The notes under the pieces were generated by a model. The model saw only the letters and a list, made by a program, of their open reading frames with translations. It was not told the origin of the DNA and did no database searches. Both the position numbers and the translations under genes were made by a program. Shown one piece after another: positions 1 through 64,000 of a stretch of DNA of 64,000 nucleotides. Position 1 is the first letter of the stretch. Every line of letters begins with the position of its first letter. The stretch comes from an uncultured Bacteroidota bacterium (GTDB taxonomy: Bacteria; Bacteroidota; Bacteroidia; NS11-12g; UBA9320). The stretch lies in assembly GCA_937124965.1 (NCBI GenBank), contig CAKZLB010000010.1, positions 94,750 through 158,749 of the forward strand, given 5' to 3'.

Positions 1-2316
1 TCTGATTTCACCACCTGCGTTCATAGCTGTGTGAATATTGATATAAATGTTTCCCGCCAATAGATCGTCTAGGAAATCTGTTGGATCAACGGTTCCCATA
101 ATCGTGTTTCCATCTATCATAGTTGTCAAGTTAACAACCACACCACCATTTGAACCCTTTGCTGCATTATGTAAATGAACTCCTGTAATTGGACCAGTTA
201 AGTCATCATAAACGACTTTCATGCGTAATTCTGTGTTGTTATTTGCTAAATAAAAGTGACCAAGTCCTGCACCTAAAGTTACTACTGGTGGCACTTCTTG
301 TGTTCCATTAATATCAGCAATAAAAGAAGTCTCTGTTTCTAACATTAACTGTCCACGGATTTCACCATTTGGATTATCCTTTGTATGAACATTTAAATAA
401 TACATACCCATTGCAAGTTTCTCTATATCTAAATCTTTCCATTCGGCAGTTATTTGATTTCCGTTAACATTTGAAGAAAGGTCGACAACCACAGAACCAT
501 TTGATCCAGCTGCAGCTTCGTGGATGTGAGCACCCATAAATTCGGAACTCAATCCTGTGAACGTTGCATTCAACGTAGCAGTTTTCATATCTTTTGAAAG
601 TAAAACACCAATGACACCTGTCGCATCGGTCATAACCGCTGGCACTTCGTTTGCTCCTGATAATCGGGCAGTAAATAACATTTTCCCGTTGAATTCCGCA
701 TCAAAAGGAATCATTCCATTTTCGATAATATCTGTATTTAATTTTAAGAAACCTCTATCAGACTGGCCTCTTAGTTCACCTCCAGCGTATGCGGCTGTGT
801 GAACGTTTACATACATAGTTTCATTTCTAAGTTGTAATGAATTTGTTGTGGAAAACGCAGTACTACTAGATGATTTCCAGTATCCGAAAGCACCATCGTA
901 GTTATTTTTAAGATCAAATGAATTGGTTAAATTGAAAACCACACCACCATTTGACCCTATAGCAGCATTATGTAAATGCGCACTAGTGATTGGACCAGAT
1001 AAATTGTCAACCACAAACATATAATGTGCATTGCTCTGATTTCTGTCAACGGATATGATTCCAACACCTACGCCATTGGTAAAGGATACTGGCACTTCTT
1101 GAGAACCTGTAAGGTCAAATGAATATCCTTCTCTTGCGGTTCTGTATAGCTGACCTCTTATTTCTCCAGCTGCGTTAAGTGTAGTATGAACGTTGATATA
1201 TGCTCCTCCCTCTAATAGGGTGTGAATTACGTCTTTAGTCAACGATGACCCAGTCACCATTCCTTCAATCCAGTTTCCTTTAATTCCACTGCTTAAGTTT
1301 ATTAGAACACCACCTGAAGTTCCTACTGCACCTGAATGGATATGTGCGGCTGTTATGCTTCCTGAAAGGTCTGAACCCAAAAACGAATACCATAACGTAT
1401 CCATTGTTGTATTTAAAGCCATATGCCCTGTGCCAACTGCAGTACTGCCAATAACTGGGGTAGTCTCTTGATCGGTTGATAGTTTGGAGTCAAACGCTAG
1501 TCCTTTTGTTTTGAACAATTGACCTCTAATTTCACCATTTGCATTTGCGGTTGTGTGAATGTTAATGTATACCTCACCACTCATTATTTTTCCGAGCAAT
1601 GTCTTATCTGTTGAAATATCAACAGTCCCTGATAACATTTTTCCATTGATTCCGGACGCTAAGTTAACCAACACACCACCTGTTGAGCCCACAGCTCCTT
1701 CGTGTAAGTGAGCTGCTGTAATCGTATCGCTTAAACCTTCTGTAGTCACGTAATACGTTAAAGTAGATTTGTCGATACTAACATCAAATATTGCTGCACC
1801 CATAGCGTTTCCTGAAACACTATGATTTTGTTGAGCAGTGTCTAACGAAGCATAAAATCCCAAATCTGTTTCAAGATTTAGTTGACCACGAATTTCCCCA
1901 TTTGGGTTATCTTTTGTGTGAACGTTCAAGTAATATTGGCTAGACAATAATCCTGAGATAAATGCCTTATCGATACTTGAAGAAGGAATCGTTCCTTTAA
2001 TTTGATTGCCCTTTATAAAGGATGATAAATTAACAGCAACTCCACCGTTAGAACCCATCATTCCTTCATGAATATGAATTCCGGTAATTGGGCCAGATAG
2101 GCCGTTTACGACGATATTGAAATTAACGCTATCCATATCTTCGTTCATGGTAAAACTCGCCAGACCGACAGCACTTGTGCTTACTGGTGGCACCTCCTGA
2201 TCGCCTGTTAATTTTGCGGTTACTAATAATTCTGAGCTAAGATGATTGGCTGCAGAATGTAAAAATGCCGTGCACATAATGAGCATGGCTAAAATCGTTT
2301 TGTACATTGTATTCAT
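1..2316 (-). CDS. Secreted protein with six CHRD domains (C-terminus beyond window)
   Basis: This open frame of 772 codons runs off the left edge. It starts at an ATG at 2316, with a second in-frame ATG at 2307, and begins with a signal peptide (MNTMYKTILAMLIMCTAFLH). Six CHRD domains follow, each opening with a motif like LTGDQEVPPV and closing with INIHT..N..GEIRGQL. Their opening motifs lie near residues 37, 159, 284, 407, 557 and 674, a period of 117-125 residues except the fourth, which carries an insertion of about 27 residues. Conserved HxHxG motifs (GIHIHEG, AAHLHEG, GVHLHNA) sit in the middle of each unit. CHRD domains were named from chordin and are common in bacterial secreted proteins; their bacterial function is not established. 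The missing C-terminus probably carries a T9SS sorting domain, but that is inference. Confidence 0.9.
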   Translation of the reverse strand, partial: MNTMYKTILAMLIMCTAFLHSAANHLSSELLVTAKLTGDQEVPPVSTSAVGLASFTMNEDMDSVNFNIVVNGLSGPITGIHIHEGMMGSNGGVAVNLSSFIKGNQIKGTIPSSSIDKAFISGLLSSQYYLNVHTKDNPNGEIRGQLNLETDLGFYASLDTAQQNHSVSGNAMGAAIFDVSIDKSTLTYYVTTEGLSDTITAAHLHEGAVGSTGGVLVNLASGINGKMLSGTVDISTDKTLLGKIMSGEVYINIHTTANANGEIRGQLFKTKGLAFDSKLSTDQETTPVIGSTAVGTGHMALNTTMDTLWYSFLGSDLSGSITAAHIHSGAVGTSGGVLINLSSGIKGNWIEGMVTGSSLTKDVIHTLLEGGAYINVHTTLNAAGEIRGQLYRTAREGYSFDLTGSQEVPVSFTNGVGVGIISVDRNQSNAHYMFVVDNLSGPITSAHLHNAAIGSNGGVVFNLTNSFDLKNNYDGAFGYWKSSSSTAFSTTNSLQLRNETMYVNVHTAAYAGGELRGQSDRGFLKLNTDIIENGMIPFDAEFNGKMLFTARLSGANEVPAVMTDATGVIGVLLSKDMKTATLNATFTGLSSEFMGAHIHEAAAGSNGSVVVDLSSNVNGNQITAEWKDLDIEKLAMGMYYLNVHTKDNPNGEIRGQLMLETETSFIADINGTQEVPPVVTLGAGLGHFYLANNNTELRMKVVYDDLTGPITGVHLHNAAKGSNGGVVVNLTTMIDGNTIMGTVDPTDFLDDLLAGNIYINIHTAMNAGGEIR

Positions 2317-2447
2317 AATTCTGTTTTTTCTGTTGTATTAGGTTATACGAGAAAAATGAATGGCTGGATTTTGGAGTTTAAAATTTTTTTTAACGATGTG
2401 TTTAATAGGTTTATTTAAGTAGAGTAGAATTTCTGCTCAATTATGAA

Positions 2448-2513
2448 AAAACGTCATTCAGAGGTTCTGCCCGTCGGCAAACGGGAAGAAACCGAAGAAT
2501 CTTTTGACGTTTT
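2448..2513. repeat. REP-like imperfect palindrome
   Basis: Outer arms AAAACGTCA (2448-2456) and TGACGTTTT (2505-2513) are perfect inverted repeats. An inner stem CCCGT (2470-2474) pairs with ACGGG (2481-2485) around the loop CGGCAA, and GGTTCT/AGAAACC-like segments pair imperfectly between them. The pattern GTCATTC..GAG...GAAGAATCTT...TGACG resembles short interspersed palindromes found between genes in many Bacteroidota. That resemblance is from memory and not checked; only one copy is visible here. Confidence 0.5.
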
Positions 2514-2548
2514 GAATTCGAGTGTTTTGATGTAATGAAATGAGTAAC

Positions 2549-2566
2549 GTTGGTGAAAACACCAAC
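2549..2566. other. 7-bp hairpin with AAAA loop
   Basis: GTTGGTG (2549-2555), loop AAAA, CACCAAC (2560-2566) form a perfect stem. It is followed by GC-rich GGGGCGCGGGG rather than a T run, so it is not a classical terminator. It lies 35 bp after the REP-like palindrome and may belong to the same repeat unit. Confidence 0.5.
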
Positions 2567-2765
2567 TGGGGCGCGGGGATGTATTAGTTTAGAATCTTAG
2601 GATATTGTAACTTGCAAATGAAGATTTGGGTGGCAGTGACAAACTTATTTAGTGGTATTTAGTGTTAAAATTAAGTTCAATGACTGATTTTAAAACCAAA
2701 ACTAAATCCGAATATATTACTAAAATGATTCAGTCGTTGCATTTCTTGCAAGGTGATGTTCTGTA

Positions 2766-2794
2766 TTCGTTCGGGATGCGAAATCCCAAACGAA
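2766..2794. other. Stem-loop, 11 of 12 positions paired
   Basis: TTCGTTCGGGAT (2766-2777) pairs with ATCCCAAACGAA (2783-2794) around the loop GCGAA, with a single C/A mismatch. No T-run follows on the plus strand. It could be part of a small RNA or another interspersed palindrome. Confidence 0.45.
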
Positions 2795-3081
2795 CTGAAA
2801 TTATTACAATGAATCAAATTGGTCAATTTTAATCAATGTTATAAAAGATTGAGCACATAAAGAAGATCGTTCAACAAATCGTAAGATACTTCGGGTTTTC
2901 TTGTATGTGAAAAGGTAGGCCTATGGTTAAACCTTTTAACAGACGTTTTGAGGATGATTGCATTTTGTAAGTTCTATTTTCCGACTAAATTCATCAATCG
3001 TATAATATACCTCAAATGGGTAATTGAAACTCAACTTAGGTAAATCAACATTTGTCATTCAATTATTAAAGTGAAATAGTT

Positions 3082-3654
3082 ATGAAAACAACAAACGTTC
3101 TTTACCTACTTATTGGCTTTTTTGCCTTAACCGCATGCGTCTCGTGCAAAGACGATGGAGAGACCACAACGCCTAACGACTCCAATTCGGGCACAACACT
3201 TCCCGATCTAGTTGTGGATTTAACCGCTACTGAAAACGGCGCTATCATCGAAAAAATTCAATTTACAAATCCAAAACAAACTAGTACCACAGCATCTGGA
3301 AATGGCAGTTACAATGCCTCAGTTGATCTATTCTCCTTAAATGTTTTAGGTCAGATTGGTAGTGCGGGCCCTAGTTTCGGTTTTACAGGTGCCACTGGTG
3401 GTGTGAAAAAAGGTATTTACGATGTGGCTATGGATAATAGGGTTTGCACGTATGCAACAAGCACGCCTGAAGTATTCCTAAATGGTTCTGGTACCGTAGA
3501 AATTACAGAGGCAACGCTTTATGCAAACGCGGGTATTGGCCTAAAAGAGCACTTCTGCGATTTTAATGTTGATGTTGTACTACAATCTACCGATAAATCG
3601 AGATCGATACAGGTGAAAGGTACCATAAAAGGTGTGAATATTAAAGAAAACTGA
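3082..3654 (+). CDS. Hypothetical lipoprotein, first gene of sensor operon
   Basis: A 190-residue protein with a hydrophobic N-terminus (MKTTNVLYLLIGFFALTAC) fitting a lipoprotein signal. The likely lipidated Cys is residue 19 (LTAC), with a second candidate at residue 22 (VSC). An acidic, Thr/Ser/Asn-rich tether (KDDGETTTPNDSNSG) follows, typical of Bacteroidota lipoproteins. The rest (residues 45-190) is rich in beta-strand-like alternation and contains two Cys (in RVCTYAT and HFCDFN) that could form a disulfide. I do not recognise the domain. The stop is one base before the next ATG, so it is translated together with the propeller-like protein and probably transcribed with the kinase and regulator. 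A role in ligand binding or in sensing by that operon is inference only. Confidence 0.75.
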   Translation: MKTTNVLYLLIGFFALTACVSCKDDGETTTPNDSNSGTTLPDLVVDLTATENGAIIEKIQFTNPKQTSTTASGNGSYNASVDLFSLNVLGQIGSAGPSFGFTGATGGVKKGIYDVAMDNRVCTYATSTPEVFLNGSGTVEITEATLYANAGIGLKEHFCDFNVDVVLQSTDKSRSIQVKGTIKGVNIKEN

Positions 3655-3655
3655 T

Positions 3656-5395
3656 ATGACCAAAACAATACTATTCGTCGGCTTGCTGATAGTTTATCAA
3701 TTTGCAGCTGCAGCGTGGGATAACGTTGAAAACAATCAAAAAGTTGCCTACTTAGATGGCGCACAATACAATCAGTGTGTGGTGCCCGACAACGAGGGTG
3801 GTTGCTTTGTGGTATGGCAAGATACCCGATTAGCAGATAATTTAGACCAAATAGTAGCCCAGCATTTTGATTCATTGGGCAACCCATCTTGGCAAGAAAA
3901 TGGAATTTACCTAGCACCAACTGCAAACGTACAGCGATATGTTCAGGCTTTTGGAGATGGCAACGGAGGCTTGATAACACTATGGGCCGACCATCGAGAC
4001 TCAATTGGCCCCACAAGCAGAAATGTTGATCTATGGGGTCAACGCGTAGACAAAAGTGGAACGTTGCAGTGGGGAAACTTAGGTAAATTGTTGGTCGGAG
4101 AAAAAGGAGAACAAAATATACCACTAACAATTTCTAATGGAAAAGATGGGTTTATACTAGCGTGGAAAGATGGTGGCGATGTTCCAAGCGGACGACAATC
4201 GGGTTACTGGATGCAACGATTTGACGTAGCAGGCAATGAGCAATGGACTAAAGGTGGCCACATGATTCATCAAGTGAGTAATGTATTTTCAAGCTCACGC
4301 CAATGGACAATGTGCTCGGATGGAACAAACGGCGCAATTTTAATCTTCACCGAGAGCGGTGTCAATACGGAACAAGCTTCAAATATCTATGGACATCGAG
4401 TAGACGCGACCGGTACACGTTATTGGAAACCCGATATCGATACAATTGCAGGAAGCTTTTTTATTGAAAGAGGATTTCCAATTAACAAAGGAAAAGGGAA
4501 TGACAATTTTCCTATTGTCGAACTCGGAGAAGATGGTTTTGTGTACATATCATGGCAAGGAAAACGAGAAACAAGCTGGCAACATGGTGCATTATTTGCC
4601 CAAAAAATAACCGTGAATGGAGACTTTTTGTGGGCCAAAGAGGGTGTTCAAATTTCCACTACATCCTTAGATGCATCCAACCAATTCGACATGTTACTTG
4701 ATCATAATGGCGGTATCTTTTTTAACTATATCGTCGATAAATCCAATAGACGAGATTTAATACGGTTTGATACTGCTGGAAAAAAGAGCTGGGTTTCTCC
4801 TGTTACAATTAACGACGACATGATTGCGATAAGTAGAATGAAGCGTGTACATCAGAATAAAATGTATGTTGCATGGATTGAAACGGAACGAAATCAGAAC
4901 AGCGAAAACGCCATTGTCGTTCAGTGGTTTGATACGTTAGGGAATAAACTCTTGGAGGGAAACGCTGTTATTTCTACCTATCCGGAAGATAAGGCTAGCA
5001 TTGTTATTGAAACCGGATTAAACGACGAACTTTTTTGTGTTTGGGGTGATTATCGAAGAACAAATGGACAATCATCCAGCAACGCAGATGTCGATTTGTT
5101 TATTCAGCGGTTTGTGTCCTCTAAAACGGCTGGAATTCAGAATAATATTACACAAAGTGGTTATTTCTGGGTGATAGATAGCGAAACAAGTATTCAGTTT
5201 ATTACCAATAACTTACGTTCGGAGATTGGTCAACTTTATGTGATAGACATGATGGGAAAAACGTGTGTTTCGACAGCCGCTGTATCACTAAATCAGTCCG
5301 TCGAAATTGAAGCTAGTTCGATGGCATCAGGCATATATACGGCAATTTTGCAAACGAAAAATGGTACACACACTCTAAAATTTTACCACCGATAA
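3656..5395 (+). CDS. Secreted propeller-like protein with probable T9SS C-terminal domain
   Basis: A 579-residue protein with a signal peptide (MTKTILFVGLLIVYQFAAAA). About seven or eight repeats of 55-75 residues follow, each with a core like VVWQDTR...DQIVAQHFDSLGNPSW, with variants (WADHRD..VDLWGQRVDKSGTLQW; WGDYRR..VDLFIQRF). The pattern of W/D/R in one strand and Q-R-[FV]-D-x-x-G in the next suggests a beta-propeller. The last 75 residues (from about 505) read like a T9SS type A sorting domain, with IGQLYVIDMMGK and a terminal MASGIYTAILQTKNGTHTLKFYHR-like stretch split over the last strands, though the usual YPNP motif is missing. It starts one base after the lipoprotein stop and lies 59 bp before the histidine kinase start. 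An extracellular role linked to that sensor is plausible but unproven. Confidence 0.75.
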   Translation: MTKTILFVGLLIVYQFAAAAWDNVENNQKVAYLDGAQYNQCVVPDNEGGCFVVWQDTRLADNLDQIVAQHFDSLGNPSWQENGIYLAPTANVQRYVQAFGDGNGGLITLWADHRDSIGPTSRNVDLWGQRVDKSGTLQWGNLGKLLVGEKGEQNIPLTISNGKDGFILAWKDGGDVPSGRQSGYWMQRFDVAGNEQWTKGGHMIHQVSNVFSSSRQWTMCSDGTNGAILIFTESGVNTEQASNIYGHRVDATGTRYWKPDIDTIAGSFFIERGFPINKGKGNDNFPIVELGEDGFVYISWQGKRETSWQHGALFAQKITVNGDFLWAKEGVQISTTSLDASNQFDMLLDHNGGIFFNYIVDKSNRRDLIRFDTAGKKSWVSPVTINDDMIAISRMKRVHQNKMYVAWIETERNQNSENAIVVQWFDTLGNKLLEGNAVISTYPEDKASIVIETGLNDELFCVWGDYRRTNGQSSSNADVDLFIQRFVSSKTAGIQNNITQSGYFWVIDSETSIQFITNNLRSEIGQLYVIDMMGKTCVSTAAVSLNQSVEIEASSMASGIYTAILQTKNGTHTLKFYHR

Positions 5396-5454
5396 TTTTG
5401 TTCCTCAAGGGTTATAAAATATATTGTCCTATTGATTTGCTTAGCTTGGTTGGA

Positions 5455-8400
5455 ATGAAAACACGGTTACACATTGGCATATGGACAATTTTGGTGCTTT
5501 TTATATTACCACAGAAAGCTATTGCACAATCTGATTTGCGATTTCACCATTTGTTGGTAGGAAGTCAAAACAATGCTGAAATCGCGGCAATGGATATGTG
5601 TCGCGATGATTTTGGTTTTTTATGGATTGCAACATACAGAGGTCTCGCTAGGTTTGATGGGGATGAAATGACGCTGGTATCGTTTAGTAAGCCAGGCGGA
5701 ATAGATTATGGACGCCTAGAAATTCATCAAATGGTACCTCTAAAAAATGGACAGTTACTGCTAGCAACTGCGCGCAAAGGGTTGTTTATCTATCACACCA
5801 AGAACGGAGATTTCGAAGTGTTTAATTCAACAAATAGCACGCTTAGAAGTAATCAAATACGTGGAATTTGTGTAGATAAAACCGGAATAGTTTGGATTAC
5901 CAGTGAGGCAGGTCTTGATTTTATGAAACTGAACGATCGTACCATTTACCCTTTTGCACAAGCCAATCAGCAGTTTAATGCCAATGCTATTTTCAGTATG
6001 CATATGTCTCGGCGAGAACAACTTTTTGTTGCTACGCAAACGGGGGTGTTCAAACTTGAATCATGGCAAAATAATCAGCCTCAAATGAAAATGGTTTCGT
6101 CATTAACTGGTGTGTCCCACCTTTCTGAACGTGTTTCAGGAGAATTATGGATGGCCACTCGGCAAGGAGACTTATTTCGATGCGATATCAGTAACAATGA
6201 AATAATTGATAGCTTTTTGGCTACCGACAACCGAAATGCACTTCCACACGCCATAATTCGAACCGTTTTTACAGATCGTAAAAATAGATTATGGGTGGGT
6301 ACCCGCGATGGGCTTGCTTTATTCGATGAGGAGTCGAATGATTTCACAGTGTACAAACACATAGAGGGAAACTACAGTAGTTTAACCAATTCCACGGTAA
6401 ACGGGATTTACGACGATGACATGGGTCAGGTTTATTTTTTAACACAATCGGCCATTGATTTTATTTCACCTAATTCAAAACCCATTTCTGTATTAAACCT
6501 CCAATCGGTCGATAGCACAAGTCCACTTCTTACCGATCCACTTTGCACTTATAGAGATTCACGTGGAAGATTATGGATGGGGACATCAAAAGGTTTAGCA
6601 TTCGTCGATCATAATCAACGTTCACTGTTGCAACAAGGAAGTGGTTCGTGGCAAAGTAACTACGTTTTAGAAGTGCTTGAATTGCCAAATGGTGACCTCT
6701 ATTTTGCAACGAGCAAAGGACTGGCACTATTGACGAAAGAAAATTACGACGCACTTGACTTTTTCTTCTTTCCTTTCAGAAATAGACAGTTTGAGGGTGA
6801 AGGAGCAGCTTCGTTTCTAATTACTGATTTACATTATGACGGCAACGGTTTTCTGTGGATGTCGACCAATAATGGATATTCTCAATTCAATGTTACAACC
6901 CATGAGTTTCAATCGGCGAGGGATGAAGGGGAGTCAAGCGCATCAGGTGGTGGCAATGCCATGAATAAAATCATTGTCGACCAACAAGGAAACCTCTGGA
7001 TTGGCACGAGAAATTCCGGATTGCGTTTTATTGCCAAAGGCAATGCCTTCCAGAAAAACAAAATGTGCTATATAGTCAATGATCCAACTGTTGGAACTTC
7101 GTTAAGTAATGACGCCGTAACCGATATTTTCGAAGACAAACAGGGGAAGATATGGGTTTCTACCTATTACGGATTAAATCGTTTGGATACGTTGTTTTAC
7201 CCAAACGAACCAGCTAAATGCAGAGTATCGTTTACACGTTTTGGGAAAGATTTGGGTTGGCAAACGGAGGTATTTAGCAGTGTTCAGCAAGATCAAGCGG
7301 ATTTTTTGTGGGTTGGGTCCTTAGGTGGACTCTATCGTTTTAATCCACAAAAATCTGAGATTAACCATTATGCAATTCCAGATGGTTTAATTTCCGATGG
7401 AGTTATGGCAGACGGCCTAAAACTGTGTTCCGATGGTTACATGTATGTATCGATGCGCAACGGTGCTTCCTGGTTTCATCCAGATTCACTCGCATTGAGC
7501 AATGCACCTCCTTCAAAGCCCATTATAACACACTTTGCCCTATTTAACGTGGAAGTTCCGACCAGCGTAACGGCATCGGCTAATGCTCCTTTATTTTTGG
7601 TAAATGGGATATCTTACACCAAGGAAGTTTCCTTAAAACACGATCAAAATGTGATCACTATTGGATTTACAGGATTAGACATTTTAAACGTTTCCAAGCA
7701 GCGTTATCGCTATATGTTGGAAGGATTTGAACGCAATTGGGTTGAGTCGGGATACGAAAACTCAGCTACCTATACCAACTTAAGTCCAGGAGATTACACA
7801 TTTAAAGTCATGACCACAAACGGAGATGGAATTTGGTCACCAACAGCCGCGACGTTATCCATAATAGTGTTGCCACCTTGGTATCAAACTTGGTGGGCTT
7901 ACATTCTTTTCGCGCTCGTTTTCGTTAACCTTGTCTGGGCTTATGTCAAAACACGCATTGCAATCGTAAAGCGAGAAATGAACATTCGAATGGAAGGAGA
8001 GAAAAAAGTAAATGAAGCACGAATGGAAGAGCGCGAATTTATGCGACAAAAAAACGCCAGAGACTTTCATGATGAGACCGGTGTAAAGCTAACTCGTATA
8101 AACTTACTTACCACCGCTGCGAGTCAAAAATCCCAGAATCAACAGGTAAAAGACTGTTTGAAACAGATTGAAATTAATACGAAAGATTTGACCGGAAGCA
8201 TGCGCGACTTTGTGTGGTCACTTGATCCGCAAAAAGATACGCTATCGTCTATTTTACAGAGACTTCAAGATTTTGGCAACCAGTTATTTGAATATTCCGA
8301 AACTGCGTTTATTACTCAATCGTCATTTAGCGAGTGGCAACACATCGAATTAAGCTTTGATTCAAAATTTCAGTTATTGTTAATCTTTAAAGAAGCCATG

Positions 8401-8652
8401 AACAATGTTTCAAAGTATTCTCAGGCAGAATCAGTACAATTGAGCTGCAAAGAAAACGACGAAGGGATACTTATCTCCCTAACCGACGATGGAGTGGGTT
8501 TCGATCCGTCCATATCACGCGAAAGTTATGGGTTAAAGAATATGCAGCAGCGTGCAAACAAGTTAAATGCTAGGTTGGATATTTCGTCGACAATTGGTGA
8601 AGGATCAAGCGTGATAATTGTGCTACCAAAACCAAAACAAGACAACCACTAA
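5455..8652 (+). CDS. Sensor histidine kinase with two-component-regulator propeller and Y_Y_Y domains
   Basis: The frame opens at a TTG at 5398, but the ATG at 5455 is chosen because it begins a clear signal peptide (MKTRLHIGIWTILVLFILPQ), giving 1065 residues. Residues about 30-690 hold at least eight Reg_prop repeats (for example DDFGFLWIATYRGLARFDG, DRKNRLWVGTRDGLALFDE, DQQGNLWIGTRNSG), predicted to fold as two periplasmic propellers. A Y_Y_Y domain (about 726-802, with RYMLEGFERNWVESG) and one transmembrane helix (about 813-832) follow. The cytoplasmic part has a HisKA_3-type dimerisation motif, ARDFHDETGVKL, with phospho-acceptor His872. An HATPase_c domain has N-box FKEAMNNVSKYSQ (Asn about 983) and G-box DDGVGFDPS (about 1011). 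The protein should sense an extracytoplasmic signal and phosphorylate the regulator encoded 5 bp downstream. There is no fused receiver or AraC domain, unlike the hybrid version of this architecture. Confidence 0.92.
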   Translation: MKTRLHIGIWTILVLFILPQKAIAQSDLRFHHLLVGSQNNAEIAAMDMCRDDFGFLWIATYRGLARFDGDEMTLVSFSKPGGIDYGRLEIHQMVPLKNGQLLLATARKGLFIYHTKNGDFEVFNSTNSTLRSNQIRGICVDKTGIVWITSEAGLDFMKLNDRTIYPFAQANQQFNANAIFSMHMSRREQLFVATQTGVFKLESWQNNQPQMKMVSSLTGVSHLSERVSGELWMATRQGDLFRCDISNNEIIDSFLATDNRNALPHAIIRTVFTDRKNRLWVGTRDGLALFDEESNDFTVYKHIEGNYSSLTNSTVNGIYDDDMGQVYFLTQSAIDFISPNSKPISVLNLQSVDSTSPLLTDPLCTYRDSRGRLWMGTSKGLAFVDHNQRSLLQQGSGSWQSNYVLEVLELPNGDLYFATSKGLALLTKENYDALDFFFFPFRNRQFEGEGAASFLITDLHYDGNGFLWMSTNNGYSQFNVTTHEFQSARDEGESSASGGGNAMNKIIVDQQGNLWIGTRNSGLRFIAKGNAFQKNKMCYIVNDPTVGTSLSNDAVTDIFEDKQGKIWVSTYYGLNRLDTLFYPNEPAKCRVSFTRFGKDLGWQTEVFSSVQQDQADFLWVGSLGGLYRFNPQKSEINHYAIPDGLISDGVMADGLKLCSDGYMYVSMRNGASWFHPDSLALSNAPPSKPIITHFALFNVEVPTSVTASANAPLFLVNGISYTKEVSLKHDQNVITIGFTGLDILNVSKQRYRYMLEGFERNWVESGYENSATYTNLSPGDYTFKVMTTNGDGIWSPTAATLSIIVLPPWYQTWWAYILFALVFVNLVWAYVKTRIAIVKREMNIRMEGEKKVNEARMEEREFMRQKNARDFHDETGVKLTRINLLTTAASQKSQNQQVKDCLKQIEINTKDLTGSMRDFVWSLDPQKDTLSSILQRLQDFGNQLFEYSETAFITQSSFSEWQHIELSFDSKFQLLLIFKEAMNNVSKYSQAESVQLSCKENDEGILISLTDDGVGFDPSISRESYGLKNMQQRANKLNARLDISSTIGEGSSVIIVLPKPKQDNH

Positions 8653-8657
8653 CTAGA

Positions 8658-9299
8658 ATGGTAGACTTAACAAAGATAATAAGTGTAAGTATTGTCGAGG
8701 ATGACCCTGTTATTCGTGAGCAACTAGCATTATTGATTAACGAATCGGAAGATATTGGCTGCGTAAGCGTGTTTGCAAATGCAGAAGACGCCATGATTGG
8801 TTTGGTCCAAGAGCCTCATCAAGTAGTATTAATGGACATTGGGTTGCCGGGGATGTCTGGAATAGAACTCGTAAAGCGCATAAAGCCCGAAATGGACAAG
8901 ACTGATTTTTTGATGTTAACAGTGAGTGAAGACGATCAACACGTGTTTAACTCGATATGCGCTGGGGCGACTGGATACTTGTTAAAAGAAACACCTTCAG
9001 AGCATATACTTAAGGCCATACGCGAAGTGAAAAAGGGGGGAGCACCTATGAGCGCTGGCATTGCAAGGAAAGTAGTAATGAGTTTTCGCGAACCTAATCA
9101 ATCAGAAACCATGCTTTCTGCTAGGGAATTAGAGGTCTTAAACATGTTATGTGACGGGTTAAACTATCGGGTAATTGCACAGAAACTATTTGTAAGTGGT
9201 CATACTGTTCGCGCACATATCAAAAACATTTACAAAAAATTGCATGTTCATTCGCGTGCAGAGGCTGTAAAGTCGGCAATCCGTCAAAAGTTAATTTGA
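8658..9299 (+). CDS. Response regulator, NarL/LuxR family
   Basis: A 213-residue protein with an N-terminal receiver domain. The acidic pocket is in SIVEDDPVI, the phospho-acceptor is Asp60 in VVLMDIGLPGMSG, and the conserved Lys is in GYLLKETPSEHI. The C-terminal LuxR-type HTH (about 149-205) carries LSARELEVLNMLCDGLNYRVIA and FVSGHTVRAHIKNIYKKLHV. Five bases separate it from the kinase stop, so the two form a cognate pair: phosphotransfer from His872 of the kinase should promote DNA binding. The target genes are not evident; autoregulation of the operon starting at 3082 is a reasonable guess. HisKA_3 kinases are typically paired with this regulator class, which supports the pairing. Confidence 0.95.
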   Translation: MVDLTKIISVSIVEDDPVIREQLALLINESEDIGCVSVFANAEDAMIGLVQEPHQVVLMDIGLPGMSGIELVKRIKPEMDKTDFLMLTVSEDDQHVFNSICAGATGYLLKETPSEHILKAIREVKKGGAPMSAGIARKVVMSFREPNQSETMLSARELEVLNMLCDGLNYRVIAQKLFVSGHTVRAHIKNIYKKLHVHSRAEAVKSAIRQKLI

Positions 9300-9346
9300 G
9301 CGTAAAAAGTGAAACTAGCGTTTACTACCATATTGGAATAAAGAGT

Positions 9347-9361
9347 GCGGTGGCAAACCGC
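9347..9361. terminator. Weak hairpin between convergent genes
   Basis: GCGGT (9347-9351) and ACCGC (9357-9361) flank GGCAA, followed on the plus strand by CATTTCGTTT. It lies between the response regulator stop (9299) and the convergent yqgE stop (9418). The stem is short and the T tract broken, so its terminator function is uncertain. Confidence 0.3.
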
Positions 9362-9417
9362 CATTTCGTTTATCAGTAGGTCGTTCAAAAATCCTCAATC
9401 TACAATCTTCTGCCTTC

Positions 9418-9975
9418 TCAATTCAGTCCTGGGTCAATCGGGCTATCAACCAACATCGCGTATTTTCCACCAAGGCGTCTCATGGCTTTTTTCCAAAGCT
9501 CGGTAGAATCTATGTTTGCATTAAAAACCATAGCACTTCCAATAGTTGAAACAATCCAAGCTTCTTCCTCTAATTCATCCTCCAATTGATGAGGCCCCCA
9601 GCCTGAATAACCGGCAAAAAACACAAAACGATTGGCTAATTCGGGGGATTTTCGGAGAATGTCAAAGGCTTTTTTAAAATCACCTCCCCAATAAACATCC
9701 GGCATGATTTCTTTGGATTCTTCGATAATATTGGCTCCGAGTGAATGAATAAAATGAAGTGTATCGACCTGAACAGGGCCACCTTGAAAAATGACTGATT
9801 CGGGCAGTGTGTCGTCTTTTAATGCCACGTTTATTGTTAAGTCAATGGCATTATTTAACACAAAACCAAAACTACCTGCTTCATTGTGCTCTGCTAATAG
9901 AACGATGGAACGAGCAAAGTTCGGATCTCTTAAAAATGGATCAGAAATCAAGATGGTACCGGATGATGGCTTCAT
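9418..9975 (-). CDS. yqgE: YqgE/AlgH family protein
   Basis: A 185-residue cytoplasmic protein matching the YqgE/AlgH (DUF179) family over its full length. Visible family motifs are GTILISDPFLRDPNFARSIV near the N-terminus, GSFGFVLNN, FQGGPV, and FAGYSGWGPHQLEDELEEEAW in the C-terminal half. The biochemical role of the family is unresolved; AlgH was first named for an effect on alginate regulation in Pseudomonas. The start ATG overlaps the stop of the upstream transporter gene by 4 bp (ATGA), so translation is probably coupled. Confidence 0.93.
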   Translation of the reverse strand: MKPSSGTILISDPFLRDPNFARSIVLLAEHNEAGSFGFVLNNAIDLTINVALKDDTLPESVIFQGGPVQVDTLHFIHSLGANIIEESKEIMPDVYWGGDFKKAFDILRKSPELANRFVFFAGYSGWGPHQLEDELEEEAWIVSTIGSAMVFNANIDSTELWKKAMRRLGGKYAMLVDSPIDPGLN

Positions 9976-11249
9976 GGTTTAAACAATATGTAAATATAAA
10001 TTCCTCCTAAAATCAACAGAAAAAGTACACCTAAATAGGCAACACCGAATTTCCACTTTGGCCAAAACCCTTTCGGAAGTTGTTGTCTGACAATCATAAT
10101 TCCAAATAGGGCTAAAATTGGAGCCGTAAGAAATGAAAAACTTGTAGCGACAGTCACCATTTGCTTCATGTCTTTAATGAAAAATTGGAGAAGCACAAGT
10201 GCTCCAAGTGCAATCACAAAAAGCCAAGCAATGCGAATATTATTCATTGACGATGATGGCATATTTGCAGATACCTCAGTTTCTATTGTGCTGTTATTGC
10301 TCGTTGAATTCCAAATTGTTCCAATACGTGTGAGCACTCGTGGCATGGCATCTAAACAGGTTAGTGTGGTGCTAAACATGGTGGTAAAAGCGGCAATAGC
10401 TATTACCCAATACGACCATGGGCCAATGCTCGTGACATAAATATCAATGAGTTGCTGAGCATACGCCACGCCACCGGAAGCCAATTCAGCTCCAGTACCA
10501 TAAATCACATTAGCTCCGAGAACTAAAAATGAAATACCGAGTAACGCCGTTCCCCAAAATCCAACCCTGAAATCGAATAGGGAAGAAGTAGGTTTTTGTT
10601 TCGGGTTATTTGCGAAGCTTTCTTCGCTCCAGATAGAATGCCAAATGGATATGTCGAGCGGTGCAGGCATCCAACCTAAAAAGGCAATTAGAAAAACTAA
10701 ATCAGATATTTCAAAAAAGTTAAATATTTTTCCTGGTTCCAAATCATTAACTGGAGCCACGTAGGTAAATGATGACACCAATGCGATTATGGTCGTAATA
10801 GATAAGGTTACCATGATAACCTTCATTAATTTATCTAAAACGGAGAAGCGACCAATGGCACTGATTGACAAACAAATAACCAATAAAATTGCGCTCATGG
10901 CAACAGGACTGATAGGTATTTGAGTGATTTTAATTGCTAACCCAGCGGTAACGATGGTTACGGCAGCTTGAATAGTAAACATGGTTGCAACAGTTAATAT
11001 AGCAACGATTGCTAACGCCCACTTACCAATTTTAGCATAGCCATGAAGGAGGTTGTTGCGTGTTAGTTGAGCATATTTTGGTCCTAGTTCAAAAAACGGG
11101 TATTTGAATATGTGGGCCAAGATTATTCCAATGATGAGTATATATCCATATTCGGCACCCGCCTTCGTTGATTGCACGATATGCGAGACACCCACAGCGG
11201 CTCCTGCGTAAAGTAAACCAGGTCCTAACGCCTTAAGTTTTGAAAGCAT
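9972..11249 (-). CDS. Nramp-family (NRAMP-related) metal transporter
   Basis: A 425-residue inner-membrane protein with about eleven hydrophobic helices, matching the Nramp fold (for example GPGLLYAGAAVGVSHIVQST in helix 1 and FLGWMPAPLDISIWHS in helix 6). Nramp proteins usually import Mn2+ or Fe2+ with protons, using Asp and Asn of a DPGN motif in helix 1 and Met of an MPH motif in helix 6. Here helix 1 has VGVSHIVQS where DPGN is expected, and helix 6 keeps only MP, so the substrate cannot be assumed. It overlaps yqgE by 4 bp and lies 34 bp downstream of a T9SS-protein gene on the same strand. I read this as a divergent clade common in Bacteroidota; ion specificity is unknown. Confidence 0.88.
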   Translation of the reverse strand: MLSKLKALGPGLLYAGAAVGVSHIVQSTKAGAEYGYILIIGIILAHIFKYPFFELGPKYAQLTRNNLLHGYAKIGKWALAIVAILTVATMFTIQAAVTIVTAGLAIKITQIPISPVAMSAILLVICLSISAIGRFSVLDKLMKVIMVTLSITTIIALVSSFTYVAPVNDLEPGKIFNFFEISDLVFLIAFLGWMPAPLDISIWHSIWSEESFANNPKQKPTSSLFDFRVGFWGTALLGISFLVLGANVIYGTGAELASGGVAYAQQLIDIYVTSIGPWSYWVIAIAAFTTMFSTTLTCLDAMPRVLTRIGTIWNSTSNNSTIETEVSANMPSSSMNNIRIAWLFVIALGALVLLQFFIKDMKQMVTVATSFSFLTAPILALFGIMIVRQQLPKGFWPKWKFGVAYLGVLFLLILGGIYIYILFKP

Positions 11250-11283
11250 GGGGAAAGATAATTTTTTTATAGAAAAATCACGT

Positions 11284-12762
11284 TTAACGGTTAACCATAA
11301 TTTTTTGAGATGAAATGCCCCGAGAAGTTACTATTTCAATATTATAGATACCATTAGTCAAACTACTAACATTGACTTCGTTTTTGCTGTAATCTAAATT
11401 GGTCTTTTGACCCGAAATATTAAATGCATGTATTGATAAAATCGGTTGCTGCGATTCTACAATTAAGACATTTTTACACGGATTCGGGTATAGTTTAAGT
11501 GGTTCTTCAATGTAAGGTTCTTCTATGCCAGTATACCGCCATTCAGATTCAGCAAATTCGCATCCGTTTGATGTTTTAAAATAATATTGTGTTATGAAAT
11601 GAGAGTGGCAACGAATACATGTCCCAGCAGAAATAAATAAATTGGTAACGCCAAAACCTTGTGTACTTTGCGTAACACGGTTTTGATCGTAGCCCGATTG
11701 TATAAAAATCGCACTGTCACCATATGAGTAAAAATATTCAATATTACCTTGTTGGTGTTTAACTAGTTTAGAACACATTACCCGATACTGAGGTAAAGCT
11801 CCTGAGACACTCCAATATTGAGTATCTGAATATATTTTAGTTGGGATTAGATTGAATATATCGGAATCCATGGTTGGATGATTTTTTATTTGCGTGCCTA
11901 ATTCCATCTCAGTATCTACGCTTGAAAGCCTATATGGAGAAGTGGGATCAGGGAATGTGTAAGGATATGGGCCCGGAATATACTGAACGCCTTCAAGTTC
12001 TATTTTGAACTTACCAAGATTACCCGTAAGTCCCGTACAGGTCCACTTTCCAACAACAGATTTATATCTTGTGTCGGAGTCTGAAAAATGAAATTCGGAA
12101 CCGATTTCAGGCTTAAAAAACTCTTTAAAAGTCATTTCCTTAAAACCAAAAAATTCTACTTCTTTGATGTTTCTTATGTCTTGGTGGAGGGTAATTAAAT
12201 CAAACCAAACCGGAGACTTAACAAGTCCAAATTTTTTAGAAAGAATTAGTTGATATGTTATAGTGGATTTATCTTTTTTATTAAAAACCATCAACTCATC
12301 CGTCCGCAACGAATCATTACCGTTTTTAGTCAGCTTTTGAGTTTTAGAAGTTATATAGAAGCGATCATCATCCAATACTAGAAATGTAGAATCGTGGGCT
12401 TTATTTTTAAATCGAAAAGTAGTTGTGGGAATTTTACCAGCATGAGATTCCACAAATTTCAGTTCCGTAAAAGAGTCGGTAACTAAAGCCCACTTACCGA
12501 AATTAGAGTTACTTGTTTGAAGCTTGAGATAATGTATAAATCCATTGCTTATAAATGTATCCAATCTAGCAAACCAGCCTAAATCTATGATTGTAGTGTC
12601 TTTTTTTCGTTCGTATTGTCTAAAATCAATGCCCCTAATGAAAACGGAATCTTCGATGGGGTTCGTGTAATAGCGCAAACTGTCAAGTGGAAACATTTGC
12701 CAATTTTGGGCAAAGGCATTTGAACAAAAAAGAATGAGAAGTAAGATTAGTGCTGGTCGCAT
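11284..12762 (-). CDS. T9SS-sorted hypothetical secreted protein
   Basis: The frame is open to 12870, but the ATG at 12762 is preferred because it starts a signal peptide (MRPALILLLILFCSNAFAQ) and avoids overlap with the gapA terminator region; this gives 492 residues. The long middle part has no domain I can name. It contains a CxxC-H motif in GTCIRCHSHF near the end of that region, similar in form to a metal- or haem-binding CxxCH, but only one is present. The last 75 residues are a T9SS type A sorting domain (LKLYPNPCKNVLIV, FNISGQK, LTNGIYNIEIV, SQKIMVNR). A 34-bp gap separates it from the Nramp-like gene, so they may share a transcript. Confidence 0.85.
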   Translation of the reverse strand: MRPALILLLILFCSNAFAQNWQMFPLDSLRYYTNPIEDSVFIRGIDFRQYERKKDTTIIDLGWFARLDTFISNGFIHYLKLQTSNSNFGKWALVTDSFTELKFVESHAGKIPTTTFRFKNKAHDSTFLVLDDDRFYITSKTQKLTKNGNDSLRTDELMVFNKKDKSTITYQLILSKKFGLVKSPVWFDLITLHQDIRNIKEVEFFGFKEMTFKEFFKPEIGSEFHFSDSDTRYKSVVGKWTCTGLTGNLGKFKIELEGVQYIPGPYPYTFPDPTSPYRLSSVDTEMELGTQIKNHPTMDSDIFNLIPTKIYSDTQYWSVSGALPQYRVMCSKLVKHQQGNIEYFYSYGDSAIFIQSGYDQNRVTQSTQGFGVTNLFISAGTCIRCHSHFITQYYFKTSNGCEFAESEWRYTGIEEPYIEEPLKLYPNPCKNVLIVESQQPILSIHAFNISGQKTNLDYSKNEVNVSSLTNGIYNIEIVTSRGISSQKIMVNR

Positions 12763-12803
12763 GTTCCGAAGATACACATAAAGAATTTCTTTTAATAACC
12801 CAC

Positions 12804-12835
12804 AAAAAAAGGCGCTACACAACGTGCGGCGCCTT
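12804..12835 (-). terminator. Rho-independent terminator of gapA
   Basis: On the minus strand, AAGGCGC (12835-12829) pairs with GCGCCTT (12815-12809) around a 13-nt loop and runs directly into a T tract (12810-12804). It starts 19 bp after the gapA stop codon. Confidence 0.85.
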
Positions 12836-12853
12836 TCATATAATTTATTTTGA

Positions 12854-13849
<996 letters not shown>

Positions 13850-13874
13850 TTAGTGTTTGTTTTAGAAATGGGTG

Positions 13875-13882
13875 CAAAGGTA
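13875..13882 (-). promoter_or_regulatory. Probable gapA -7 promoter element
   Basis: Read on the minus strand, TACCTTTG matches the Bacteroidota sigma-A -7 consensus TAnnTTTG at every fixed position. Transcription would begin about 30 bases before the gapA ATG. I see no good TTG -33 element at the expected distance, because the upstream sequence is A/T-only. Confidence 0.55.
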
Positions 13883-13903
13883 AAATTTTTAAAAAATATG
13901 TTG

Positions 13904-13931
13904 TTGATTTATAGAAATATTTATTCCTTTG
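13904..13931 (+). promoter_or_regulatory. Candidate promoter of tRNA-Glu
   Basis: TTG (13904-13906), 17 bp, then TTCCTTTG (13924-13931) fits the TTG / TAnnTTTG pattern except for the A of the -7 box. It lies about 60 bp before the mature tRNA 5' end. An 8-bp inverted repeat, GAAAATCG (13939-13946) and CGATTTTC (13977-13984), sits in the leader. Confidence 0.4.
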
Positions 13932-13992
13932 CAGCCTTGAAAATCGGAAGGAAGCGTTTGCAAGAGCAACACTCCACGATTTTCGATGACTT

Positions 13993-14064
13993 GGCCCCTT
14001 CGTCTATCGGTTAGGACGCCAGGTTTTCATCCTGGAAAGAGGGGTTCGATTCCCCTAGGGGCTA
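13993..14064 (+). tRNA. tRNA-Glu (anticodon UUC)
   Basis: The full cloverleaf can be drawn. The acceptor GGCCCCT (13993-13999) pairs with AGGGGCT (14057-14063) with one G-U at the first position. There is a D-arm with GGTTAGGA, an anticodon stem CCAGG/CCTGG around the loop TTTTCAT giving UUC, and a T-arm GGGG/CCCC with TTCGATT. The discriminator is A at 14064 and CCA is not encoded. A strong terminator follows 18 bp downstream, so it is a single-tRNA transcript. Confidence 0.97.
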
Positions 14065-14077
14065 CAAACAAAGTAGC
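14054..14077 (+). repeat. Direct repeat copy 1: tRNA-Glu 3' end plus flank
   Basis: This 24-bp stretch covers the last 11 bases of tRNA-Glu and 13 bases beyond it. It matches 17304-17326 with one substitution (G for A) and one extra A. The pair brackets the VCBS-repeat gene, in the way att sites bracket an element integrated at a tRNA 3' end. Confidence 0.6.
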
Positions 14078-14081
14078 ACTG

Positions 14082-14113
14082 ATCCCGCTCCTAAAAAGAG
14101 CGGGATTTTTTTT
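14082..14113 (+). terminator. Rho-independent terminator of tRNA-Glu
   Basis: ATCCCGCTC (14082-14090) pairs perfectly with GAGCGGGAT (14098-14106) around CTAAAAA and is followed by eight T residues. Confidence 0.9.
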
Positions 14114-14413
14114 GTTTAAGATTTTGGGGTTATTCCTGACATGGTTAATTCTTTTTACTTACTGGATACGCATCTTATTAACTTTTAAATAGCTCCTATG
14201 GCTTCCTTGTTGCCATGAATCATTTCAGAACGTTAGTCCTACTGATGTCTATTATGGAAAAGCAAAACAGACGTTTAAGCAAATAAGTATAACTAAAACC
14301 TTAAATGCAAGAAAAATGCAGTATCAAAAATTAAACTTATTTTAGCAATAAACTCTATCTTAACACTTTAACATAAACGTAAAAATTTCACTGGCGACGA
14401 ACAATTAGAAATT
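14114..14413. other. 300-bp AT-rich intergenic region
   Basis: No gene, clear promoter or repeat is visible between the tRNA terminator and the VCBS-repeat gene. It is very AT-rich in its second half and must contain the promoter for the gene at 14414 if that gene has its own. Confidence 0.5.
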
Positions 14414-16972
14414 ATGAAAATAAAAAAAATCATATCATTGTACTGTGTTCTTCAACTGATACCTAAAACAACCTTTCCTAAGAATTTGAGAAATAAAAAT
14501 TATCTCAAGTACATGATGTGCTTTATTTTGTTCTTTTCTTCTGTCTCGGTAGGCATATCTCAAGATCCTCTTTTTGCTAAAAACCCTCGCTTGCTCACCC
14601 TTAGAGCAAATGGAACCTATGAAATTTATTTAGCCGATTTGGATCATGACGGTGATCAGGACATTATCACTTCTATGGAATACTACTACAGAGATCAACT
14701 AGCTTGGTTTGAAAACAGTGGTTTGGGGGTCTATGGCCAGGAAAACTTAATCTCAGCGGTTGAACCTTATAAAGATATTCAGAGAATGACAGTTGCTGAC
14801 TTGGATCTAGATGGATTCATGGATGTAATCGCTGTTGATAAGGACAAGGGCCACCTCATCTGGCATCGCAATATGAAAGATAGCTTTAGCGAGGCAATCA
14901 TTATTTCAACATGGGCTGATTTAATGGTTTCAATTGAAACAGGGGATATTGATGGAGATGGTGATATAGACATTCTTTTTGGTCAGATGAATGGAGATAA
15001 AGTAGGTTGGTTCAAAAATGAAGGTTCTGGTGTTTTTATCAGACGCACCATATCTATTTCGATTAATATGATTAAAGAGGTACGATTGTCTGATATTGAT
15101 GGTGATGGCGATTTGGATGTTATTTCTGCCTCCTATACCGATAATAAAATAGCCTTCTACAAGAACAATGGAACTGGGTCTTTCGAAAAGCAGAAAATAA
15201 TTAGTACAGATGCGTTTCGTGCAATTAGACTTAATATAGCTGATTTGGATGGAGATGGTAGACCCGATGTGATTTCAAGTGCGCAGGGGGATGGTCAAAT
15301 TGCCTGGTATAAAAATATAAATGGGGATAGTTTTAGTTCTAAGATGATTGTTGATTCACTCTACATGGGAGCTAAAGACATTGAAATGGTTGATATTGAT
15401 CTTGATGGTGATGTAGATATACTTGCAGCTCATCAGCCCACAAATCAAGTATTGCTTTACAAAAACGATAGCAAAGGCAATTTTTCTTCTGCTATCGTAC
15501 TGGCTACAAGGCATAAAGTGGAACTCTTGTATCCCGCTGATATGGATGAAGATGGCGATATTGATATAATTGTTGGATCAGATCTGGACGATGAATTTGT
15601 TTGGTTAGAAAACTTACAAAATGATCAAAATGTAGCAGGTGAAATTTTCTATGATATCAATGGGAGTGGCAAAAGAGATTATTTTGAACCGGCTATTCTG
15701 TATGGAAGGGCGACAATAACACCAAAAAACGGGACCTATTCGATGAATCAAATTGGAAAGTATAGTTTTCAAGTTGATACAGGTCGTTACGTAGTCAGCT
15801 ACGATTCCCTGTCTTTAAAGAATTGGAAGTTTTCGGACGACTCATCATCTTATACTATACAAGTTGATAAGGGAGTCAAACACAATAGGTTGGATTTTGG
15901 TTTTCGCCCTAAATATTTGAAATCACAATTTAAGCTCGAGTCACATGCAGCATCACCAATATGTGGAAAGAGTTCTTCTATGACATTTAGTATTTACAAC
16001 AGCGGTACTACATACTCAAATGGGGTGTTATGGATAACACTTGATCCTCAAATTGCTGAATATTACTTTCACCTTGAACCAGATACGACAAGCGGGAAGC
16101 GTTTTGGTTGGAAGTATCAATACTTGTACCCCAGCCATAGGTTCGAGGTGTCGTTAGACATCAAAACGCCCTCTTATGATGGCTTGAAATTGAAGAATAT
16201 TATCGAATCGGACTATACCGATAATCTAGGTCAAAAGACACTACATGAAGAACTCAGTTATGTAGTTAACTGCCAAACGAACTCCTATTATAAAAGTCTT
16301 GAAGAAACAGATGGTGAGAATCAAGGTTATGCTTTTAGAGAAGACTTCCTTAACTATTCACTCGAATTTCAAAATACTGGAACAGATACGGTAAGAAGTG
16401 TTACCCTTATTGACACCCTCGATCCATCTCTTAATCCGCAGTCCTTTCACATAGTCGGGAGCAGCCATCTCCGTAATTTAAAAGCGGAGCAGGATGGTTC
16501 TGTTGTACGCTTTTTCTTAGATTCAATCCGCTTGATTGATAGTGCGAGTAATTTTGACCAAAGTAGAGCTTATATACGATATCGGGTTAAACCAAAATGG
16601 TCAATCAAAGACAGCACTATAATAGACAACACAGCACATGTAAAATTCGACATTAGTTCATCCTATAAAACTACCAATACTGTTTCGGTTGTGGTTGTGC
16701 ACAATCCAGATCTGAGCGTAGAAGATGAAGAGCTACAGTTTTTAATTTGGCCGAATCCAGCGGATGAGTTTATTTATATCGATGCAGACAATTGGTCTGA
16801 TTCCAAATTAATAATTTACAATCAACTTGGGCAGATTCAGTATGAGGCCGTGTTAGGTAATTCATCTACTCAATTGTATAGTCACAACTGGGAAGCAGGG
16901 GTTTATTTTGGTTTACTCTCCCATCCCGATGGTAGGTCTTCATGGAAAAAGTTGCTTATTAGTCATCATTAA
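14414..16972 (+). CDS. VCBS/FG-GAP repeat T9SS surface protein
   Basis: An 852-residue frame. The ATG at 14513 (Met34) gives a more standard signal peptide (MMCFILFFSSVSVGISQ) and may be the real start. Seven repeats of about 45-50 residues each carry a calcium-binding-type loop (ADLDHDGDQDII, GDIDGDGDIDIL, SDIDGDGDLDVI and others) with a following W-[FY]-[KE]-N motif, as in VCBS/FG-GAP propellers (about residues 65-400). An SdrD B-like domain with GEIFYDINGSGKRD follows. Next is a domain reading YSLEFQNTGTDTVRSVTLID ... NTAHVKFD that also occurs in the 33083 and 50690 proteins. The last 75 residues are a T9SS type A domain (FLIWPNPADEFIYI, GVYFGLL). It is the only gene between the two tRNA-end repeats. 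Confidence 0.85.
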   Translation: MKIKKIISLYCVLQLIPKTTFPKNLRNKNYLKYMMCFILFFSSVSVGISQDPLFAKNPRLLTLRANGTYEIYLADLDHDGDQDIITSMEYYYRDQLAWFENSGLGVYGQENLISAVEPYKDIQRMTVADLDLDGFMDVIAVDKDKGHLIWHRNMKDSFSEAIIISTWADLMVSIETGDIDGDGDIDILFGQMNGDKVGWFKNEGSGVFIRRTISISINMIKEVRLSDIDGDGDLDVISASYTDNKIAFYKNNGTGSFEKQKIISTDAFRAIRLNIADLDGDGRPDVISSAQGDGQIAWYKNINGDSFSSKMIVDSLYMGAKDIEMVDIDLDGDVDILAAHQPTNQVLLYKNDSKGNFSSAIVLATRHKVELLYPADMDEDGDIDIIVGSDLDDEFVWLENLQNDQNVAGEIFYDINGSGKRDYFEPAILYGRATITPKNGTYSMNQIGKYSFQVDTGRYVVSYDSLSLKNWKFSDDSSSYTIQVDKGVKHNRLDFGFRPKYLKSQFKLESHAASPICGKSSSMTFSIYNSGTTYSNGVLWITLDPQIAEYYFHLEPDTTSGKRFGWKYQYLYPSHRFEVSLDIKTPSYDGLKLKNIIESDYTDNLGQKTLHEELSYVVNCQTNSYYKSLEETDGENQGYAFREDFLNYSLEFQNTGTDTVRSVTLIDTLDPSLNPQSFHIVGSSHLRNLKAEQDGSVVRFFLDSIRLIDSASNFDQSRAYIRYRVKPKWSIKDSTIIDNTAHVKFDISSSYKTTNTVSVVVVHNPDLSVEDEELQFLIWPNPADEFIYIDADNWSDSKLIIYNQLGQIQYEAVLGNSSTQLYSHNWEAGVYFGLLSHPDGRSSWKKLLISHH

Positions 16973-17303
16973 TGTTTTGCCTCTTTAAACCTTATTACCA
17001 ACTCTTCATAACCTTCGGTTACAGAAGGAATGAATATTCGATCATTAGCATCTAGACTTTCAGCAGGGCTAACGGGCCAATGATTGTGGTTTGCGCTTCT
17101 ACATCTATTTGGAGAAGGAATCTAAGACCTGACAGTTTATTATCAAATAGTTAAAAGGTTTTAATAACCATCTCAAGATATAAAAATTAGTAGTTGATTA
17201 TTAAAATCACCATCAGAAATAATCCCAACATTAATCTGATGAAGTCTCAATTCAAACTTCGTGATTAATACTTAACCAAAAGAAAAATGTCCGACATAAG
17301 GCT

Positions 17304-17326
17304 CCTAAGGGCTACAAACAAGTAGC
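17304..17326 (+). repeat. Direct repeat copy 2: tRNA-Glu 3'-end remnant
   Basis: This 23-bp stretch reads CCTAAGGGCTACAAACAA followed by GTAGC. It differs from 14054-14077 by one substitution and one missing A. Upstream of CCTA the similarity to the tRNA fades, so no complete second tRNA is present. It is followed, like the intact copy, by a terminator hairpin, though with a different stem sequence. Confidence 0.6.
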
Positions 17327-17328
17327 TT

Positions 17329-17366
17329 AAACCCTTGTAAGTCAAGAACTTGCAAGGGTTTTTATT
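17329..17366 (+). terminator. Rho-independent terminator after tRNA-end remnant
   Basis: A 13-bp stem, AAACCCTTGTAAG (17329-17341) with CTTGCAAGGGTTT (17349-17361), contains one T-G pair and the loop TCAAGAA, and runs into TTTTTATTTTA. It has no gene within 350 bp upstream, which fits a terminator left over from a lost tRNA or moved with an element end. Confidence 0.8.
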
Positions 17367-17728
17367 TTAGTTGTGGTCGGTTTGGTGGTCGTTTCGCGAC
17401 CTTTTAGGTATTAATCGAATAATTTAGATAACTAGGGTGGCTAACTATTGATAGACAGTATCTATCTAATGGACAACATGAAATGAATGAAAGTCCTTTA
17501 CATATAGACGGTAATGTATGAATGAAAACAGCTTGTCCGTCAACCGATGAAAACACACATATAAACACAAGATTGGTAAAACGTTCTCTTGGATTTTGGA
17601 ATCTAACTAACGACAAATTATTTAGGTAGACTAGATAGTAAGCAAAGAAAGGTGGTTTTATCGTACTTCAGCGGTTTAACATGCAACTTACCAATCTCCA
17701 AACTTTATAGAAAAGAACATGAAGTATT

Positions 17729-20700
17729 TCAATGAAGAATAACACGCTGAATGTATTGAGTCCGACCAGTTTGCTGAAGCACCACGAAGTATGCCCCCGC
17801 TTGCAAATGATCTGTATGAAGCAGACTGTGTAACTCATCAATTTGTTGGACGAGAACCTCTTGCCCATACTGATTGTAAAACGTAACCGTCAATTCTGAA
17901 ACACCTTGTGGGACTCGGATGTTCAATACAGATGTTGCTGGATTCGGATACATCAGGTAAGCCGCCTCCGGGAACAAGTGTATGACTTCAACAAGATCTT
18001 TCACCGAAACATAAACAGTATCATTACCTTGGCAACCATTGCTGTCTGTAACTTGCACATAGAATTGTTCCGAGCTGTCCAGTTGGTTGCCAAAAACTAT
18101 CAATGTGTCTCCTGAAGAACCATCGCTCCACAAGTATTCTGCGTAAGGCGCGTCAGTGCTGAGATGCAAGATCTCATCCTTTTTAATGATCACGTCTTGC
18201 CCGAGGTTGGGTCGAGGTTCTGGATGTATTTCGACAAAAATTGTATCGGTCGAAGCTTCGCAACCCTGAGCACTTGTCAACAATGCGTAGTAATCTCCAG
18301 TAGTCTCGATAATGACATCGCTGGTTGTATCACCAGTATTCCACGCAAATGCATAATCCGTATTGTTTGTTTCAAGACTGTAACTCTGGCATGCCACCGT
18401 GTCGTTGCCAAGATCAAAATATGGCGACGGATAAATTTTTACATAAATGCTATCGAAATTGTCACCACAATGATTGCTACGTTTCGCCCAGTAAATGCCG
18501 GTATTTTTAACTGTTAATTGTTCCCCAGAACTTCCATTACTCCATTGATAGTCTGCATCTTTTGATGCACGCAACACAACAGAATCACAGGCAGAAGTGT
18601 CGGCCCCTAACTGAACAGCTGGAATGGTATCCAAGCTTACGAAAATGCTATCTGAAAATGTACCGCAAGCATTGGTCGCCTGTACCCAGTAATTTCCAGA
18701 CTGCTGAACGGTTGTGCGGTTACTGGTAGCGCCAGTATTCCATAAAAAACTGTCAATGGGTGCTGTAACTGTCAATGTATCATTCAAACAAAGACTAGTG
18801 TCCTTCCCTAGGTTAAGGTGTAGCATTTGTTCTACCTTAATGTTTATAGAGTCCGTTTGCACAACACACGAGTTTGTAACCTGAGCCACATACAGGCCAC
18901 TTTTGGTAACCTTGATGTTGTCTGACGAATCTCCTGTATTCCATTGGTAATGTGCACTTGGCACACCCGTTTTTAGAATTATACTGTCACAAACGGTAAG
19001 GTCAGGTCCAAGAGTGAGCGTCGTAAACTTGCTTTCCAATACACCAATAGTAGGGCTTTTGGATTCGCGCTTTTTACCTTCAATGTCTCTGGTCACATCT
19101 GGGATTGATGTTCCTGCATTGAACAACTTTCCTTCACAAATAACATAAGACGAGTCGTTAAAGAAATTTGGATCAATCGAAACGGATCTAATGTCCTTTT
19201 TGGAACTAATCCGCCAGTCTATTAGCGATTGAAGTTTTGCCCCATTAAACCCTAGGTACTTGCCTGTGGTATAATGGTCGTTATAATCAATAACATTACC
19301 TGTTAGATCAGTGCTTGTGATGTATATTGTATAGCCACCACCACGGTTGGCGAATAAGTTATTCTGAATTTCGAGGTTGTGCGAGTAATTCCCCCGAAAA
19401 ACCTTGCTCAACGTGTCGGAAGCTATAAGATCAATGGTGTTATGTAGGAATCGCAGTCGGTCACAATAATTGGTGTAAATGCCTTCGTTGTAGAGCCCAC
19501 CAGCGGCAATACTGGTATGTGGCTGAATGTAATTGTTGGCAATAATCCCTTTTTTTTCAAGAGACGACTCACAATAGTACATCTCCATTCCGCGAATAAA
19601 TGTACCCTGAATTATATTGTCGGTCACTTCTATATCATCACTGCAAATACTCATGTAGATGCCGTTGAAAGGTGTCCCAAGCTCCGCCCTTATTTCATTT
19701 CCCCGAATTTTGGGAGAGTTCTGATATTGAAGGTAAACAGAAACGTACAACTGATTCAGAAAAAGATTGCTATCCAGAACAACACCTTGCCCAAGATTAT
19801 TGACTCCACGAGCATAAACACCAAACGAACCATTTCGAAAAACACTATGGTGGAATACATTACTCGAATCGGGAGAATCGCCAGCATAAACAAGTGCCCC
19901 ATAATTCTGACTTCCAATAATTCCTGTTGGTGCATTGAATGCACAGTTTGTAAACAGGTTGTTTGAAGCAACATTGGTCAGGCGAATAGCAGTACAATAG
20001 TAATAGTTACCTTTTGGGTTGAAGGTAATATTTCGGGTGGTTACATAATCAGTCCCGTTGAAGAAGAAAATATAGTTGCTGCTTGGGTCCTTAATGGAAT
20101 AGGAAATCACGACAGAATCGCGATGGCCTTTCTCAGATTGAATTGTAATAGTATTAATTGCTGATGCACCCCGAATCTGATTCAGTTTGATTTGTTCGTT
20201 ATAGTTGCCGGTTTTAATTTTAAACACTATGGGACCACAAATTCCACGTTGGTTTAACGCTTCAGCCATGGCAGAGAGGGTTGGAAAATCAGCAGTAGAT
20301 GATCCAACGGTGTATGTTCCTGCTTCCAATGGCACAAATACGGATTCAAGGAAGAATGTATCATTGACTACAATTGTATCCCGACCTCCATTCGGTGAAG
20401 TTGTCCAGCATTTGATATCTTTTGCAGAATCAGGTCGTAGGATACTGGATGCAATGCTAAAAGTATCGGTCTCATAGGTCTTGAGAGAACCTGTCCATTT
20501 GTAGGTTAAGCTTATGCTTCCATTAATCATCAGTGGGACATTCACTTTAGAAATGGTATTGCCTCCGAAGTTTTTCATGGTTACCTGCAGTGTACTGTCA
20601 CAAGTTAAAAAGCTGGTAATGCCAGCATCATTGGTATGGGCTGGAAGGCATGCAAGGGAATAAAGTAGGCTGTCTCGAACGGTCGAATGTATGGACTTAC

Positions 20701-21604
20701 GCATTCGGTCGATTTGACCTTCGGTAAATCGATCAAAGTTGGTGCAGTAACTCATGTAGTTCTTCCGATTGTTCAACCAGTCGTAAGAACTGGTACATGG
20801 GTTGTGCGGTTGACAGTTACCTTTCCCTAGGTCAACTGATGGAGGGGTATCGCAAACTTTGTCGTCCATGGTTGAGCAATTTTTGGTGCTCGGACACGAA
20901 GAATAAGTCTGTTCGAATACGTGATACAGATTGAGTCCATGCCCTATCTCATGAGTCAAAATTGGGTTGTAATAATCGATTTTTCTAGCAGCCACTGCGG
21001 CTCCATCATACGGGTCAACTTTTGTACCAGGGAAATATGCATACCCAGCAAAGTTCACAATATTATGAACGATCCATACATTATAGTATTCGGTTGTCGG
21101 CCACTTTGATAGGTCTTTAACATCATGCTCGTAAGCGCCAGGTTGTCCTTTAAACATGGCCATACCGTAGGTACTAAATCCAGTTAAAGAAGATCCATCG
21201 ATCCGATTGATACCAGTAGTAAAGTTTCCATTTGGATCACGAACAGCCAGACAAAATCGAATTTTGGTGTCTGGTCCTGCACCAATCTTTCCAGCATAAC
21301 GATCGTTTACACCTTTAAGAGCTTCATATATCATACTATCACTGAGATTCGATCCGGCGCCTACGGATTCTCCTAAATGAATAATATGGAATACTATGGG
21401 TATGGTGATGATGGTATCCTTACTACTAATCCCTTGCTGGTCATTGTAGTGAAGAATTTCTTCCTCTAAGCGAGAAACGTCATTGCGAAAAGTTGTATCA
21501 CCAAGTTTTAAGCGGTGAATCGAATCTGCACCACAGAAATAGTCTTGAGCTAAAACTGGCAAGAAAAACAAGGTTGCCAACAGGGGTATAAACCAGCGAA
21601 CCAT
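17729..21604 (-). CDS. M43 (pappalysin-like) metalloprotease with beta-helix, Ig-like repeats and T9SS domain
   Basis: The frame opens at 21691, but the ATG at 21604 starts a clean signal peptide (MVRWFIPLLATLFFLPVLAQ), giving 1291 residues. The catalytic domain (about 70-350) has the zinc motif HEIGHGLNLYH: His218, Glu219, His222 and His228. A Met-turn lies in KNYMSYCTNF, and several Cys typical of the M43 family are present. Next come a CARDB-like segment (about 350-430) and a right-handed beta-helix (about 450-840) full of N-rich turns (TRNITFNPKGN, LTNCAFN-like). Five repeats of about 85 residues follow, of the form LGxDTxxCDSxxLxxxxxxxxYxWNTGxxxxxxxVxxSGxYxxxxTxxC. A T9SS type A domain (YLMYPNPATSVLNIRV, AGAYFVVLQQ) ends it. 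It is probably a secreted, surface-bound endopeptidase; its substrate is unknown. Confidence 0.92.
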   Translation of the reverse strand: MVRWFIPLLATLFFLPVLAQDYFCGADSIHRLKLGDTTFRNDVSRLEEEILHYNDQQGISSKDTIITIPIVFHIIHLGESVGAGSNLSDSMIYEALKGVNDRYAGKIGAGPDTKIRFCLAVRDPNGNFTTGINRIDGSSLTGFSTYGMAMFKGQPGAYEHDVKDLSKWPTTEYYNVWIVHNIVNFAGYAYFPGTKVDPYDGAAVAARKIDYYNPILTHEIGHGLNLYHVFEQTYSSCPSTKNCSTMDDKVCDTPPSVDLGKGNCQPHNPCTSSYDWLNNRKNYMSYCTNFDRFTEGQIDRMRKSIHSTVRDSLLYSLACLPAHTNDAGITSFLTCDSTLQVTMKNFGGNTISKVNVPLMINGSISLTYKWTGSLKTYETDTFSIASSILRPDSAKDIKCWTTSPNGGRDTIVVNDTFFLESVFVPLEAGTYTVGSSTADFPTLSAMAEALNQRGICGPIVFKIKTGNYNEQIKLNQIRGASAINTITIQSEKGHRDSVVISYSIKDPSSNYIFFFNGTDYVTTRNITFNPKGNYYYCTAIRLTNVASNNLFTNCAFNAPTGIIGSQNYGALVYAGDSPDSSNVFHHSVFRNGSFGVYARGVNNLGQGVVLDSNLFLNQLYVSVYLQYQNSPKIRGNEIRAELGTPFNGIYMSICSDDIEVTDNIIQGTFIRGMEMYYCESSLEKKGIIANNYIQPHTSIAAGGLYNEGIYTNYCDRLRFLHNTIDLIASDTLSKVFRGNYSHNLEIQNNLFANRGGGYTIYITSTDLTGNVIDYNDHYTTGKYLGFNGAKLQSLIDWRISSKKDIRSVSIDPNFFNDSSYVICEGKLFNAGTSIPDVTRDIEGKKRESKSPTIGVLESKFTTLTLGPDLTVCDSIILKTGVPSAHYQWNTGDSSDNIKVTKSGLYVAQVTNSCVVQTDSINIKVEQMLHLNLGKDTSLCLNDTLTVTAPIDSFLWNTGATSNRTTVQQSGNYWVQATNACGTFSDSIFVSLDTIPAVQLGADTSACDSVVLRASKDADYQWSNGSSGEQLTVKNTGIYWAKRSNHCGDNFDSIYVKIYPSPYFDLGNDTVACQSYSLETNNTDYAFAWNTGDTTSDVIIETTGDYYALLTSAQGCEASTDTIFVEIHPEPRPNLGQDVIIKKDEILHLSTDAPYAEYLWSDGSSGDTLIVFGNQLDSSEQFYVQVTDSNGCQGNDTVYVSVKDLVEVIHLFPEAAYLMYPNPATSVLNIRVPQGVSELTVTFYNQYGQEVLVQQIDELHSLLHTDHLQAGAYFVVLQQTGRTQYIQRVILH

Positions 21605-21935
21605 AGCCAAAGGTAGCCAACCTCTATTTTGAACTGAATATCTTGTAGTCATAAATCCGTCATGAATCCGTTGGTTTCTTTCACATCGCAATCGTTTATT
21701 CTCCGATACTTAGCATGAATAAAAAATGTTTACACATTGATCAATGCCTATTGGTTTAACATAAGGGAATATTAGTAACAGCTTTAACAAATACACAAGG
21801 TGTATTCCATTTATAAAGTCTATTTAAAGTTACGAAATGTTATATAACTGGATAAATATGAACCCTCATATTCTGCCTTATAAAAGCCCTAAACTATCTT
21901 GAATTTTACATTAATCAGAAATAAAACAAGATTAC

Positions 21936-24353
21936 ATGAACCGACTTTCAAAACTTATCGTTCTAATTACCTTATTTTACTTTACTTCAAATGAATCAAT
22001 GTCAACTAATTGGGCAATTGGTGTTGGTTCAACATCCAGCGATGAAGGCGTAGATATTGTCGTAGATGCTAATAGTAACACATATATAACAGGACATTTT
22101 AGTGGCACTGTAGATTTTGATCCAAGTGGCGGCACAGCGAATTTAAGTTCAAAAGGTAGTACAGATATTTTTGTAGCTAAATACGATTCAACAGGTGCAT
22201 ATGTTTGGGCAGTAGGAGTAGGTTCAACATCGTATGATTATGGAAAATCTATAGCATTGGATGGTTCTGGAAACGTGTTGATAGCGGGGTATTATCAGGG
22301 AACAGTAGATTTTAATCCAGGAAGTGGCACGACAAATTTAACGTCAAATGGGCACAACGATATTTTCATTTTAAAACTAACATCATCTGGGACATTTAGT
22401 TGGGCGATAAGTATGGGTGGGACGTCATCAGACCAAGCGTATTCAATAGCGGTAGATGGTTCAAACAATGCCTATATAACTGGAGTAATCATTGGGACTG
22501 CAGATATGGACCCAAGTGGGAGTACGGCTAACCTTACTTCTAATGGGAGTTTTGATCTGTATGTAGCCAAGTACAATTCATCAGGAGTTTATCAGTGGGC
22601 AAATAATATTGGAGGAACATCCACGGATGTTGGTTATGGTATAGCAACAGATGCATCATCTAATGTTTATGTAACCGGATATTTTCAAAGTTCAGCAGAT
22701 TTTGATCCAAGTGGTAGTACAGCGACTCTTGTTGCAAGTGGAGTTGAAAGCTATATTGCCAAGTATAACTTATCTGGAGCCTATGTTTGGGCACATGAGA
22801 TTGGAGGCAGCTCAAGTGATTATGGGTATGACGTAGCGGTAGATGGTTCAAACAATGTACTAGTAACGGGGAAGTCTAGTGGCACAGCGGATTTTGATCC
22901 AAGTGCCAGTACGCATAATTTAACCTCATCAGGTAGTACAGATGCATATATTTTAAAGTTGTCGTCTACTGGAACCTTTATATGGGCAAAAGCTTTAGGA
23001 GGTAGCTCAAGTGACGAAAGCAATGCAATCGCGATAGATCAAAATGACAACGTGTTTGCGGCTGGATCATTTTATGGTACAGTCGATTTGGATCCTGAAA
23101 TTACTACCTCAAACTCTACCAGTAATGGTGCGTACGATATTTTTACAGTTAAAATAGCTGAACCAATTGTTTGTACCGATACAAATGTATTGCCGACAGC
23201 TCTCAGTACAACTTATACTGGTAGTTATTGTAATACAAACACCAGCACAGGTTGGACTCATTACTGCTCATCTGATGACGAACTTCTACTCTCACTGAAA
23301 ATTGGAAGTTCTGGAGCGATTGTCGATGCAGATTCTGTTCGGCTAAAACTAGGCAGTAGTTCCGTTTTTTCTTCAACAGAAACTGGAGGTATGATTGGAA
23401 ATACAGATGGTTATTCAATTATTGATAGAAGATGGGACGTAACCCCGACGACACAACCAAGTAATGGAAATGTGGGTGTACAATATAATTTCACGAACGA
23501 CGAATATGATGACATTGTTTCGGCACTAGCTGGTTTAGCTAGTCCTAGCACAATTGATACAGTTACCCAATTAAACATGTTTAAAGCAACTGCTGGAAGT
23601 GCATTTGCGGATCCACATACGGTTTCAGGTATAGTTTTACATGATAGCAATGTCCCAGGTACAACACATTGGATGCACTCAATTCACGGCACAGAAGATC
23701 ATATTGCTGAATTCGAGGTAGCTACTTTTTCTGGTGGTGGAGGCGGAGGCGGTGGCGGTGGCGGTGGAGGAAGTGGTCCTGCGCCGTTGCCAGTAGAACT
23801 AATCCAGTTTGATGCCACTGCAATAGATAACAAACAAGCAATTTTGAACTGGACGACTGCAAGTGAAACCAACAACAGTCATTTTGTTGTTGAAAGAAGC
23901 TACTCGGGAGTCAATTTTAGACCTATTCATTATGAAATTGGAGCTGGAAATTCGTATAACATGACTATATACGAATACATTGACCAAGATATTGAGAACA
24001 ATCCAAGCTTAGTCTATTACAGATTAAAGCAAGTCGATATGGATGGTTCATTCGAGTATTCTGAAGTTAAGAGTGTACGTTTTACACGAGAAAGCAACGA
24101 TAAGGTTGGGACAGTATTGCCAAATCCATTCAATAATCAATTAACCGTAATTGTTTCATCACAAGTAGTCGATATAATACAGGTTGATATTTTTGACGTA
24201 ATGGGACATAAGGTATTCACATCAGAATTGGTTTCTGAGAGAGGCAACGACAGACATTCTGTTGATGTTAGGCATTTGCAAAAAGGATCATATACATTGG
24301 TTTTGACTTCACCTATGCAAAGTCAATGCATACAAATCATTAAAGTTGAGTAG
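21936..24353 (+). CDS. SBBP beta-propeller protein with poly-Gly linker and T9SS domain
   Basis: An 805-residue protein with a signal peptide (MNRLSKLIVLITLFYFTS). Seven SBBP-type repeats of about 55 residues (residues about 25-405) each read WAIGVGSTSSDEGVDIVVDA..NTYITGHFSGTVDFDPSG, with the TVDFDP motif near the end of each unit; together they likely form a seven-bladed propeller. A domain with several Cys and SSDDELLLSLKIGSSG follows (about 415-595), then 13 consecutive Gly residues as a linker. An FN3-like region with PLPVELIQFDATAIDNKQAI and WTTASETNNSHFVVERS is common next to Bacteroidota sorting signals. A T9SS type A domain (VLPNPFNNQLTVIV, QKGSYTLVL) ends the protein. No catalytic motif is visible; adhesion is a guess. 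Confidence 0.88.
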   Translation: MNRLSKLIVLITLFYFTSNESMSTNWAIGVGSTSSDEGVDIVVDANSNTYITGHFSGTVDFDPSGGTANLSSKGSTDIFVAKYDSTGAYVWAVGVGSTSYDYGKSIALDGSGNVLIAGYYQGTVDFNPGSGTTNLTSNGHNDIFILKLTSSGTFSWAISMGGTSSDQAYSIAVDGSNNAYITGVIIGTADMDPSGSTANLTSNGSFDLYVAKYNSSGVYQWANNIGGTSTDVGYGIATDASSNVYVTGYFQSSADFDPSGSTATLVASGVESYIAKYNLSGAYVWAHEIGGSSSDYGYDVAVDGSNNVLVTGKSSGTADFDPSASTHNLTSSGSTDAYILKLSSTGTFIWAKALGGSSSDESNAIAIDQNDNVFAAGSFYGTVDLDPEITTSNSTSNGAYDIFTVKIAEPIVCTDTNVLPTALSTTYTGSYCNTNTSTGWTHYCSSDDELLLSLKIGSSGAIVDADSVRLKLGSSSVFSSTETGGMIGNTDGYSIIDRRWDVTPTTQPSNGNVGVQYNFTNDEYDDIVSALAGLASPSTIDTVTQLNMFKATAGSAFADPHTVSGIVLHDSNVPGTTHWMHSIHGTEDHIAEFEVATFSGGGGGGGGGGGGGSGPAPLPVELIQFDATAIDNKQAILNWTTASETNNSHFVVERSYSGVNFRPIHYEIGAGNSYNMTIYEYIDQDIENNPSLVYYRLKQVDMDGSFEYSEVKSVRFTRESNDKVGTVLPNPFNNQLTVIVSSQVVDIIQVDIFDVMGHKVFTSELVSERGNDRHSVDVRHLQKGSYTLVLTSPMQSQCIQIIKVE
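23733..23771 (+). repeat. In-frame glycine-codon tract
   Basis: Thirteen consecutive GGN codons, mixing GGT, GGC and GGA, encode a poly-Gly linker between the middle domain and the FN3-like region. The partly repeated GGCGGT units make it prone to slippage in steps of 3 or 6 bp, which would change linker length without breaking the frame. Confidence 0.85.
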
Positions 24354-24578
24354 CTTTATCGTAGTGAGGTGGGTAATATCCCAAAATATGTTGACGAGTA
24401 AAAAGGAGGAACCACTCATAAAAGAAATAGCGAGCTAAATGACCTAAACCCTCATAAGTAGAGGTATTCTAAAAGCCGTGTATTGCATGAAAGTTGTGTT
24501 GGTTATGACGAATAGGCAAACTTACAGTTGCTTATGAAGGGGTGATTAATTAGAGGCTCGTTTATTGAAATTTCTAAT

Positions 24579-24603
24579 AACCTGAGTTCGATTATTATTT
24601 ATG
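24579..24603 (-). mobile_element. Solo end of the MITE-like element (relic)
   Basis: These 25 bp are identical to the reverse complement of the right end of the element at 32809-33073 (33049-33073): AACCTGAGTTCGAT followed by TATTATTTATG. Similarity stops there, so only one terminus is present. It lies in the gap between two convergent T9SS-protein genes. Confidence 0.75.
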
Positions 24604-24654
24604 TTTTCTCCCTACTAAGTATCAATTGTACAGTTTAGATCCGTGATTCCAATT

Positions 24655-27030
24655 TTATTTAATGATCATAATATTCATCAGTACACGGTTTTTACAACCA
24701 TCAATGGCAATAAAATAAACTCCGCTCGGCAGATTGATTGGAATTTTCGTTTCTCCAGAGCTTAAAGTTTCACGTAATACTACCTCGCCAATATTGTTGG
24801 AAATGGTTGCAATTTGTTTGGAGGTGCAATCACCACGAAGGTCAGCTATGGTTAATTCGTTAATTACAGGGTTGGGATAAATTGCCCAATCCTTATTCGT
24901 TGACACGAAATTGTGGCTCAGAGGTTTCGAATTAACATTAAAAAAAGCCGTATCTGTCGCACTTAAATGGTACGCAACTACATAACCATTATAAAGACTA
25001 TCTTTAGTCCGTGAGTATTCATGTTGGGCAGTATAACCGTGTGCTGTGTCTCCATCTCCAAAGTGCCAAATTAGAGAATCGTAACAATAATAATGTGCTT
25101 GGAAGTAATAGGTTGACAACCCATAGTGACTAATGTCAATTGGATAGGCAAGAATCGGCTTCGGGTCTACATAATATGTAAATTCATCTGTGATTGTGTC
25201 ACAACCTGGGATTTCAATGCGGTAAGAATAGGTTATTGATGAATCTGGCCAAGTTCTGAAAGTGTAATGGTTGGTGGAATCAAAAAGATAGGTAGTTGGA
25301 GTCCAGGTATAAGTTGCTCCAGGGGTAAATCCCAATGTGATGATTACGGTTTCATGGCATAAACTGGAGTCAGATGTAATCTTATTTGGTTTGAAATGTT
25401 CAATAACCAAATGAAATGAGTCGATGACATTTTGTATGGTATCAAGTAGTCTATAGGTTGTTGTTTTATTTGGTTTAAACGTCGTTTTATTATTAGCTGT
25501 ATCAATGGTCACAGTTGACGATGGCTGCCAATTGCTTTGATTGCCGTTTCCACACGAATTTAAAACAAACTGATCCCCACAATTTATCTTCATTTCGCGT
25601 CCATTTAGTGATTTTGAAACACAAAGTTCATGAATTCCTAGTGTTGGGGTGTAAGGTCTAATTGTAGAGTCGAAGTCTATCAACACTTGAGGGATGTGCT
25701 TGCCTTTCTCAATGAGTAATGGATTCGTAGCATATCCTTGGGCATTATACATAGGGTCATAATTGTACGGATGTTTATCACGATCACCACCCACTGGATA
25801 ATAATTATTATGACTAAAATCGTGAAACAAGAACCCATAATCAGGGTTGGTTCTAAAGAGATTATTATATGCTTTGAAGTCACCATGTCCGTAACCCAAT
25901 TTCAACGTTTCTTCGCAATTGTTGTTAAACATAAAAAGATCAGAAAAGCCATTGGAAACATTACCACCGACTATATTATTGTAAACGTACACCTTCGTGG
26001 AGAAAGAGAAATACAACCCGCCATACAATTTATTGTTTGTGAATGTACATGGACCTCTACTGAATTCAAGACTGCCATAAGTAATGTTTCCTTCAATCAG
26101 GGTGTGGACATAGTTAGTAAAGTCGCCAGTACCATGGAATTCATTCCCTTGGATGAGTCGTGGGTTAAAATCTTGAAGTTCAAACGATGACCCAATGAAG
26201 TTGTTAAGAATGTAAGGCGTTGAAATATCAATTTCTAAATTTTCTCTTTCTAATGTATCTCTGAAACTACAAAATTGTAGTGTATCCAAATTTTCAATGT
26301 CAACGTTGTGATAAGCGATGTTTCTACCGAAATAAATCTTACCATTATAGCTAACGCTGAGGTCAATTTGAGACAAAAATGTATTATCATATACCTCAAG
26401 TAAGGTGGTATGATAATCGCTTCTAAGGGAGTATAAACCCTTATTAAACACTTTATTCCCACTACAGATTAAGCCACTACGACCTTCAATTGTTATTCCA
26501 TATCCATTGCCTAATAGAACGTTATTAGTCAATTTCGGTGGATTGGAATCGTAATTGGATCCTTTTACGAAAATACAGGATGCTTGGTGATCTTGAACAC
26601 TATCATTGCTCTTAATAATACAGTTACTGACCACACTGCTCATGGCTTGACTCAAGTACAGAGTGCATTGCTTTCGGTCAATAGCTTCAGAATACATAAT
26701 AATCCTGTCCACGACAACATGACTCCCGCTGATACTAATAGCCGATGATAATCCGTAACCAACAAAGTAAACGTCCATAGTGTCCTTTGATTCAGGACGA
26801 ATGGTCAAAGAGTCAATGAATAAATTTAAACTAGGATAAATCCCAGGTTTGAATTCAAGGGTAATCTGACCTTGGGTCGTTGAGTCCCTAAAAGCAAGAT
26901 AGACGCTATCCATATTCATGAAATCAGCTGTGCTATCACCCACAGTATATATTCCTTGGTATTGTGCAAACCCCGTCGTATTTGTTAGGAATGGTATTAG
27001 GAAAATCAGGAGAATATGAATGGTTTTCAT
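24655..27030 (-). CDS. Beta-helix/PKD T9SS surface protein
   Basis: The frame is open to 27093, but the ATG at 27030 starts a signal peptide (MKTIHILLIFLIPFLTNTTG), giving 791 residues. It opens with GIYTVGDSTADFMNMDSVYLAF, a motif preceding many Bacteroidota beta-helix domains; the 17729 protein has the similar TYTVGSSTADFPTLSAMAEAL. Residues about 60-460 form a right-handed beta-helix (VVSNCIIKSND, LTNNVLLGNG, LICSGNKVFNKG). A region with three Cys (about 485-620) follows, then a PKD-like domain with LIWHFGDGDTAHGYTAQHEY (about 640-710). The C-terminus is T9SS type A (WAIYPNPVINELTI, SGVYFIAIDG). Beta-helices are used for carbohydrate binding or cleavage in other proteins, but no catalytic residues can be assigned. 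Confidence 0.87.
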   Translation of the reverse strand: MKTIHILLIFLIPFLTNTTGFAQYQGIYTVGDSTADFMNMDSVYLAFRDSTTQGQITLEFKPGIYPSLNLFIDSLTIRPESKDTMDVYFVGYGLSSAISISGSHVVVDRIIMYSEAIDRKQCTLYLSQAMSSVVSNCIIKSNDSVQDHQASCIFVKGSNYDSNPPKLTNNVLLGNGYGITIEGRSGLICSGNKVFNKGLYSLRSDYHTTLLEVYDNTFLSQIDLSVSYNGKIYFGRNIAYHNVDIENLDTLQFCSFRDTLERENLEIDISTPYILNNFIGSSFELQDFNPRLIQGNEFHGTGDFTNYVHTLIEGNITYGSLEFSRGPCTFTNNKLYGGLYFSFSTKVYVYNNIVGGNVSNGFSDLFMFNNNCEETLKLGYGHGDFKAYNNLFRTNPDYGFLFHDFSHNNYYPVGGDRDKHPYNYDPMYNAQGYATNPLLIEKGKHIPQVLIDFDSTIRPYTPTLGIHELCVSKSLNGREMKINCGDQFVLNSCGNGNQSNWQPSSTVTIDTANNKTTFKPNKTTTYRLLDTIQNVIDSFHLVIEHFKPNKITSDSSLCHETVIITLGFTPGATYTWTPTTYLFDSTNHYTFRTWPDSSITYSYRIEIPGCDTITDEFTYYVDPKPILAYPIDISHYGLSTYYFQAHYYCYDSLIWHFGDGDTAHGYTAQHEYSRTKDSLYNGYVVAYHLSATDTAFFNVNSKPLSHNFVSTNKDWAIYPNPVINELTIADLRGDCTSKQIATISNNIGEVVLRETLSSGETKIPINLPSGVYFIAIDGCKNRVLMNIMIIK

Positions 27031-27490
27031 GGTATGTCCGAAGATAAGATTTTTTTCGTGTAATGGTATATTGGATAAAACACTCAGGCCCATTTAATAC
27101 CAAAAATGATCAGTTTTATCATGATGATATATTAAATGAAAAAAACTGTACTTTGGACCTTACGGCTTTTTCAAGCTTACTCTTCAAATAAACTGAAATG
27201 GTGGGAAGTTGCAAAACATGTTGAATTGACTTTAATAAGTAGCTCTAAAATTTGATATAACGCAGCTTCCCTCAATCACAAAACTTATACGGTGTATAAT
27301 CCTTATTTTACACCCAAAATAAAAGCGTCAACCGAAGTTAAATGACCACCAGATAGCCAGACAATAAATGCGTTGAATTTTTAAATTTGACATAACTTTA
27401 CGCTGAAGCATTAAAGTAGAAAACGTACTAAACGCTATTCGTACAACTATTTCTATGACAGAACTGTCTTTGTATTAACACAACACTGTA
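27031..27490. other. Divergent intergenic region
   Basis: About 460 bp between two divergent surface-protein genes. Apart from a candidate plus-strand promoter at 27373-27400, it is plain AT-rich DNA with no gene, terminator or repeat that I can support. Confidence 0.5.
27373..27400 (+). promoter_or_regulatory. Candidate promoter for the IgGFc-binding-like gene
   Basis: TTG (27373-27375), 17 bp, then TAACTTTA (27393-27400), which matches TAnnTTTG at all but the last position. The ATG lies about 85 bp after the predicted start of transcription. Confidence 0.45.
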
Positions 27491-29788
27491 ATGAATGGCA
27501 CCAAGAACCAATACCGCCTGAGGAAGACTTTTTTCCTTTGCCTCCTGTTCGTGGTATCTGGGAAAATGGTAACTGCACAAACGTTCACCAGCTCTGGAAT
27601 TGATTTCTGGCTTGCCTATCCAAAGTTCATAGACCTACAGCAGGCCGATTACATTTTGTATATTTCTTCTAAACAACCAACTTCTGGAACGGTATCTATT
27701 CCAGGAACGACATTTAAACAAGAGTTTACAACAACTGCTTCAAAGGTTTTAAAGGTTCAAGTTCCGTCATCATTTGCAACAATTGATAAGGCAGAAGTTG
27801 TTATGAATTTGGGTATTCATGTGGAGTCAAAAAATCCTATATCGCTTTATGGTGGGACCATTCACAAAGCACGAAGTGAAGTCTCTTTAATTCTACCCAC
27901 TCAGAGCTTATCCAACGAATACAGGGTTCTTACGTATCCAACACAAAGCAAAAACAACACTCTGTGGAAATCTGAATTTATTGTGGTGGCGACTCAAGAT
28001 AAAACGCGCATTACTATTGTTCCTTCGTGCAAAACAAGTACGAATCGGGAGCCTGAAATACCGTTTTCCATCGAACTTGATCAAGGCGAGGTCTACATGG
28101 TGCAGGCTAAAGCGTTGGGCGACGATGTTTCAGGTACGCATATATTTACAGAAGATGACTCCAAAAGAATCGCCGTTTTTGCTGGTCATGAATGGGCAAC
28201 TGTATTGTGTGGTACAAATTCTGACCCACTATACGAGCAAATGCTGCCAATCAATACTTGGGGAAAGTCGCACATAGTACCAAGTACTCCAAAAGCGGGA
28301 AAAGATGTTTGTCGGATAATGTCTGCTAGCAATAACAACACGATTACAATAAACGGCAAGCCTGATAAAACACTCAACGCTGGTGAGGTGTACGAATTTG
28401 CATATACGAGCACCATATTGGTGGAAAGTTCAAATCCAGTTGCGGTAGCACTTCTCACCATAACAGCAGTAAAATGCAGTAATCATCCATATGGGGATCC
28501 TTCTTTGATTCAGATCAACTCGAACGAACAAATGCTGTTGGATTCTATTACTTTTTTTACGGTTGGAGACTACAATATTTTTGAGAGTCACATAATTGTT
28601 GTAACACGCACAACCGATACTTCTTTGATCGAACTCAACCAAAATAAATTAAGTGGTTTCAAACAGTTAGAAGCCAACCCTAACTACAGTTATCTGTCCG
28701 TTCAAGTTCCGATTGGGTCGCAGCAACTAACTTCCACTGGTTGTGGTTTTTTGGCATACACAATTGGACTAGGTGATGCAGAGTCATATGCTTATTCAGC
28801 AGGAGTTTCTGTGCTTGATTTGACGTGTGGTATTTCTATTTTAGGTAAAAATGAAGAATGTAATACCCTTCTCACAAAGGAAGAAATCACCTTTAAACCA
28901 TGTATCGAAAAATCAAAAAATCAATATGAATGGTTGTTTAGTGATGGAGAAACAAGTTCGGAACGGAACGTAACAAGAAGATTTGAAAAACCAGGGGCAT
29001 ATTGGGTTCGATTAATCACCAAGAGTGCCTGTCATTTGGACACAAATTATAGTCAACTTGTAGTAAAAGATTTTACGCCTACTTTTTTTCCTGATACGAC
29101 AATTTGTATTTCCAACGATCCAGTTTTTATTTCCGTTGAAAAAGAACGATTTGTTCAATTCCTCTGGAATGATGGAAACAAACTGGGCACACGAGAAATT
29201 GACAAATCAGGAAACTACTTTGTGGAAATTGAGGATAGTTCAGGATGCTCGTTTATTGATTCGTTTGAGATCAGACTGATACAATCACCAAGCTTGGCAA
29301 ATCCGGATAGTGTTTTACTTTGTTTGGGTGAGAAACTTAATATCAGTGCTTCTGCGGAAGCGTCGGAGTTCACGTGGAGTAATGGATCAACTGGCTCAGA
29401 AATTACCCTTGAAAACTTTGAAGGAGAACTATGGGTTTATGCTAAAAACCAGTGTGGGGTAGACTCTGGCAAGGTAACAGTTCAACTCACAGACTGTTAC
29501 TGCAACATTATTTTTCCAACAGCATTCTCCCCAAACGATGATATGCTAAATGATGAGTTTGGGCCGGTTTGGGATTGTAAAAAGTTGTTTGACTATGGTT
29601 TATCAATATATAATCGGTGGGGTGAAAAAGTATTTCAAAGCACGCAAATTGAAGAAGCTTGGGATGGCACAATCAACGGTGTTCCTGTACCAGCAGGATT
29701 GTATCTGCGAGTTAATTTTTATATTGGTTTTGTCAATAACCAAAAGCGCATCATTCAAGATAACGGGACGGTATTTTTGATGAGATAA
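27491..29788 (+). CDS. IgGFc-binding-like protein with gliding-motility type B (CHU_C) C-terminal domain
   Basis: A 765-residue protein with a signal peptide ending near MVTAQ. Residues about 30-450 resemble the IgGFc-binding N-terminal domain found in Bacteroidota surface proteins: GIDFWLAYPKFIDLQQADYI at the start, then SLYGGTIHKARSEVSLILPT and FAGHEWATVLCG. A PKD-like domain follows (YEWLFSDGETSSERNVTRRF, about 470-540), then two Ig-like units with FLWNDGNKLGTREIDKSGNY and FTWSNGSTGSEITL. The C-terminus is the gliding-motility-associated type (CNIIFPTAFSPNDDMLNDEF, YNRWGEKVFQ, AWDGTINGVPVPAGLY), which directs T9SS export by the type B route. It is the only type B cargo here. Despite the domain name, binding to IgG should not be assumed. 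Confidence 0.88.
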   Translation: MNGTKNQYRLRKTFFLCLLFVVSGKMVTAQTFTSSGIDFWLAYPKFIDLQQADYILYISSKQPTSGTVSIPGTTFKQEFTTTASKVLKVQVPSSFATIDKAEVVMNLGIHVESKNPISLYGGTIHKARSEVSLILPTQSLSNEYRVLTYPTQSKNNTLWKSEFIVVATQDKTRITIVPSCKTSTNREPEIPFSIELDQGEVYMVQAKALGDDVSGTHIFTEDDSKRIAVFAGHEWATVLCGTNSDPLYEQMLPINTWGKSHIVPSTPKAGKDVCRIMSASNNNTITINGKPDKTLNAGEVYEFAYTSTILVESSNPVAVALLTITAVKCSNHPYGDPSLIQINSNEQMLLDSITFFTVGDYNIFESHIIVVTRTTDTSLIELNQNKLSGFKQLEANPNYSYLSVQVPIGSQQLTSTGCGFLAYTIGLGDAESYAYSAGVSVLDLTCGISILGKNEECNTLLTKEEITFKPCIEKSKNQYEWLFSDGETSSERNVTRRFEKPGAYWVRLITKSACHLDTNYSQLVVKDFTPTFFPDTTICISNDPVFISVEKERFVQFLWNDGNKLGTREIDKSGNYFVEIEDSSGCSFIDSFEIRLIQSPSLANPDSVLLCLGEKLNISASAEASEFTWSNGSTGSEITLENFEGELWVYAKNQCGVDSGKVTVQLTDCYCNIIFPTAFSPNDDMLNDEFGPVWDCKKLFDYGLSIYNRWGEKVFQSTQIEEAWDGTINGVPVPAGLYLRVNFYIGFVNNQKRIIQDNGTVFLMR

Positions 29789-30015
29789 ATCAGAAAAATA
29801 CACGCCAATAGTATTTGTCTAAAGTATTGTAATGGTGTTGATTAGACGATGAATGAGGTCTTCAATTCGTCTGTTCATAGAAATTGGTGGTAGTCGAATT
29901 TTAGCCTGAAACATGATGTGTCTGAGTAGTCAATAGGGATTATCTAGTATCACCACAGATGTTAAGGGTAAATTTAAATTTTTCATAATTTATTAGAATT
30001 AATGTGACAAAATCA

Positions 30016-30023
30016 TAATTTTG
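30016..30023 (+). promoter_or_regulatory. Candidate -7 box upstream of lipocalin-like gene
   Basis: TAATTTTG matches the TAnnTTTG consensus exactly, 29 bp before the ATG at 30053. No TTG -33 motif is obvious at the usual distance. Confidence 0.45.
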
Positions 30024-30052
30024 GCGTTCAAAATTTTAATAAATTAAATTAC

Positions 30053-30643
30053 ATGAAAAAATTCACAAATTACGCTATGCTTGCTATGTTCATTTTGTCT
30101 CTTACTTCACTAGTAAGTTGTAGTAAGAAAGGCGAAGATGATCCATTTTTATCCTTTAAATCAAGAGACACGAGACTCGCAGGAGATTGGACATTGACAT
30201 CAATGGATGGTTCAGCAAAATCAACTTCTGTAGTGAGAGGAACTACCACAGAAAACTCAACAGTCGTTACATACTCTGGATCTGAGCAAACGACAACACC
30301 TTCAACAGGAAATCCAAGTACCAAAAAATATACCCTTTCATTAGTCATTGATAAGGATGGAACAATAACATATACGCATGAACGCTTTAACACTGACGGC
30401 GAATCAACAGGGGTTTCTACCATTCAAGGTTCTTGGAACTGGGAAACTACAGGTAAACGTAAATCAGGTATTAATATAGATATTAGTGGACCAAGTGACC
30501 TTCCTTTAATGGGGTCTTGGGATGTTACTCAGTTGAAGAATAAGGAAATTGTTTTTTCTAAATCTACACGTGTAGAAACTTCAAGTAACGATGTGGAAAA
30601 AGAGGACATTAGTACCACTTCAATTACATTTACTGGTAAGTAA
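30053..30643 (+). CDS. Lipocalin-like lipoprotein
   Basis: A 196-residue protein with a lipoprotein signal (MKKFTNYAMLAMFILSLTSL) and lipobox LVSC, the Cys being about residue 24. After a charged tether the mature part opens with RLAGDWTLTSMDGSAKS, the G-x-W that marks the first strand of lipocalin-like domains in Bacteroidota. Several beta strands rich in Thr/Ser follow (YTLSLVIDKDGTITYTHERF, IQGSWNWETTG). Many proteins of this form are annotated only as lipocalin-family; a ligand is unknown. It has its own candidate promoter and is followed by a bidirectional terminator, so it is probably monocistronic. Confidence 0.75.
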   Translation: MKKFTNYAMLAMFILSLTSLVSCSKKGEDDPFLSFKSRDTRLAGDWTLTSMDGSAKSTSVVRGTTTENSTVVTYSGSEQTTTPSTGNPSTKKYTLSLVIDKDGTITYTHERFNTDGESTGVSTIQGSWNWETTGKRKSGINIDISGPSDLPLMGSWDVTQLKNKEIVFSKSTRVETSSNDVEKEDISTTSITFTGK

Positions 30644-30878
30644 AAAATACTGTGTTTGATACCTCAGTAATACAAGGGTGATGACAATTTAGTCACAATC
30701 TTTACTGAGTGCACTTAACGAACATAATGCGATAGCTTAAAACAAATGCACTTCTACAGTAGTCTTTTGACTGGTTTCAAAAACATATAATTGAGACTTA
30801 CTTTTTTAGCTTAGATGCCTACCACTGAATAGCCGAAGCATTAAACGTGTTCAAAGAATAATAAGTTCAAATTCGATA

Positions 30879-30914
30879 AAAAGCCCCGGCAGATCAATCT
30901 GTCGGGGCTTTTTC
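30879..30914. terminator. Bidirectional rho-independent terminator
   Basis: AAGCCCCGGCAGA (30881-30893) pairs with TCTGTCGGGGCTT (30898-30910) with one G-T pair and the loop TCAA. It is flanked by A-rich sequence on the left and T-rich on the right, so it can stop the lipocalin-like gene from the left and the NlpC/P60 gene from the right. Confidence 0.9.
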
Positions 30915-30949
30915 TTATTGCACTTTAGGTAGACGAGTTCAGCATACTT

Positions 30950-31501
30950 CTAATCAATCACACGTACGACCTTCACAAATCGCTTTGTATAATATGGGCT
31001 GGTCAGACTTGTAATAACCACCGCTTTTTGTCCTCCTGAAGTAGCATGAATGAAATCGCTATTCATACCGTCAGCTTTTGTAACGATTCCAACATGTCCA
31101 ATCTCATTTCGCGTAGGACTCATAAACACCAATATGTCACCTTTTTGAGCATCATTGATAAGAATTTCTTGTCCGTAGTTTTTGTAGTCTTTTGAACTTC
31201 TTGGAACGGAAATGGAAAAATGTTGAAACACAAAATATACAAAGCCCGAGCAATCGAATCCTCCTTTGCCGTTGCCTGCTGTGACATAAGGTGTTCCAAG
31301 AAGCTCGAAGCTAAACTCAATGATACTGTCTGTTAATAGCTTTTCCTTTTTAATGGAATCAGCCTCAATAGCTGAATGTTCTTCAACGATAGTTTCCGCA
31401 TTCTCTATTGGCTTGACATATGTTTTATATCCAATCAAACCCAATGCTAGGATTGCAAGAGTTAATTTAAGTATGTGTGACAAATTGTTATTCCTTTCCA
31501 A
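30950..31501 (-). CDS. NlpC/P60 family cell-wall hydrolase
   Basis: A 183-residue protein with an N-terminal membrane anchor or uncleaved signal (residues 11-26, LKLTLAILALGLIGYK) and a C-terminal NlpC/P60 domain (about 58-183). The catalytic Cys84 is in GGFDCSGFVYF, His136 in EIGHVGIV and His152 in FIHATSG. This triad cleaves peptide bonds in peptidoglycan stems, usually between D-Glu and diaminopimelate. It should work in the periplasm, tethered to the inner membrane. There is no SH3b or LysM domain, so targeting must come from elsewhere. It is monocistronic by its surroundings, converging on the terminator at 30879-30914. Confidence 0.92.
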   Translation of the reverse strand: MERNNNLSHILKLTLAILALGLIGYKTYVKPIENAETIVEEHSAIEADSIKKEKLLTDSIIEFSFELLGTPYVTAGNGKGGFDCSGFVYFVFQHFSISVPRSSKDYKNYGQEILINDAQKGDILVFMSPTRNEIGHVGIVTKADGMNSDFIHATSGGQKAVVITSLTSPYYTKRFVKVVRVID

Positions 31502-31919
31502 TACTAATGATTAAAGTAAATGTAACGATAAAAGATGTTTGTTCTGACATTTTCGCAAACAAGCGTCAATGCAAAGCGAGAATTCCAGCAATTAATTATC
31601 CAACCTTATCACTACCTTCCTAGCTTACACGTTTGAAATCTATAAAAAATACACACGTAGTTTACATAGGTCCGTTCCAATTGAAGGATTCCGTATCCTT
31701 TGTTATCTTACATAACGTTAGTGTGCAATTATTCAGATCAGACACCTAGAAAGTACAAATGCTACGTTGAACCTTGAGGTTGATCGAGAATAGTAGCATG
31801 ATGTTGAGTTTAACAAATTATGTTGTACGTAGATATACGTAGTTAAATACCAACAAGTACGTATATCATCCTGGTTGGATATTTTTCATTTTTGAATCGT
31901 AACAACAACAGTATTAATT
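31502..31919. other. 418-bp divergent intergenic region
   Basis: The region separates the divergent NlpC/P60 and outer-membrane-protein genes. It contains a 10-bp perfect inverted repeat (31832-31867) and a -7-like CATTTTTG (31887-31894) before the plus-strand gene; nothing else is recognisable. Confidence 0.5.
31832..31867. promoter_or_regulatory. 10-bp inverted repeat, possible operator
   Basis: GATATACGTA (31832-31841) and TACGTATATC (31858-31867) are perfect inverted repeats separated by 16 bp. The right arm ends about 20 bp before the -7-like CATTTTTG (31887-31894), that is, over the expected -33 position of the gene at 31920. This placement suits a dimeric regulator that controls that gene; alternatively it is only a hairpin in AT-rich DNA. 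Confidence 0.4.
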
Positions 31920-32810
31920 ATGAAAAGGGTAACTTTATTAGTCGCTAGTTTTTTGATTTCCATAGTTTCAATGGCTCAAGGTGAAATTGGAAGGCACTTT
32001 GTTTTAGGATATGGATTGGGTAGTACAAATATTTCCAATGCATATTCAGGTTTTTATCACAAAGATGCCACGCTACCGATGGATCTTACAACAATGGATT
32101 TTCATAAAGATAAATTTAATCACACCAGCTGGATGTTGAGGTCGTCATACTGGGATGAAAATATATACATAGACAGTGAACTATCGTATTTTATGTCACT
32201 TCTTACCGGATTGATAGGTTCTGGTATCAAAGGGGAAAAGTTTAATCCAGGCAATTTGGCTGGTGCTGGAAAACTCAAGAAACTAGGAGAGAATACATCG
32301 CAAGATGCGATAGGATATGGCATGCAAGCACCAATAATTATGGTCGACATCGCCGTTGGAGCTGATTATTGGTATTTGGGCGGAATCTGGGGTTTCTCAT
32401 CTTGGGGACTTGATGAACTGTCAGGCACATCCACAGGTAGGCCACAGGGTAGTCGAATTTATATCAATGAAGAACGCAATACCCTGCGGCACCTAGGATT
32501 ATCAATTAAAAGAGGGTTAGATACACGCTTTGGGCCATCTATCCTTAGTTTGGAAGTTAACCATCTCAAGATGAAGTATAAAAATGCTGAAGATGTAAAG
32601 CGTAACGGTATTGAATCAAGACTGTCATACAAGGCATACACCGATGGGTACAAAGGGTTATATGCAGAGTTGTTTTACAGAATTCAACGATTCAAAAAAT
32701 TTGAACGTCCAGCCAATTGGGTAAGAAATTCAAATGGTGAAAACGGTTTTGTACCCGGTATCACCATGAGTGGCTTTGGACTAAATGTTGGATTCTACTT
32801 CGATTATTAA
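31920..32810 (+). CDS. Hypothetical outer-membrane protein
   Basis: A 296-residue protein with a signal peptide (MKRVTLLVASFLISIVSMAQ). The rest alternates hydrophobic and polar residues with many aromatic residues and ends in FGLNVGFYFDY, the kind of aromatic terminal strand seen in outer-membrane beta-barrels. I recognise no named family. Its stop codon (TAA, 32808-32810) overlaps the first two bases of the inserted MITE-like element, so the element sits exactly at its 3' end. The 10-bp inverted repeat upstream suggests regulated expression. Confidence 0.65.
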   Translation: MKRVTLLVASFLISIVSMAQGEIGRHFVLGYGLGSTNISNAYSGFYHKDATLPMDLTTMDFHKDKFNHTSWMLRSSYWDENIYIDSELSYFMSLLTGLIGSGIKGEKFNPGNLAGAGKLKKLGENTSQDAIGYGMQAPIIMVDIAVGADYWYLGGIWGFSSWGLDELSGTSTGRPQGSRIYINEERNTLRHLGLSIKRGLDTRFGPSILSLEVNHLKMKYKNAEDVKRNGIESRLSYKAYTDGYKGLYAELFYRIQRFKKFERPANWVRNSNGENGFVPGITMSGFGLNVGFYFDY

Positions 32811-33073
32811 CCTGAGTTCGATTCTTCTTTATAGGTTTAGAATTTCATAAAAGTCAATAGACAAGGCGGTTTTGTGAAGATTTAGCGGGTTTAATCAATC
32901 AAATCCAACGAAGTATATTGGGTTTTATGGAACAACATATACTTATTCCACTAGGAAAAAGCGCTTCTCTTCCTAAAAATTATTTGAAATAGCCCGCTAT
33001 TACTGCATAAATTTTAGTCGACAATCACTTTTTCCTAGCGGACTAAACCATAAATAATAATCGAACTCAGGTT
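32809..33073. mobile_element. MITE-like element, 265 bp, complete
   Basis: The ends are perfect 14-bp inverted repeats, AACCTGAGTTCGAT (32809-32822) and ATCGAACTCAGGTT (33060-33073). They extend imperfectly to about 31 bp, both sides reading on to TTTAT(A)GGTTTAG. Inside are two further inverted repeats: TAGCGGG/CCCGCTA (32883-32889, 32993-32999) and CTAGGAAAAAG/CTTTTTCCTAG (32951-32961, 33028-33038), which interleave. There is no transposase; the longest reading frame is about 22 codons. The same left end begins again at 63928 and a right end lies alone at 24579. No clear target-site duplication is visible. It is best read as a non-autonomous element moved by a transposase encoded elsewhere. 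Confidence 0.8.
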
Positions 33074-33082
33074 TTTAGAGCG

Positions 33083-35332
33083 TCACTGTTTCATAAACTT
33101 CAAAGCGTTTCCAGCTTCATCCATTAGTATATAAAGTCCAGAAGCATAGCTCGAAACATCAAGATTGATTTGTTGTAATCCATTTATAGCAAATGATTTG
33201 ATCACTGTGCCATTGATTCCAAGTATGGTAAACGTTTGATTAACTGATGATAGATTTTCTATGGTAAGAATACTGTTTGTTGGGTTGGGATAAACCTTCA
33301 AGTTGCCTACTTTGCTTGCTGTTTTTTTAATAGAAGACGCATCATCCACAAAGTAAATACTTGCGACATTTGTGTGAATACCATCTTCAAAATCAAAATA
33401 GATAATCGCTTTGTTTTTTATAGTATCTCCAATGGACTTAAAACTTGGAGCAACATCAATTTCGAAATTGACAAACCCTTGTGAGCCTTCAGGATCGCTC
33501 GCGCTATCTGGTAAATATATATCCTTAAACGTCCATTTTATGAGGTTATTTTGGATACTCATATCAAAATGTTCTGGATGACTTGTTCCCGTAACACGAA
33601 TGGAACTTGCATCTAGTCGGCTATCTAAGTAGTCATAGACGACCACATCTTTCGCGTCAGCGTTTCCTATATTTTGGAACTGCACGATATACCGAATCTT
33701 GTCAATTGGTTTATCGATTCCGTTTTCTGGATATGAAGTTTTTGCGTTGGGGTCATAAGGAGATCGAACTATAGCGAATGAACTATCTACATCGTTTTCT
33801 GGATAATTGTCAGTCTTAACCAATTGTGTTTTTAGAAAAACCGATTCCCCTTTTTTTAGGTCACCAAATTCATCGGACAGAGTAGTTTTAATATGTATTT
33901 TACCAAACCGTTCATCGTGATTTACTTTAAATCGTGCAAGTCCCGGTTTAATATTTTTTATCGGAACGTTTGCCCATTTGACTTTTTGTTTTGGGTTATA
34001 CCAAAAGTCAACTTCTAACGAATCATCTAGCGTATAAACGTTTGAATGTTGAATTGTGATGGAAACATCTGTAGTGCGACCTCTTATAAAACGACCATGT
34101 CCAAGTGAAACCCCAAGATCTACGGCACCAGAGTCAATGGCATAGATAATATCGTAGCTATGTGTAAAATCAATTTTGGTGTTGTTGAGTACCAATGAGT
34201 CTGTGTTGCATGAATTCTTTAACCCACGTATAAATTGACCTTGATGGTGTAACACATAATCTTCACCACCATATACAGTCATCTTATAGATACCAGAAGT
34301 GTTAGACTTACTTGTAAAATTCCAATCCTCAGAATAGATCACGGTTTCAATTGGTCTGTCAGAAGAGTCAAACGTGCAATTGTTATTTATATCAACAAAC
34401 GTGCGGCCACTAACCCATGACAATGGTTTTGATAGTTTACATGTCGTATCAATACAACCATCTGTTGCGTTTACGTATAAACAAACTTCATATTCACCAG
34501 CCACGTCATAGGTGTGTGTTGGTAACGGCTTATTCGATCGATTGCCATCTCCAAATTCCCATAGATATTGATTTGTAGAATCATAATGCCCTACCGTCAA
34601 TACAGTTAGTGTGCGATTAATAGTCTTAGAAGTGAAATCAGAATTCTTAACAGTACTAGGAGTAACCTTTTTTGTTTTAATACCAAAACAGCCGGTGTTA
34701 GCCACATAACTAGTAAGTTGTATTTCGTATTCGCCATTCCAATTAAAACGTTTTTTTACGTGTTGGCTATTACTACGGTCACCTTCACCCATAATCCAGA
34801 TGTACGATAAAGAATCACCTCTAGAGTATTCTATAGAACTGGTGAAATGCACCGTGTCCCCATTACAACGTTGACTAATTGTAAAATCAACTATAGGGTT
34901 TGGGTTAATGAAGTAGACTAAGTTGACGCTGTTGTTCTGATCGTTATCATCAGCATCAATGATGGAAATGTTGACATCAAAGGAACCTTCTTTATCAAAC
35001 GAGAATTTGTTTTCTATTCTCATTAATATAGAGCTATCAACCTCAAGGGATAACCAAAGTTTCTCAATGCTTGTGTCACTGCTCGACACCATCCGAACTG
35101 AGACACTTTGAACAAAAGTATCTGAGTAATTTGTAACTCTAATATATGGTTGATATTCCACGTTTAGACATCCGGTAACAGAATCTTCAAGACTGCTAAT
35201 TCCAATATCAAACGTGCTGTTCGTTCGATGAGTTGAGGTTACATCGGGGTCAGAAGTGGATGAAAAAACCTGAGACGAAAAAAAGATAATAAACAAGCAA
35301 ACGAAAGCCAATCGGTTGTTGATGTTAGTCAT
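33083..35332 (-). CDS. PKD-domain T9SS surface protein
   Basis: A 749-residue protein with a signal peptide (MTNINNRLAFVCLFIIFFSS). A CARDB-like first domain is followed by two PKD domains: LSYIWIMGEGDRSNSQHVKKRF and YLWEFGDGNRSNKPLPTHTY, about residues 145-305. An SdrD B-like unit with SGRTFVDINNNCTFDSSDRP follows (about 310-370). A domain reading RYIVQFQNIGNADAKDVVVY ... NKAIIYFDFEDGIHTN (about 545-655) also occurs in the 14414 and 50690 proteins. The C-terminus is T9SS type A (LKVYPNPTNSILTI, ASGLYILMDEAG). No enzymatic motif is present; this layout suggests a stalk-like adhesin. The gene ends 9 bp from the MITE-like element. Confidence 0.87.
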   Translation of the reverse strand: MTNINNRLAFVCLFIIFFSSQVFSSTSDPDVTSTHRTNSTFDIGISSLEDSVTGCLNVEYQPYIRVTNYSDTFVQSVSVRMVSSSDTSIEKLWLSLEVDSSILMRIENKFSFDKEGSFDVNISIIDADDNDQNNSVNLVYFINPNPIVDFTISQRCNGDTVHFTSSIEYSRGDSLSYIWIMGEGDRSNSQHVKKRFNWNGEYEIQLTSYVANTGCFGIKTKKVTPSTVKNSDFTSKTINRTLTVLTVGHYDSTNQYLWEFGDGNRSNKPLPTHTYDVAGEYEVCLYVNATDGCIDTTCKLSKPLSWVSGRTFVDINNNCTFDSSDRPIETVIYSEDWNFTSKSNTSGIYKMTVYGGEDYVLHHQGQFIRGLKNSCNTDSLVLNNTKIDFTHSYDIIYAIDSGAVDLGVSLGHGRFIRGRTTDVSITIQHSNVYTLDDSLEVDFWYNPKQKVKWANVPIKNIKPGLARFKVNHDERFGKIHIKTTLSDEFGDLKKGESVFLKTQLVKTDNYPENDVDSSFAIVRSPYDPNAKTSYPENGIDKPIDKIRYIVQFQNIGNADAKDVVVYDYLDSRLDASSIRVTGTSHPEHFDMSIQNNLIKWTFKDIYLPDSASDPEGSQGFVNFEIDVAPSFKSIGDTIKNKAIIYFDFEDGIHTNVASIYFVDDASSIKKTASKVGNLKVYPNPTNSILTIENLSSVNQTFTILGINGTVIKSFAINGLQQINLDVSSYASGLYILMDEAGNALKFMKQ

Positions 35333-35453
35333 AGGTAAATTAATGTTTGCTCAATGTACTTAAAAGAAAAGCCACAATCGCCGAAGTCACTCCTTATTTA
35401 TCATTAAACAGGGTGATTTTGACATAGAGGTGTTACAATACTCGTGTAACACT

Positions 35454-36599
35454 TTAATTGAAATATTCTATGGTGTATCTCCACTCACTTTTATATGGTG
35501 ATCCTTCTGAGTGTTTTTGACGCTTGATAATATGACTGTACGTATTGTAAATAAAACGACTGATCTCAACTCTTGAACCTTCCGATTCGAACCGCCCTTT
35601 TATTTCACTAAGATTCCCATTTGTATCATACGAGTATTCCCAAACTCTTGGCGTTTCTACTTTCCCAAAAACCATGGCTTCCTTACGTTTTTTTAACAAT
35701 TTTTTACCGTCGTATTTGTAGGTGACAGTCGCCCATTTAACGACTGAGTCTAGGTCAAAACTAGTAAGTTCGTAATGATAGCGAGTCATGTTTCGATCGT
35801 CGTTATACGTATACGTTCGAGTCTCCAAATGATAATCACTGGTTGATTTTTTCAGTACAAGTAACCCGTTTTTATAGAAGAAGGAGTCATTCTTTTCCAA
35901 TCGAACATTCTTTTTACCACGATAATTTGAAGTAGTTTTAACCAGCCGTGTGGCAATTTTACCAGACGCTGTATATGTGTAATCTGTTCTTTTTTGCTGA
36001 TGTTCTGTGCTGTCCATCACAGTCTGAAGTAAACCTTCGTTATTATACAAGCAACTCACAACCGGACCTCCAATCATTAACATTTTTTTTAAAACAGGTC
36101 TTTGTATGGAATCATATGTTACTTGGTAGATATACCTTTTTTTATAGCCTTCTTCTTTGTACGAAATCGACTTTTTTCGTTTACCATTACTATCGATAAC
36201 ATGCTTCAGAACTGATTTTGAATTGGAAAACAACGTTGCCATTCCATCATCAAATTCTTTTCTATGGTCTTGTCCATCTGAGGTTGCTGTTTCATACTCT
36301 TCTCTGACCAATATCCCATCTTCATAGACATTTCTGTTTATCCTCATTTCGCGTACACCAATTACCTTTTCGAGCAGTCGTCCAAGAGAATCAAATGTTT
36401 GAACTTCATGTCGATCGCCTGCAGGACGAGAGATTGTTATACTTTTATACGGTTTTTTATCAAAATCCCACGTCTCAATAAAAGGAAAAAGGGTGTAGTA
36501 GTCCAACGCTTTTGTTGGATTCAATTCCGCCTCCGTTTGTGCATTCCCTACGATAGAAATGATACTGATTTGGACTAAAACTAGGAGGGTGCCTTTCAT
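35454..36599 (-). CDS. Secreted protein with YD-like repeats
   Basis: A 381-residue protein with a signal peptide (MKGTLLVLVQISIISIVGNA). The body is a series of strands of the type YTYTASGKIATRLV, FFYKNGLLVLKKS, YSYDTNGNLSEIKG and RTYTYNDDRNMTRY, about 20-25 residues apart. This resembles the YD repeats of RHS proteins but without an RHS core or toxin domain. Similar short secreted proteins are frequent in Bacteroidota and have no known function. It lies 125 bp downstream of the anti-sigma/barrel gene on the same strand and might be part of that transcript. No sorting domain or lipobox is present, so periplasmic location is likely. Confidence 0.65.
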   Translation of the reverse strand: MKGTLLVLVQISIISIVGNAQTEAELNPTKALDYYTLFPFIETWDFDKKPYKSITISRPAGDRHEVQTFDSLGRLLEKVIGVREMRINRNVYEDGILVREEYETATSDGQDHRKEFDDGMATLFSNSKSVLKHVIDSNGKRKKSISYKEEGYKKRYIYQVTYDSIQRPVLKKMLMIGGPVVSCLYNNEGLLQTVMDSTEHQQKRTDYTYTASGKIATRLVKTTSNYRGKKNVRLEKNDSFFYKNGLLVLKKSTSDYHLETRTYTYNDDRNMTRYHYELTSFDLDSVVKWATVTYKYDGKKLLKKRKEAMVFGKVETPRVWEYSYDTNGNLSEIKGRFESEGSRVEISRFIYNTYSHIIKRQKHSEGSPYKSEWRYTIEYFN

Positions 36600-36724
36600 A
36601 ATGGTAGGTACAATGCAAGTATAAAGATTTACGCCGTGCTACGGTTAAAGCCAATTTAGTTTAGTTATACGCTGTGTTGAGAAACCACAATTGATTGTTA
36701 TTTTTTTGGAATGTAAAATAAATT

Positions 36725-38095
36725 CTAATGAATCCTATATGTCAATGTAGTTTGCAATTGCCCTAGTAAAGGTTTGTGTTTGTATGCTTTCATCATGGAA
36801 GTGCTCAATAACGTTTTGCGATAAACCAATTGGAGATTGAAGTGCTGATTTAGTCGATAAGAAGGACCAATACTTCCTGTAAATTGTGCTAATACATTTG
36901 TTAGATTTTTACTTGTCGACAGACTTTCAACCCCAGAAGTGGTGGTGAAATAAGTACCAGTGGTTTTGTAAAGAAAAGCAAGATTCGCACCTGCCGAAAC
37001 GAGCAAAGTAAGACGATTTTTGCCAAACGAATAACCAATATCGATTGGTACATTCACATATGAAAATGAAACCGGACAATTAGGACAATCGATTGAAGAA
37101 TTGAATGTTACGTTAGAATCTATGTCTCTGCGATACAAGTCAACTCGATTTCCCGAAGGAGTCTGATCGTAATATTCTTCCACTAAGACAATAGAAGTGT
37201 CGAACGTCCATACATCGTTTTGGGTCACGTAGTTTGTTTTCTCATTTAGCGTCAGGAAATCAGCACCTGTTTTTATCATCCAATGGTTTCGTTTCGCTAT
37301 AATGCTAAATCCAGCCCCTAAAGAAATCGAAGGCCGGTAATTGGTTGCAACCTGAATTAGTGGGTTAGCTTGTTGGTTGTACGTTGAGTAATTCCCCATC
37401 AATCCAACGTGCAAACTCCAGAGCTTTGGTTTTATAAGCATAGCGAAATCGAAACCAGAATGGTGAGCATTCAATGAATCCAGAGTAGATAATGACTTCC
37501 ATGGTATAGAATCTGAAAAAGAAAGTGCTTCTACATCAAGTATAGAATTACTTTTAGGTTTAAAAAAGGTGGAAGTTTTACGATCATACTCCAGGGCCAA
37601 TTGACTTGGTGTTTCGCTGGGCGAATTAACGACCAGTTTGGTTTGTTTAGGCTCAGGTGTTTGCACTTTAGTAGGCTGTGATGTTTTGCTAGTTAGTGTT
37701 GGATTGTTTGGTTGGAGAGCGGGCTTATTTGCCTCAATTTTTTTAGCCTGTATGTTGTTGTTTTCTTTTATGGTTAAAGGGTTACTTGAGTCGACGATGT
37801 TGGTTTGTTGCTCCTGATTTTCTTTCCGTTTTGATGAAATTACTTCAGTGTTTTTTAAAGATTTAGTTTGTTTTGGTGTACGATTTTCTGATAAAACGGT
37901 AGTTTGTTGCAGTTGGTAGGCACCGATAGATGCTGTAATAAGGAGTAAAAGTAAGAGAAGTAGTTTCTTGTTACGTTTTATAAATCCTCCATTACGCTCA
38001 ACGATAAGAGCTTCAACATCATCCCAATACTTGTCAGAAAAATCTAAACCTTTTCCATCAAGTCCTTTTTTAAATATGTCGTCTATCCGTTTCAT
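36725..38095 (-). CDS. Anti-sigma-like N-terminus fused to outer-membrane beta-barrel (Dma-like)
   Basis: A 456-residue protein of unusual design. Residues 1-43 are soluble and charged (KRIDDIFKKGLDGKGLDFSD, then KYWDDVEALIVERN), resembling the short sigma-binding segment of Bacteroidota anti-sigma factors. Residues about 44-61 (KLLLLLLLLITASIGAYQL) form one inner-membrane helix. A Pro/Thr/Asn/Gln/Lys-rich linker (about 62-170) could cross the periplasm. The C-terminal half (about 210-456) reads as an outer-membrane beta-barrel (LHVGLMGNYSTYNQQ, SISLGAGFSII, LTLLVSAGANLAFLY, final LQTTLTYRIH). Its ATG overlaps the sigma factor stop (TAATG). I recall that such dual-membrane-spanning anti-sigma factors (Dma) have been described in Bacteroides; this looks like a family member. 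It would pass an outer-membrane signal directly to the sigma factor. Confidence 0.82.
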   Translation of the reverse strand: MKRIDDIFKKGLDGKGLDFSDKYWDDVEALIVERNGGFIKRNKKLLLLLLLLITASIGAYQLQQTTVLSENRTPKQTKSLKNTEVISSKRKENQEQQTNIVDSSNPLTIKENNNIQAKKIEANKPALQPNNPTLTSKTSQPTKVQTPEPKQTKLVVNSPSETPSQLALEYDRKTSTFFKPKSNSILDVEALSFSDSIPWKSLSTLDSLNAHHSGFDFAMLIKPKLWSLHVGLMGNYSTYNQQANPLIQVATNYRPSISLGAGFSIIAKRNHWMIKTGADFLTLNEKTNYVTQNDVWTFDTSIVLVEEYYDQTPSGNRVDLYRRDIDSNVTFNSSIDCPNCPVSFSYVNVPIDIGYSFGKNRLTLLVSAGANLAFLYKTTGTYFTTTSGVESLSTSKNLTNVLAQFTGSIGPSYRLNQHFNLQLVYRKTLLSTSMMKAYKHKPLLGQLQTTLTYRIH

Positions 38096-38667
38096 TAGTT
38101 CGAATTTGACACCTTAACTTTTGGTGTATTTTCTATTGTTTTTATTTCCATTTGTTTCTTTAGTTTTTTGCGAGCATCAGAAACATGCCATTTACTCGTT
38201 CCTTCTGAAATTCCCAACATGTCAGCGATTTCCTTATGTTTGAATCCATCTATTGCATAAAGATTAAATACATTTTTCGTTGTTAATGGAAGTACTTCCA
38301 GCATATGTCTTAACTCCTCTTCTTCCCATTTTTCTTCAATTAAATTTATACTCGTTTGCTCATTTGAATCATGAAAATCGGTTATTAATGTTTTTTCAGT
38401 GTATCGAGCAGTTTTCCTAAAATCATCGATAATGTGGTTTACCAATATATGTCGGATCCAAGTTGCCAAAGCATATTTCGAGTCATAGGTTTTAATTTTA
38501 TTTAACACTTTTAAAAAGCCAAGATTCATAGCCTGTAAAGCATCATCTTGATTGTCGTAATAACGAAGTGCAATGCTGCTCAACAACGGGAAATATTTTT
38601 TATACAATGTACTCTGACAACGTCTGTCATTAGAGATACAACCTTGTACTATTTCCTCTTCCGTCAT
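38095..38667 (-). CDS. ECF-type RNA polymerase sigma factor
   Basis: A 190-residue sigma-70 family protein. The sigma-2 region (about 20-85) has LYKKYFPLLSSIALRYYDNQ and TWIRHILVNHIIDDFRK. The sigma-4 region (about 118-170) has LPLTTKNVFNLYAIDGFKHK and EIADMLGISEGTSKWHVSDA as helix-turn-helix. Its stop overlaps the start of the anti-sigma/barrel gene by one base (TAATG), which fixes the pair. It lies 24 bp downstream of a T9SS-protein gene on the same strand, so all three may be co-transcribed. Such sigma factors usually activate their own operon and a small regulon of envelope genes. Confidence 0.95.
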   Translation of the reverse strand: MTEEEIVQGCISNDRRCQSTLYKKYFPLLSSIALRYYDNQDDALQAMNLGFLKVLNKIKTYDSKYALATWIRHILVNHIIDDFRKTARYTEKTLITDFHDSNEQTSINLIEEKWEEEELRHMLEVLPLTTKNVFNLYAIDGFKHKEIADMLGISEGTSKWHVSDARKKLKKQMEIKTIENTPKVKVSNSN

Positions 38668-38691
38668 AAATTTTTATTCCACTCTATGGTG

Positions 38692-40371
38692 TTAGTGAAC
38701 TACCACTATTTTTTGAGAATATATTCCGTCATTTGATTCTACAATCACAAAGTACACTCCGTCCACTAAAGTACTAGCATCTACGTTTAATCCATTAGAA
38801 TACTTGGTTGGGTCAACAGTTTTTGTGTAGACCCGCCGTCCCGTTTTATCCAATAAAGATACGTTTATCGTATGAGTGAAGGGTGTATTTGTGTTTATCG
38901 TAAACGTTCCGTTGTTTGGATTGGGGTAAACAACCATTGTTGCATTTGTGATTGGCTCAATGGATGAATTCTTACCATCTCGAACAATTATTTTAAAGGG
39001 ATTTACATTTGCGTATATCGTATCACAGAATGAACTTGAACATGAGGTGTCGGCAGTGCTGATAGTCAAACATACTATGTATGTTCCAGCTTTGCTGTAT
39101 GTGTGCGTTGGAGTGCGATCTTGAGATTCGTTCCCATCTCCAAACGTCCAGAAATACTTGGTTCTACTATCTACACCTCTGCTATTTTCAATAATAAAAA
39201 GTTCATCCTTAACGGTTGTGTCAACACCAAAATAGAACGATGCTTGACATTTTGGAGATGGGGAGCACGTATAGCGTGGTTTTAGTAAAAAAGGTGTAGA
39301 TATAATGGTCGACTTTAACCCAGAAGTATCTTTTTTATCATACTTGAATGAGTCAATTTGTTTAAATGAAGTTGTCCCCCAATAACAGTTTGAAAAATCG
39401 AGGCCAAACGTTCTATTGAGCGCAGAATCGACCTGAATCGCAACTTTTTTCGTTGGTTTTAAAGGCCAATTTGAATTCTGAATTAGATTCAAAAAGTTGT
39501 TATATGAAAAGCTGAAGTTGGGTAGTGATGTAGATGTGTGAATATTTAGCATCCCATAAGTCGGTAAGAACATCAATCTCGCACCGACACTGTCAAGCGT
39601 ATTATAACTGAATGAACCATTGTCAAACGTGTCTAAATCTAAATGTAAAGCCGTAACATTTTTAAACGTGTTACAGTTGATTTCTCCTTGTTTAATGATA
39701 TAAAAGTGCGAGCTATCTGCTTCGTTAACGTAATTATTTTTAAACGAAACATCTCCTTGAATTGACCAATACGACCGTTCAATAGTGCTGTTTGAAATGT
39801 CAAATTTGAAGTAGTTTTTATCTGGCCAAATATGCGACCAGGATGGACTTGTAATTGGACTTGTTGTAAATACGAACTGAAAAAAACTGCAGCTATCTGC
39901 AATGATGGAAGCGCTGTCTGGTGAAGAAACAAAGCTAAGAAGAGAACCAAACTCGCCAGATTTGAAGACACAATTCTGAAAACCAACATTAGCTCCTTTA
40001 TACTTCTGACTATTATTAAACGAGCAATGTTCAAAATAGCAGCCTCCTTGATTCAATATGTCATAGTTTTTGGAGTCTTCTCGAAAGTCTAAAGAAACGT
40101 TTACAAAATCGATGGAGCTGTCCTTAGTTCCCATAGCCAACAGTTCGCCATTAACAATAAATTTAGTCCTTGGAACTTCGGATGATACTGTCACTCCGGG
40201 CATTATTTTAATCGATATATTTTTGAGAATCGTTGTGGAATCTGTTATGATATATGGACTTCCGGCAACGGTCCACACTTGGTTTGTGCTAATGGTATTT
40301 GGCACATTGGTGGATGCTAAGCAAGTCATCCAAACTAGTATTGTACAACATACTGTAAGAATTTTTTTCAT
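38692..40371 (-). CDS. Beta-helix/PKD T9SS protein upstream of sigma factor
   Basis: A 559-residue protein with a signal peptide (MKKILTVCCTILVWMTCLAS). Residues about 30-340 form a right-handed beta-helix with typical IKIMPGVTVSSEVPRTKFIV and EHCSFNNSQKYKG stretches, then a run of strand-turn units with Asn and Ser. A PKD domain (KYFWTFGDGNESQDRTPTHTY, about 375-445) and a T9SS type A domain (MVVYPNPNNGTFTI, DGVYFVIVESNDG) follow. The gene directly precedes the sigma/anti-sigma pair by 24 bp, so it may be a target or effector of that regulatory unit. No catalytic motif is visible. Confidence 0.85.
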   Translation of the reverse strand: MKKILTVCCTILVWMTCLASTNVPNTISTNQVWTVAGSPYIITDSTTILKNISIKIMPGVTVSSEVPRTKFIVNGELLAMGTKDSSIDFVNVSLDFREDSKNYDILNQGGCYFEHCSFNNSQKYKGANVGFQNCVFKSGEFGSLLSFVSSPDSASIIADSCSFFQFVFTTSPITSPSWSHIWPDKNYFKFDISNSTIERSYWSIQGDVSFKNNYVNEADSSHFYIIKQGEINCNTFKNVTALHLDLDTFDNGSFSYNTLDSVGARLMFLPTYGMLNIHTSTSLPNFSFSYNNFLNLIQNSNWPLKPTKKVAIQVDSALNRTFGLDFSNCYWGTTSFKQIDSFKYDKKDTSGLKSTIISTPFLLKPRYTCSPSPKCQASFYFGVDTTVKDELFIIENSRGVDSRTKYFWTFGDGNESQDRTPTHTYSKAGTYIVCLTISTADTSCSSSFCDTIYANVNPFKIIVRDGKNSSIEPITNATMVVYPNPNNGTFTINTNTPFTHTINVSLLDKTGRRVYTKTVDPTKYSNGLNVDASTLVDGVYFVIVESNDGIYSQKIVVVH

Positions 40372-40509
40372 AGGTATTTACTGTTTATGTCGGTATATAC
40401 GCAAATATGAAAGTGATGGTTGGGTAGATTTAAAACATTTGTGAATTTTAGCTAATTGAAAGTTAAGAGTTGAAAGTTATAAACTCTTCAATTACAATCA
40501 ATATAGAAA

Positions 40510-40537
40510 TAGGCCTCACCCTTAGTCAAGGGGCCTA
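40510..40537. other. Compound hairpin
   Basis: TAGGC (40510-40514) pairs with GCCTA (40533-40537), and inside it CCCTT (40519-40523) with AAGGG (40528-40532), around the loop AGTC. No T run follows on either strand. It precedes the longer hairpin at 40584-40616 in the same gap. Confidence 0.45.
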
Positions 40538-40583
40538 GAGAGCTTTACAAGGCAGATTGCAAAGTCGTTTTCAAGCTATAGCG

Positions 40584-40616
40584 TTCACTTCCTTTTTCTT
40601 AAAAAAAGGAAGTGAA
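40584..40616 (-). terminator. Long perfect hairpin, probable terminator of the MORN/transglutaminase operon
   Basis: TTCACTTCCTTTTT (40584-40597) pairs perfectly over 14 bp with AAAAAGGAAGTGAA (40603-40616) around a 5-nt loop. It lies 46 bp after the last stop of the minus-strand operon (40662). The T tract is within the stem rather than after it, so efficiency is uncertain. Confidence 0.5.
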
Positions 40617-40661
40617 ATTTGGTTGGCCAATAAGATGTAGCGAAAAAATCGTTAAATACTC

Positions 40662-42626
40662 TTACAGTTTTTTCAATAAAATTGCCACCTTATTGAAGTC
40701 GGCAGCAGCATTAATCTGTTTTTCGAAAGTTGGATATTCTTCAATTGGGTAATCAATCGTGTTGTAATATTCCTCAACGGTTACAGTTAGCGTATTTCCG
40801 TCTAAGTCGTACGAAGAAACAAAGCCCATGTCTTTTTTCCCATCTTTTTCCGTGCGTACGTCCATGTTCAAGTTCTCCAAGTTTGCAACTTCGTAACCTT
40901 CTGGTATAGTGATGATAATTGTACGATGATAGCCTCTATTAAACTGCTGTGATACGTCCATTTGACGGGTGTTCTCTTGATATAATTCAGCCTGTGGACC
41001 AATCATTAATCCAACATTAATTAGATAGTTTTTACCTGCTTTTTTGATAAACTGTTTAGAGCTAAAATCAGCAATTACCTGAAGTGGTTTTTTGCCAAAA
41101 TCGTCACCTGAAGCATTTTTTACTTCCATTTCACCTAACTCCATATCCTCATCAATATATTTAACCAACGACTCTTCCATCTCGGTACGATTTTCTTCAT
41201 CCATCAAATCCAGTAAGACTTGGTATGTCAGCGCATCATAACCAGTAAGTTCCCTGTTTAGCGTTGACTTGGTATTCTCAAAATCGTTTATATCCAGAGT
41301 AATTGTAAATCGATCCATCGTTTCCTCTGCAGGTACTGGTTCGATAAATTTTACTTTGCCAACTCCAGCTTTGTTGCCACCGATATTGATGAAACGAGTA
41401 AATAGACCTTTGTTGTTGGTTAAATTTCCAGGAGGGAAACCATATCGGGTATTTATTCCAACTGGTGCTAAATATTTGTCTGTTTCTGGAAAGTAAAAAA
41501 GGAGCTCTTGAACGTAGAGTTGTGATTTGAAATCTTCCATAAATTCATAATCGCTCCTATCACAGGTATATACAACTTCATATTTGATGTCTAGTTCATC
41601 GAAGGTGGCACCAAATAGTTGTAGAAAAGCTATTTCGTTGCCGTATTTCTTCTTGGTTAAAGTTGCAAGATCACTGAGCTCCGCCATCCCTTCTTCGATG
41701 TAAACAAAGTTCTTTTTGTAATAATTTTCGACAAAAATTATTTTCTCTTCATCGCTCAAGTTTTCGTCAAGATCCATCCCTTTGATCACTTTCAGTAGCT
41801 TAGACTTTTTCGGATTAATTTCGTCAAATATGTCAGCCAATGCCGATGACATACGTGAGTAAAAGTCGAAGGTTTTGTTGTTATAATGGTTTTTATACAA
41901 ATAGTATGTAATACCAGCACGACTGGCGTTGTATGACGCAAATGATTCATCTTCGTCTAATCCAGGAAGGTTTGTTGCTGTTGCGCTAAAATAGTTTTCA
42001 TCGTAAGAAGAGTCTTGTACCATTTCAGGGAAACCATTTAACGATAAGAACTTATTCTCAAGGTTAGAAGGTGTAATAATAGTTACTGTAGCTTCTCGCT
42101 TGTAGTTACTTGATTGCATCCAAAGAGCCGTTCCATATAATTTGGGAGCTCTTGGATAAATGTAAAAGTATTCTACCTCATCACCAATTTCGATACCTTC
42201 AAGAGCGAAGTACCGATATTTTACTCCTTCTTCTTCATTAACTTCTTCAAGAATATCATCGACGTTTAACTCTAATACGCTTCCGTCTTGTTTGATTACT
42301 CTAGCCTTTTCAACGATATGAAAAATGTCGGGGTCAGCGAATGTACCAGGCATGTATACTTTGTTGTTGTCGTCTACGGCATCTGCATCGTTAAGGTGAA
42401 TTAAACTATGACGCAAGTAATATTCATATGCATTTCCTTCATCTGAAAAAAAGGTTTCAGCGGCTGCATGGTACTTAATATAAACTTCTGAATATGTTTT
42501 TTCTTCTTCGGTTAGTTCATGTACGGTCGGATTGTTTTCCCAATCGTAGTTTAGTAAGGTTTCTTGTGCTTTTAGGTTTAACGAAAAGCTCGTTAACCCA
42601 ATCAATAGTATTAATATGTTTCTCAT
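40662..42626 (-). CDS. DUF3857/transglutaminase-like protein lacking catalytic residues
   Basis: A 654-residue protein with a signal peptide (MRNILILLIGLTSFSLNLKA). The N-terminal half (about 30-250) is DUF3857-like (ALEGIEIGDEVEYFYIYPRA; ATVTIITPSNLENKFLSLNG). The middle (about 260-420) matches a transglutaminase-like core in layout, but where an active enzyme has GDCKD it reads KYGNEIAFLQLFGATFDELD. The usual DNHxI and LDGT motifs are also missing, so it is a probable pseudoenzyme. The C-terminal third is a DUF-type beta domain found with this family. It follows the active-looking paralogue with a one-base gap, so the two are made together; an inactive partner or scaffold is plausible. No sorting domain is present, so the periplasm is the likely location. 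Confidence 0.8.
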   Translation of the reverse strand: MRNILILLIGLTSFSLNLKAQETLLNYDWENNPTVHELTEEEKTYSEVYIKYHAAAETFFSDEGNAYEYYLRHSLIHLNDADAVDDNNKVYMPGTFADPDIFHIVEKARVIKQDGSVLELNVDDILEEVNEEEGVKYRYFALEGIEIGDEVEYFYIYPRAPKLYGTALWMQSSNYKREATVTIITPSNLENKFLSLNGFPEMVQDSSYDENYFSATATNLPGLDEDESFASYNASRAGITYYLYKNHYNNKTFDFYSRMSSALADIFDEINPKKSKLLKVIKGMDLDENLSDEEKIIFVENYYKKNFVYIEEGMAELSDLATLTKKKYGNEIAFLQLFGATFDELDIKYEVVYTCDRSDYEFMEDFKSQLYVQELLFYFPETDKYLAPVGINTRYGFPPGNLTNNKGLFTRFINIGGNKAGVGKVKFIEPVPAEETMDRFTITLDINDFENTKSTLNRELTGYDALTYQVLLDLMDEENRTEMEESLVKYIDEDMELGEMEVKNASGDDFGKKPLQVIADFSSKQFIKKAGKNYLINVGLMIGPQAELYQENTRQMDVSQQFNRGYHRTIIITIPEGYEVANLENLNMDVRTEKDGKKDMGFVSSYDLDGNTLTVTVEEYYNTIDYPIEEYPTFEKQINAAADFNKVAILLKKL

Positions 42627-42627
42627 G

Positions 42628-44553
42628 TTAATTTTTCTTTTTTAGTACTACGGTTTCCGAACGTGATTTCAATAGTTGGTTAAATAAGTCGTTCCACGGC
42701 TCGAAATACGACTTATCCATTATCATTATCTCGCGATATAACTTTAGGTTGTATATCACTTTGTTGTCTACAAGAGTGTATGAAATCGAGTAACGGAATC
42801 CATCAATAGTTTTGTCAAACCCTTCAGGTAAATAGGACACTTCATATCCTTCAGGAATATCAAGAATATATGTTTCTTCATGCTTTTTCTTAAAGCGATA
42901 TTCAAACGGGAGCTCACGGTCATCCTCGATAATTGTTCCAGATTCTTCGTATAAATTCATGTCGATATACAACTCATCTTCATACGATTGAATAAAATTA
43001 TCGACCTGAAAGTCATAGGTAACAGTTAGTGGTTTATAGTTGTCGTTTAAGTTGGTGACGTCATAAGAATTTAATCGAAACTTGTTGGACCCTTTTTCTA
43101 AGACCGACTTAAAGTAGGTTTGCTTTTCTTTATCGTTTTTTCCTACTAAGCGGTAGGTAGAAAAGTTTTTAAAGTGCCCAGTTTCAATAAACTTACCTTT
43201 TCCTTTTATGGATTCGCCATCAACATGAATCCAAACACTATCAATCATTTGGCTGTAGTCTGCTGGACTTTCTGGTACAGTTTCGATTTTATACTCTTCT
43301 GGAGATAGGCTAATCAACGCCTCTTTACCTTGAATATGACTAGAAGCGTCGCCGAAGGTTAAGTATTTATCGGTTCCATCTAAGAAGTAAGCACGTCCGT
43401 TTTCGTCGATATAGGTTGTAATCATATGATTGTCTACCGATGGAGTTGCAAGCTCGGTGTATTGATATGGAATTGTACGTGTACCAATCCATGTTAAATA
43501 GGATTTTATTCCAGCTATGTCCATCATCTCTTTCATAATACTCGACATATCTTTACAATCACCAAATCGGCGAGTACAAACTAAGCCAGCCGGTCGAGGT
43601 ACAAACCCAGCAAGCTCGTATTCAAATGCGATATATTGAATATTACTTTGGACCCACATATAAATTGCTTTTACTTTTTCTAGTTCAGTAGGTATGTCCG
43701 CTACGATTGAATCAACAATTTCCTTTAATTGGTCATTGCTTTCTTCCTCTTTATCATATCCATCAATTAAACTGCGATACCAACCATGCAAATTATCAAC
43801 GGATCCAAGGTGGTTTGTTGCACCATCTTTTCCTTGACTTGTAACCAGGTAAGGGTGGATTTGTGGAATATAAAATCTAGGATTTGGTGCATTTGGCTCG
43901 TAGTCAAAGCCTGGTATTGAAGTTCCAATCCAGCTGTAAATTGTTGCCGATCCTTTTGGTGTTTTCGTAAACGTTAAACCAGCGGTATCTGTATGAAATG
44001 ATTTAAAGTCAATCTCAACACCTTCTGGCACTGAGATCGTAAATTCTGAGTGTTCTGTTGGGTAGTACGACTGAAAAAAGAACCCAGACATTAAGTTAGG
44101 TTGAGTTAAATTGAAAGTAGATGTATATGAAGTTTTAGCCCCTTTCTTTAATCCCGTAAAGTAGAAAACCTTTTCTTTCGAATCGTCGTAAAAAGCATAA
44201 CTCGAGGTATTGGTATTGAGCATAAACTCTTTTACCACCTCCTTTTTATACTTGCCATTGCTCTTTGGAATATAAGATTGTGCTTTTAAATCAGTGAGTT
44301 GATAAAATGAACTAAAATGCACCGACTCTTTCATAGCACTGGGCACTTTCTCGCTGAGATACATTGTTGTGTGTGTTTCTACTTGTGTTATCTCAAGCTC
44401 TCCATTGTTGAGTTGAATATCTATGTGCCTTGAGATTTCAAGATTGCAAGCATCTTTGTCGGGATATTTTTTAATCAACGATTCAAGGTCTTGACTCAAA
44501 CCGGTAATGCTTAGCATAACCAGTGTAATTAAAGGTGTTAGTCTATTTAACAT
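42628..44553 (-). CDS. Transglutaminase-like (DUF3857) periplasmic protein
   Basis: The frame is open to 44598; the ATG at 44553 begins the signal peptide (MLNRLTPLITLVMLSITGLS), giving 641 residues. A DUF3857 domain (about 35-230, with YLSEKVPSAMKESVHFSSFY) precedes a transglutaminase-like core (about 255-400). The catalytic triad is intact: Cys333 in RRFGDCKDMSSIM, His376 in VDNHMITTYID and Asp392 in FLDGTDKYL. Such domains act as transglutaminases or, more often in bacteria, as cysteine proteases or amidases. The beta-rich C-terminal 200 residues lack a sorting signal. Its start overlaps the upstream MORN gene by 11 bp, and it ends one base before the inactive paralogue. Confidence 0.88.
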   Translation of the reverse strand: MLNRLTPLITLVMLSITGLSQDLESLIKKYPDKDACNLEISRHIDIQLNNGELEITQVETHTTMYLSEKVPSAMKESVHFSSFYQLTDLKAQSYIPKSNGKYKKEVVKEFMLNTNTSSYAFYDDSKEKVFYFTGLKKGAKTSYTSTFNLTQPNLMSGFFFQSYYPTEHSEFTISVPEGVEIDFKSFHTDTAGLTFTKTPKGSATIYSWIGTSIPGFDYEPNAPNPRFYIPQIHPYLVTSQGKDGATNHLGSVDNLHGWYRSLIDGYDKEEESNDQLKEIVDSIVADIPTELEKVKAIYMWVQSNIQYIAFEYELAGFVPRPAGLVCTRRFGDCKDMSSIMKEMMDIAGIKSYLTWIGTRTIPYQYTELATPSVDNHMITTYIDENGRAYFLDGTDKYLTFGDASSHIQGKEALISLSPEEYKIETVPESPADYSQMIDSVWIHVDGESIKGKGKFIETGHFKNFSTYRLVGKNDKEKQTYFKSVLEKGSNKFRLNSYDVTNLNDNYKPLTVTYDFQVDNFIQSYEDELYIDMNLYEESGTIIEDDRELPFEYRFKKKHEETYILDIPEGYEVSYLPEGFDKTIDGFRYSISYTLVDNKVIYNLKLYREIMIMDKSYFEPWNDLFNQLLKSRSETVVLKKKN

Positions 44554-47500
44554 CACCTGAATAGTAGTTATCGTTAAAGTAAAATCTGGTAGATTCAAGT
44601 GTGCCGTTTTTGTCGTAATATTTTGAAATGCCTTCTAGTTCGTCGAGATAATAGGATAACTCCTTACGTATTCCGCCGTTCCAGTAATAATCTTTGCAAA
44701 GTCCTTGATAGTCGCCATATTTGAATTCATATTCATAAAACAGGTTTCCTTCTGGTGTATACCCAACCAAGGTACCATTTAGCAAACCAGCGTCGTCGTA
44801 GTTTGATTGTCGGTATATTTTTTCATTAGGATAATACCACGTAAACTTCCCAACATAGTTGTCACTTTTCACAGTAAAATCAACAGACTTTTTCCCATTA
44901 CTAAAATAACCTACGATATTTTGTTCTTTGCCGGTTACTTTAATTATATCAGCTAAAGATCCATCTTCTTGTTCGTAAGAATATGCAATCATTACTCCTT
45001 GCTCATAGTACCTTACGATGGCTAAATCTCCTGATGGCACATAACTTTTAAACTCTCCTTGTTTATATCCTTCGCTGTACGTTCCCTCCATTCGTACTTT
45101 TCCATTTTCGAAATAACGTATATACGGTCCTTCCATGTCGCCATATTTGTAAAACCATTTTGTATCTAATTTGCCATTTTCAAAATACTCAATGTACTCG
45201 CCTTCAAGTTCATCATTGTAGTATGTTTTCACCGATTGTAATTTGCCTGATTCAAAATATGACTTCCATTCACCGTGCCGATTACCATTGATTTTCTCTC
45301 CTTCAATGGATATTTGACCATTTGGGTGATACCACGTTTGTTTACCATTTGAAACACCATTCATATACGTAGTTTTAAACCGTGGTTTACCGTTTTTATA
45401 GTTGATGACGAACTCGCCAGTGCCATTATTTAACCAAACACGTTGTCCATTTTCTCCAGCAGAATCGTAATAAATTCCACCAAAAAATGCATTGTCTTCG
45501 TAATATTCTCTGGAAGTTAAAACACCTTTATTTGTTCGATATTCTTGCCAGCCTTCCAACGACCCATCACTGTAATACAGTCGATTTAACTCTTTTCCAA
45601 AATCGGTTTTAGTAATAAATTCACCTTTTCGATCTCCTTCTGCATAAACGCCTGAATTTATTTTTTTGCCATATCTATTATATCGCTCATATTCTCCATC
45701 CATGTAACCATCTTTTGATGAATATTTTGCATAGACTTGGCCGTTATCGTAATAACTAAATTGTTCACCAGTTTGATCGCCATCAACATAATTTCGCTTA
45801 CGCGTTAATGTGCCCACAGCGTTGTAATTTTTCCATTCTCCTGATATGTTACCTTTTATATACTGACCTCTGGTGTCAACGTTACCATGTTTGTCATAAC
45901 TAACATATTCGAGGAGTTTTCCCTTCTTTTTGCCCTCATACAGAATACTATTGTCATGGTTGTAGTATGTATAACTAATTATGTTTCCTTTTTTGTAATT
46001 GTATATCGAGAAGACATCACCGTTGTCGTAATATGAGGTAGAAACACCAGTGAGTTTTCCAGATTCATCTACCAGCGATTCTGATTTTATTGACCCATTG
46101 ACGTGATAAGACGTTGAGCTTCCTACTTGAATGCCGTCCTTGTATTCCATTTCTAGCGCAACTTTACCATTTCTATGATATGTTTTGTATGGACCGTTTA
46201 AGCTACCTTGGGAGTATTCGTATTCAGCTTTAAGAGTTCCGTCAGTATACCATCGGCGTTCAACGCCATCAATAAGGCCATTTTTAAGTGGTCGGTTCAT
46301 GGTCTTCTGTCCGTTTGCTGCGAAAAACTCCGCTTTGTCGGTATATTTTCCATCCTGTATGTTGAACTTCATCGAGGGAACCCCGTTTCTATAATACTTT
46401 ATATATGCGCCATCTTCACGTCCCTCGGTATACTCTTGCGTATAATTTAAACCACCGTTCGAGAAATATGTACTTATTGTTCCTTGGTATTTACCATTTT
46501 TAAAAGAACCGTCTTTTTTCAAAATTCCTTTTTCCGAATACTCCTTAAACGGGCCATTTGGAATGCCTTCTTCATAAATGTATTCACTTGAAGGAACACC
46601 GTTGGAATAATAATATTTCCAAGTTCCTTCTTTTTTACCATCTTCGAAAGAACCTTCGCCTGAAGTACATCCGGTTGGGTGAAAGAAAACCCAATCACCG
46701 TAATATGTGTTGTCTTCGTATTCTCCAATTGCAATTAGTTTAGATTTTGCGTAATGGTATTGAATTTCCCCAACGTCGGTTTTGTGCATGGCATAAAGAG
46801 CGTTGAACTTTTTACCATAGTAATTTGCAAACCCGTCTGATTTGGATTTATTTTTTGTCAATATTTTTTCAGCGTATGTACTATATGCCCCCATGCTCGA
46901 AAGCATATAGTATGTCATTCCCGCAAATTTTCGTTGGTCAACAATGTCTTTAAAAAACGGTACATAATATTCGTTCCAAAAACCAGTGTCTCCTTCGATT
47001 AAGTCAAGAGATTTTAACAATAAGTCAGCTTGTTTAACGATTGGGTATTCAAACTTTGATGTGGTCTTATATTTATCAGAAACAGCTACTTTATTAGCAA
47101 TTAGTTCGTCAATTTCGTCAAACCCTTGACCTAGAAAATTTATTCCTTCATATTCATTTTCGCTTGTTAAATCTCCACTTAAGTATGCATCAACTAACTT
47201 TAAACGATTGAATGGAAGTGCACCTGCACCTTCAAGAATAAAATAACTTATATACGACATCAGTGCCTGAGAATGAAGCTCCCTATCACGACAAATGTTA
47301 CCAAGAATAAAGTGTGAGTTGGCATGTTGAGGGTTTTCTCTTAGGTTTTCATATAGCAAATTGATGCCCTCTTCATAACGCTCTGCACGTATTAATGCCG
47401 TGGCTTTATTAAACTTTACACTCGAGTTATAAGGATATCGCACTAACGCAGAATCGTACGTGGCAATTGCCGAGTCGTATTTTTCCATGTAGCTATAAGC

Positions 47501-47827
47501 AGTGCCTAAGTTTGTATAAAATTGATGCTCTATCGATGCATTTTTTAATGTTAATCCTTTTTTACACGATTCAGCAGATTCTTCATAGTCTTCCAACCTC
47601 ATCTGGCTGAGTGATTTCTCATACAATGCCAATGCGTAATTCGTATCATTTTGGTGCACTTTGCTATACTCCTTTATGGCACTTTTATATGATCCTTTAT
47701 CATGTAACTGTAGTCCTTCGATTATGAATTTTAAGGAGTTTTCGGCTGAGTAATTTTTTGTTTGTCCAAAACCTTGAAATCCAACCAATGAGATGGCTGC
47801 GGTTAAAATTATCAGTTTGATTTTCAT
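44543..47827 (-). CDS. TPR and MORN-variant repeat protein
   Basis: The frame is open to 47860; the ATG at 47827 starts a signal peptide (MKIKLIILTAAISLVGFQGF), giving 1094 residues. Residues about 25-190 are TPR units (ALALYEKSLSQMRLEDYEES, TNLGTAYSYMEKYDSAIATY, HSHFILGN-like). From about 360 to the end there are 25 or more MORN_2-type repeats of about 23 residues (EGTWKYYYSNGVPSSEYIYE, GEWKSYFESGKLQSVKTYYN, GEYIEYFENGKLDTKWFYKY). This family is often annotated as YwqK-like antitoxin, but the name has no support here. It is first in a compact three-gene operon with two transglutaminase-like proteins; the repeats may form a long beta surface that binds them or their substrate. The last residues overlap the start of the next gene. 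Confidence 0.87.
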   Translation of the reverse strand: MKIKLIILTAAISLVGFQGFGQTKNYSAENSLKFIIEGLQLHDKGSYKSAIKEYSKVHQNDTNYALALYEKSLSQMRLEDYEESAESCKKGLTLKNASIEHQFYTNLGTAYSYMEKYDSAIATYDSALVRYPYNSSVKFNKATALIRAERYEEGINLLYENLRENPQHANSHFILGNICRDRELHSQALMSYISYFILEGAGALPFNRLKLVDAYLSGDLTSENEYEGINFLGQGFDEIDELIANKVAVSDKYKTTSKFEYPIVKQADLLLKSLDLIEGDTGFWNEYYVPFFKDIVDQRKFAGMTYYMLSSMGAYSTYAEKILTKNKSKSDGFANYYGKKFNALYAMHKTDVGEIQYHYAKSKLIAIGEYEDNTYYGDWVFFHPTGCTSGEGSFEDGKKEGTWKYYYSNGVPSSEYIYEEGIPNGPFKEYSEKGILKKDGSFKNGKYQGTISTYFSNGGLNYTQEYTEGREDGAYIKYYRNGVPSMKFNIQDGKYTDKAEFFAANGQKTMNRPLKNGLIDGVERRWYTDGTLKAEYEYSQGSLNGPYKTYHRNGKVALEMEYKDGIQVGSSTSYHVNGSIKSESLVDESGKLTGVSTSYYDNGDVFSIYNYKKGNIISYTYYNHDNSILYEGKKKGKLLEYVSYDKHGNVDTRGQYIKGNISGEWKNYNAVGTLTRKRNYVDGDQTGEQFSYYDNGQVYAKYSSKDGYMDGEYERYNRYGKKINSGVYAEGDRKGEFITKTDFGKELNRLYYSDGSLEGWQEYRTNKGVLTSREYYEDNAFFGGIYYDSAGENGQRVWLNNGTGEFVINYKNGKPRFKTTYMNGVSNGKQTWYHPNGQISIEGEKINGNRHGEWKSYFESGKLQSVKTYYNDELEGEYIEYFENGKLDTKWFYKYGDMEGPYIRYFENGKVRMEGTYSEGYKQGEFKSYVPSGDLAIVRYYEQGVMIAYSYEQEDGSLADIIKVTGKEQNIVGYFSNGKKSVDFTVKSDNYVGKFTWYYPNEKIYRQSNYDDAGLLNGTLVGYTPEGNLFYEYEFKYGDYQGLCKDYYWNGGIRKELSYYLDELEGISKYYDKNGTLESTRFYFNDNYYSGDVK

Positions 47828-48183
47828 AGGGTAAATTTTGTAAAGTTTTAAGTTGGTCACTAAAAATGCTGTGGTTGGTCAATGTTAAAGTTTTATTTTT
47901 TGATTTGCAAAAAATAACCAGTTAGAAATTATTGCGTTTTTGGGTTTTAAAGATGGCGAGCGATTAGCTACTACCTAGACTCGCTAAGGCCTTGAGTTCT
48001 TCTTGATACAAAGATTTTAAATCAATATATCACAAGAAATATCGACAAATCATATATTTATGGAAAGTATTATAAATAATGAGATGCTTTTATTAAAAAA
48101 TACCATAAGTCTTTTTAGTTACCGTCAACATAGAGTTTATTTGCTTTAACTGATTTTAGATAGTTGTAAATTATACCGTTAAA
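47828..48183. other. Divergent intergenic region
   Basis: About 355 bp between the minus-strand MORN operon and the plus-strand GH17 genes. It must carry both promoters. I see no exact TAnnTTTG match, only partial ones, and no repeat, RNA gene or terminator. Confidence 0.45.
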
Positions 48184-49107
48184 ATGTCTTACAAAGAGGA
48201 TAAAATTCTTTCGCTTACGTCGACGTTGCCATTAGATCCGTCGCAAAAAGAACTTAATAGTTTATTTGACAAACAGTTAAAAAAAGGCATTCATGGAATT
48301 GGGTTTAGCCCATATTTAGAAGGGCAGGAGCCAGGCGAGGTTATTACTGAAGAACAAATCAGGCGGAGAATGACTGTTCTGAAGCCTTATGTAAAATGGA
48401 TTCGAACGTTTTCATGCACAGATGGTAATGAGCTGATCCCCAAAATCGCACATGAAATGGGTATTAAAACACTTGTTGGTGCGTGGTTGGGTACGGATGA
48501 TGAAAAGAATGAAAAGGAAATTGAAGGACTAATAAAAGTTGCAAAATCTGGATATGTTGATATTGCTGCGGTGGGCAATGAGGTAATGTATCGTGAGGAT
48601 TTAACGGAAGCTCAGTTACTAGATTTTATTAACCATGTAAAGTCTGAAATCCCGTCTATAACAGTGGGTTACGTCGATGCTTACTATGAATTTGAAAATC
48701 GTCCTAGTATTACCGAAGCATGTGATGTAATCTTAGCGAACTGCTATCCATTTTGGGAAGGGTGTCATATTGATTATTCATTGCTTTATATGAAAGATAT
48801 GTTCCGCCGTACTGTTAAAGTAGCCAACGGTAAAAAGGTAATTATTACTGAAACAGGTTGGCCCAATAAAGGTCAGACTTTCCATGGAGCGGTTCCTTCA
48901 TATGAAAGTGCGGTTCGATATTTTTTAAATGCCCAACAATGGTCGACCGAAGATGCTATTGATATGTTTTATTTTTCGTCGTTTGATGAGCCATGGAAGA
49001 CAAGTGACGAAGGTGATGTTGGTGCATTCTGGGGTTTGTGGGATAAAGATGAAAAGTTAAAGTATGCTGAAAGTACGGTGATTAAAAAACCAAACTCCTT
49101 AACATAA
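48184..49107 (+). CDS. GH17-like beta-glucanase, cytoplasmic (first of tandem pair)
   Basis: A 307-residue protein with no signal peptide. The TIM-barrel pattern matches glycoside hydrolase family 17 (beta-1,3-glucanases). The likely acid/base Glu133 lies in AAVGNEVMYRED and the nucleophile Glu223 in VIITETGWPNKG, with conserved neighbours (FYFSSFDEPWKT, WGLWDKDEKLKYA) near the C-terminus. Known GH17 enzymes hydrolyse or transglycosylate beta-1,3-glucans such as laminarin. The lack of an export signal suggests it acts on imported oligosaccharides or on a cytoplasmic substrate. A second GH17-like gene of equal length follows 11 bp downstream, probably in the same transcript. Confidence 0.85.
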   Translation: MSYKEDKILSLTSTLPLDPSQKELNSLFDKQLKKGIHGIGFSPYLEGQEPGEVITEEQIRRRMTVLKPYVKWIRTFSCTDGNELIPKIAHEMGIKTLVGAWLGTDDEKNEKEIEGLIKVAKSGYVDIAAVGNEVMYREDLTEAQLLDFINHVKSEIPSITVGYVDAYYEFENRPSITEACDVILANCYPFWEGCHIDYSLLYMKDMFRRTVKVANGKKVIITETGWPNKGQTFHGAVPSYESAVRYFLNAQQWSTEDAIDMFYFSSFDEPWKTSDEGDVGAFWGLWDKDEKLKYAESTVIKKPNSLT

Positions 49108-49118
49108 AATAACCAGCA

Positions 49119-50042
49119 ATGAAAACACTTAACATTCCTTATGGAAAAGCAATCTGTTATTCAGGTTATAGAGACGGTCAAAGTCCAGATACGGGCATTC
49201 ACCCTTCGTATGATGAAGTAAAAGAAGACTTATTGATGCTGCATGGACATTGGCAATATTTGAGGGTTTATCATTGTGACCAACACGCGGAAACGGTGTT
49301 GAAGGTAATTAAAAAAGAAAACCTCGATTTTAAAGTAATGATGGGTGTTTACATTGTTGCAGAAGTGAACAACCCTAATTGTCCGTGGGGTGGAGTTTAT
49401 TCGGATGACATTCTGAAAGCAAACAAAACTCAAAATAGTGATAGTGTTAATGCGCTAATCGACATGGCGAATCGGTATCCAGAAATTATATTTTCACTAT
49501 CAGCTGGAAATGAGGCTGCCGTTGATTGGACCGACCACATGGTACCTGTCACAAAAATTATTGAGTACGTTGACCGCATAAAAAAAGGAACAAAACAACC
49601 CGTTACTTTTTGTGAAAACTATGTGCCATGGTTAGATAAATTAGAGCCATTGGTTAACCACATTGATTTTATCTCAATTCATACGTATCCTGTTTGGGAA
49701 TACAAGGGAATTGATGAAGGACTGAGTTATACAAAGCAGAACTATAATGACGTTCAAAACCTGTATCCAAACGTACCCGTGGTGATAACTGAAGCTGGTT
49801 GGGCAACTAATTCCAATGGGCGTGGTATTGAGCCACACAATGTTAGCGAAGCGATACAAAAACGTTATGTAAATGAGTTAACAAGTTGGTGTGATGCGAA
49901 ACAGATTATGACGTTTGTTTTTGAAGCATTTGACGAAAATTGGAAAGGTTCGCCAGAGCCATTAGAGCCTGAAAAACATTGGGGGTTGTATCGAGTGAAT
50001 AGACAGCCCAAGTTGGTGCTTCAAAATCCAGAAAACGCGTAG
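49119..50042 (+). CDS. GH17-like beta-glucanase, cytoplasmic (second of tandem pair)
   Basis: A 307-residue protein without signal peptide, a diverged relative of the preceding gene. Likely catalytic residues are Glu132 (SLSAGNEAAVDW) and Glu225 (VVITEAGWATNS). FVFEAFDENWKGSPEPLEPE and HWGLYRVNRQPK match the GH17 C-terminal strands. The two genes are the same length but clearly different in sequence, so they may have different linkage or chain-length preferences. Eleven bases separate them. I see no SusC/SusD or transporter genes nearby, so this is not a complete polysaccharide utilisation locus within the window. Confidence 0.85.
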   Translation: MKTLNIPYGKAICYSGYRDGQSPDTGIHPSYDEVKEDLLMLHGHWQYLRVYHCDQHAETVLKVIKKENLDFKVMMGVYIVAEVNNPNCPWGGVYSDDILKANKTQNSDSVNALIDMANRYPEIIFSLSAGNEAAVDWTDHMVPVTKIIEYVDRIKKGTKQPVTFCENYVPWLDKLEPLVNHIDFISIHTYPVWEYKGIDEGLSYTKQNYNDVQNLYPNVPVVITEAGWATNSNGRGIEPHNVSEAIQKRYVNELTSWCDAKQIMTFVFEAFDENWKGSPEPLEPEKHWGLYRVNRQPKLVLQNPENA

Positions 50043-50151
50043 AAAAACATTTGACGTTAGCTTGATTCGTGCGGTTGTTTGTTTCATGCATAGCACCTAG
50101 TAAATGATTAAAATATTTTGACTTTACAGTGATTTTCACTACCTTGAAGCC

Positions 50152-50595
50152 ATGGTAAAAAGTTACGTAGGCCCAATTAGGCAAGATTCAGTTGAGACAA
50201 ATACAGATAAATCGATATCTGCATACATGACCACCAAGGTTATAACATTTCACCCAGACTTATCTATTTATGAAGCGATGCAAACACTGCTTTGGAATAA
50301 AATATCAGGTGCGCCGGTTGTTAATGAACGTAAAGAACTAATTGGGATGCTTTCGGAAGGTGACTGTTTAAAGGAAATCGTGAAAGGTAAATATCACAAC
50401 CATATTACTGATCACGGCACAGTGGGTGAGCATATGACAACAAACGTGGTTACTATCAAACCAAACATAACCGTTTTAGATGCGGCACATTTCTTTTTGA
50501 ATCAACGATACAGGCGTTTTCCAGTTACAAAAAATGGGAAACTAGTAGGATTGTTAACTCAAACAGACTTGATGCGAGCAATGAGTGAGTTGTAG
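50152..50595 (+). CDS. CBS-domain pair protein
   Basis: A 147-residue cytoplasmic protein made of two CBS domains (about 22-82 and 90-147), with the hallmark second-half motifs GMLSEGDCLKEI and GLLTQTDLMRAM. CBS pairs (Bateman modules) bind adenosyl compounds such as AMP, ATP or S-adenosylmethionine and usually regulate an attached or partner protein; here there is no fused effector. It follows the GH17 pair by 109 bp on the same strand and converges on the large T9SS gene at 50690. Whether it responds to the metabolic state linked to glucan use is speculation. Confidence 0.9.
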   Translation: MVKSYVGPIRQDSVETNTDKSISAYMTTKVITFHPDLSIYEAMQTLLWNKISGAPVVNERKELIGMLSEGDCLKEIVKGKYHNHITDHGTVGEHMTTNVVTIKPNITVLDAAHFFLNQRYRRFPVTKNGKLVGLLTQTDLMRAMSEL

Positions 50596-50689
50596 TCTTA
50601 AAAAGCGAAAACAAGAATTGGCTGCGCGAAACACAAACGAATAGTATCTGACAATCTTCAAATTCTGAAGTCCGATTCTTACATTGTTT

Positions 50690-53600
50690 TTATATTACCA
50701 CTACTTTTTTGACAGTTTGCTTGTCGTCCATAGATAAAATTCTTATGAAATAAACACCTTTTGTATGAAGGTAAATTGATTTGCTTTCATCTTCGTTCAA
50801 ACTGAAAGAATTTACACTTTGACCAGAAACATTTGTAATTAATACATCAAGTGTATTTGGGAAATACGACTCAATAGTAATTTCTCCCGTGGAAGGATTT
50901 GGATACAGATTTACAAAATTGTCAAGTTTGTTTGAGTCTTGGGCAATTACTGTTGTTTTAGTCTCGAAATTTTTGTCAGCAAATTCTTCATTACCTACTA
51001 AATCTTTACTGAGAGAATAAAAATAGTAAGTGGTGTTCGCTTTGCCTCTAAAGACCATCTCATTTTTATTCGTACTTTCTAACCACTTTTCAAATGTTAG
51101 ATTGTCTTTGGAAACATATAAATCATACGTACTAATACCTGAAGTTTCGTCACTGCCTGTCCATGAAACTTTAAAGTTTGTTCGAGCTACGTTTTTTGGC
51201 AATGCATCTACAGAACTTATAGGAAGGTCGGTGTCTTCCACTATTACCCAAGGTGGTGTTTTAATGGCTTCATTTTTGTCAAAAATAATAGAAGCTTCAT
51301 TACGAATTATTCTGGCGTTTGGATGTCGCGTAATAGTGAAACTAACGTGACCTTTTCCATTTAAACTATCTCTATTTGGAGGTAAAAAACCTTGAGTCGC
51401 ATTCAAATCAAATTTACTCAAAGTCTCGGAATTTAGTGCCTGTAAATGCCACGCTACAATACCTTTAATAGTATCTGTTTTTGCAACAACCCTTACAAGC
51501 ACGTCGCTCGATGGTCGCATATCAAATACCTTATCAATACTCGTTTGATCAGGGGCTAATGTGAAAACCATATCACCTAACACTACGTCTGTGAAAACAA
51601 CTGTTTTAGGATTAAGAACGTTCATGTCTAAGGTGTCATATATCAAAAGTGATTGAACAGAAGCATCAGCAGATGAGTCGTTTTCAAAATGAATTTCATA
51701 AGGTAATTCCAGAGCAATTTTTTGCATATAGTTGCTATCGGTTAGGCCTTTATTCCCAATCTTGATATTTGGATCTTTTGAATTAATGACGGTAATCATC
51801 AAATTTTTGTCTGGAGTTGTATTAAACGCCTGTTGCCCTGTATTTGCAAATTGGTGTTCTTGAGAATTTATATGTTCATTTAGTATAAGTTCATTGTTGG
51901 TCCATAAGGGTTCAAGAACACTTCCCAAAGACAAGGTATCATCACCACAACGGGAATTTAGGTTGCCTACAAATTTTAGGTAATCTGCATGTATTCTACG
52001 AGTTGCGACTTCTGCACGGATTTGATTTTGCAAACTTTTGTTGATGGAGTCTATCTCATTTAGGAAGCAAGAATCTGTTAATCCTGAAATTAGGTATGAA
52101 TATCCTCTAAAAAGTGAATCCTTAAATCTTGTAGGTATTAGTGCACTTTGTGACCAACTATAAATTGGTATGGAATCACTGTCTTTTGTAGTAACAGAAA
52201 AATGGATACTCTGGGTATTATTTGCTTTTAGCATTGGAATAACTAGTCCGTAAACCTTCATTGTATGATTTGCTCCTTCAATCGAATCAGTTAGTACAAA
52301 TGAGGTTGTATCATACGGGTTTAAGCTATTCCCATTTACAATTGAAAGTTTGAAATCTATTTTTGTATTATTAGGAACTGCAACGAACACAGGGACATTA
52401 ACTCGATCAAAATTTGAGTGATTTCGAATAATCGTTTTGTATGACCATGGTTCGTCTGGACGAATTACGTCAGGTCCTATAACAACTGTTTCCACAATCG
52501 AATCGATAGTCTGAACTATACGAATCGCATCATTTATCACAAGAGTGGTATCACTGGGAACAACTACAATCAGGTTGTAGAGTCCAGCCTTACGTGGGGC
52601 GTCTGTTAAATTAGCTATTACAATCTGACCATCTAAATTATATTTATAACTAGAATCCACCAAGCGAAGTGTATCCGTACCATTTTGTAAGTAGATTTTA
52701 GATCCGTTTATCAAACCATTACCTGATAGCATTAACTGGACAGGGTACTGAGTTGCAATTTCCTTTGGCGAAATACTTGCGACGAAAGATGTACTCAGTT
52801 TTTTAGGTATCCTTAAAGTCGCTAGATATGATTTGCTTTCACGAGTTACATAATAATTGCTGCCTAAAGCATAACCCGTGGTGTCGTCCCAAAAAAGTTC
52901 AGGCGATTGGAGGTTTATTGCACTTATCAATGGATTTCTTACACCGGTTCCTAAATCGTATGATTGACTTCTGCCATATCCATTTACGAACAACAGATTG
53001 CTGAAAAATTTTAGAGAAGTTGCAGGGTCTGTATGTTTTATGGGTAAATCATATGTTTCTTCAGTAATGTGGTCAAAGAAGTAAGCCCCTGGTAGGGTAG
53101 TAGTTTTATTACGAACAACTGCACCAACCAACGAACTTCTGTTTGTAAAGCTGTAAGCAACGGTATTGGACCCTAAAGGATCTTTGAAAGGTTTAAGTTC
53201 GAAGGAATTTATATTTAAGCGAGCAATACCACTTTGTGGAATTGTACCTACGGTTTTAAATTGACCACCTAAGTAAAGAGTAGAATCAATCACAAGTGTC
53301 CCATAAACCGATTGGTCAAATGCTGGTGTGTTCTTTACAATTAAGTGATTTTTAAGGTCGTAAACGAAAAAATTAGATTTTGAACTACCATTAAACGAAA
53401 CGTTTAAAAATGTGCCACCTATATACAGTCTGTTTGAATGAATCTGAAATGTCCAAAAACTAGACGGTTTATTAAATGTAATAAAGTCATCAACCAGCTT
53501 CTTTTCTTTTGTGTTGTAACACATTAATCGTGTTGCTCTGGAAGCTGCATAATTATTTTTAGCGATTAATAATGTATCGCCAAACCCATAAAACGTCGTA

Positions 53601-56600
53601 TATTTATCAAGAGACTCAGATGGCAAAAAATTGGAATAAGTGTCGGTTGTCAAATTATAACGTATTGCCGATTTTCGTTGAATAATGTTTGCTAATGAGT
53701 ATTTATTGCCAATAAATATCATTCGATTTCCATCAACTTTCATCAACTGTATTTTGCCGTATATTCTTGGATTCCAATTGCTTATAGTCTTAGAGTTTAA
53801 ATTGACAGAAAAGGTATTTAAGCGATCGTATGAATTTTGTTTAACATCTTTGACTCGTTGAAATAGACCCGACACAAATAGTGTTGAGTCTACAATAAAT
53901 GGATCATTTAAGCCAAAAAGACTTGATGATTGTACCCAGACTAAAGTCGAAGTGTCTTTGGTTTTTTTGTCGATAAAACACAGTCTAATGTTGCTATCAA
54001 TTGCATTTGGCGTTACTACCAATTGATCTTTGTACGATATGAGGTGTTTAATTGGGGTCGACTCAATCATGAAGTTTCTATCTACACTCAATGAGCTTTT
54101 ATTAAACTTAACTACTTGGGTTTTTACTGGATTTATTAAATCAAAATTACCGACCACAACTTGATTTCCATTCACTGAGAATACTCCAAATACGTCTCCA
54201 GTAAAAGTGTATATTGTTGAGGATACTCCCCCGTTTAGTTTGCTAATCATATACATTTTGTGTGGTTCAAGTGGTGGGTATAAATTGCCAGTGGCAATTA
54301 CTAAGAGAGAATCACCAAGATCTAATATCTGCGAAATTAGGTTGATGCTATCATGGTCGACCGACCACTGAACCCGTTTACCTGTTTTTTTGCTAAATTT
54401 AAACAAATGATTTACAGTGTCTTTGTCTTTAACAATACTACATATACTGGTTGTGTAAATGTGCTCACTATCTATAATCGTTGGGTGAGTTCTAAAAACA
54501 TATAATTCTGGCTTAATAATTTCTCCATCTTCATCAAATTCTAATAATTTCTGGTTAACAATATCATAGCCATGTAACAATCCATTTCTCTGTTGAAGTC
54601 CTTTAAAGCTACCACCAAGGCAGATTTTGTTGCCATTAACAAAAATTTTAGATACGGGTTCGTTTGGTCGAGGTTCCCAGTCTAGAATGGATTCTGATTT
54701 TAACGAATATCCAACGATATTTGCTTTTCCAGGGTGTCCAATAATCTCAAAACGACCAGCTATGAGCAAGGTGTCGCCGATTGACGTGATTGATAAAATG
54801 GATGCGCCATGTTTGAACGGAATGTTTAAGGTGTCAACAATCCGAGTTTTAATGTTTAATCGTGAAACACCATTAAATCGTTGTCCTTGCAGCTCACAGC
54901 CATAGGCGTTTTGGTTGCAAAACGCTCCAATGTATAGATAATCACCTTTGCCATAGATTCTGTTTAGGTTTAGTTCTCCTTCGACAATCCAAGACTTGTC
55001 ATTTTTAAGGCTGTCATATCTCATTCTTCGGCCAACACAGGGTGACATAACACCATTATTCCTAGTTCTTCCCACATAATATACGAACGAGTCTGTAACA
55101 TGATAATCATTACCATCTGTGGTATCAGAGATAGTTTCGGTTAAATCAGATACTTTAATTCTGCTGCTTCCAATAATTAAATGGCCATCAATATATTGCA
55201 TAGCATCAACGTATGCACCCTGAGTAGTATTGATCCTGAATATCTGTTTGGTGTTTAAGTCAATTCCGATTAACCCTAAGAATGATCTCCCGTTAACCTC
55301 CCGAAAATCACCGCCAACAAAGAGTGTATCACCAACTAATGCAAGTGTCTTTATAGTTTTATCAAAAACAAAATCGAAGCCTGGCTCTTGAGTATTATCT
55401 GGCAGTAAATGTACAAGATGACTTAACCAACCAACATTCTGATTTGGTTTATTGGTATTAAAAACTAAACCGTCTCCGCCAATAAAAAGACCTCCAGCCC
55501 CATCAGAAATAATTTCGTCGGCCGAACCATAAAAACGTGGAATCTGAGTTCTCTCATTTTCTTGTCCTATGGCATATTGGGTAAATACTTTATGTGTATA
55601 GGCTGTGGGTTTGTCATTATGGGAGAAATAGATTGTATCGTTTTTTTCGGTTGGGCTATATATTAAATCTGGAGTGTAATAGTCTATTTCTCCAGTTAAA
55701 TAGTTGACAATTACACCTGCATTAAAAACATAATCGTTGTTTATTTCATTGACTTTTTCTGCACTATGTATAAGTAGAGAATTAGTGCCTACATGTGACA
55801 TTTTACAATTACGCGCACTTATCGGAATGGAAATCACCGATTTATTTTTTATATCGTAAGCCTCAGGGCTTTCAATATATTGCCCCATAATTCGCTCATA
55901 ACCACCTGAAAAAAACAAAGTGTCATTATTTAAAACTAAATCTTTTACACTGCCATCCAATTCTAGATTAAACATAGTGTCTACGCTTAAGTCGGGTAAT
56001 ATGTGGGCCAAATGTGATATGCGATGATCGTTGATTGACTGAAAATTTCCACCAACATACATACCGCCGTATCCATCTTCTATTATGATGGATATATTAC
56101 CATCTATTACAGGGAATGCTTCCGTTTTTTTACTGCCAAAATCCGTGATAATAACGTTACCCGATGAATTTGGTAATCCCATTGTGGAAAAAGAACCACC
56201 TATGTAAATGTCAAATTGATCTTCCGTAACCGTTGAAATCAGGCCATCTGTGTCGAAGTATTTTTCTTCTTCAAGGGTCTTAAGATCAAAAAATAACCCA
56301 TTAACGTAATGTTTGCTATTTACAATAATTTCTGGGGCAGAAACTATTAGAAAGTTTTGGGTCACAAACATTTTTTGATTTGATTTTGAAACAGTTGGTT
56401 TCCAATCTATGACTTGATTAGAGGTGCAATTAATTGCTGCTAAGCCACCAAACGGCTGGTTGTTTATTTTTGTAAAATCACCCATCATAAACAATGTGTC
56501 TCCATTAACTAATATTTGAGAAACATTACCTGAAATGTCAAAACTGAACGATAAATCTATACTTCCATCCGCTTTTATTTTTGCTAACGTGCTCTTAGTA

Positions 56601-56911
56601 GGAACATTATTTATAGCCAATAAATTACCCGCAAGGTATATGTCACCATTGACGTTATGAGCTACTGATGACACGGTGCCGGAGATGTTGGGAAAAGAGT
56701 CTTCTAGCCAGGTACCACTATCGAGTGACAATGTATTAATTCCGTCCATTGGTCGCCCGAAATAATTAAAATCACCTGTGAGATACAGATCGTCCTTGTG
56801 CTTGATTAGCGAGCTTACTTGCTTATCAGTACCAATGTTGTTTTCAATTATTTGACCAAAAACATTAAAATTTAACATAACGAAAAGAGCTACCCATAAC
56901 TTTTTTTTCAC
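50690..56911 (-). CDS. Giant propeller-repeat T9SS surface protein (2073 aa)
   Basis: The longest gene in the window. A signal peptide (MKKKLWVALFVMLNFNVFGQ) precedes about 1380 residues of degenerate propeller repeats with the core GDTLFVGGDFREVNGRSFLG and variants (DTLFMMGDFTKINNQPFGGL; STLYLGGQFKTVGTIPQSGI), each followed by an L-N-x-x-x-x-x-x-W-x-P-like strand. Several propellers in series are likely. An IPT/TIG-like unit (about 1400-1480) follows. A domain (about 1700-1900) ending in NEASIIFDKNEAIKTP is shared with the 14414 and 33083 proteins. An FN3 domain (SWTGSDETSGISTYDLYVSK) and a T9SS type A domain (VNLYPNPSTGEITIESYFPN, KGVYFIRIL) end it. No catalytic motif is visible; long-range adhesion is a guess. 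The gene is alone on its transcript. Confidence 0.87.
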   Translation of the reverse strand: MKKKLWVALFVMLNFNVFGQIIENNIGTDKQVSSLIKHKDDLYLTGDFNYFGRPMDGINTLSLDSGTWLEDSFPNISGTVSSVAHNVNGDIYLAGNLLAINNVPTKSTLAKIKADGSIDLSFSFDISGNVSQILVNGDTLFMMGDFTKINNQPFGGLAAINCTSNQVIDWKPTVSKSNQKMFVTQNFLIVSAPEIIVNSKHYVNGLFFDLKTLEEEKYFDTDGLISTVTEDQFDIYIGGSFSTMGLPNSSGNVIITDFGSKKTEAFPVIDGNISIIIEDGYGGMYVGGNFQSINDHRISHLAHILPDLSVDTMFNLELDGSVKDLVLNNDTLFFSGGYERIMGQYIESPEAYDIKNKSVISIPISARNCKMSHVGTNSLLIHSAEKVNEINNDYVFNAGVIVNYLTGEIDYYTPDLIYSPTEKNDTIYFSHNDKPTAYTHKVFTQYAIGQENERTQIPRFYGSADEIISDGAGGLFIGGDGLVFNTNKPNQNVGWLSHLVHLLPDNTQEPGFDFVFDKTIKTLALVGDTLFVGGDFREVNGRSFLGLIGIDLNTKQIFRINTTQGAYVDAMQYIDGHLIIGSSRIKVSDLTETISDTTDGNDYHVTDSFVYYVGRTRNNGVMSPCVGRRMRYDSLKNDKSWIVEGELNLNRIYGKGDYLYIGAFCNQNAYGCELQGQRFNGVSRLNIKTRIVDTLNIPFKHGASILSITSIGDTLLIAGRFEIIGHPGKANIVGYSLKSESILDWEPRPNEPVSKIFVNGNKICLGGSFKGLQQRNGLLHGYDIVNQKLLEFDEDGEIIKPELYVFRTHPTIIDSEHIYTTSICSIVKDKDTVNHLFKFSKKTGKRVQWSVDHDSINLISQILDLGDSLLVIATGNLYPPLEPHKMYMISKLNGGVSSTIYTFTGDVFGVFSVNGNQVVVGNFDLINPVKTQVVKFNKSSLSVDRNFMIESTPIKHLISYKDQLVVTPNAIDSNIRLCFIDKKTKDTSTLVWVQSSSLFGLNDPFIVDSTLFVSGLFQRVKDVKQNSYDRLNTFSVNLNSKTISNWNPRIYGKIQLMKVDGNRMIFIGNKYSLANIIQRKSAIRYNLTTDTYSNFLPSESLDKYTTFYGFGDTLLIAKNNYAASRATRLMCYNTKEKKLVDDFITFNKPSSFWTFQIHSNRLYIGGTFLNVSFNGSSKSNFFVYDLKNHLIVKNTPAFDQSVYGTLVIDSTLYLGGQFKTVGTIPQSGIARLNINSFELKPFKDPLGSNTVAYSFTNRSSLVGAVVRNKTTTLPGAYFFDHITEETYDLPIKHTDPATSLKFFSNLLFVNGYGRSQSYDLGTGVRNPLISAINLQSPELFWDDTTGYALGSNYYVTRESKSYLATLRIPKKLSTSFVASISPKEIATQYPVQLMLSGNGLINGSKIYLQNGTDTLRLVDSSYKYNLDGQIVIANLTDAPRKAGLYNLIVVVPSDTTLVINDAIRIVQTIDSIVETVVIGPDVIRPDEPWSYKTIIRNHSNFDRVNVPVFVAVPNNTKIDFKLSIVNGNSLNPYDTTSFVLTDSIEGANHTMKVYGLVIPMLKANNTQSIHFSVTTKDSDSIPIYSWSQSALIPTRFKDSLFRGYSYLISGLTDSCFLNEIDSINKSLQNQIRAEVATRRIHADYLKFVGNLNSRCGDDTLSLGSVLEPLWTNNELILNEHINSQEHQFANTGQQAFNTTPDKNLMITVINSKDPNIKIGNKGLTDSNYMQKIALELPYEIHFENDSSADASVQSLLIYDTLDMNVLNPKTVVFTDVVLGDMVFTLAPDQTSIDKVFDMRPSSDVLVRVVAKTDTIKGIVAWHLQALNSETLSKFDLNATQGFLPPNRDSLNGKGHVSFTITRHPNARIIRNEASIIFDKNEAIKTPPWVIVEDTDLPISSVDALPKNVARTNFKVSWTGSDETSGISTYDLYVSKDNLTFEKWLESTNKNEMVFRGKANTTYYFYSLSKDLVGNEEFADKNFETKTTVIAQDSNKLDNFVNLYPNPSTGEITIESYFPNTLDVLITNVSGQSVNSFSLNEDESKSIYLHTKGVYFIRILSMDDKQTVKKVVVI

Positions 56912-57064
56912 GGTATCAGCTTAATTAAGTGAATTCCAAGTATACTAAAAAAATGGCTAACTTGACGCCGAGAGAGACGAGAGTCTTTTTTTGACTTGAT
57001 TTTTCCGCTAAAAGACAGATACGTTTGCTTATTTCTCGTCTACAAAAAAAAGATAATCATTGTA

Positions 57065-57082
57065 GCTCGTCAGCAGACGAGC
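57065..57082 (-). terminator. 7-bp hairpin downstream of gpx
   Basis: GCTCGTC (57065-57071) pairs with GACGAGC (57076-57082) around AGCA. On the minus strand a T run follows only after about 17 bases (57048-57041), so this is a weak candidate terminator for the peroxidase gene. Confidence 0.35.
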
Positions 57083-57181
57083 CAGGCAAGAATCATCAAT
57101 AGTGTAATTTAGAAATTGCTAATTTCAATTTAGGATACTTTGAACACGAAATAGCTTTTATGATTCGAATTCAAAACAACT

Positions 57182-57691
57182 TTAATGCTCATCAGAAGGG
57201 TGTACTACTTCTTTTTTGGCTAAAAGCTTCTCAATATCTCCCTTGATTTTTGATGGAACCGTTGTTGGTGCATATCGCTTGTAAGGTTTACCATTACTGT
57301 CAATCAAAAACTTTGTGAAGTTCCACTTGATGTTTTTGCCCAACCAAGAACCTAATTCAATTTTCAGATATTTAAATAATGGGTGTGTATTTGAACCGTT
57401 GACATCAATCTTCTCAGTAAGTTGAAACGTAACTCCATGATTGATTTTACACGTTTCAGTCATTGCGTCGTTCGATAATGGTTCTTGTCCTCCAAATTGA
57501 TTGCACGGAGTTCCGATCACGACTAAACCTTGGTCCTTGTACTTTTGATGTAGTTCTTCCAATCCATCGAATTGAGGTGTTAACCCACATTGTGTTGCAG
57601 TATTTACAATCAGCACAGGTTTCTCTGCAAAGTCTTGCATCGATAGTTTTTCGCCTGAAGGGGTGTTGATGTTTAATGAGTAGAAATCCAT
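57182..57691 (-). CDS. Glutathione peroxidase family (probably thioredoxin-dependent)
   Basis: The frame begins at a GTG (57697), but the ATG at 57691 is preferred; 169 residues. The peroxidatic Cys35 is in NTATQCGLTPQ. The family motifs GTPCNQFGGQEP and WNFTKFLID supply the Gln, Trp and Asn of the active site. Cys81 (TETCKINHGVTF) occupies the position of the resolving cysteine in thioredoxin-dependent members, so thioredoxin rather than glutathione is the likely reductant. It reduces hydrogen peroxide and organic hydroperoxides in the cytoplasm. No signal peptide is present. It is 75 bp downstream of the bestrophin gene on the same strand and may share its transcript. Confidence 0.93.
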   Translation of the reverse strand: MDFYSLNINTPSGEKLSMQDFAEKPVLIVNTATQCGLTPQFDGLEELHQKYKDQGLVVIGTPCNQFGGQEPLSNDAMTETCKINHGVTFQLTEKIDVNGSNTHPLFKYLKIELGSWLGKNIKWNFTKFLIDSNGKPYKRYAPTTVPSKIKGDIEKLLAKKEVVHPSDEH

Positions 57692-57766
57692 GTTCACGTT
57701 TTAAAGTATTACCTTAACTCGTTAACAAAAGAATTGAGATTTTGATTTAAGAATCCTTAACTCTAC

Positions 57767-58816
57767 TTACATCTGAACATCATTCACATTCTCAAATGGT
57801 TGAGGAATGTTTGATGAATCTTCTTCAATTAATTGAAGAATGTCGCGCGTGATACCTCTTGATATGTTTGATATCGGTACATCATTAGGAGAACCTTCAA
57901 ACGGATTTTCGCCTGCCAATCCAATGCGTAACATAGTGTTAAAAACCCAAATTACAATTACTGTGAACGGTATGTTAAACCAAACAAAATAATTACCAAT
58001 CCATTGATGTGTGTTCGATATCTCAACACCCATTTTCGCAAAAGATGGAATGATTGCCATTGGCAATAACCACATGAAAATATGAACAAAGTGATAGCCT
58101 ATACTGCCGTACTGTTTTGGGTATGGGAAATTCTTTATTCGTTCCGCTTTGCCTTGTAGTGCTGTTAACTCTTGTAACATTCCCTGAAGGTTTAAAAGAG
58201 AAAAGTCCCACAACTTCTTTTCGTCAGTAATTTTTCTTAAGTGCTTTGATTGTAAACTGATAAGAGCATTTGGTTTATTATCCATCGTCATCACGTAGTC
58301 GAATTCTTCTTGTGATAAATATGGTTTTAATTCGTCCTCCAAAGGTGCAGTGAATTCAGGTATATTGTACGCAAACTGAGTGTTTTTGTGATTGGTTTCA
58401 TAAGATGCTTCCCAAGACTTTTTAGTTCGCATAGCATAACGAAGCGCGGTTAGCCAAGCAATATGACGATGTGTGATCGTTTGAAGGAGCTCGGTCTCTT
58501 CTTTACTTGCTTCTGCACGATGCATATAGAAGCTGTCTCTTACTGTAATTATTAACGACCGTGACGTGTTAACAATTCCTCCCCAAATTTTTCGTGCTTC
58601 CCAAATGCGATCGTATGCAGCATTGTTTTGAAAACCGACCATAAACGCAACTGCTGTACCAATTAAACCAACGGGTGTCAGCGGCACTTGAAGCCATTTA
58701 ATATTTAAAAGCTCATAAAGAATTGTAACTGCAGTTGCTAAAACGACAAAGAATATCAGTTCCCTTTTTGTCCAAATAATTACGCTCTTAAAGGGAAATC
58801 GTCGTTGAGTATACAT
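57767..58816 (-). CDS. Bestrophin-family ion channel
   Basis: A 349-residue inner-membrane protein of the bestrophin/UPF0187 (YneE) family. Helices lie at about 18-36 (ELIFFVVLATAVTILYELL), 43-63, 237-258 and 270-292. Signatures seen are YDRIWEARKIWGGIVNTSRS after helix 2 and GLAGENPFEGSPNDVPIS near the C-terminus. Characterised bacterial members form pentameric channels that conduct monovalent ions, some cations and some anions; selectivity here cannot be read from the sequence. It lies between a T9SS-protein gene (65 bp upstream) and glutathione peroxidase, all on the minus strand. Confidence 0.93.
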   Translation of the reverse strand: MYTQRRFPFKSVIIWTKRELIFFVVLATAVTILYELLNIKWLQVPLTPVGLIGTAVAFMVGFQNNAAYDRIWEARKIWGGIVNTSRSLIITVRDSFYMHRAEASKEETELLQTITHRHIAWLTALRYAMRTKKSWEASYETNHKNTQFAYNIPEFTAPLEDELKPYLSQEEFDYVMTMDNKPNALISLQSKHLRKITDEKKLWDFSLLNLQGMLQELTALQGKAERIKNFPYPKQYGSIGYHFVHIFMWLLPMAIIPSFAKMGVEISNTHQWIGNYFVWFNIPFTVIVIWVFNTMLRIGLAGENPFEGSPNDVPISNISRGITRDILQLIEEDSSNIPQPFENVNDVQM

Positions 58817-58881
58817 ATGTTGTTTTTGACAATATTACGTATAACCGCTTAAAATTCGGACAGTTCTGTCGATTGTAGCAG

Positions 58882-59970
58882 TTATTGCTTTATGATAAGA
58901 TGATTTTGTGTCACCTTACTTGAATCGCTAATAGATAGAATATAGGTGCCCGTTTCGCCAACTAATTCAAAATCTATGTGAGATTGATTATTGTATGTCG
59001 AGGTGCTAACTAATTTTCCAAATAAGTCAAATTGTTGAATGGTTAACTGTTCTGATCCATTCTCGAGTGATATGGTCACTGAGCCATTTGAAGGGTTGGG
59101 GTAGATAGTGAGTTTTGCAGCATTAAGTGAGCCAACACTTGAATTTTGAACGCTAACACAATCAGACGTATCAACACAACCAGTTTTTGTAATTTCAACC
59201 GCATACTCACCCGATTTTAAAGTTATAAACGATGAATTCGTTTCACCAGAAACGATACCAAAATTTGGACAATCTAGCCATTGATACCTTGCGTCTGACT
59301 CTTGCGTCATTATGGTGTCTCCGTTGGTTGTTACATTTACATTAACTGAATTAATTGTTAAATCAATACTGATAATACTGTCGCATCCTTGATCATTTGA
59401 TACGGTGTCTTGATACATTCCAGACACTGTCCAAACTTTACCACTTGGCGAGGTGTACGAGTTACAAGCAGTTTCGGTTATTGATCCATAGCTACGGCAA
59501 TCCGTGCTTCTGATGTATTCAAATCCACCACCTGGGCCACCACCCGACCACGAAGTAAATTTTATATCGATGTAGATGCTGTCGTGCTCCAAAAACAACA
59601 CCATATCCTTATTAATGGCATTATTCGGTTTATTATTTACCGCCGTTGTCCATTCTGCAAAAGTCAAAGTTGCTATATCAGCGGTAGTTCCCATCGACCA
59701 TAGAGTACCTTTTGGAGAACCAGCAACATAACCGCTGTTTGCTTTTATGTTGAATATGCTCTTTGTGTCTTGTCTTGTCAGCCAAACACTATCAGATAGT
59801 CTGTCTTGATTGGCGGCTTGAGTCCAGTCGGCTAAATCCGCTTTTGTAAAAGTGATACTTGGGCCTTTCCAAATTCCTTGGCTCTGAGCACTTGCAGACA
59901 AAGTTCCAAAGAAAAGCAAGCATATCGATACTGAAGACACAGCGGTCTTGAATAGATTTTTTACGTTCAT
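58882..59970 (-). CDS. T9SS protein, short paralogue with one Cys-repeat
   Basis: A 362-residue protein with a signal peptide (about 1-29). Residues about 30-150 form a domain opening GIWKGPSITFTKADLADWTQ with DRLSDSVWLTRQDTKSIFNI, closely matching the same part of the adjacent 59988 protein. I know this domain from other Bacteroidota secreted proteins but not its function. One repeat of about 48 residues (TETACNSYTSPSGKVWTVSG ... GCDSIISIDLTIN) follows, where the partner has seven. A short Cys-containing Ig-like unit and a T9SS type A domain (LTIYPNPSNGSVTI, GTYILSISDSSK) end it. Its start is 17 bp after the partner's stop, so the pair is a tandem duplication in one transcript. Confidence 0.85.
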   Translation of the reverse strand: MNVKNLFKTAVSSVSICLLFFGTLSASAQSQGIWKGPSITFTKADLADWTQAANQDRLSDSVWLTRQDTKSIFNIKANSGYVAGSPKGTLWSMGTTADIATLTFAEWTTAVNNKPNNAINKDMVLFLEHDSIYIDIKFTSWSGGGPGGGFEYIRSTDCRSYGSITETACNSYTSPSGKVWTVSGMYQDTVSNDQGCDSIISIDLTINSVNVNVTTNGDTIMTQESDARYQWLDCPNFGIVSGETNSSFITLKSGEYAVEITKTGCVDTSDCVSVQNSSVGSLNAAKLTIYPNPSNGSVTISLENGSEQLTIQQFDLFGKLVSTSTYNNQSHIDFELVGETGTYILSISDSSKVTQNHLIIKQ

Positions 59971-59987
59971 AATGTTAAATGGGGTCT

Positions 59988-62012
59988 TTAGTCAACAATC
60001 ATCAATGAGTTAAACACGAAGTCGTTTCCATATACGCGAATGAAGTAAACACCACTTGAAACACTAGATGGTAGATCGATTGTCATCAGTTGTGATGTTG
60101 GAGTTGTCTCAAACATTTTCGTGCCGTTTGCAGTATAAATACCAATTGATTTAACGTTTGAAACAGCTGTTTTTAAATCGATTGTGAAGGTGCCGTTATT
60201 CGGGTTCGGAAAGATGCTAATTCCAAAAGGATTTTGAAGCTTATCTATGCTCAAATTCATCTCAATACACTCTGAAGTGTCTTTATTCCATTGATTGCTA
60301 AGTTCAACAGCATATCGTCCTTTCTTAGTCACCGTAAACGACTGGGAAGTTTCCCCGCTTACAGGAGAATAGTTGTCGTTACAATCTAACCACTGATAAT
60401 CAACACCGGTTGCAACAGCTGTTAATACATCATCAGTTTTAGTTACGTCCAAGCTTACAGTTTCAACAGTTAAGTCGAAGGTCATAACCGAATCACAACC
60501 TGCTTCGTTTGGAATTGTGTCTGTGTATATTCCGTTACTTGTCCAGATGTAATTCCCACTTGGTGAATGATATCGGTTAATCGCCGCAGATATCGTTTGA
60601 GAAGACGTACTTGGTTCAATTTTAGTGAAGTCAGTTTCTACCACAGAATCACACAACATATCTACAGTGTTTAAGGTGTCATAGTAAATTCCTGTTACGG
60701 TGTACATGGTTTTATTACTTGGAGAAGAAATCGGTTCACATGAAGTGATCTTTCTAGAAGATGTGAAAGGGTTTATAGTTAAATTAATCTCTAATACAGA
60801 GTCACATCCCGCACGAGACATCAAAGTATCTCTGTAAATACCTGTCTTTCCCCACACATACTTACCAGAAGGTGAAGGGTAGGAAACTGCACAAATAGAT
60901 CTATTTTGTTTGGTCAGCTTGGCATTATTTATTGTTAATGATAAATCTATAATGGAATCACAACCTGTCGATGTTTGTAGAGTGTCTAAATAGTTTCCTG
61001 ATGCAGTGTACATATTATTAGAGGCGGAAATGTACTGTTCACACGCTGCCTCAGTCACTTTAGTAATTTTCGAATTGTTTATGGTCAATTCTACTGTTAA
61101 TGCTGTGTCACAAGTGCCAACGGCGGCTAACACATCTTGATATGTTCCAGAGGTTTTCCAAACATGTTTCCCGCTTGGCGAGCGGAAACTATCACAAGCA
61201 GATACTGAAATACTTTTGGTTGGCACATTATAGATAAACACGTTCGCTATTAAAAATGAATCTCTACCGCAAACAGTACCATTTTTCAACGTATCAGTAT
61301 AGGTTCCTGTTGCTGTTACAACACGCTTACTTATTGGAAGTGTTACTGATCCACACCCCGAATAAAACTTCTTTTCTGTGTCTTGATCATAAACATTTAG
61401 AACAAATGTCATAATAGAATCGCAACCAGCTTTATTTAGGATCGTGTCTTGATAGACGCCGGCTTTTTTCCAAACATATTTTTTACTCGGCGAAACTAAG
61501 CTGTCACAAAATGATTCTTTTATTTCTACAAAGCTTCGGCAATCGGTGCTTCTAACATACGAAAAACCACCTCCAGCACCACCTTGAGTCCAAGAGGTAA
61601 ATTTTATATCAATATAAATACTATCAACTTCTAGATATAAAACCATGTTTCTATTCACCATTCCAGGAGGGTTGTCATTCACCGTAGTTTGCCAATCCCT
61701 AAACGTAAGTTTCGAAACGTCTGCAGTCGTACCGAAGGCCCATTTTGTTCCTTTCGGAGAATTGTAGGTTGCATAACCACTGCTCGTTTTTATGTTAAAT
61801 ATTCCTTCAGTTGTTTGCCGTGTAATCCAAACGGTATCGGTTAATCTATCTTGATTTGCAGCACTTGTGTGTGAAGCGTAATCCTTCTTGGTAAATGTTA
61901 TGTCGGCCCCAGTCCAAATGCCATTGATTTGAGCGGATGCCATAGATGAGAAAGCGAAAACCCCAATTAGAAATAGGAAGATGTGTTGAATTTTGTTTAG
62001 TGGTTGATTCAT
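59988..62012 (-). CDS. T9SS protein, long paralogue with seven Cys-repeats
   Basis: The frame starts at a TTG (62024); the ATG at 62012 is preferred, giving 674 residues and a signal peptide (MNQPLNKIQHIFLFLIGVFA). The first domain (about 30-155) is the partner's, with GIWTGADITFTKKDYASHTS and SIYIDIKFTSWTQGGAGGGF. Seven repeats of about 48 residues follow, each with Cys or its equivalent near the start, SPSGKxVWxxxGxYxDTL in the middle, and GCDSxxxxxLTI at the end. One repeat has lost the first Cys (AINRYHSPSGNY). A Cys-containing Ig-like unit (YQWLDCNDNYSPVSGETSQS) and a T9SS type A domain (ISIFPNPNNGTFTI, SGVYFIRVYGND) end it. The repeats probably build a stalk. Confidence 0.87.
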   Translation of the reverse strand: MNQPLNKIQHIFLFLIGVFAFSSMASAQINGIWTGADITFTKKDYASHTSAANQDRLTDTVWITRQTTEGIFNIKTSSGYATYNSPKGTKWAFGTTADVSKLTFRDWQTTVNDNPPGMVNRNMVLYLEVDSIYIDIKFTSWTQGGAGGGFSYVRSTDCRSFVEIKESFCDSLVSPSKKYVWKKAGVYQDTILNKAGCDSIMTFVLNVYDQDTEKKFYSGCGSVTLPISKRVVTATGTYTDTLKNGTVCGRDSFLIANVFIYNVPTKSISVSACDSFRSPSGKHVWKTSGTYQDVLAAVGTCDTALTVELTINNSKITKVTEAACEQYISASNNMYTASGNYLDTLQTSTGCDSIIDLSLTINNAKLTKQNRSICAVSYPSPSGKYVWGKTGIYRDTLMSRAGCDSVLEINLTINPFTSSRKITSCEPISSPSNKTMYTVTGIYYDTLNTVDMLCDSVVETDFTKIEPSTSSQTISAAINRYHSPSGNYIWTSNGIYTDTIPNEAGCDSVMTFDLTVETVSLDVTKTDDVLTAVATGVDYQWLDCNDNYSPVSGETSQSFTVTKKGRYAVELSNQWNKDTSECIEMNLSIDKLQNPFGISIFPNPNNGTFTIDLKTAVSNVKSIGIYTANGTKMFETTPTSQLMTIDLPSSVSSGVYFIRVYGNDFVFNSLMIVD

Positions 62013-62245
62013 TATATAAGGCAATTAGTGGCGTCTGTTTAACTTGTGTGGCCTTATGATGTGCCAAAGTTTGATACGGACAGGTCGAATTTACAAAATT
62101 TATTGAAGTTGAATTCACTTTTTTTAAGTGCTTACAGCGTGATTTTAAAGAAAAAGTTATCCTTTTTGACGGTTAAAAGTGAAAAAATGGAAATGGTTGT
62201 ATCTTGCCACCACATGAGAACATTTAATTCAGTGATTTATATTCG

Positions 62246-62872
62246 ATGAGAAGTATTACTCTTCCATTAATAGTTAGCATCGTTATGGTGTGTCTTGTTT
62301 TTGCGTTTTTTGAAAGCCTTGAAACCTACTTTAATTCTGCTATCGCTAAAGCAACCAACGACCCAATGAGTTATTCGTTATTGAGTTTTGGAATTTTGTC
62401 TTCCGATATACTTTTACCTGTTCCTTCGAGTATTATAATGTATTCTAACGGCTTAGTATTAGGGATTACATATGGGTTTGCATTATCCTTTGTTTCATCG
62501 TTAGTCTCCTCGGTTTTGGGATATATTTTTGGGGGATTTACGAATTACAAAAAGAGAGGACAATCCGTGAAAGCACAAAAAATAATAGATCGTTTTGGAA
62601 GTGCAGCGATAGTGTTAACTCGTGGAATTCCTATTCTATCTGAGAGCATTAGCTTTACAGCTGGTTATAACCGCGTTAACATTAAGAATTTTTTACTACT
62701 GAACTGTATAGGTTATGTTCCTATCTGTTTGATTTATAGTCTCTTTGGAAGTTGGGGTAAAGAAAATAACGCCTTCCTATTGTCGTTTGGTTTATCACTT
62801 ATAGCCTCAGCGATTATTTGGTTTTTTGGCCGATCATTATTAACCCAGTCAAACAAGAGTGTTGAAGAATAA
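62246..62872 (+). CDS. VTT/DedA-type (SNARE-associated) membrane protein
   Basis: A 208-residue inner-membrane protein with about five hydrophobic helices and a VTT-domain pattern. This comprises a re-entrant region LPVPSSIIMYSNGLVLGITY, a small-residue helix (SFVSSLVSSVLGYIFGG), the conserved Arg segment SAAIVLTRGIPILSESISFT, and AGYNRVNIKNFLLLNCIGYV. DedA/VTT proteins have been linked to lipid scrambling and undecaprenyl-phosphate recycling in the inner membrane. Its stop overlaps the start of the next gene by 14 bp. The pairing with an outer-membrane barrel of the Omp85 superfamily suggests a joint role in envelope biogenesis, which is inference. Confidence 0.85.
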   Translation: MRSITLPLIVSIVMVCLVFAFFESLETYFNSAIAKATNDPMSYSLLSFGILSSDILLPVPSSIIMYSNGLVLGITYGFALSFVSSLVSSVLGYIFGGFTNYKKRGQSVKAQKIIDRFGSAAIVLTRGIPILSESISFTAGYNRVNIKNFLLLNCIGYVPICLIYSLFGSWGKENNAFLLSFGLSLIASAIIWFFGRSLLTQSNKSVEE

Positions 62873-63929
62873 GTTTTCTATCGTTCTGGTTTTATTTTTC
62901 CAACTGTGCAGTTGGAGTGTATGCGCTCAAACAGATGATTCGACACAACTGAGTGTAAAAAGAATCAAGGTGCTACCGGTGCCTACTTTTGGGTATGAAC
63001 CTGAAACCAAGACGCATGTTGGTGCGGTTTGCTTGTTTACTATAAACCTTCATAATGACAGTTTAACACGACAATCGAATGCGAAGCTAGAGCTCAACTA
63101 TACATTCAGAAATCAAATGATTATTGAGTCGGAATGGAACTATTTTTCGAAAAAGGAAAAATGGTATTCTGATGGGGTTTTACATGTGTCCTACTATCCT
63201 GATTTTTATTATGGTATTGGTCCTAATTCTAATAGTTCAGGTGAGCTTTTGTTTAGTACAAATCGGTTGAAAGGAGATGTCGGACTTTACAGAAACGTCG
63301 TAAAAAAACTCTTTTTAGGTGGAGGAATACGGTACTATCGGTATTCAAATGTGGCAAGTGACGAACGCATTGATTTTGGCGAGTTGAGTGATGCAGAAAA
63401 CCTTGGAGTAAAGGCGTCACTTTTTAAAGATACGCGCAATAATTTGTTGAATGCAACGGATGGAGTTTACGCCTTAATGGATGTCGAGCATAATTTCAGT
63501 GCATTGAATTACTGGAAACTTGGAATCGATTTAAGGAAATATTTTTCAAACAATAAAGGCTTTAGTCTTTCAACCAGGTTGTTTAATAGTTTTATTCTAA
63601 ACACGCCTACTTTTTATGATTACAATATTCTGGGTGGGGATGATTTTGTAAGAGGCTACTTTTATGGCCGATATCGTGATAAACACCTAAGTACTTTGCA
63701 AACAGAAATCCGCACACCACATATCTTTCGATTTGGTATGGCTGTGATTGGTGGAATTTCGTCACTGTACAACGCACCGTCAATGTTATTTGACACCATT
63801 CGACCCAATTATGGATTGGGGTTACGGTACTTGGTCGACAAAAACGACAAGATAAATTTACGATTAGACTATGTGATTGGAAGCCCTGGAAACAGCGGTT
63901 TCTACATTAGTTTCGGAGAGTCGTTTTAA
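62859..63929 (+). CDS. Omp85-like surface-antigen (BamA/TamA-type) barrel protein
   Basis: A 356-residue outer-membrane protein with a signal peptide (MLKNKFSIVLVLFFQLCSWS). The start is a GTG at 62859, or a TTG one codon later, inside the preceding gene; no ATG gives a full signal peptide. The body matches the bacterial surface antigen (D15) barrel: GASLFKDTRNNLLNATDG-like strands (KASLFKDTRNNLLNATDGVY) and LGGDDFVRGYFYGRYRDKHL, in which VRGY corresponds to the conserved VRGF/Y loop that enters the barrel. It has no POTRA domains, being shorter than BamA or TamA. The final TAA overlaps the first two bases of the MITE copy at 63928. Confidence 0.85.
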   Translation: MLKNKFSIVLVLFFQLCSWSVCAQTDDSTQLSVKRIKVLPVPTFGYEPETKTHVGAVCLFTINLHNDSLTRQSNAKLELNYTFRNQMIIESEWNYFSKKEKWYSDGVLHVSYYPDFYYGIGPNSNSSGELLFSTNRLKGDVGLYRNVVKKLFLGGGIRYYRYSNVASDERIDFGELSDAENLGVKASLFKDTRNNLLNATDGVYALMDVEHNFSALNYWKLGIDLRKYFSNNKGFSLSTRLFNSFILNTPTFYDYNILGGDDFVRGYFYGRYRDKHLSTLQTEIRTPHIFRFGMAVIGGISSLYNAPSMLFDTIRPNYGLGLRYLVDKNDKINLRLDYVIGSPGNSGFYISFGESF

Positions 63930-64000
63930 CCTGAGTTCGATTCTTCTTTATAGGTTTAGAATTTCATAAAAGTCAATAGACAAGGCGGTTTTGTGAAGAT
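63928..64000. mobile_element. Second MITE-like copy (truncated by window end)
   Basis: The last 73 bases of the window are identical, base for base, to 32809-32881, the left end of the MITE-like element, starting AACCTGAGTTCGAT. The remainder lies outside the window. Here too the element begins at the second base of a gene's TAA stop codon. Confidence 0.85.

Follow-up and report, generated by a model that had tools for sequence, protein, structure and literature searches.

A likely operon linking an ECF sigma factor and a Dma-like, predicted dual-membrane, putative anti-sigma factor to a T9SS cargo gene in an uncultured Bacteroidota bacterium

INTRODUCTION

FecA-FecR-FecI-type signalling relays an outer-membrane event to an ECF sigma factor by way of separate receptor and anti-sigma proteins. 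The Dma class of anti-sigma factors is described, in the available text of PMC13088901, as solely Bacteroidota, and its members Dma1 and Dma2 of Bacteroides thetaiotaomicron, which go with the ECF21 sigma factors Das1 and Das2, are built from an N-terminal sigma-binding segment, a transmembrane helix, a disordered tether and a barrel, with the ECF sigma gene adjacent. According to the available part of PMC9308784, the M0N98_03760-61 pair of Phocaeicola vulgatus comprises a large anti-sigma factor, predicted to cross the periplasm and to end in an outer-membrane barrel, and an upstream sigma gene. Two open-access reports come nearest to linking such anti-sigma factors with T9SS cargo: in Porphyromonas gingivalis the surface CTD protein PorA influences SigP signalling through PorXY (PMC7712824, available part), and in Flavobacterium psychrophilum promoter class SM6 is reported, in the accessible portion of that study, to contain T9SS genes together with one ECF/anti-sigma pair. 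The TamL paper, in its accessible portion, cites the Dma work.

Here, we analyze a 64,000-nucleotide stretch of DNA (the window, whose coordinates are used throughout) from an uncultured Bacteroidota bacterium with a genome of 4.09 Mb in 79 contigs. The minus strand carries, in this order, genes for a 559-aa T9SS type A cargo, a 190-aa ECF sigma factor and a 456-aa Dma-like, likely anti-sigma protein. The end of the cargo gene lies 24 nt from the start of the sigma gene, and the sigma and anti-sigma genes share one base within TAATG, an overlap already pointed out in an original prediction made from this DNA. The same prediction valued the locus as a Dma homologue in a different lineage; the predicted architecture agrees with a Dma-like protein, but the lineage argument is weak, since the Dma class is described in the available text of PMC13088901 as confined to Bacteroidota, to which the window also belongs, and so presence alone is not new.

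RESULTS

The sigma factor is paired with a protein of predicted Dma layout

The sigma gene (38095..38667, minus strand) encodes a 190-aa protein whose top NCBIfam match is the general ECF model TIGR02937 (86.5 bits, cut-off 42.9), and which also exceeds the cut-offs for Sigma70_r2 and Sigma70_r4_2; no ECF21 model was among the best 25 of 113 families for this protein. The adjacent 456-aa protein (36725..38095, minus strand) was assessed by a structure model built from a 36-sequence alignment, by fold comparison and by sequence alignment. Residues 1-42 (37970..38095) form a predicted cytoplasmic anti-sigma segment with model helices at residues 2-12 and 21-33, followed by a predicted inner-membrane helix at residues 43-64 (37904..37969), where the hydropathy peak begins at residue 45. 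A disordered periplasmic tether of about 157 residues is predicted next (residues 65-221, 37433..37903); it is the least conserved segment, its pLDDT is mostly below 50 (residues 64-201 and 207-221), and it leads to a predicted OmpA-like outer-membrane barrel at residues 227-456 (36728..37417), which we modelled for the window protein only. The predicted layout of two short N-terminal helices, membrane helix, tether and OmpA-like barrel is that of the published Dma proteins. A charged N-terminus, one transmembrane helix, a linker and an outer-membrane barrel had been proposed from the start, with structure prediction as the check, and the model bears this arrangement out.

Pfam barrel models were sub-threshold or silent for the 456-residue protein and its paralogues, and FecR was not matched by this protein among Pfam families up to E 0.1. 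The context of a FecR/FecI-type pair was likewise not seen, as the pair is flanked by the T9SS protein and a 381-aa protein rather than by a TonB-dependent receptor. When the full anti-sigma protein was used as a single-sequence query, only the protein itself was recovered, and its profile recovered two proteins (in both searches, scoring was confined to the 7997 candidates with the most shared words); we suspect that words from the tether are behind this poor yield. The barrel region alone as query found three proteins, and a sequence search of the PDB with the anti-sigma profile gave no meaningful match.

A CxxC motif at residues 337-340 (37076..37087, minus strand) falls in a loop that would be outside the cell if the barrel has OmpA-like topology. 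It is present in 13 of 14 aligned anti-sigma orthologues and absent from the one at locus L165. The loop as we would delimit it, residues 288-342, and extracellular in the same topology, is conserved about as well as the strands (p 0.35) and modestly better than the other loops (Mann-Whitney p 0.03).

The 381-aa protein (35454-36599, minus strand), encoded directly 3' of the anti-sigma gene, has an RHS-repeat match of 24 bits (cut-off 22) in which no single stretch is significant, and a search for homologues in the loci then sampled found only itself. Two genes past the anti-sigma gene lies a second T9SS-tagged protein, with PKD and DUF7619 domains (33083-35332, minus strand).

The gene upstream of the pair encodes a modular T9SS type A cargo

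The 559-aa protein (38692..40371, minus strand) consists of a variable N-domain, a PKD domain, a conserved linker and a sorting domain. PKD_4 matches residues 394-449 (3.5e-13), Por_Secre_tail (PF18962) matches residues 481-557 (3.9e-12; 46.7 bits, cut-off 27), and TIGR04183 scores 42.8 bits (cut-off 23). With a sorting domain above curated cut-offs and a SprA gene in the same genome (SprA family, 2362 bits), the protein fits a T9SS type A cargo and would presumably be secreted. At least 150 TIGR04183 matches are present in the genome (of 221 candidates, 150 were scored), along with 41 to CHU_C, 40 of which exceed the cut-off; several of the TIGR04183 matches fall inside the window, which is rich in T9SS-tagged genes.

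A structure model of the cargo built from eight sequences gave a confident PKD domain, a moderate CTD and a low-confidence N-domain. In an alignment of 12 cargos, the window's included, the N-domain judged by eye is of the window type in eight and of another type in four (L156, L157, L163 and L166), while the PKD domain, linker and sorting domain stay conserved and four cysteines are invariant. The PKD plus linker module (residues about 375-477, 38941..39249) is thus retained where N-domains differ. Most of its nearest relatives belong to sigma-linked cargos, those at L104 and L201 being among the exceptions.

The gene row opens with a conserved ECF-style promoter motif

Ahead of the cargo gene, motif search placed a sequence in the style of an ECF promoter, CCCAACC-N16-CGTATATA (40394..40424, minus strand); with the TATA extension read, the window motif is CCCAACC-N16-CGTATA. 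CCCAACN{16,18}CGTA has one match in the window (40398-40424), where shuffles predict 0.08. Among 18 upstream regions, from window-type operons and more distant ones, CAAC-N17/18-CGTA occurs in nine, versus a maximum of 4-5 in eight shuffles. In the family and order, 12 of 13 evaluable operons have a looser form, C[CT]AA[CA]-N16-19-CGT[AGC], that begins 46-55 nt ahead of the start of the cargo gene, this start having been moved by hand to the signal-peptide methionine at L152 and L157; the motif is absent at L163. At more distant loci, L170 has none, and L172, L174, L175 and L183 have only a CGTG version at varying distances. Scans for sigma-70 promoters and terminators stayed at chance level.

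CCAAC[ACT]-N16/17-CGTA has eight matches in the 1.95 million positions of the sampled family loci and the window. The window's own genome holds two exact sites, with one for a reversed-pattern control. The second of these lies 23 nt upstream of a called, T9SS-tagged ORF. If translation is taken to begin at a later methionine, at a distance of 185 nt, the protein scores 30.9 bits for PF18962 (cut-off 27); since the control also gave one site, this second site could be due to chance. Across 14 relatives we counted 17 exact sites versus four control sites. Operon promoters account for seven of the 17, including one ahead of L164, the collapsed locus described below, and the other ten lie elsewhere; in five of the 14 relatives (G007, G008, G009, G033 and G052) the genome has no exact match other than the operon site. 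Allowing two mismatches gave 67 sites versus 66 for the control, and because this is control level, only exact sites were used genome-wide. These counts predict a small regulon.

Gene order is conserved in related genomes

The anti-sigma protein or its relatives are found in 16 of 58 related genomes, the window's own genome counted, and 16 loci were taken from the 15 others; L161 and L162 are closely related. At 13 of these 16 loci, the gene immediately upstream of sigma, on the same strand and at a gap of 12-81 nt, encodes a T9SS type A protein, only the last 111 cargo residues being on the contig at L160. As for the remaining three, the sigma gene is off the contig at L159, the region looks collapsed at L164, and the cargo lies downstream at L167. 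The L164 region (genome G018) has a 128-aa ORF at 8249-8635 in which PKD-like residues are followed by the second half of the sigma factor, with the promoter motif and the anti-sigma gene kept, a state that reflects either a deletion or an assembly artefact.

T9SS genes are enriched beside long-class pairs

We classed 99 sigma ORFs by their partner, drawing on 21 loci of the window's own genome (window included) and 80 loci of the family. The own-genome set comprises 22 of the 27 sigma region-4 matches, five low-scoring ones left out, plus one further sigma ORF; the family set is the first 80 listed loci from other genomes, four of which have no called sigma ORF. In the family, the long class was defined by a partner length of 380-620 aa and the gap alone, and 27 of the 29 long-class partners have a hydropathy peak (those at L039 and L075 do not). 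T9SS genes were called with purpose-built profiles, and NCBI's TIGR04183 was applied to outer neighbours in the long and short classes.

An adjacent same-strand T9SS gene was found at 24 of 29 long-class loci versus 2 of 48 loci with a short single-TM partner, another partner or none (Fisher p 6e-13, a value inflated by shared descent because orthologues from related genomes are counted). The safer comparison is the own genome alone, where the long class has 7/9 and the others 0/13 (p 2e-4); the two long-class pairs without a cargo neighbour are L040 and L041. The 48 omit one locus without a downstream gene and 21 loci with a CHU_C-tailed partner, which show a T9SS neighbour in 3/21, an undercount because the downstream ORF mostly leaves the fetched stretch. 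With TIGR04183, the outer neighbours match in 31 of 50 cases for the long class versus 4 of 69 for the short class, whose count with purpose-built profiles was 5/72; three neighbours open at contig ends, one of them a purpose-built-profile match, were left out of the 69. The background frequency of T9SS-tagged genes in the sampled loci is 42/350.

Together, the conserved gene order, the promoter motif and this enrichment show that the cargo is part of the sigma/anti-sigma unit. The mention of the neighboring T9SS gene in the original prediction turned out to be the point that mattered.

How far this coupling extends was seen in 80 named loci with close sigma factors (the best 80 of 584; L189, L191 and L201 lack a called sigma ORF). 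Long single-TM partners are present in 50, and 10 of the 50 have an adjacent T9SS gene, upstream in eight and downstream in two, with a T9SS tag on 44 of 770 genes of 150 aa or more as background. Among these ten are UBA6491, MAGs of Saprospiraceae and Saprospirales, and the cultured Phaeodactylibacter luteus (L174, NZ_VOOR01000007.1), and Mucilaginibacter and Pedobacter loci have the pair and no cargo. Dma-like pairs are therefore more widespread than T9SS coupling, and we rejected a phylum-wide coupling on the 10/50 count among these best 80 of 584.

The N-terminal segment of the anti-sigma factor is conserved among relatives. A profile of its residues 1-38 (E < 0.01) matched long-class partners in 39/50 named and 8/29 family loci, short-class partners in 5/12 named and 1/37 family loci, and CHU_C-tailed partners in 2/5 named and 0/21 family loci.

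Six named loci (L172, L174, L178, L179, L182 and L183) have a protein of about 370-400 aa encoded 3' of the anti-sigma gene. These proteins look lipoprotein-like by eye, the one tested (L172:8824-9930) has PKD domains, and they are possibly another kind of surface partner.

Other operon types place sigma genes beside T9SS-tagged proteins

A row of sigma gene, long anti-sigma gene and T9SS cargo gene of about 800-825 aa recurs at 19 loci (L028, L037, L046, L074, L083, L090, L093, L098, L103, L104, L107, L109, L136, L138, L139, L141, L146, L147 and L151), where overlaps of a few bases are common. Both of the cargos tested from these rows have DUF7619 and a sorting domain. Upstream of sigma, CAAC-N16/17-GTCT occurs in 13 of the 19 operons (maximum 5-6 in five shuffles).

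A further candidate anti-sigma class, encoded beside an ECF sigma gene, has one TM helix and a T9SS type B C-terminus, an odd combination of an inner membrane anchor and a T9SS sorting domain. It occurs at 21 loci in all (for example L030:3969-5288) and in Crocinitomix catalasitica (L223:7539-8678), and is followed by a long ORF that mostly leaves the fetched stretch. TIGR04131, run on six of these CHU_C-tailed proteins, is over cut-off in three, below it in two and absent in the L030 protein, which passes the Pfam CHU_C cut-off. CAAC-N17/18-CATC occurs in 20 of 21 of these operons (shuffle maximum 5-7), and no comparable motif was found before the gene preceding sigma (best 6, shuffles 5-7). 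Comparing the three motifs, the groups have a -35-like CAAC in common and differ in the -10-like element. A universal -35 role for CAAC was rejected, as five type 3 operons examined by eye are without it at the expected place.

At L029 (1139-3559), L087 and L100, the product of the gene 3' of sigma is about 800-840 aa long and shows a hydropathy peak close to its N-terminus. The one at L029 contains VWA and YfbK C-terminal domains and is a candidate anti-sigma factor whose sensor would be VWA.

DISCUSSION

Our findings suggest that the three-gene row is likely one operon headed by the conserved ECF-style motif and that its sigma factor probably drives this operon and, above all, the cargo. The placement of a conserved promoter motif at the head of the row points to such self-regulation. 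We propose that the 456-residue protein would keep the sigma factor at the inner membrane by means of its short cytoplasmic helices, that the disordered tether would cross the periplasm and that the C-terminal barrel would report the state of the outer membrane or cell surface. A surface event may loosen this hold, and the freed sigma factor would then start transcription at CCCAACC-N16-CGTATA, yielding more cargo, sigma factor and anti-sigma factor in a small local loop. Since the sigma factor likely drives a surface protein, display on the cell surface would then probably depend on the condition of that surface.

The alternative that survives best is a general outer-membrane stress switch of the Dma/EcfO type, in which the barrel reports damage or misassembly and the T9SS protein is one protective output. 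We regard this as plausible, though short of probable. Published barrel anti-sigma pairs, in the available portions of those papers, react to envelope stress or influence vesiculation; one anti-sigma mutant of P. vulgatus has 15 differentially expressed genes, and the sigma gene there is up 33-fold after toxin exposure (PMC9308784, available part). However, such a switch leaves unexplained why a T9SS gene lies immediately beside the pair in several distinct operon types.

More tentatively, the cargo could also be the input, with the T9SS-delivered protein docking by its PKD-linker module on the outer side of the barrel, which would make the unit a sensor of secretion status or surface occupancy. 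The retention of the PKD-linker and sorting domain while the N-domain is swapped is in keeping with this, as are the mostly sigma-linked nearest relatives of the module, although some of these are not beside a sigma gene. The barrel loop is conserved about as strongly as the strands and CxxC is kept in 13/14 orthologues, but the loop is not above the strands and is only modestly above the other loops, and L165 lacks CxxC yet retains its cargo; a link between the CxxC and cargo cysteines is a guess. One candidate anti-sigma class itself carries a T9SS type B domain. FlgM/sigma-28 would offer a parallel, by analogy. In P. gingivalis, the CTD protein PorA affects PorXY-SigP signalling (PMC7712824, available part). 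Against all this, the cargo may simply be an output. It is possible, though less likely than not, that this forms a T9SS counterpart of secretion-coupled sigma control, with every barrel anti-sigma factor acting as outer-membrane receptor for its own T9SS-delivered partner; one polypeptide would then relay the arrival of that surface protein, its loss or a jammed T9SS directly to RNA polymerase.

Chance adjacency is highly improbable: T9SS-tagged genes are indeed very common in these genomes, both in the own-genome totals and in the 42/350 background, but the long-class excess in same-strand neighbors (24/29 vs 2/48) and TIGR04183 matches (31/50 vs 4/69) and the motif before the cargo gene of window-type operons argue against it, and the own-genome paralogues (7/9 vs 0/13) speak against an effect of counting orthologues.

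Returning to a sigma factor that probably drives its own surface cargo, the proposed circuit bears on how a bacterium with well over a hundred T9SS-tagged genes chooses which to display. It is concrete: the gene rows are defined, the promoter motif predicts targets, and a physical line may run from the outer membrane to the sigma factor. Cultured carriers of related loci exist in P. luteus, with an upstream cargo, and C. catalasitica, with the CHU_C-tailed class. The analysis also suggests T9SS cargo as a natural partner class for Dma-type anti-sigma factors.

Compared with described systems, pairs that look FecR-like sit in our short control class, which mostly lacks an adjacent cargo. In the open-access literature, as far as its accessible text goes, we found no paper that connects T9SS cargo with anti-sigma factors of the Dma type or with a barrel. 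The PorA-PorXY-SigP system shares with the window a surface T9SS CTD protein and an ECF sigma factor, but it uses a two-component relay to SigP and regulates T9SS component genes, and the available text describes no barrel anti-sigma factor (PMC7712824). M0N98_03760-61 resembles the window pair in architecture and gene order, and its mutant has few differentially expressed genes; it differs in responding to toxin and envelope stress, and the available part of the paper mentions no T9SS cargo gene (PMC9308784). Closest are Dma1 and Dma2 (PMC13088901, available part), a likeness judged by architecture: an N-terminal segment (here only putatively sigma-binding), a TM helix, disordered tether and barrel (here all predicted) and an adjacent ECF sigma gene are common to both. 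Unlike theirs, the window row begins with a T9SS-tagged protein that has a conserved promoter motif of its own, and this dedicated, likely self-driven coupling to a T9SS surface cargo is the new part.
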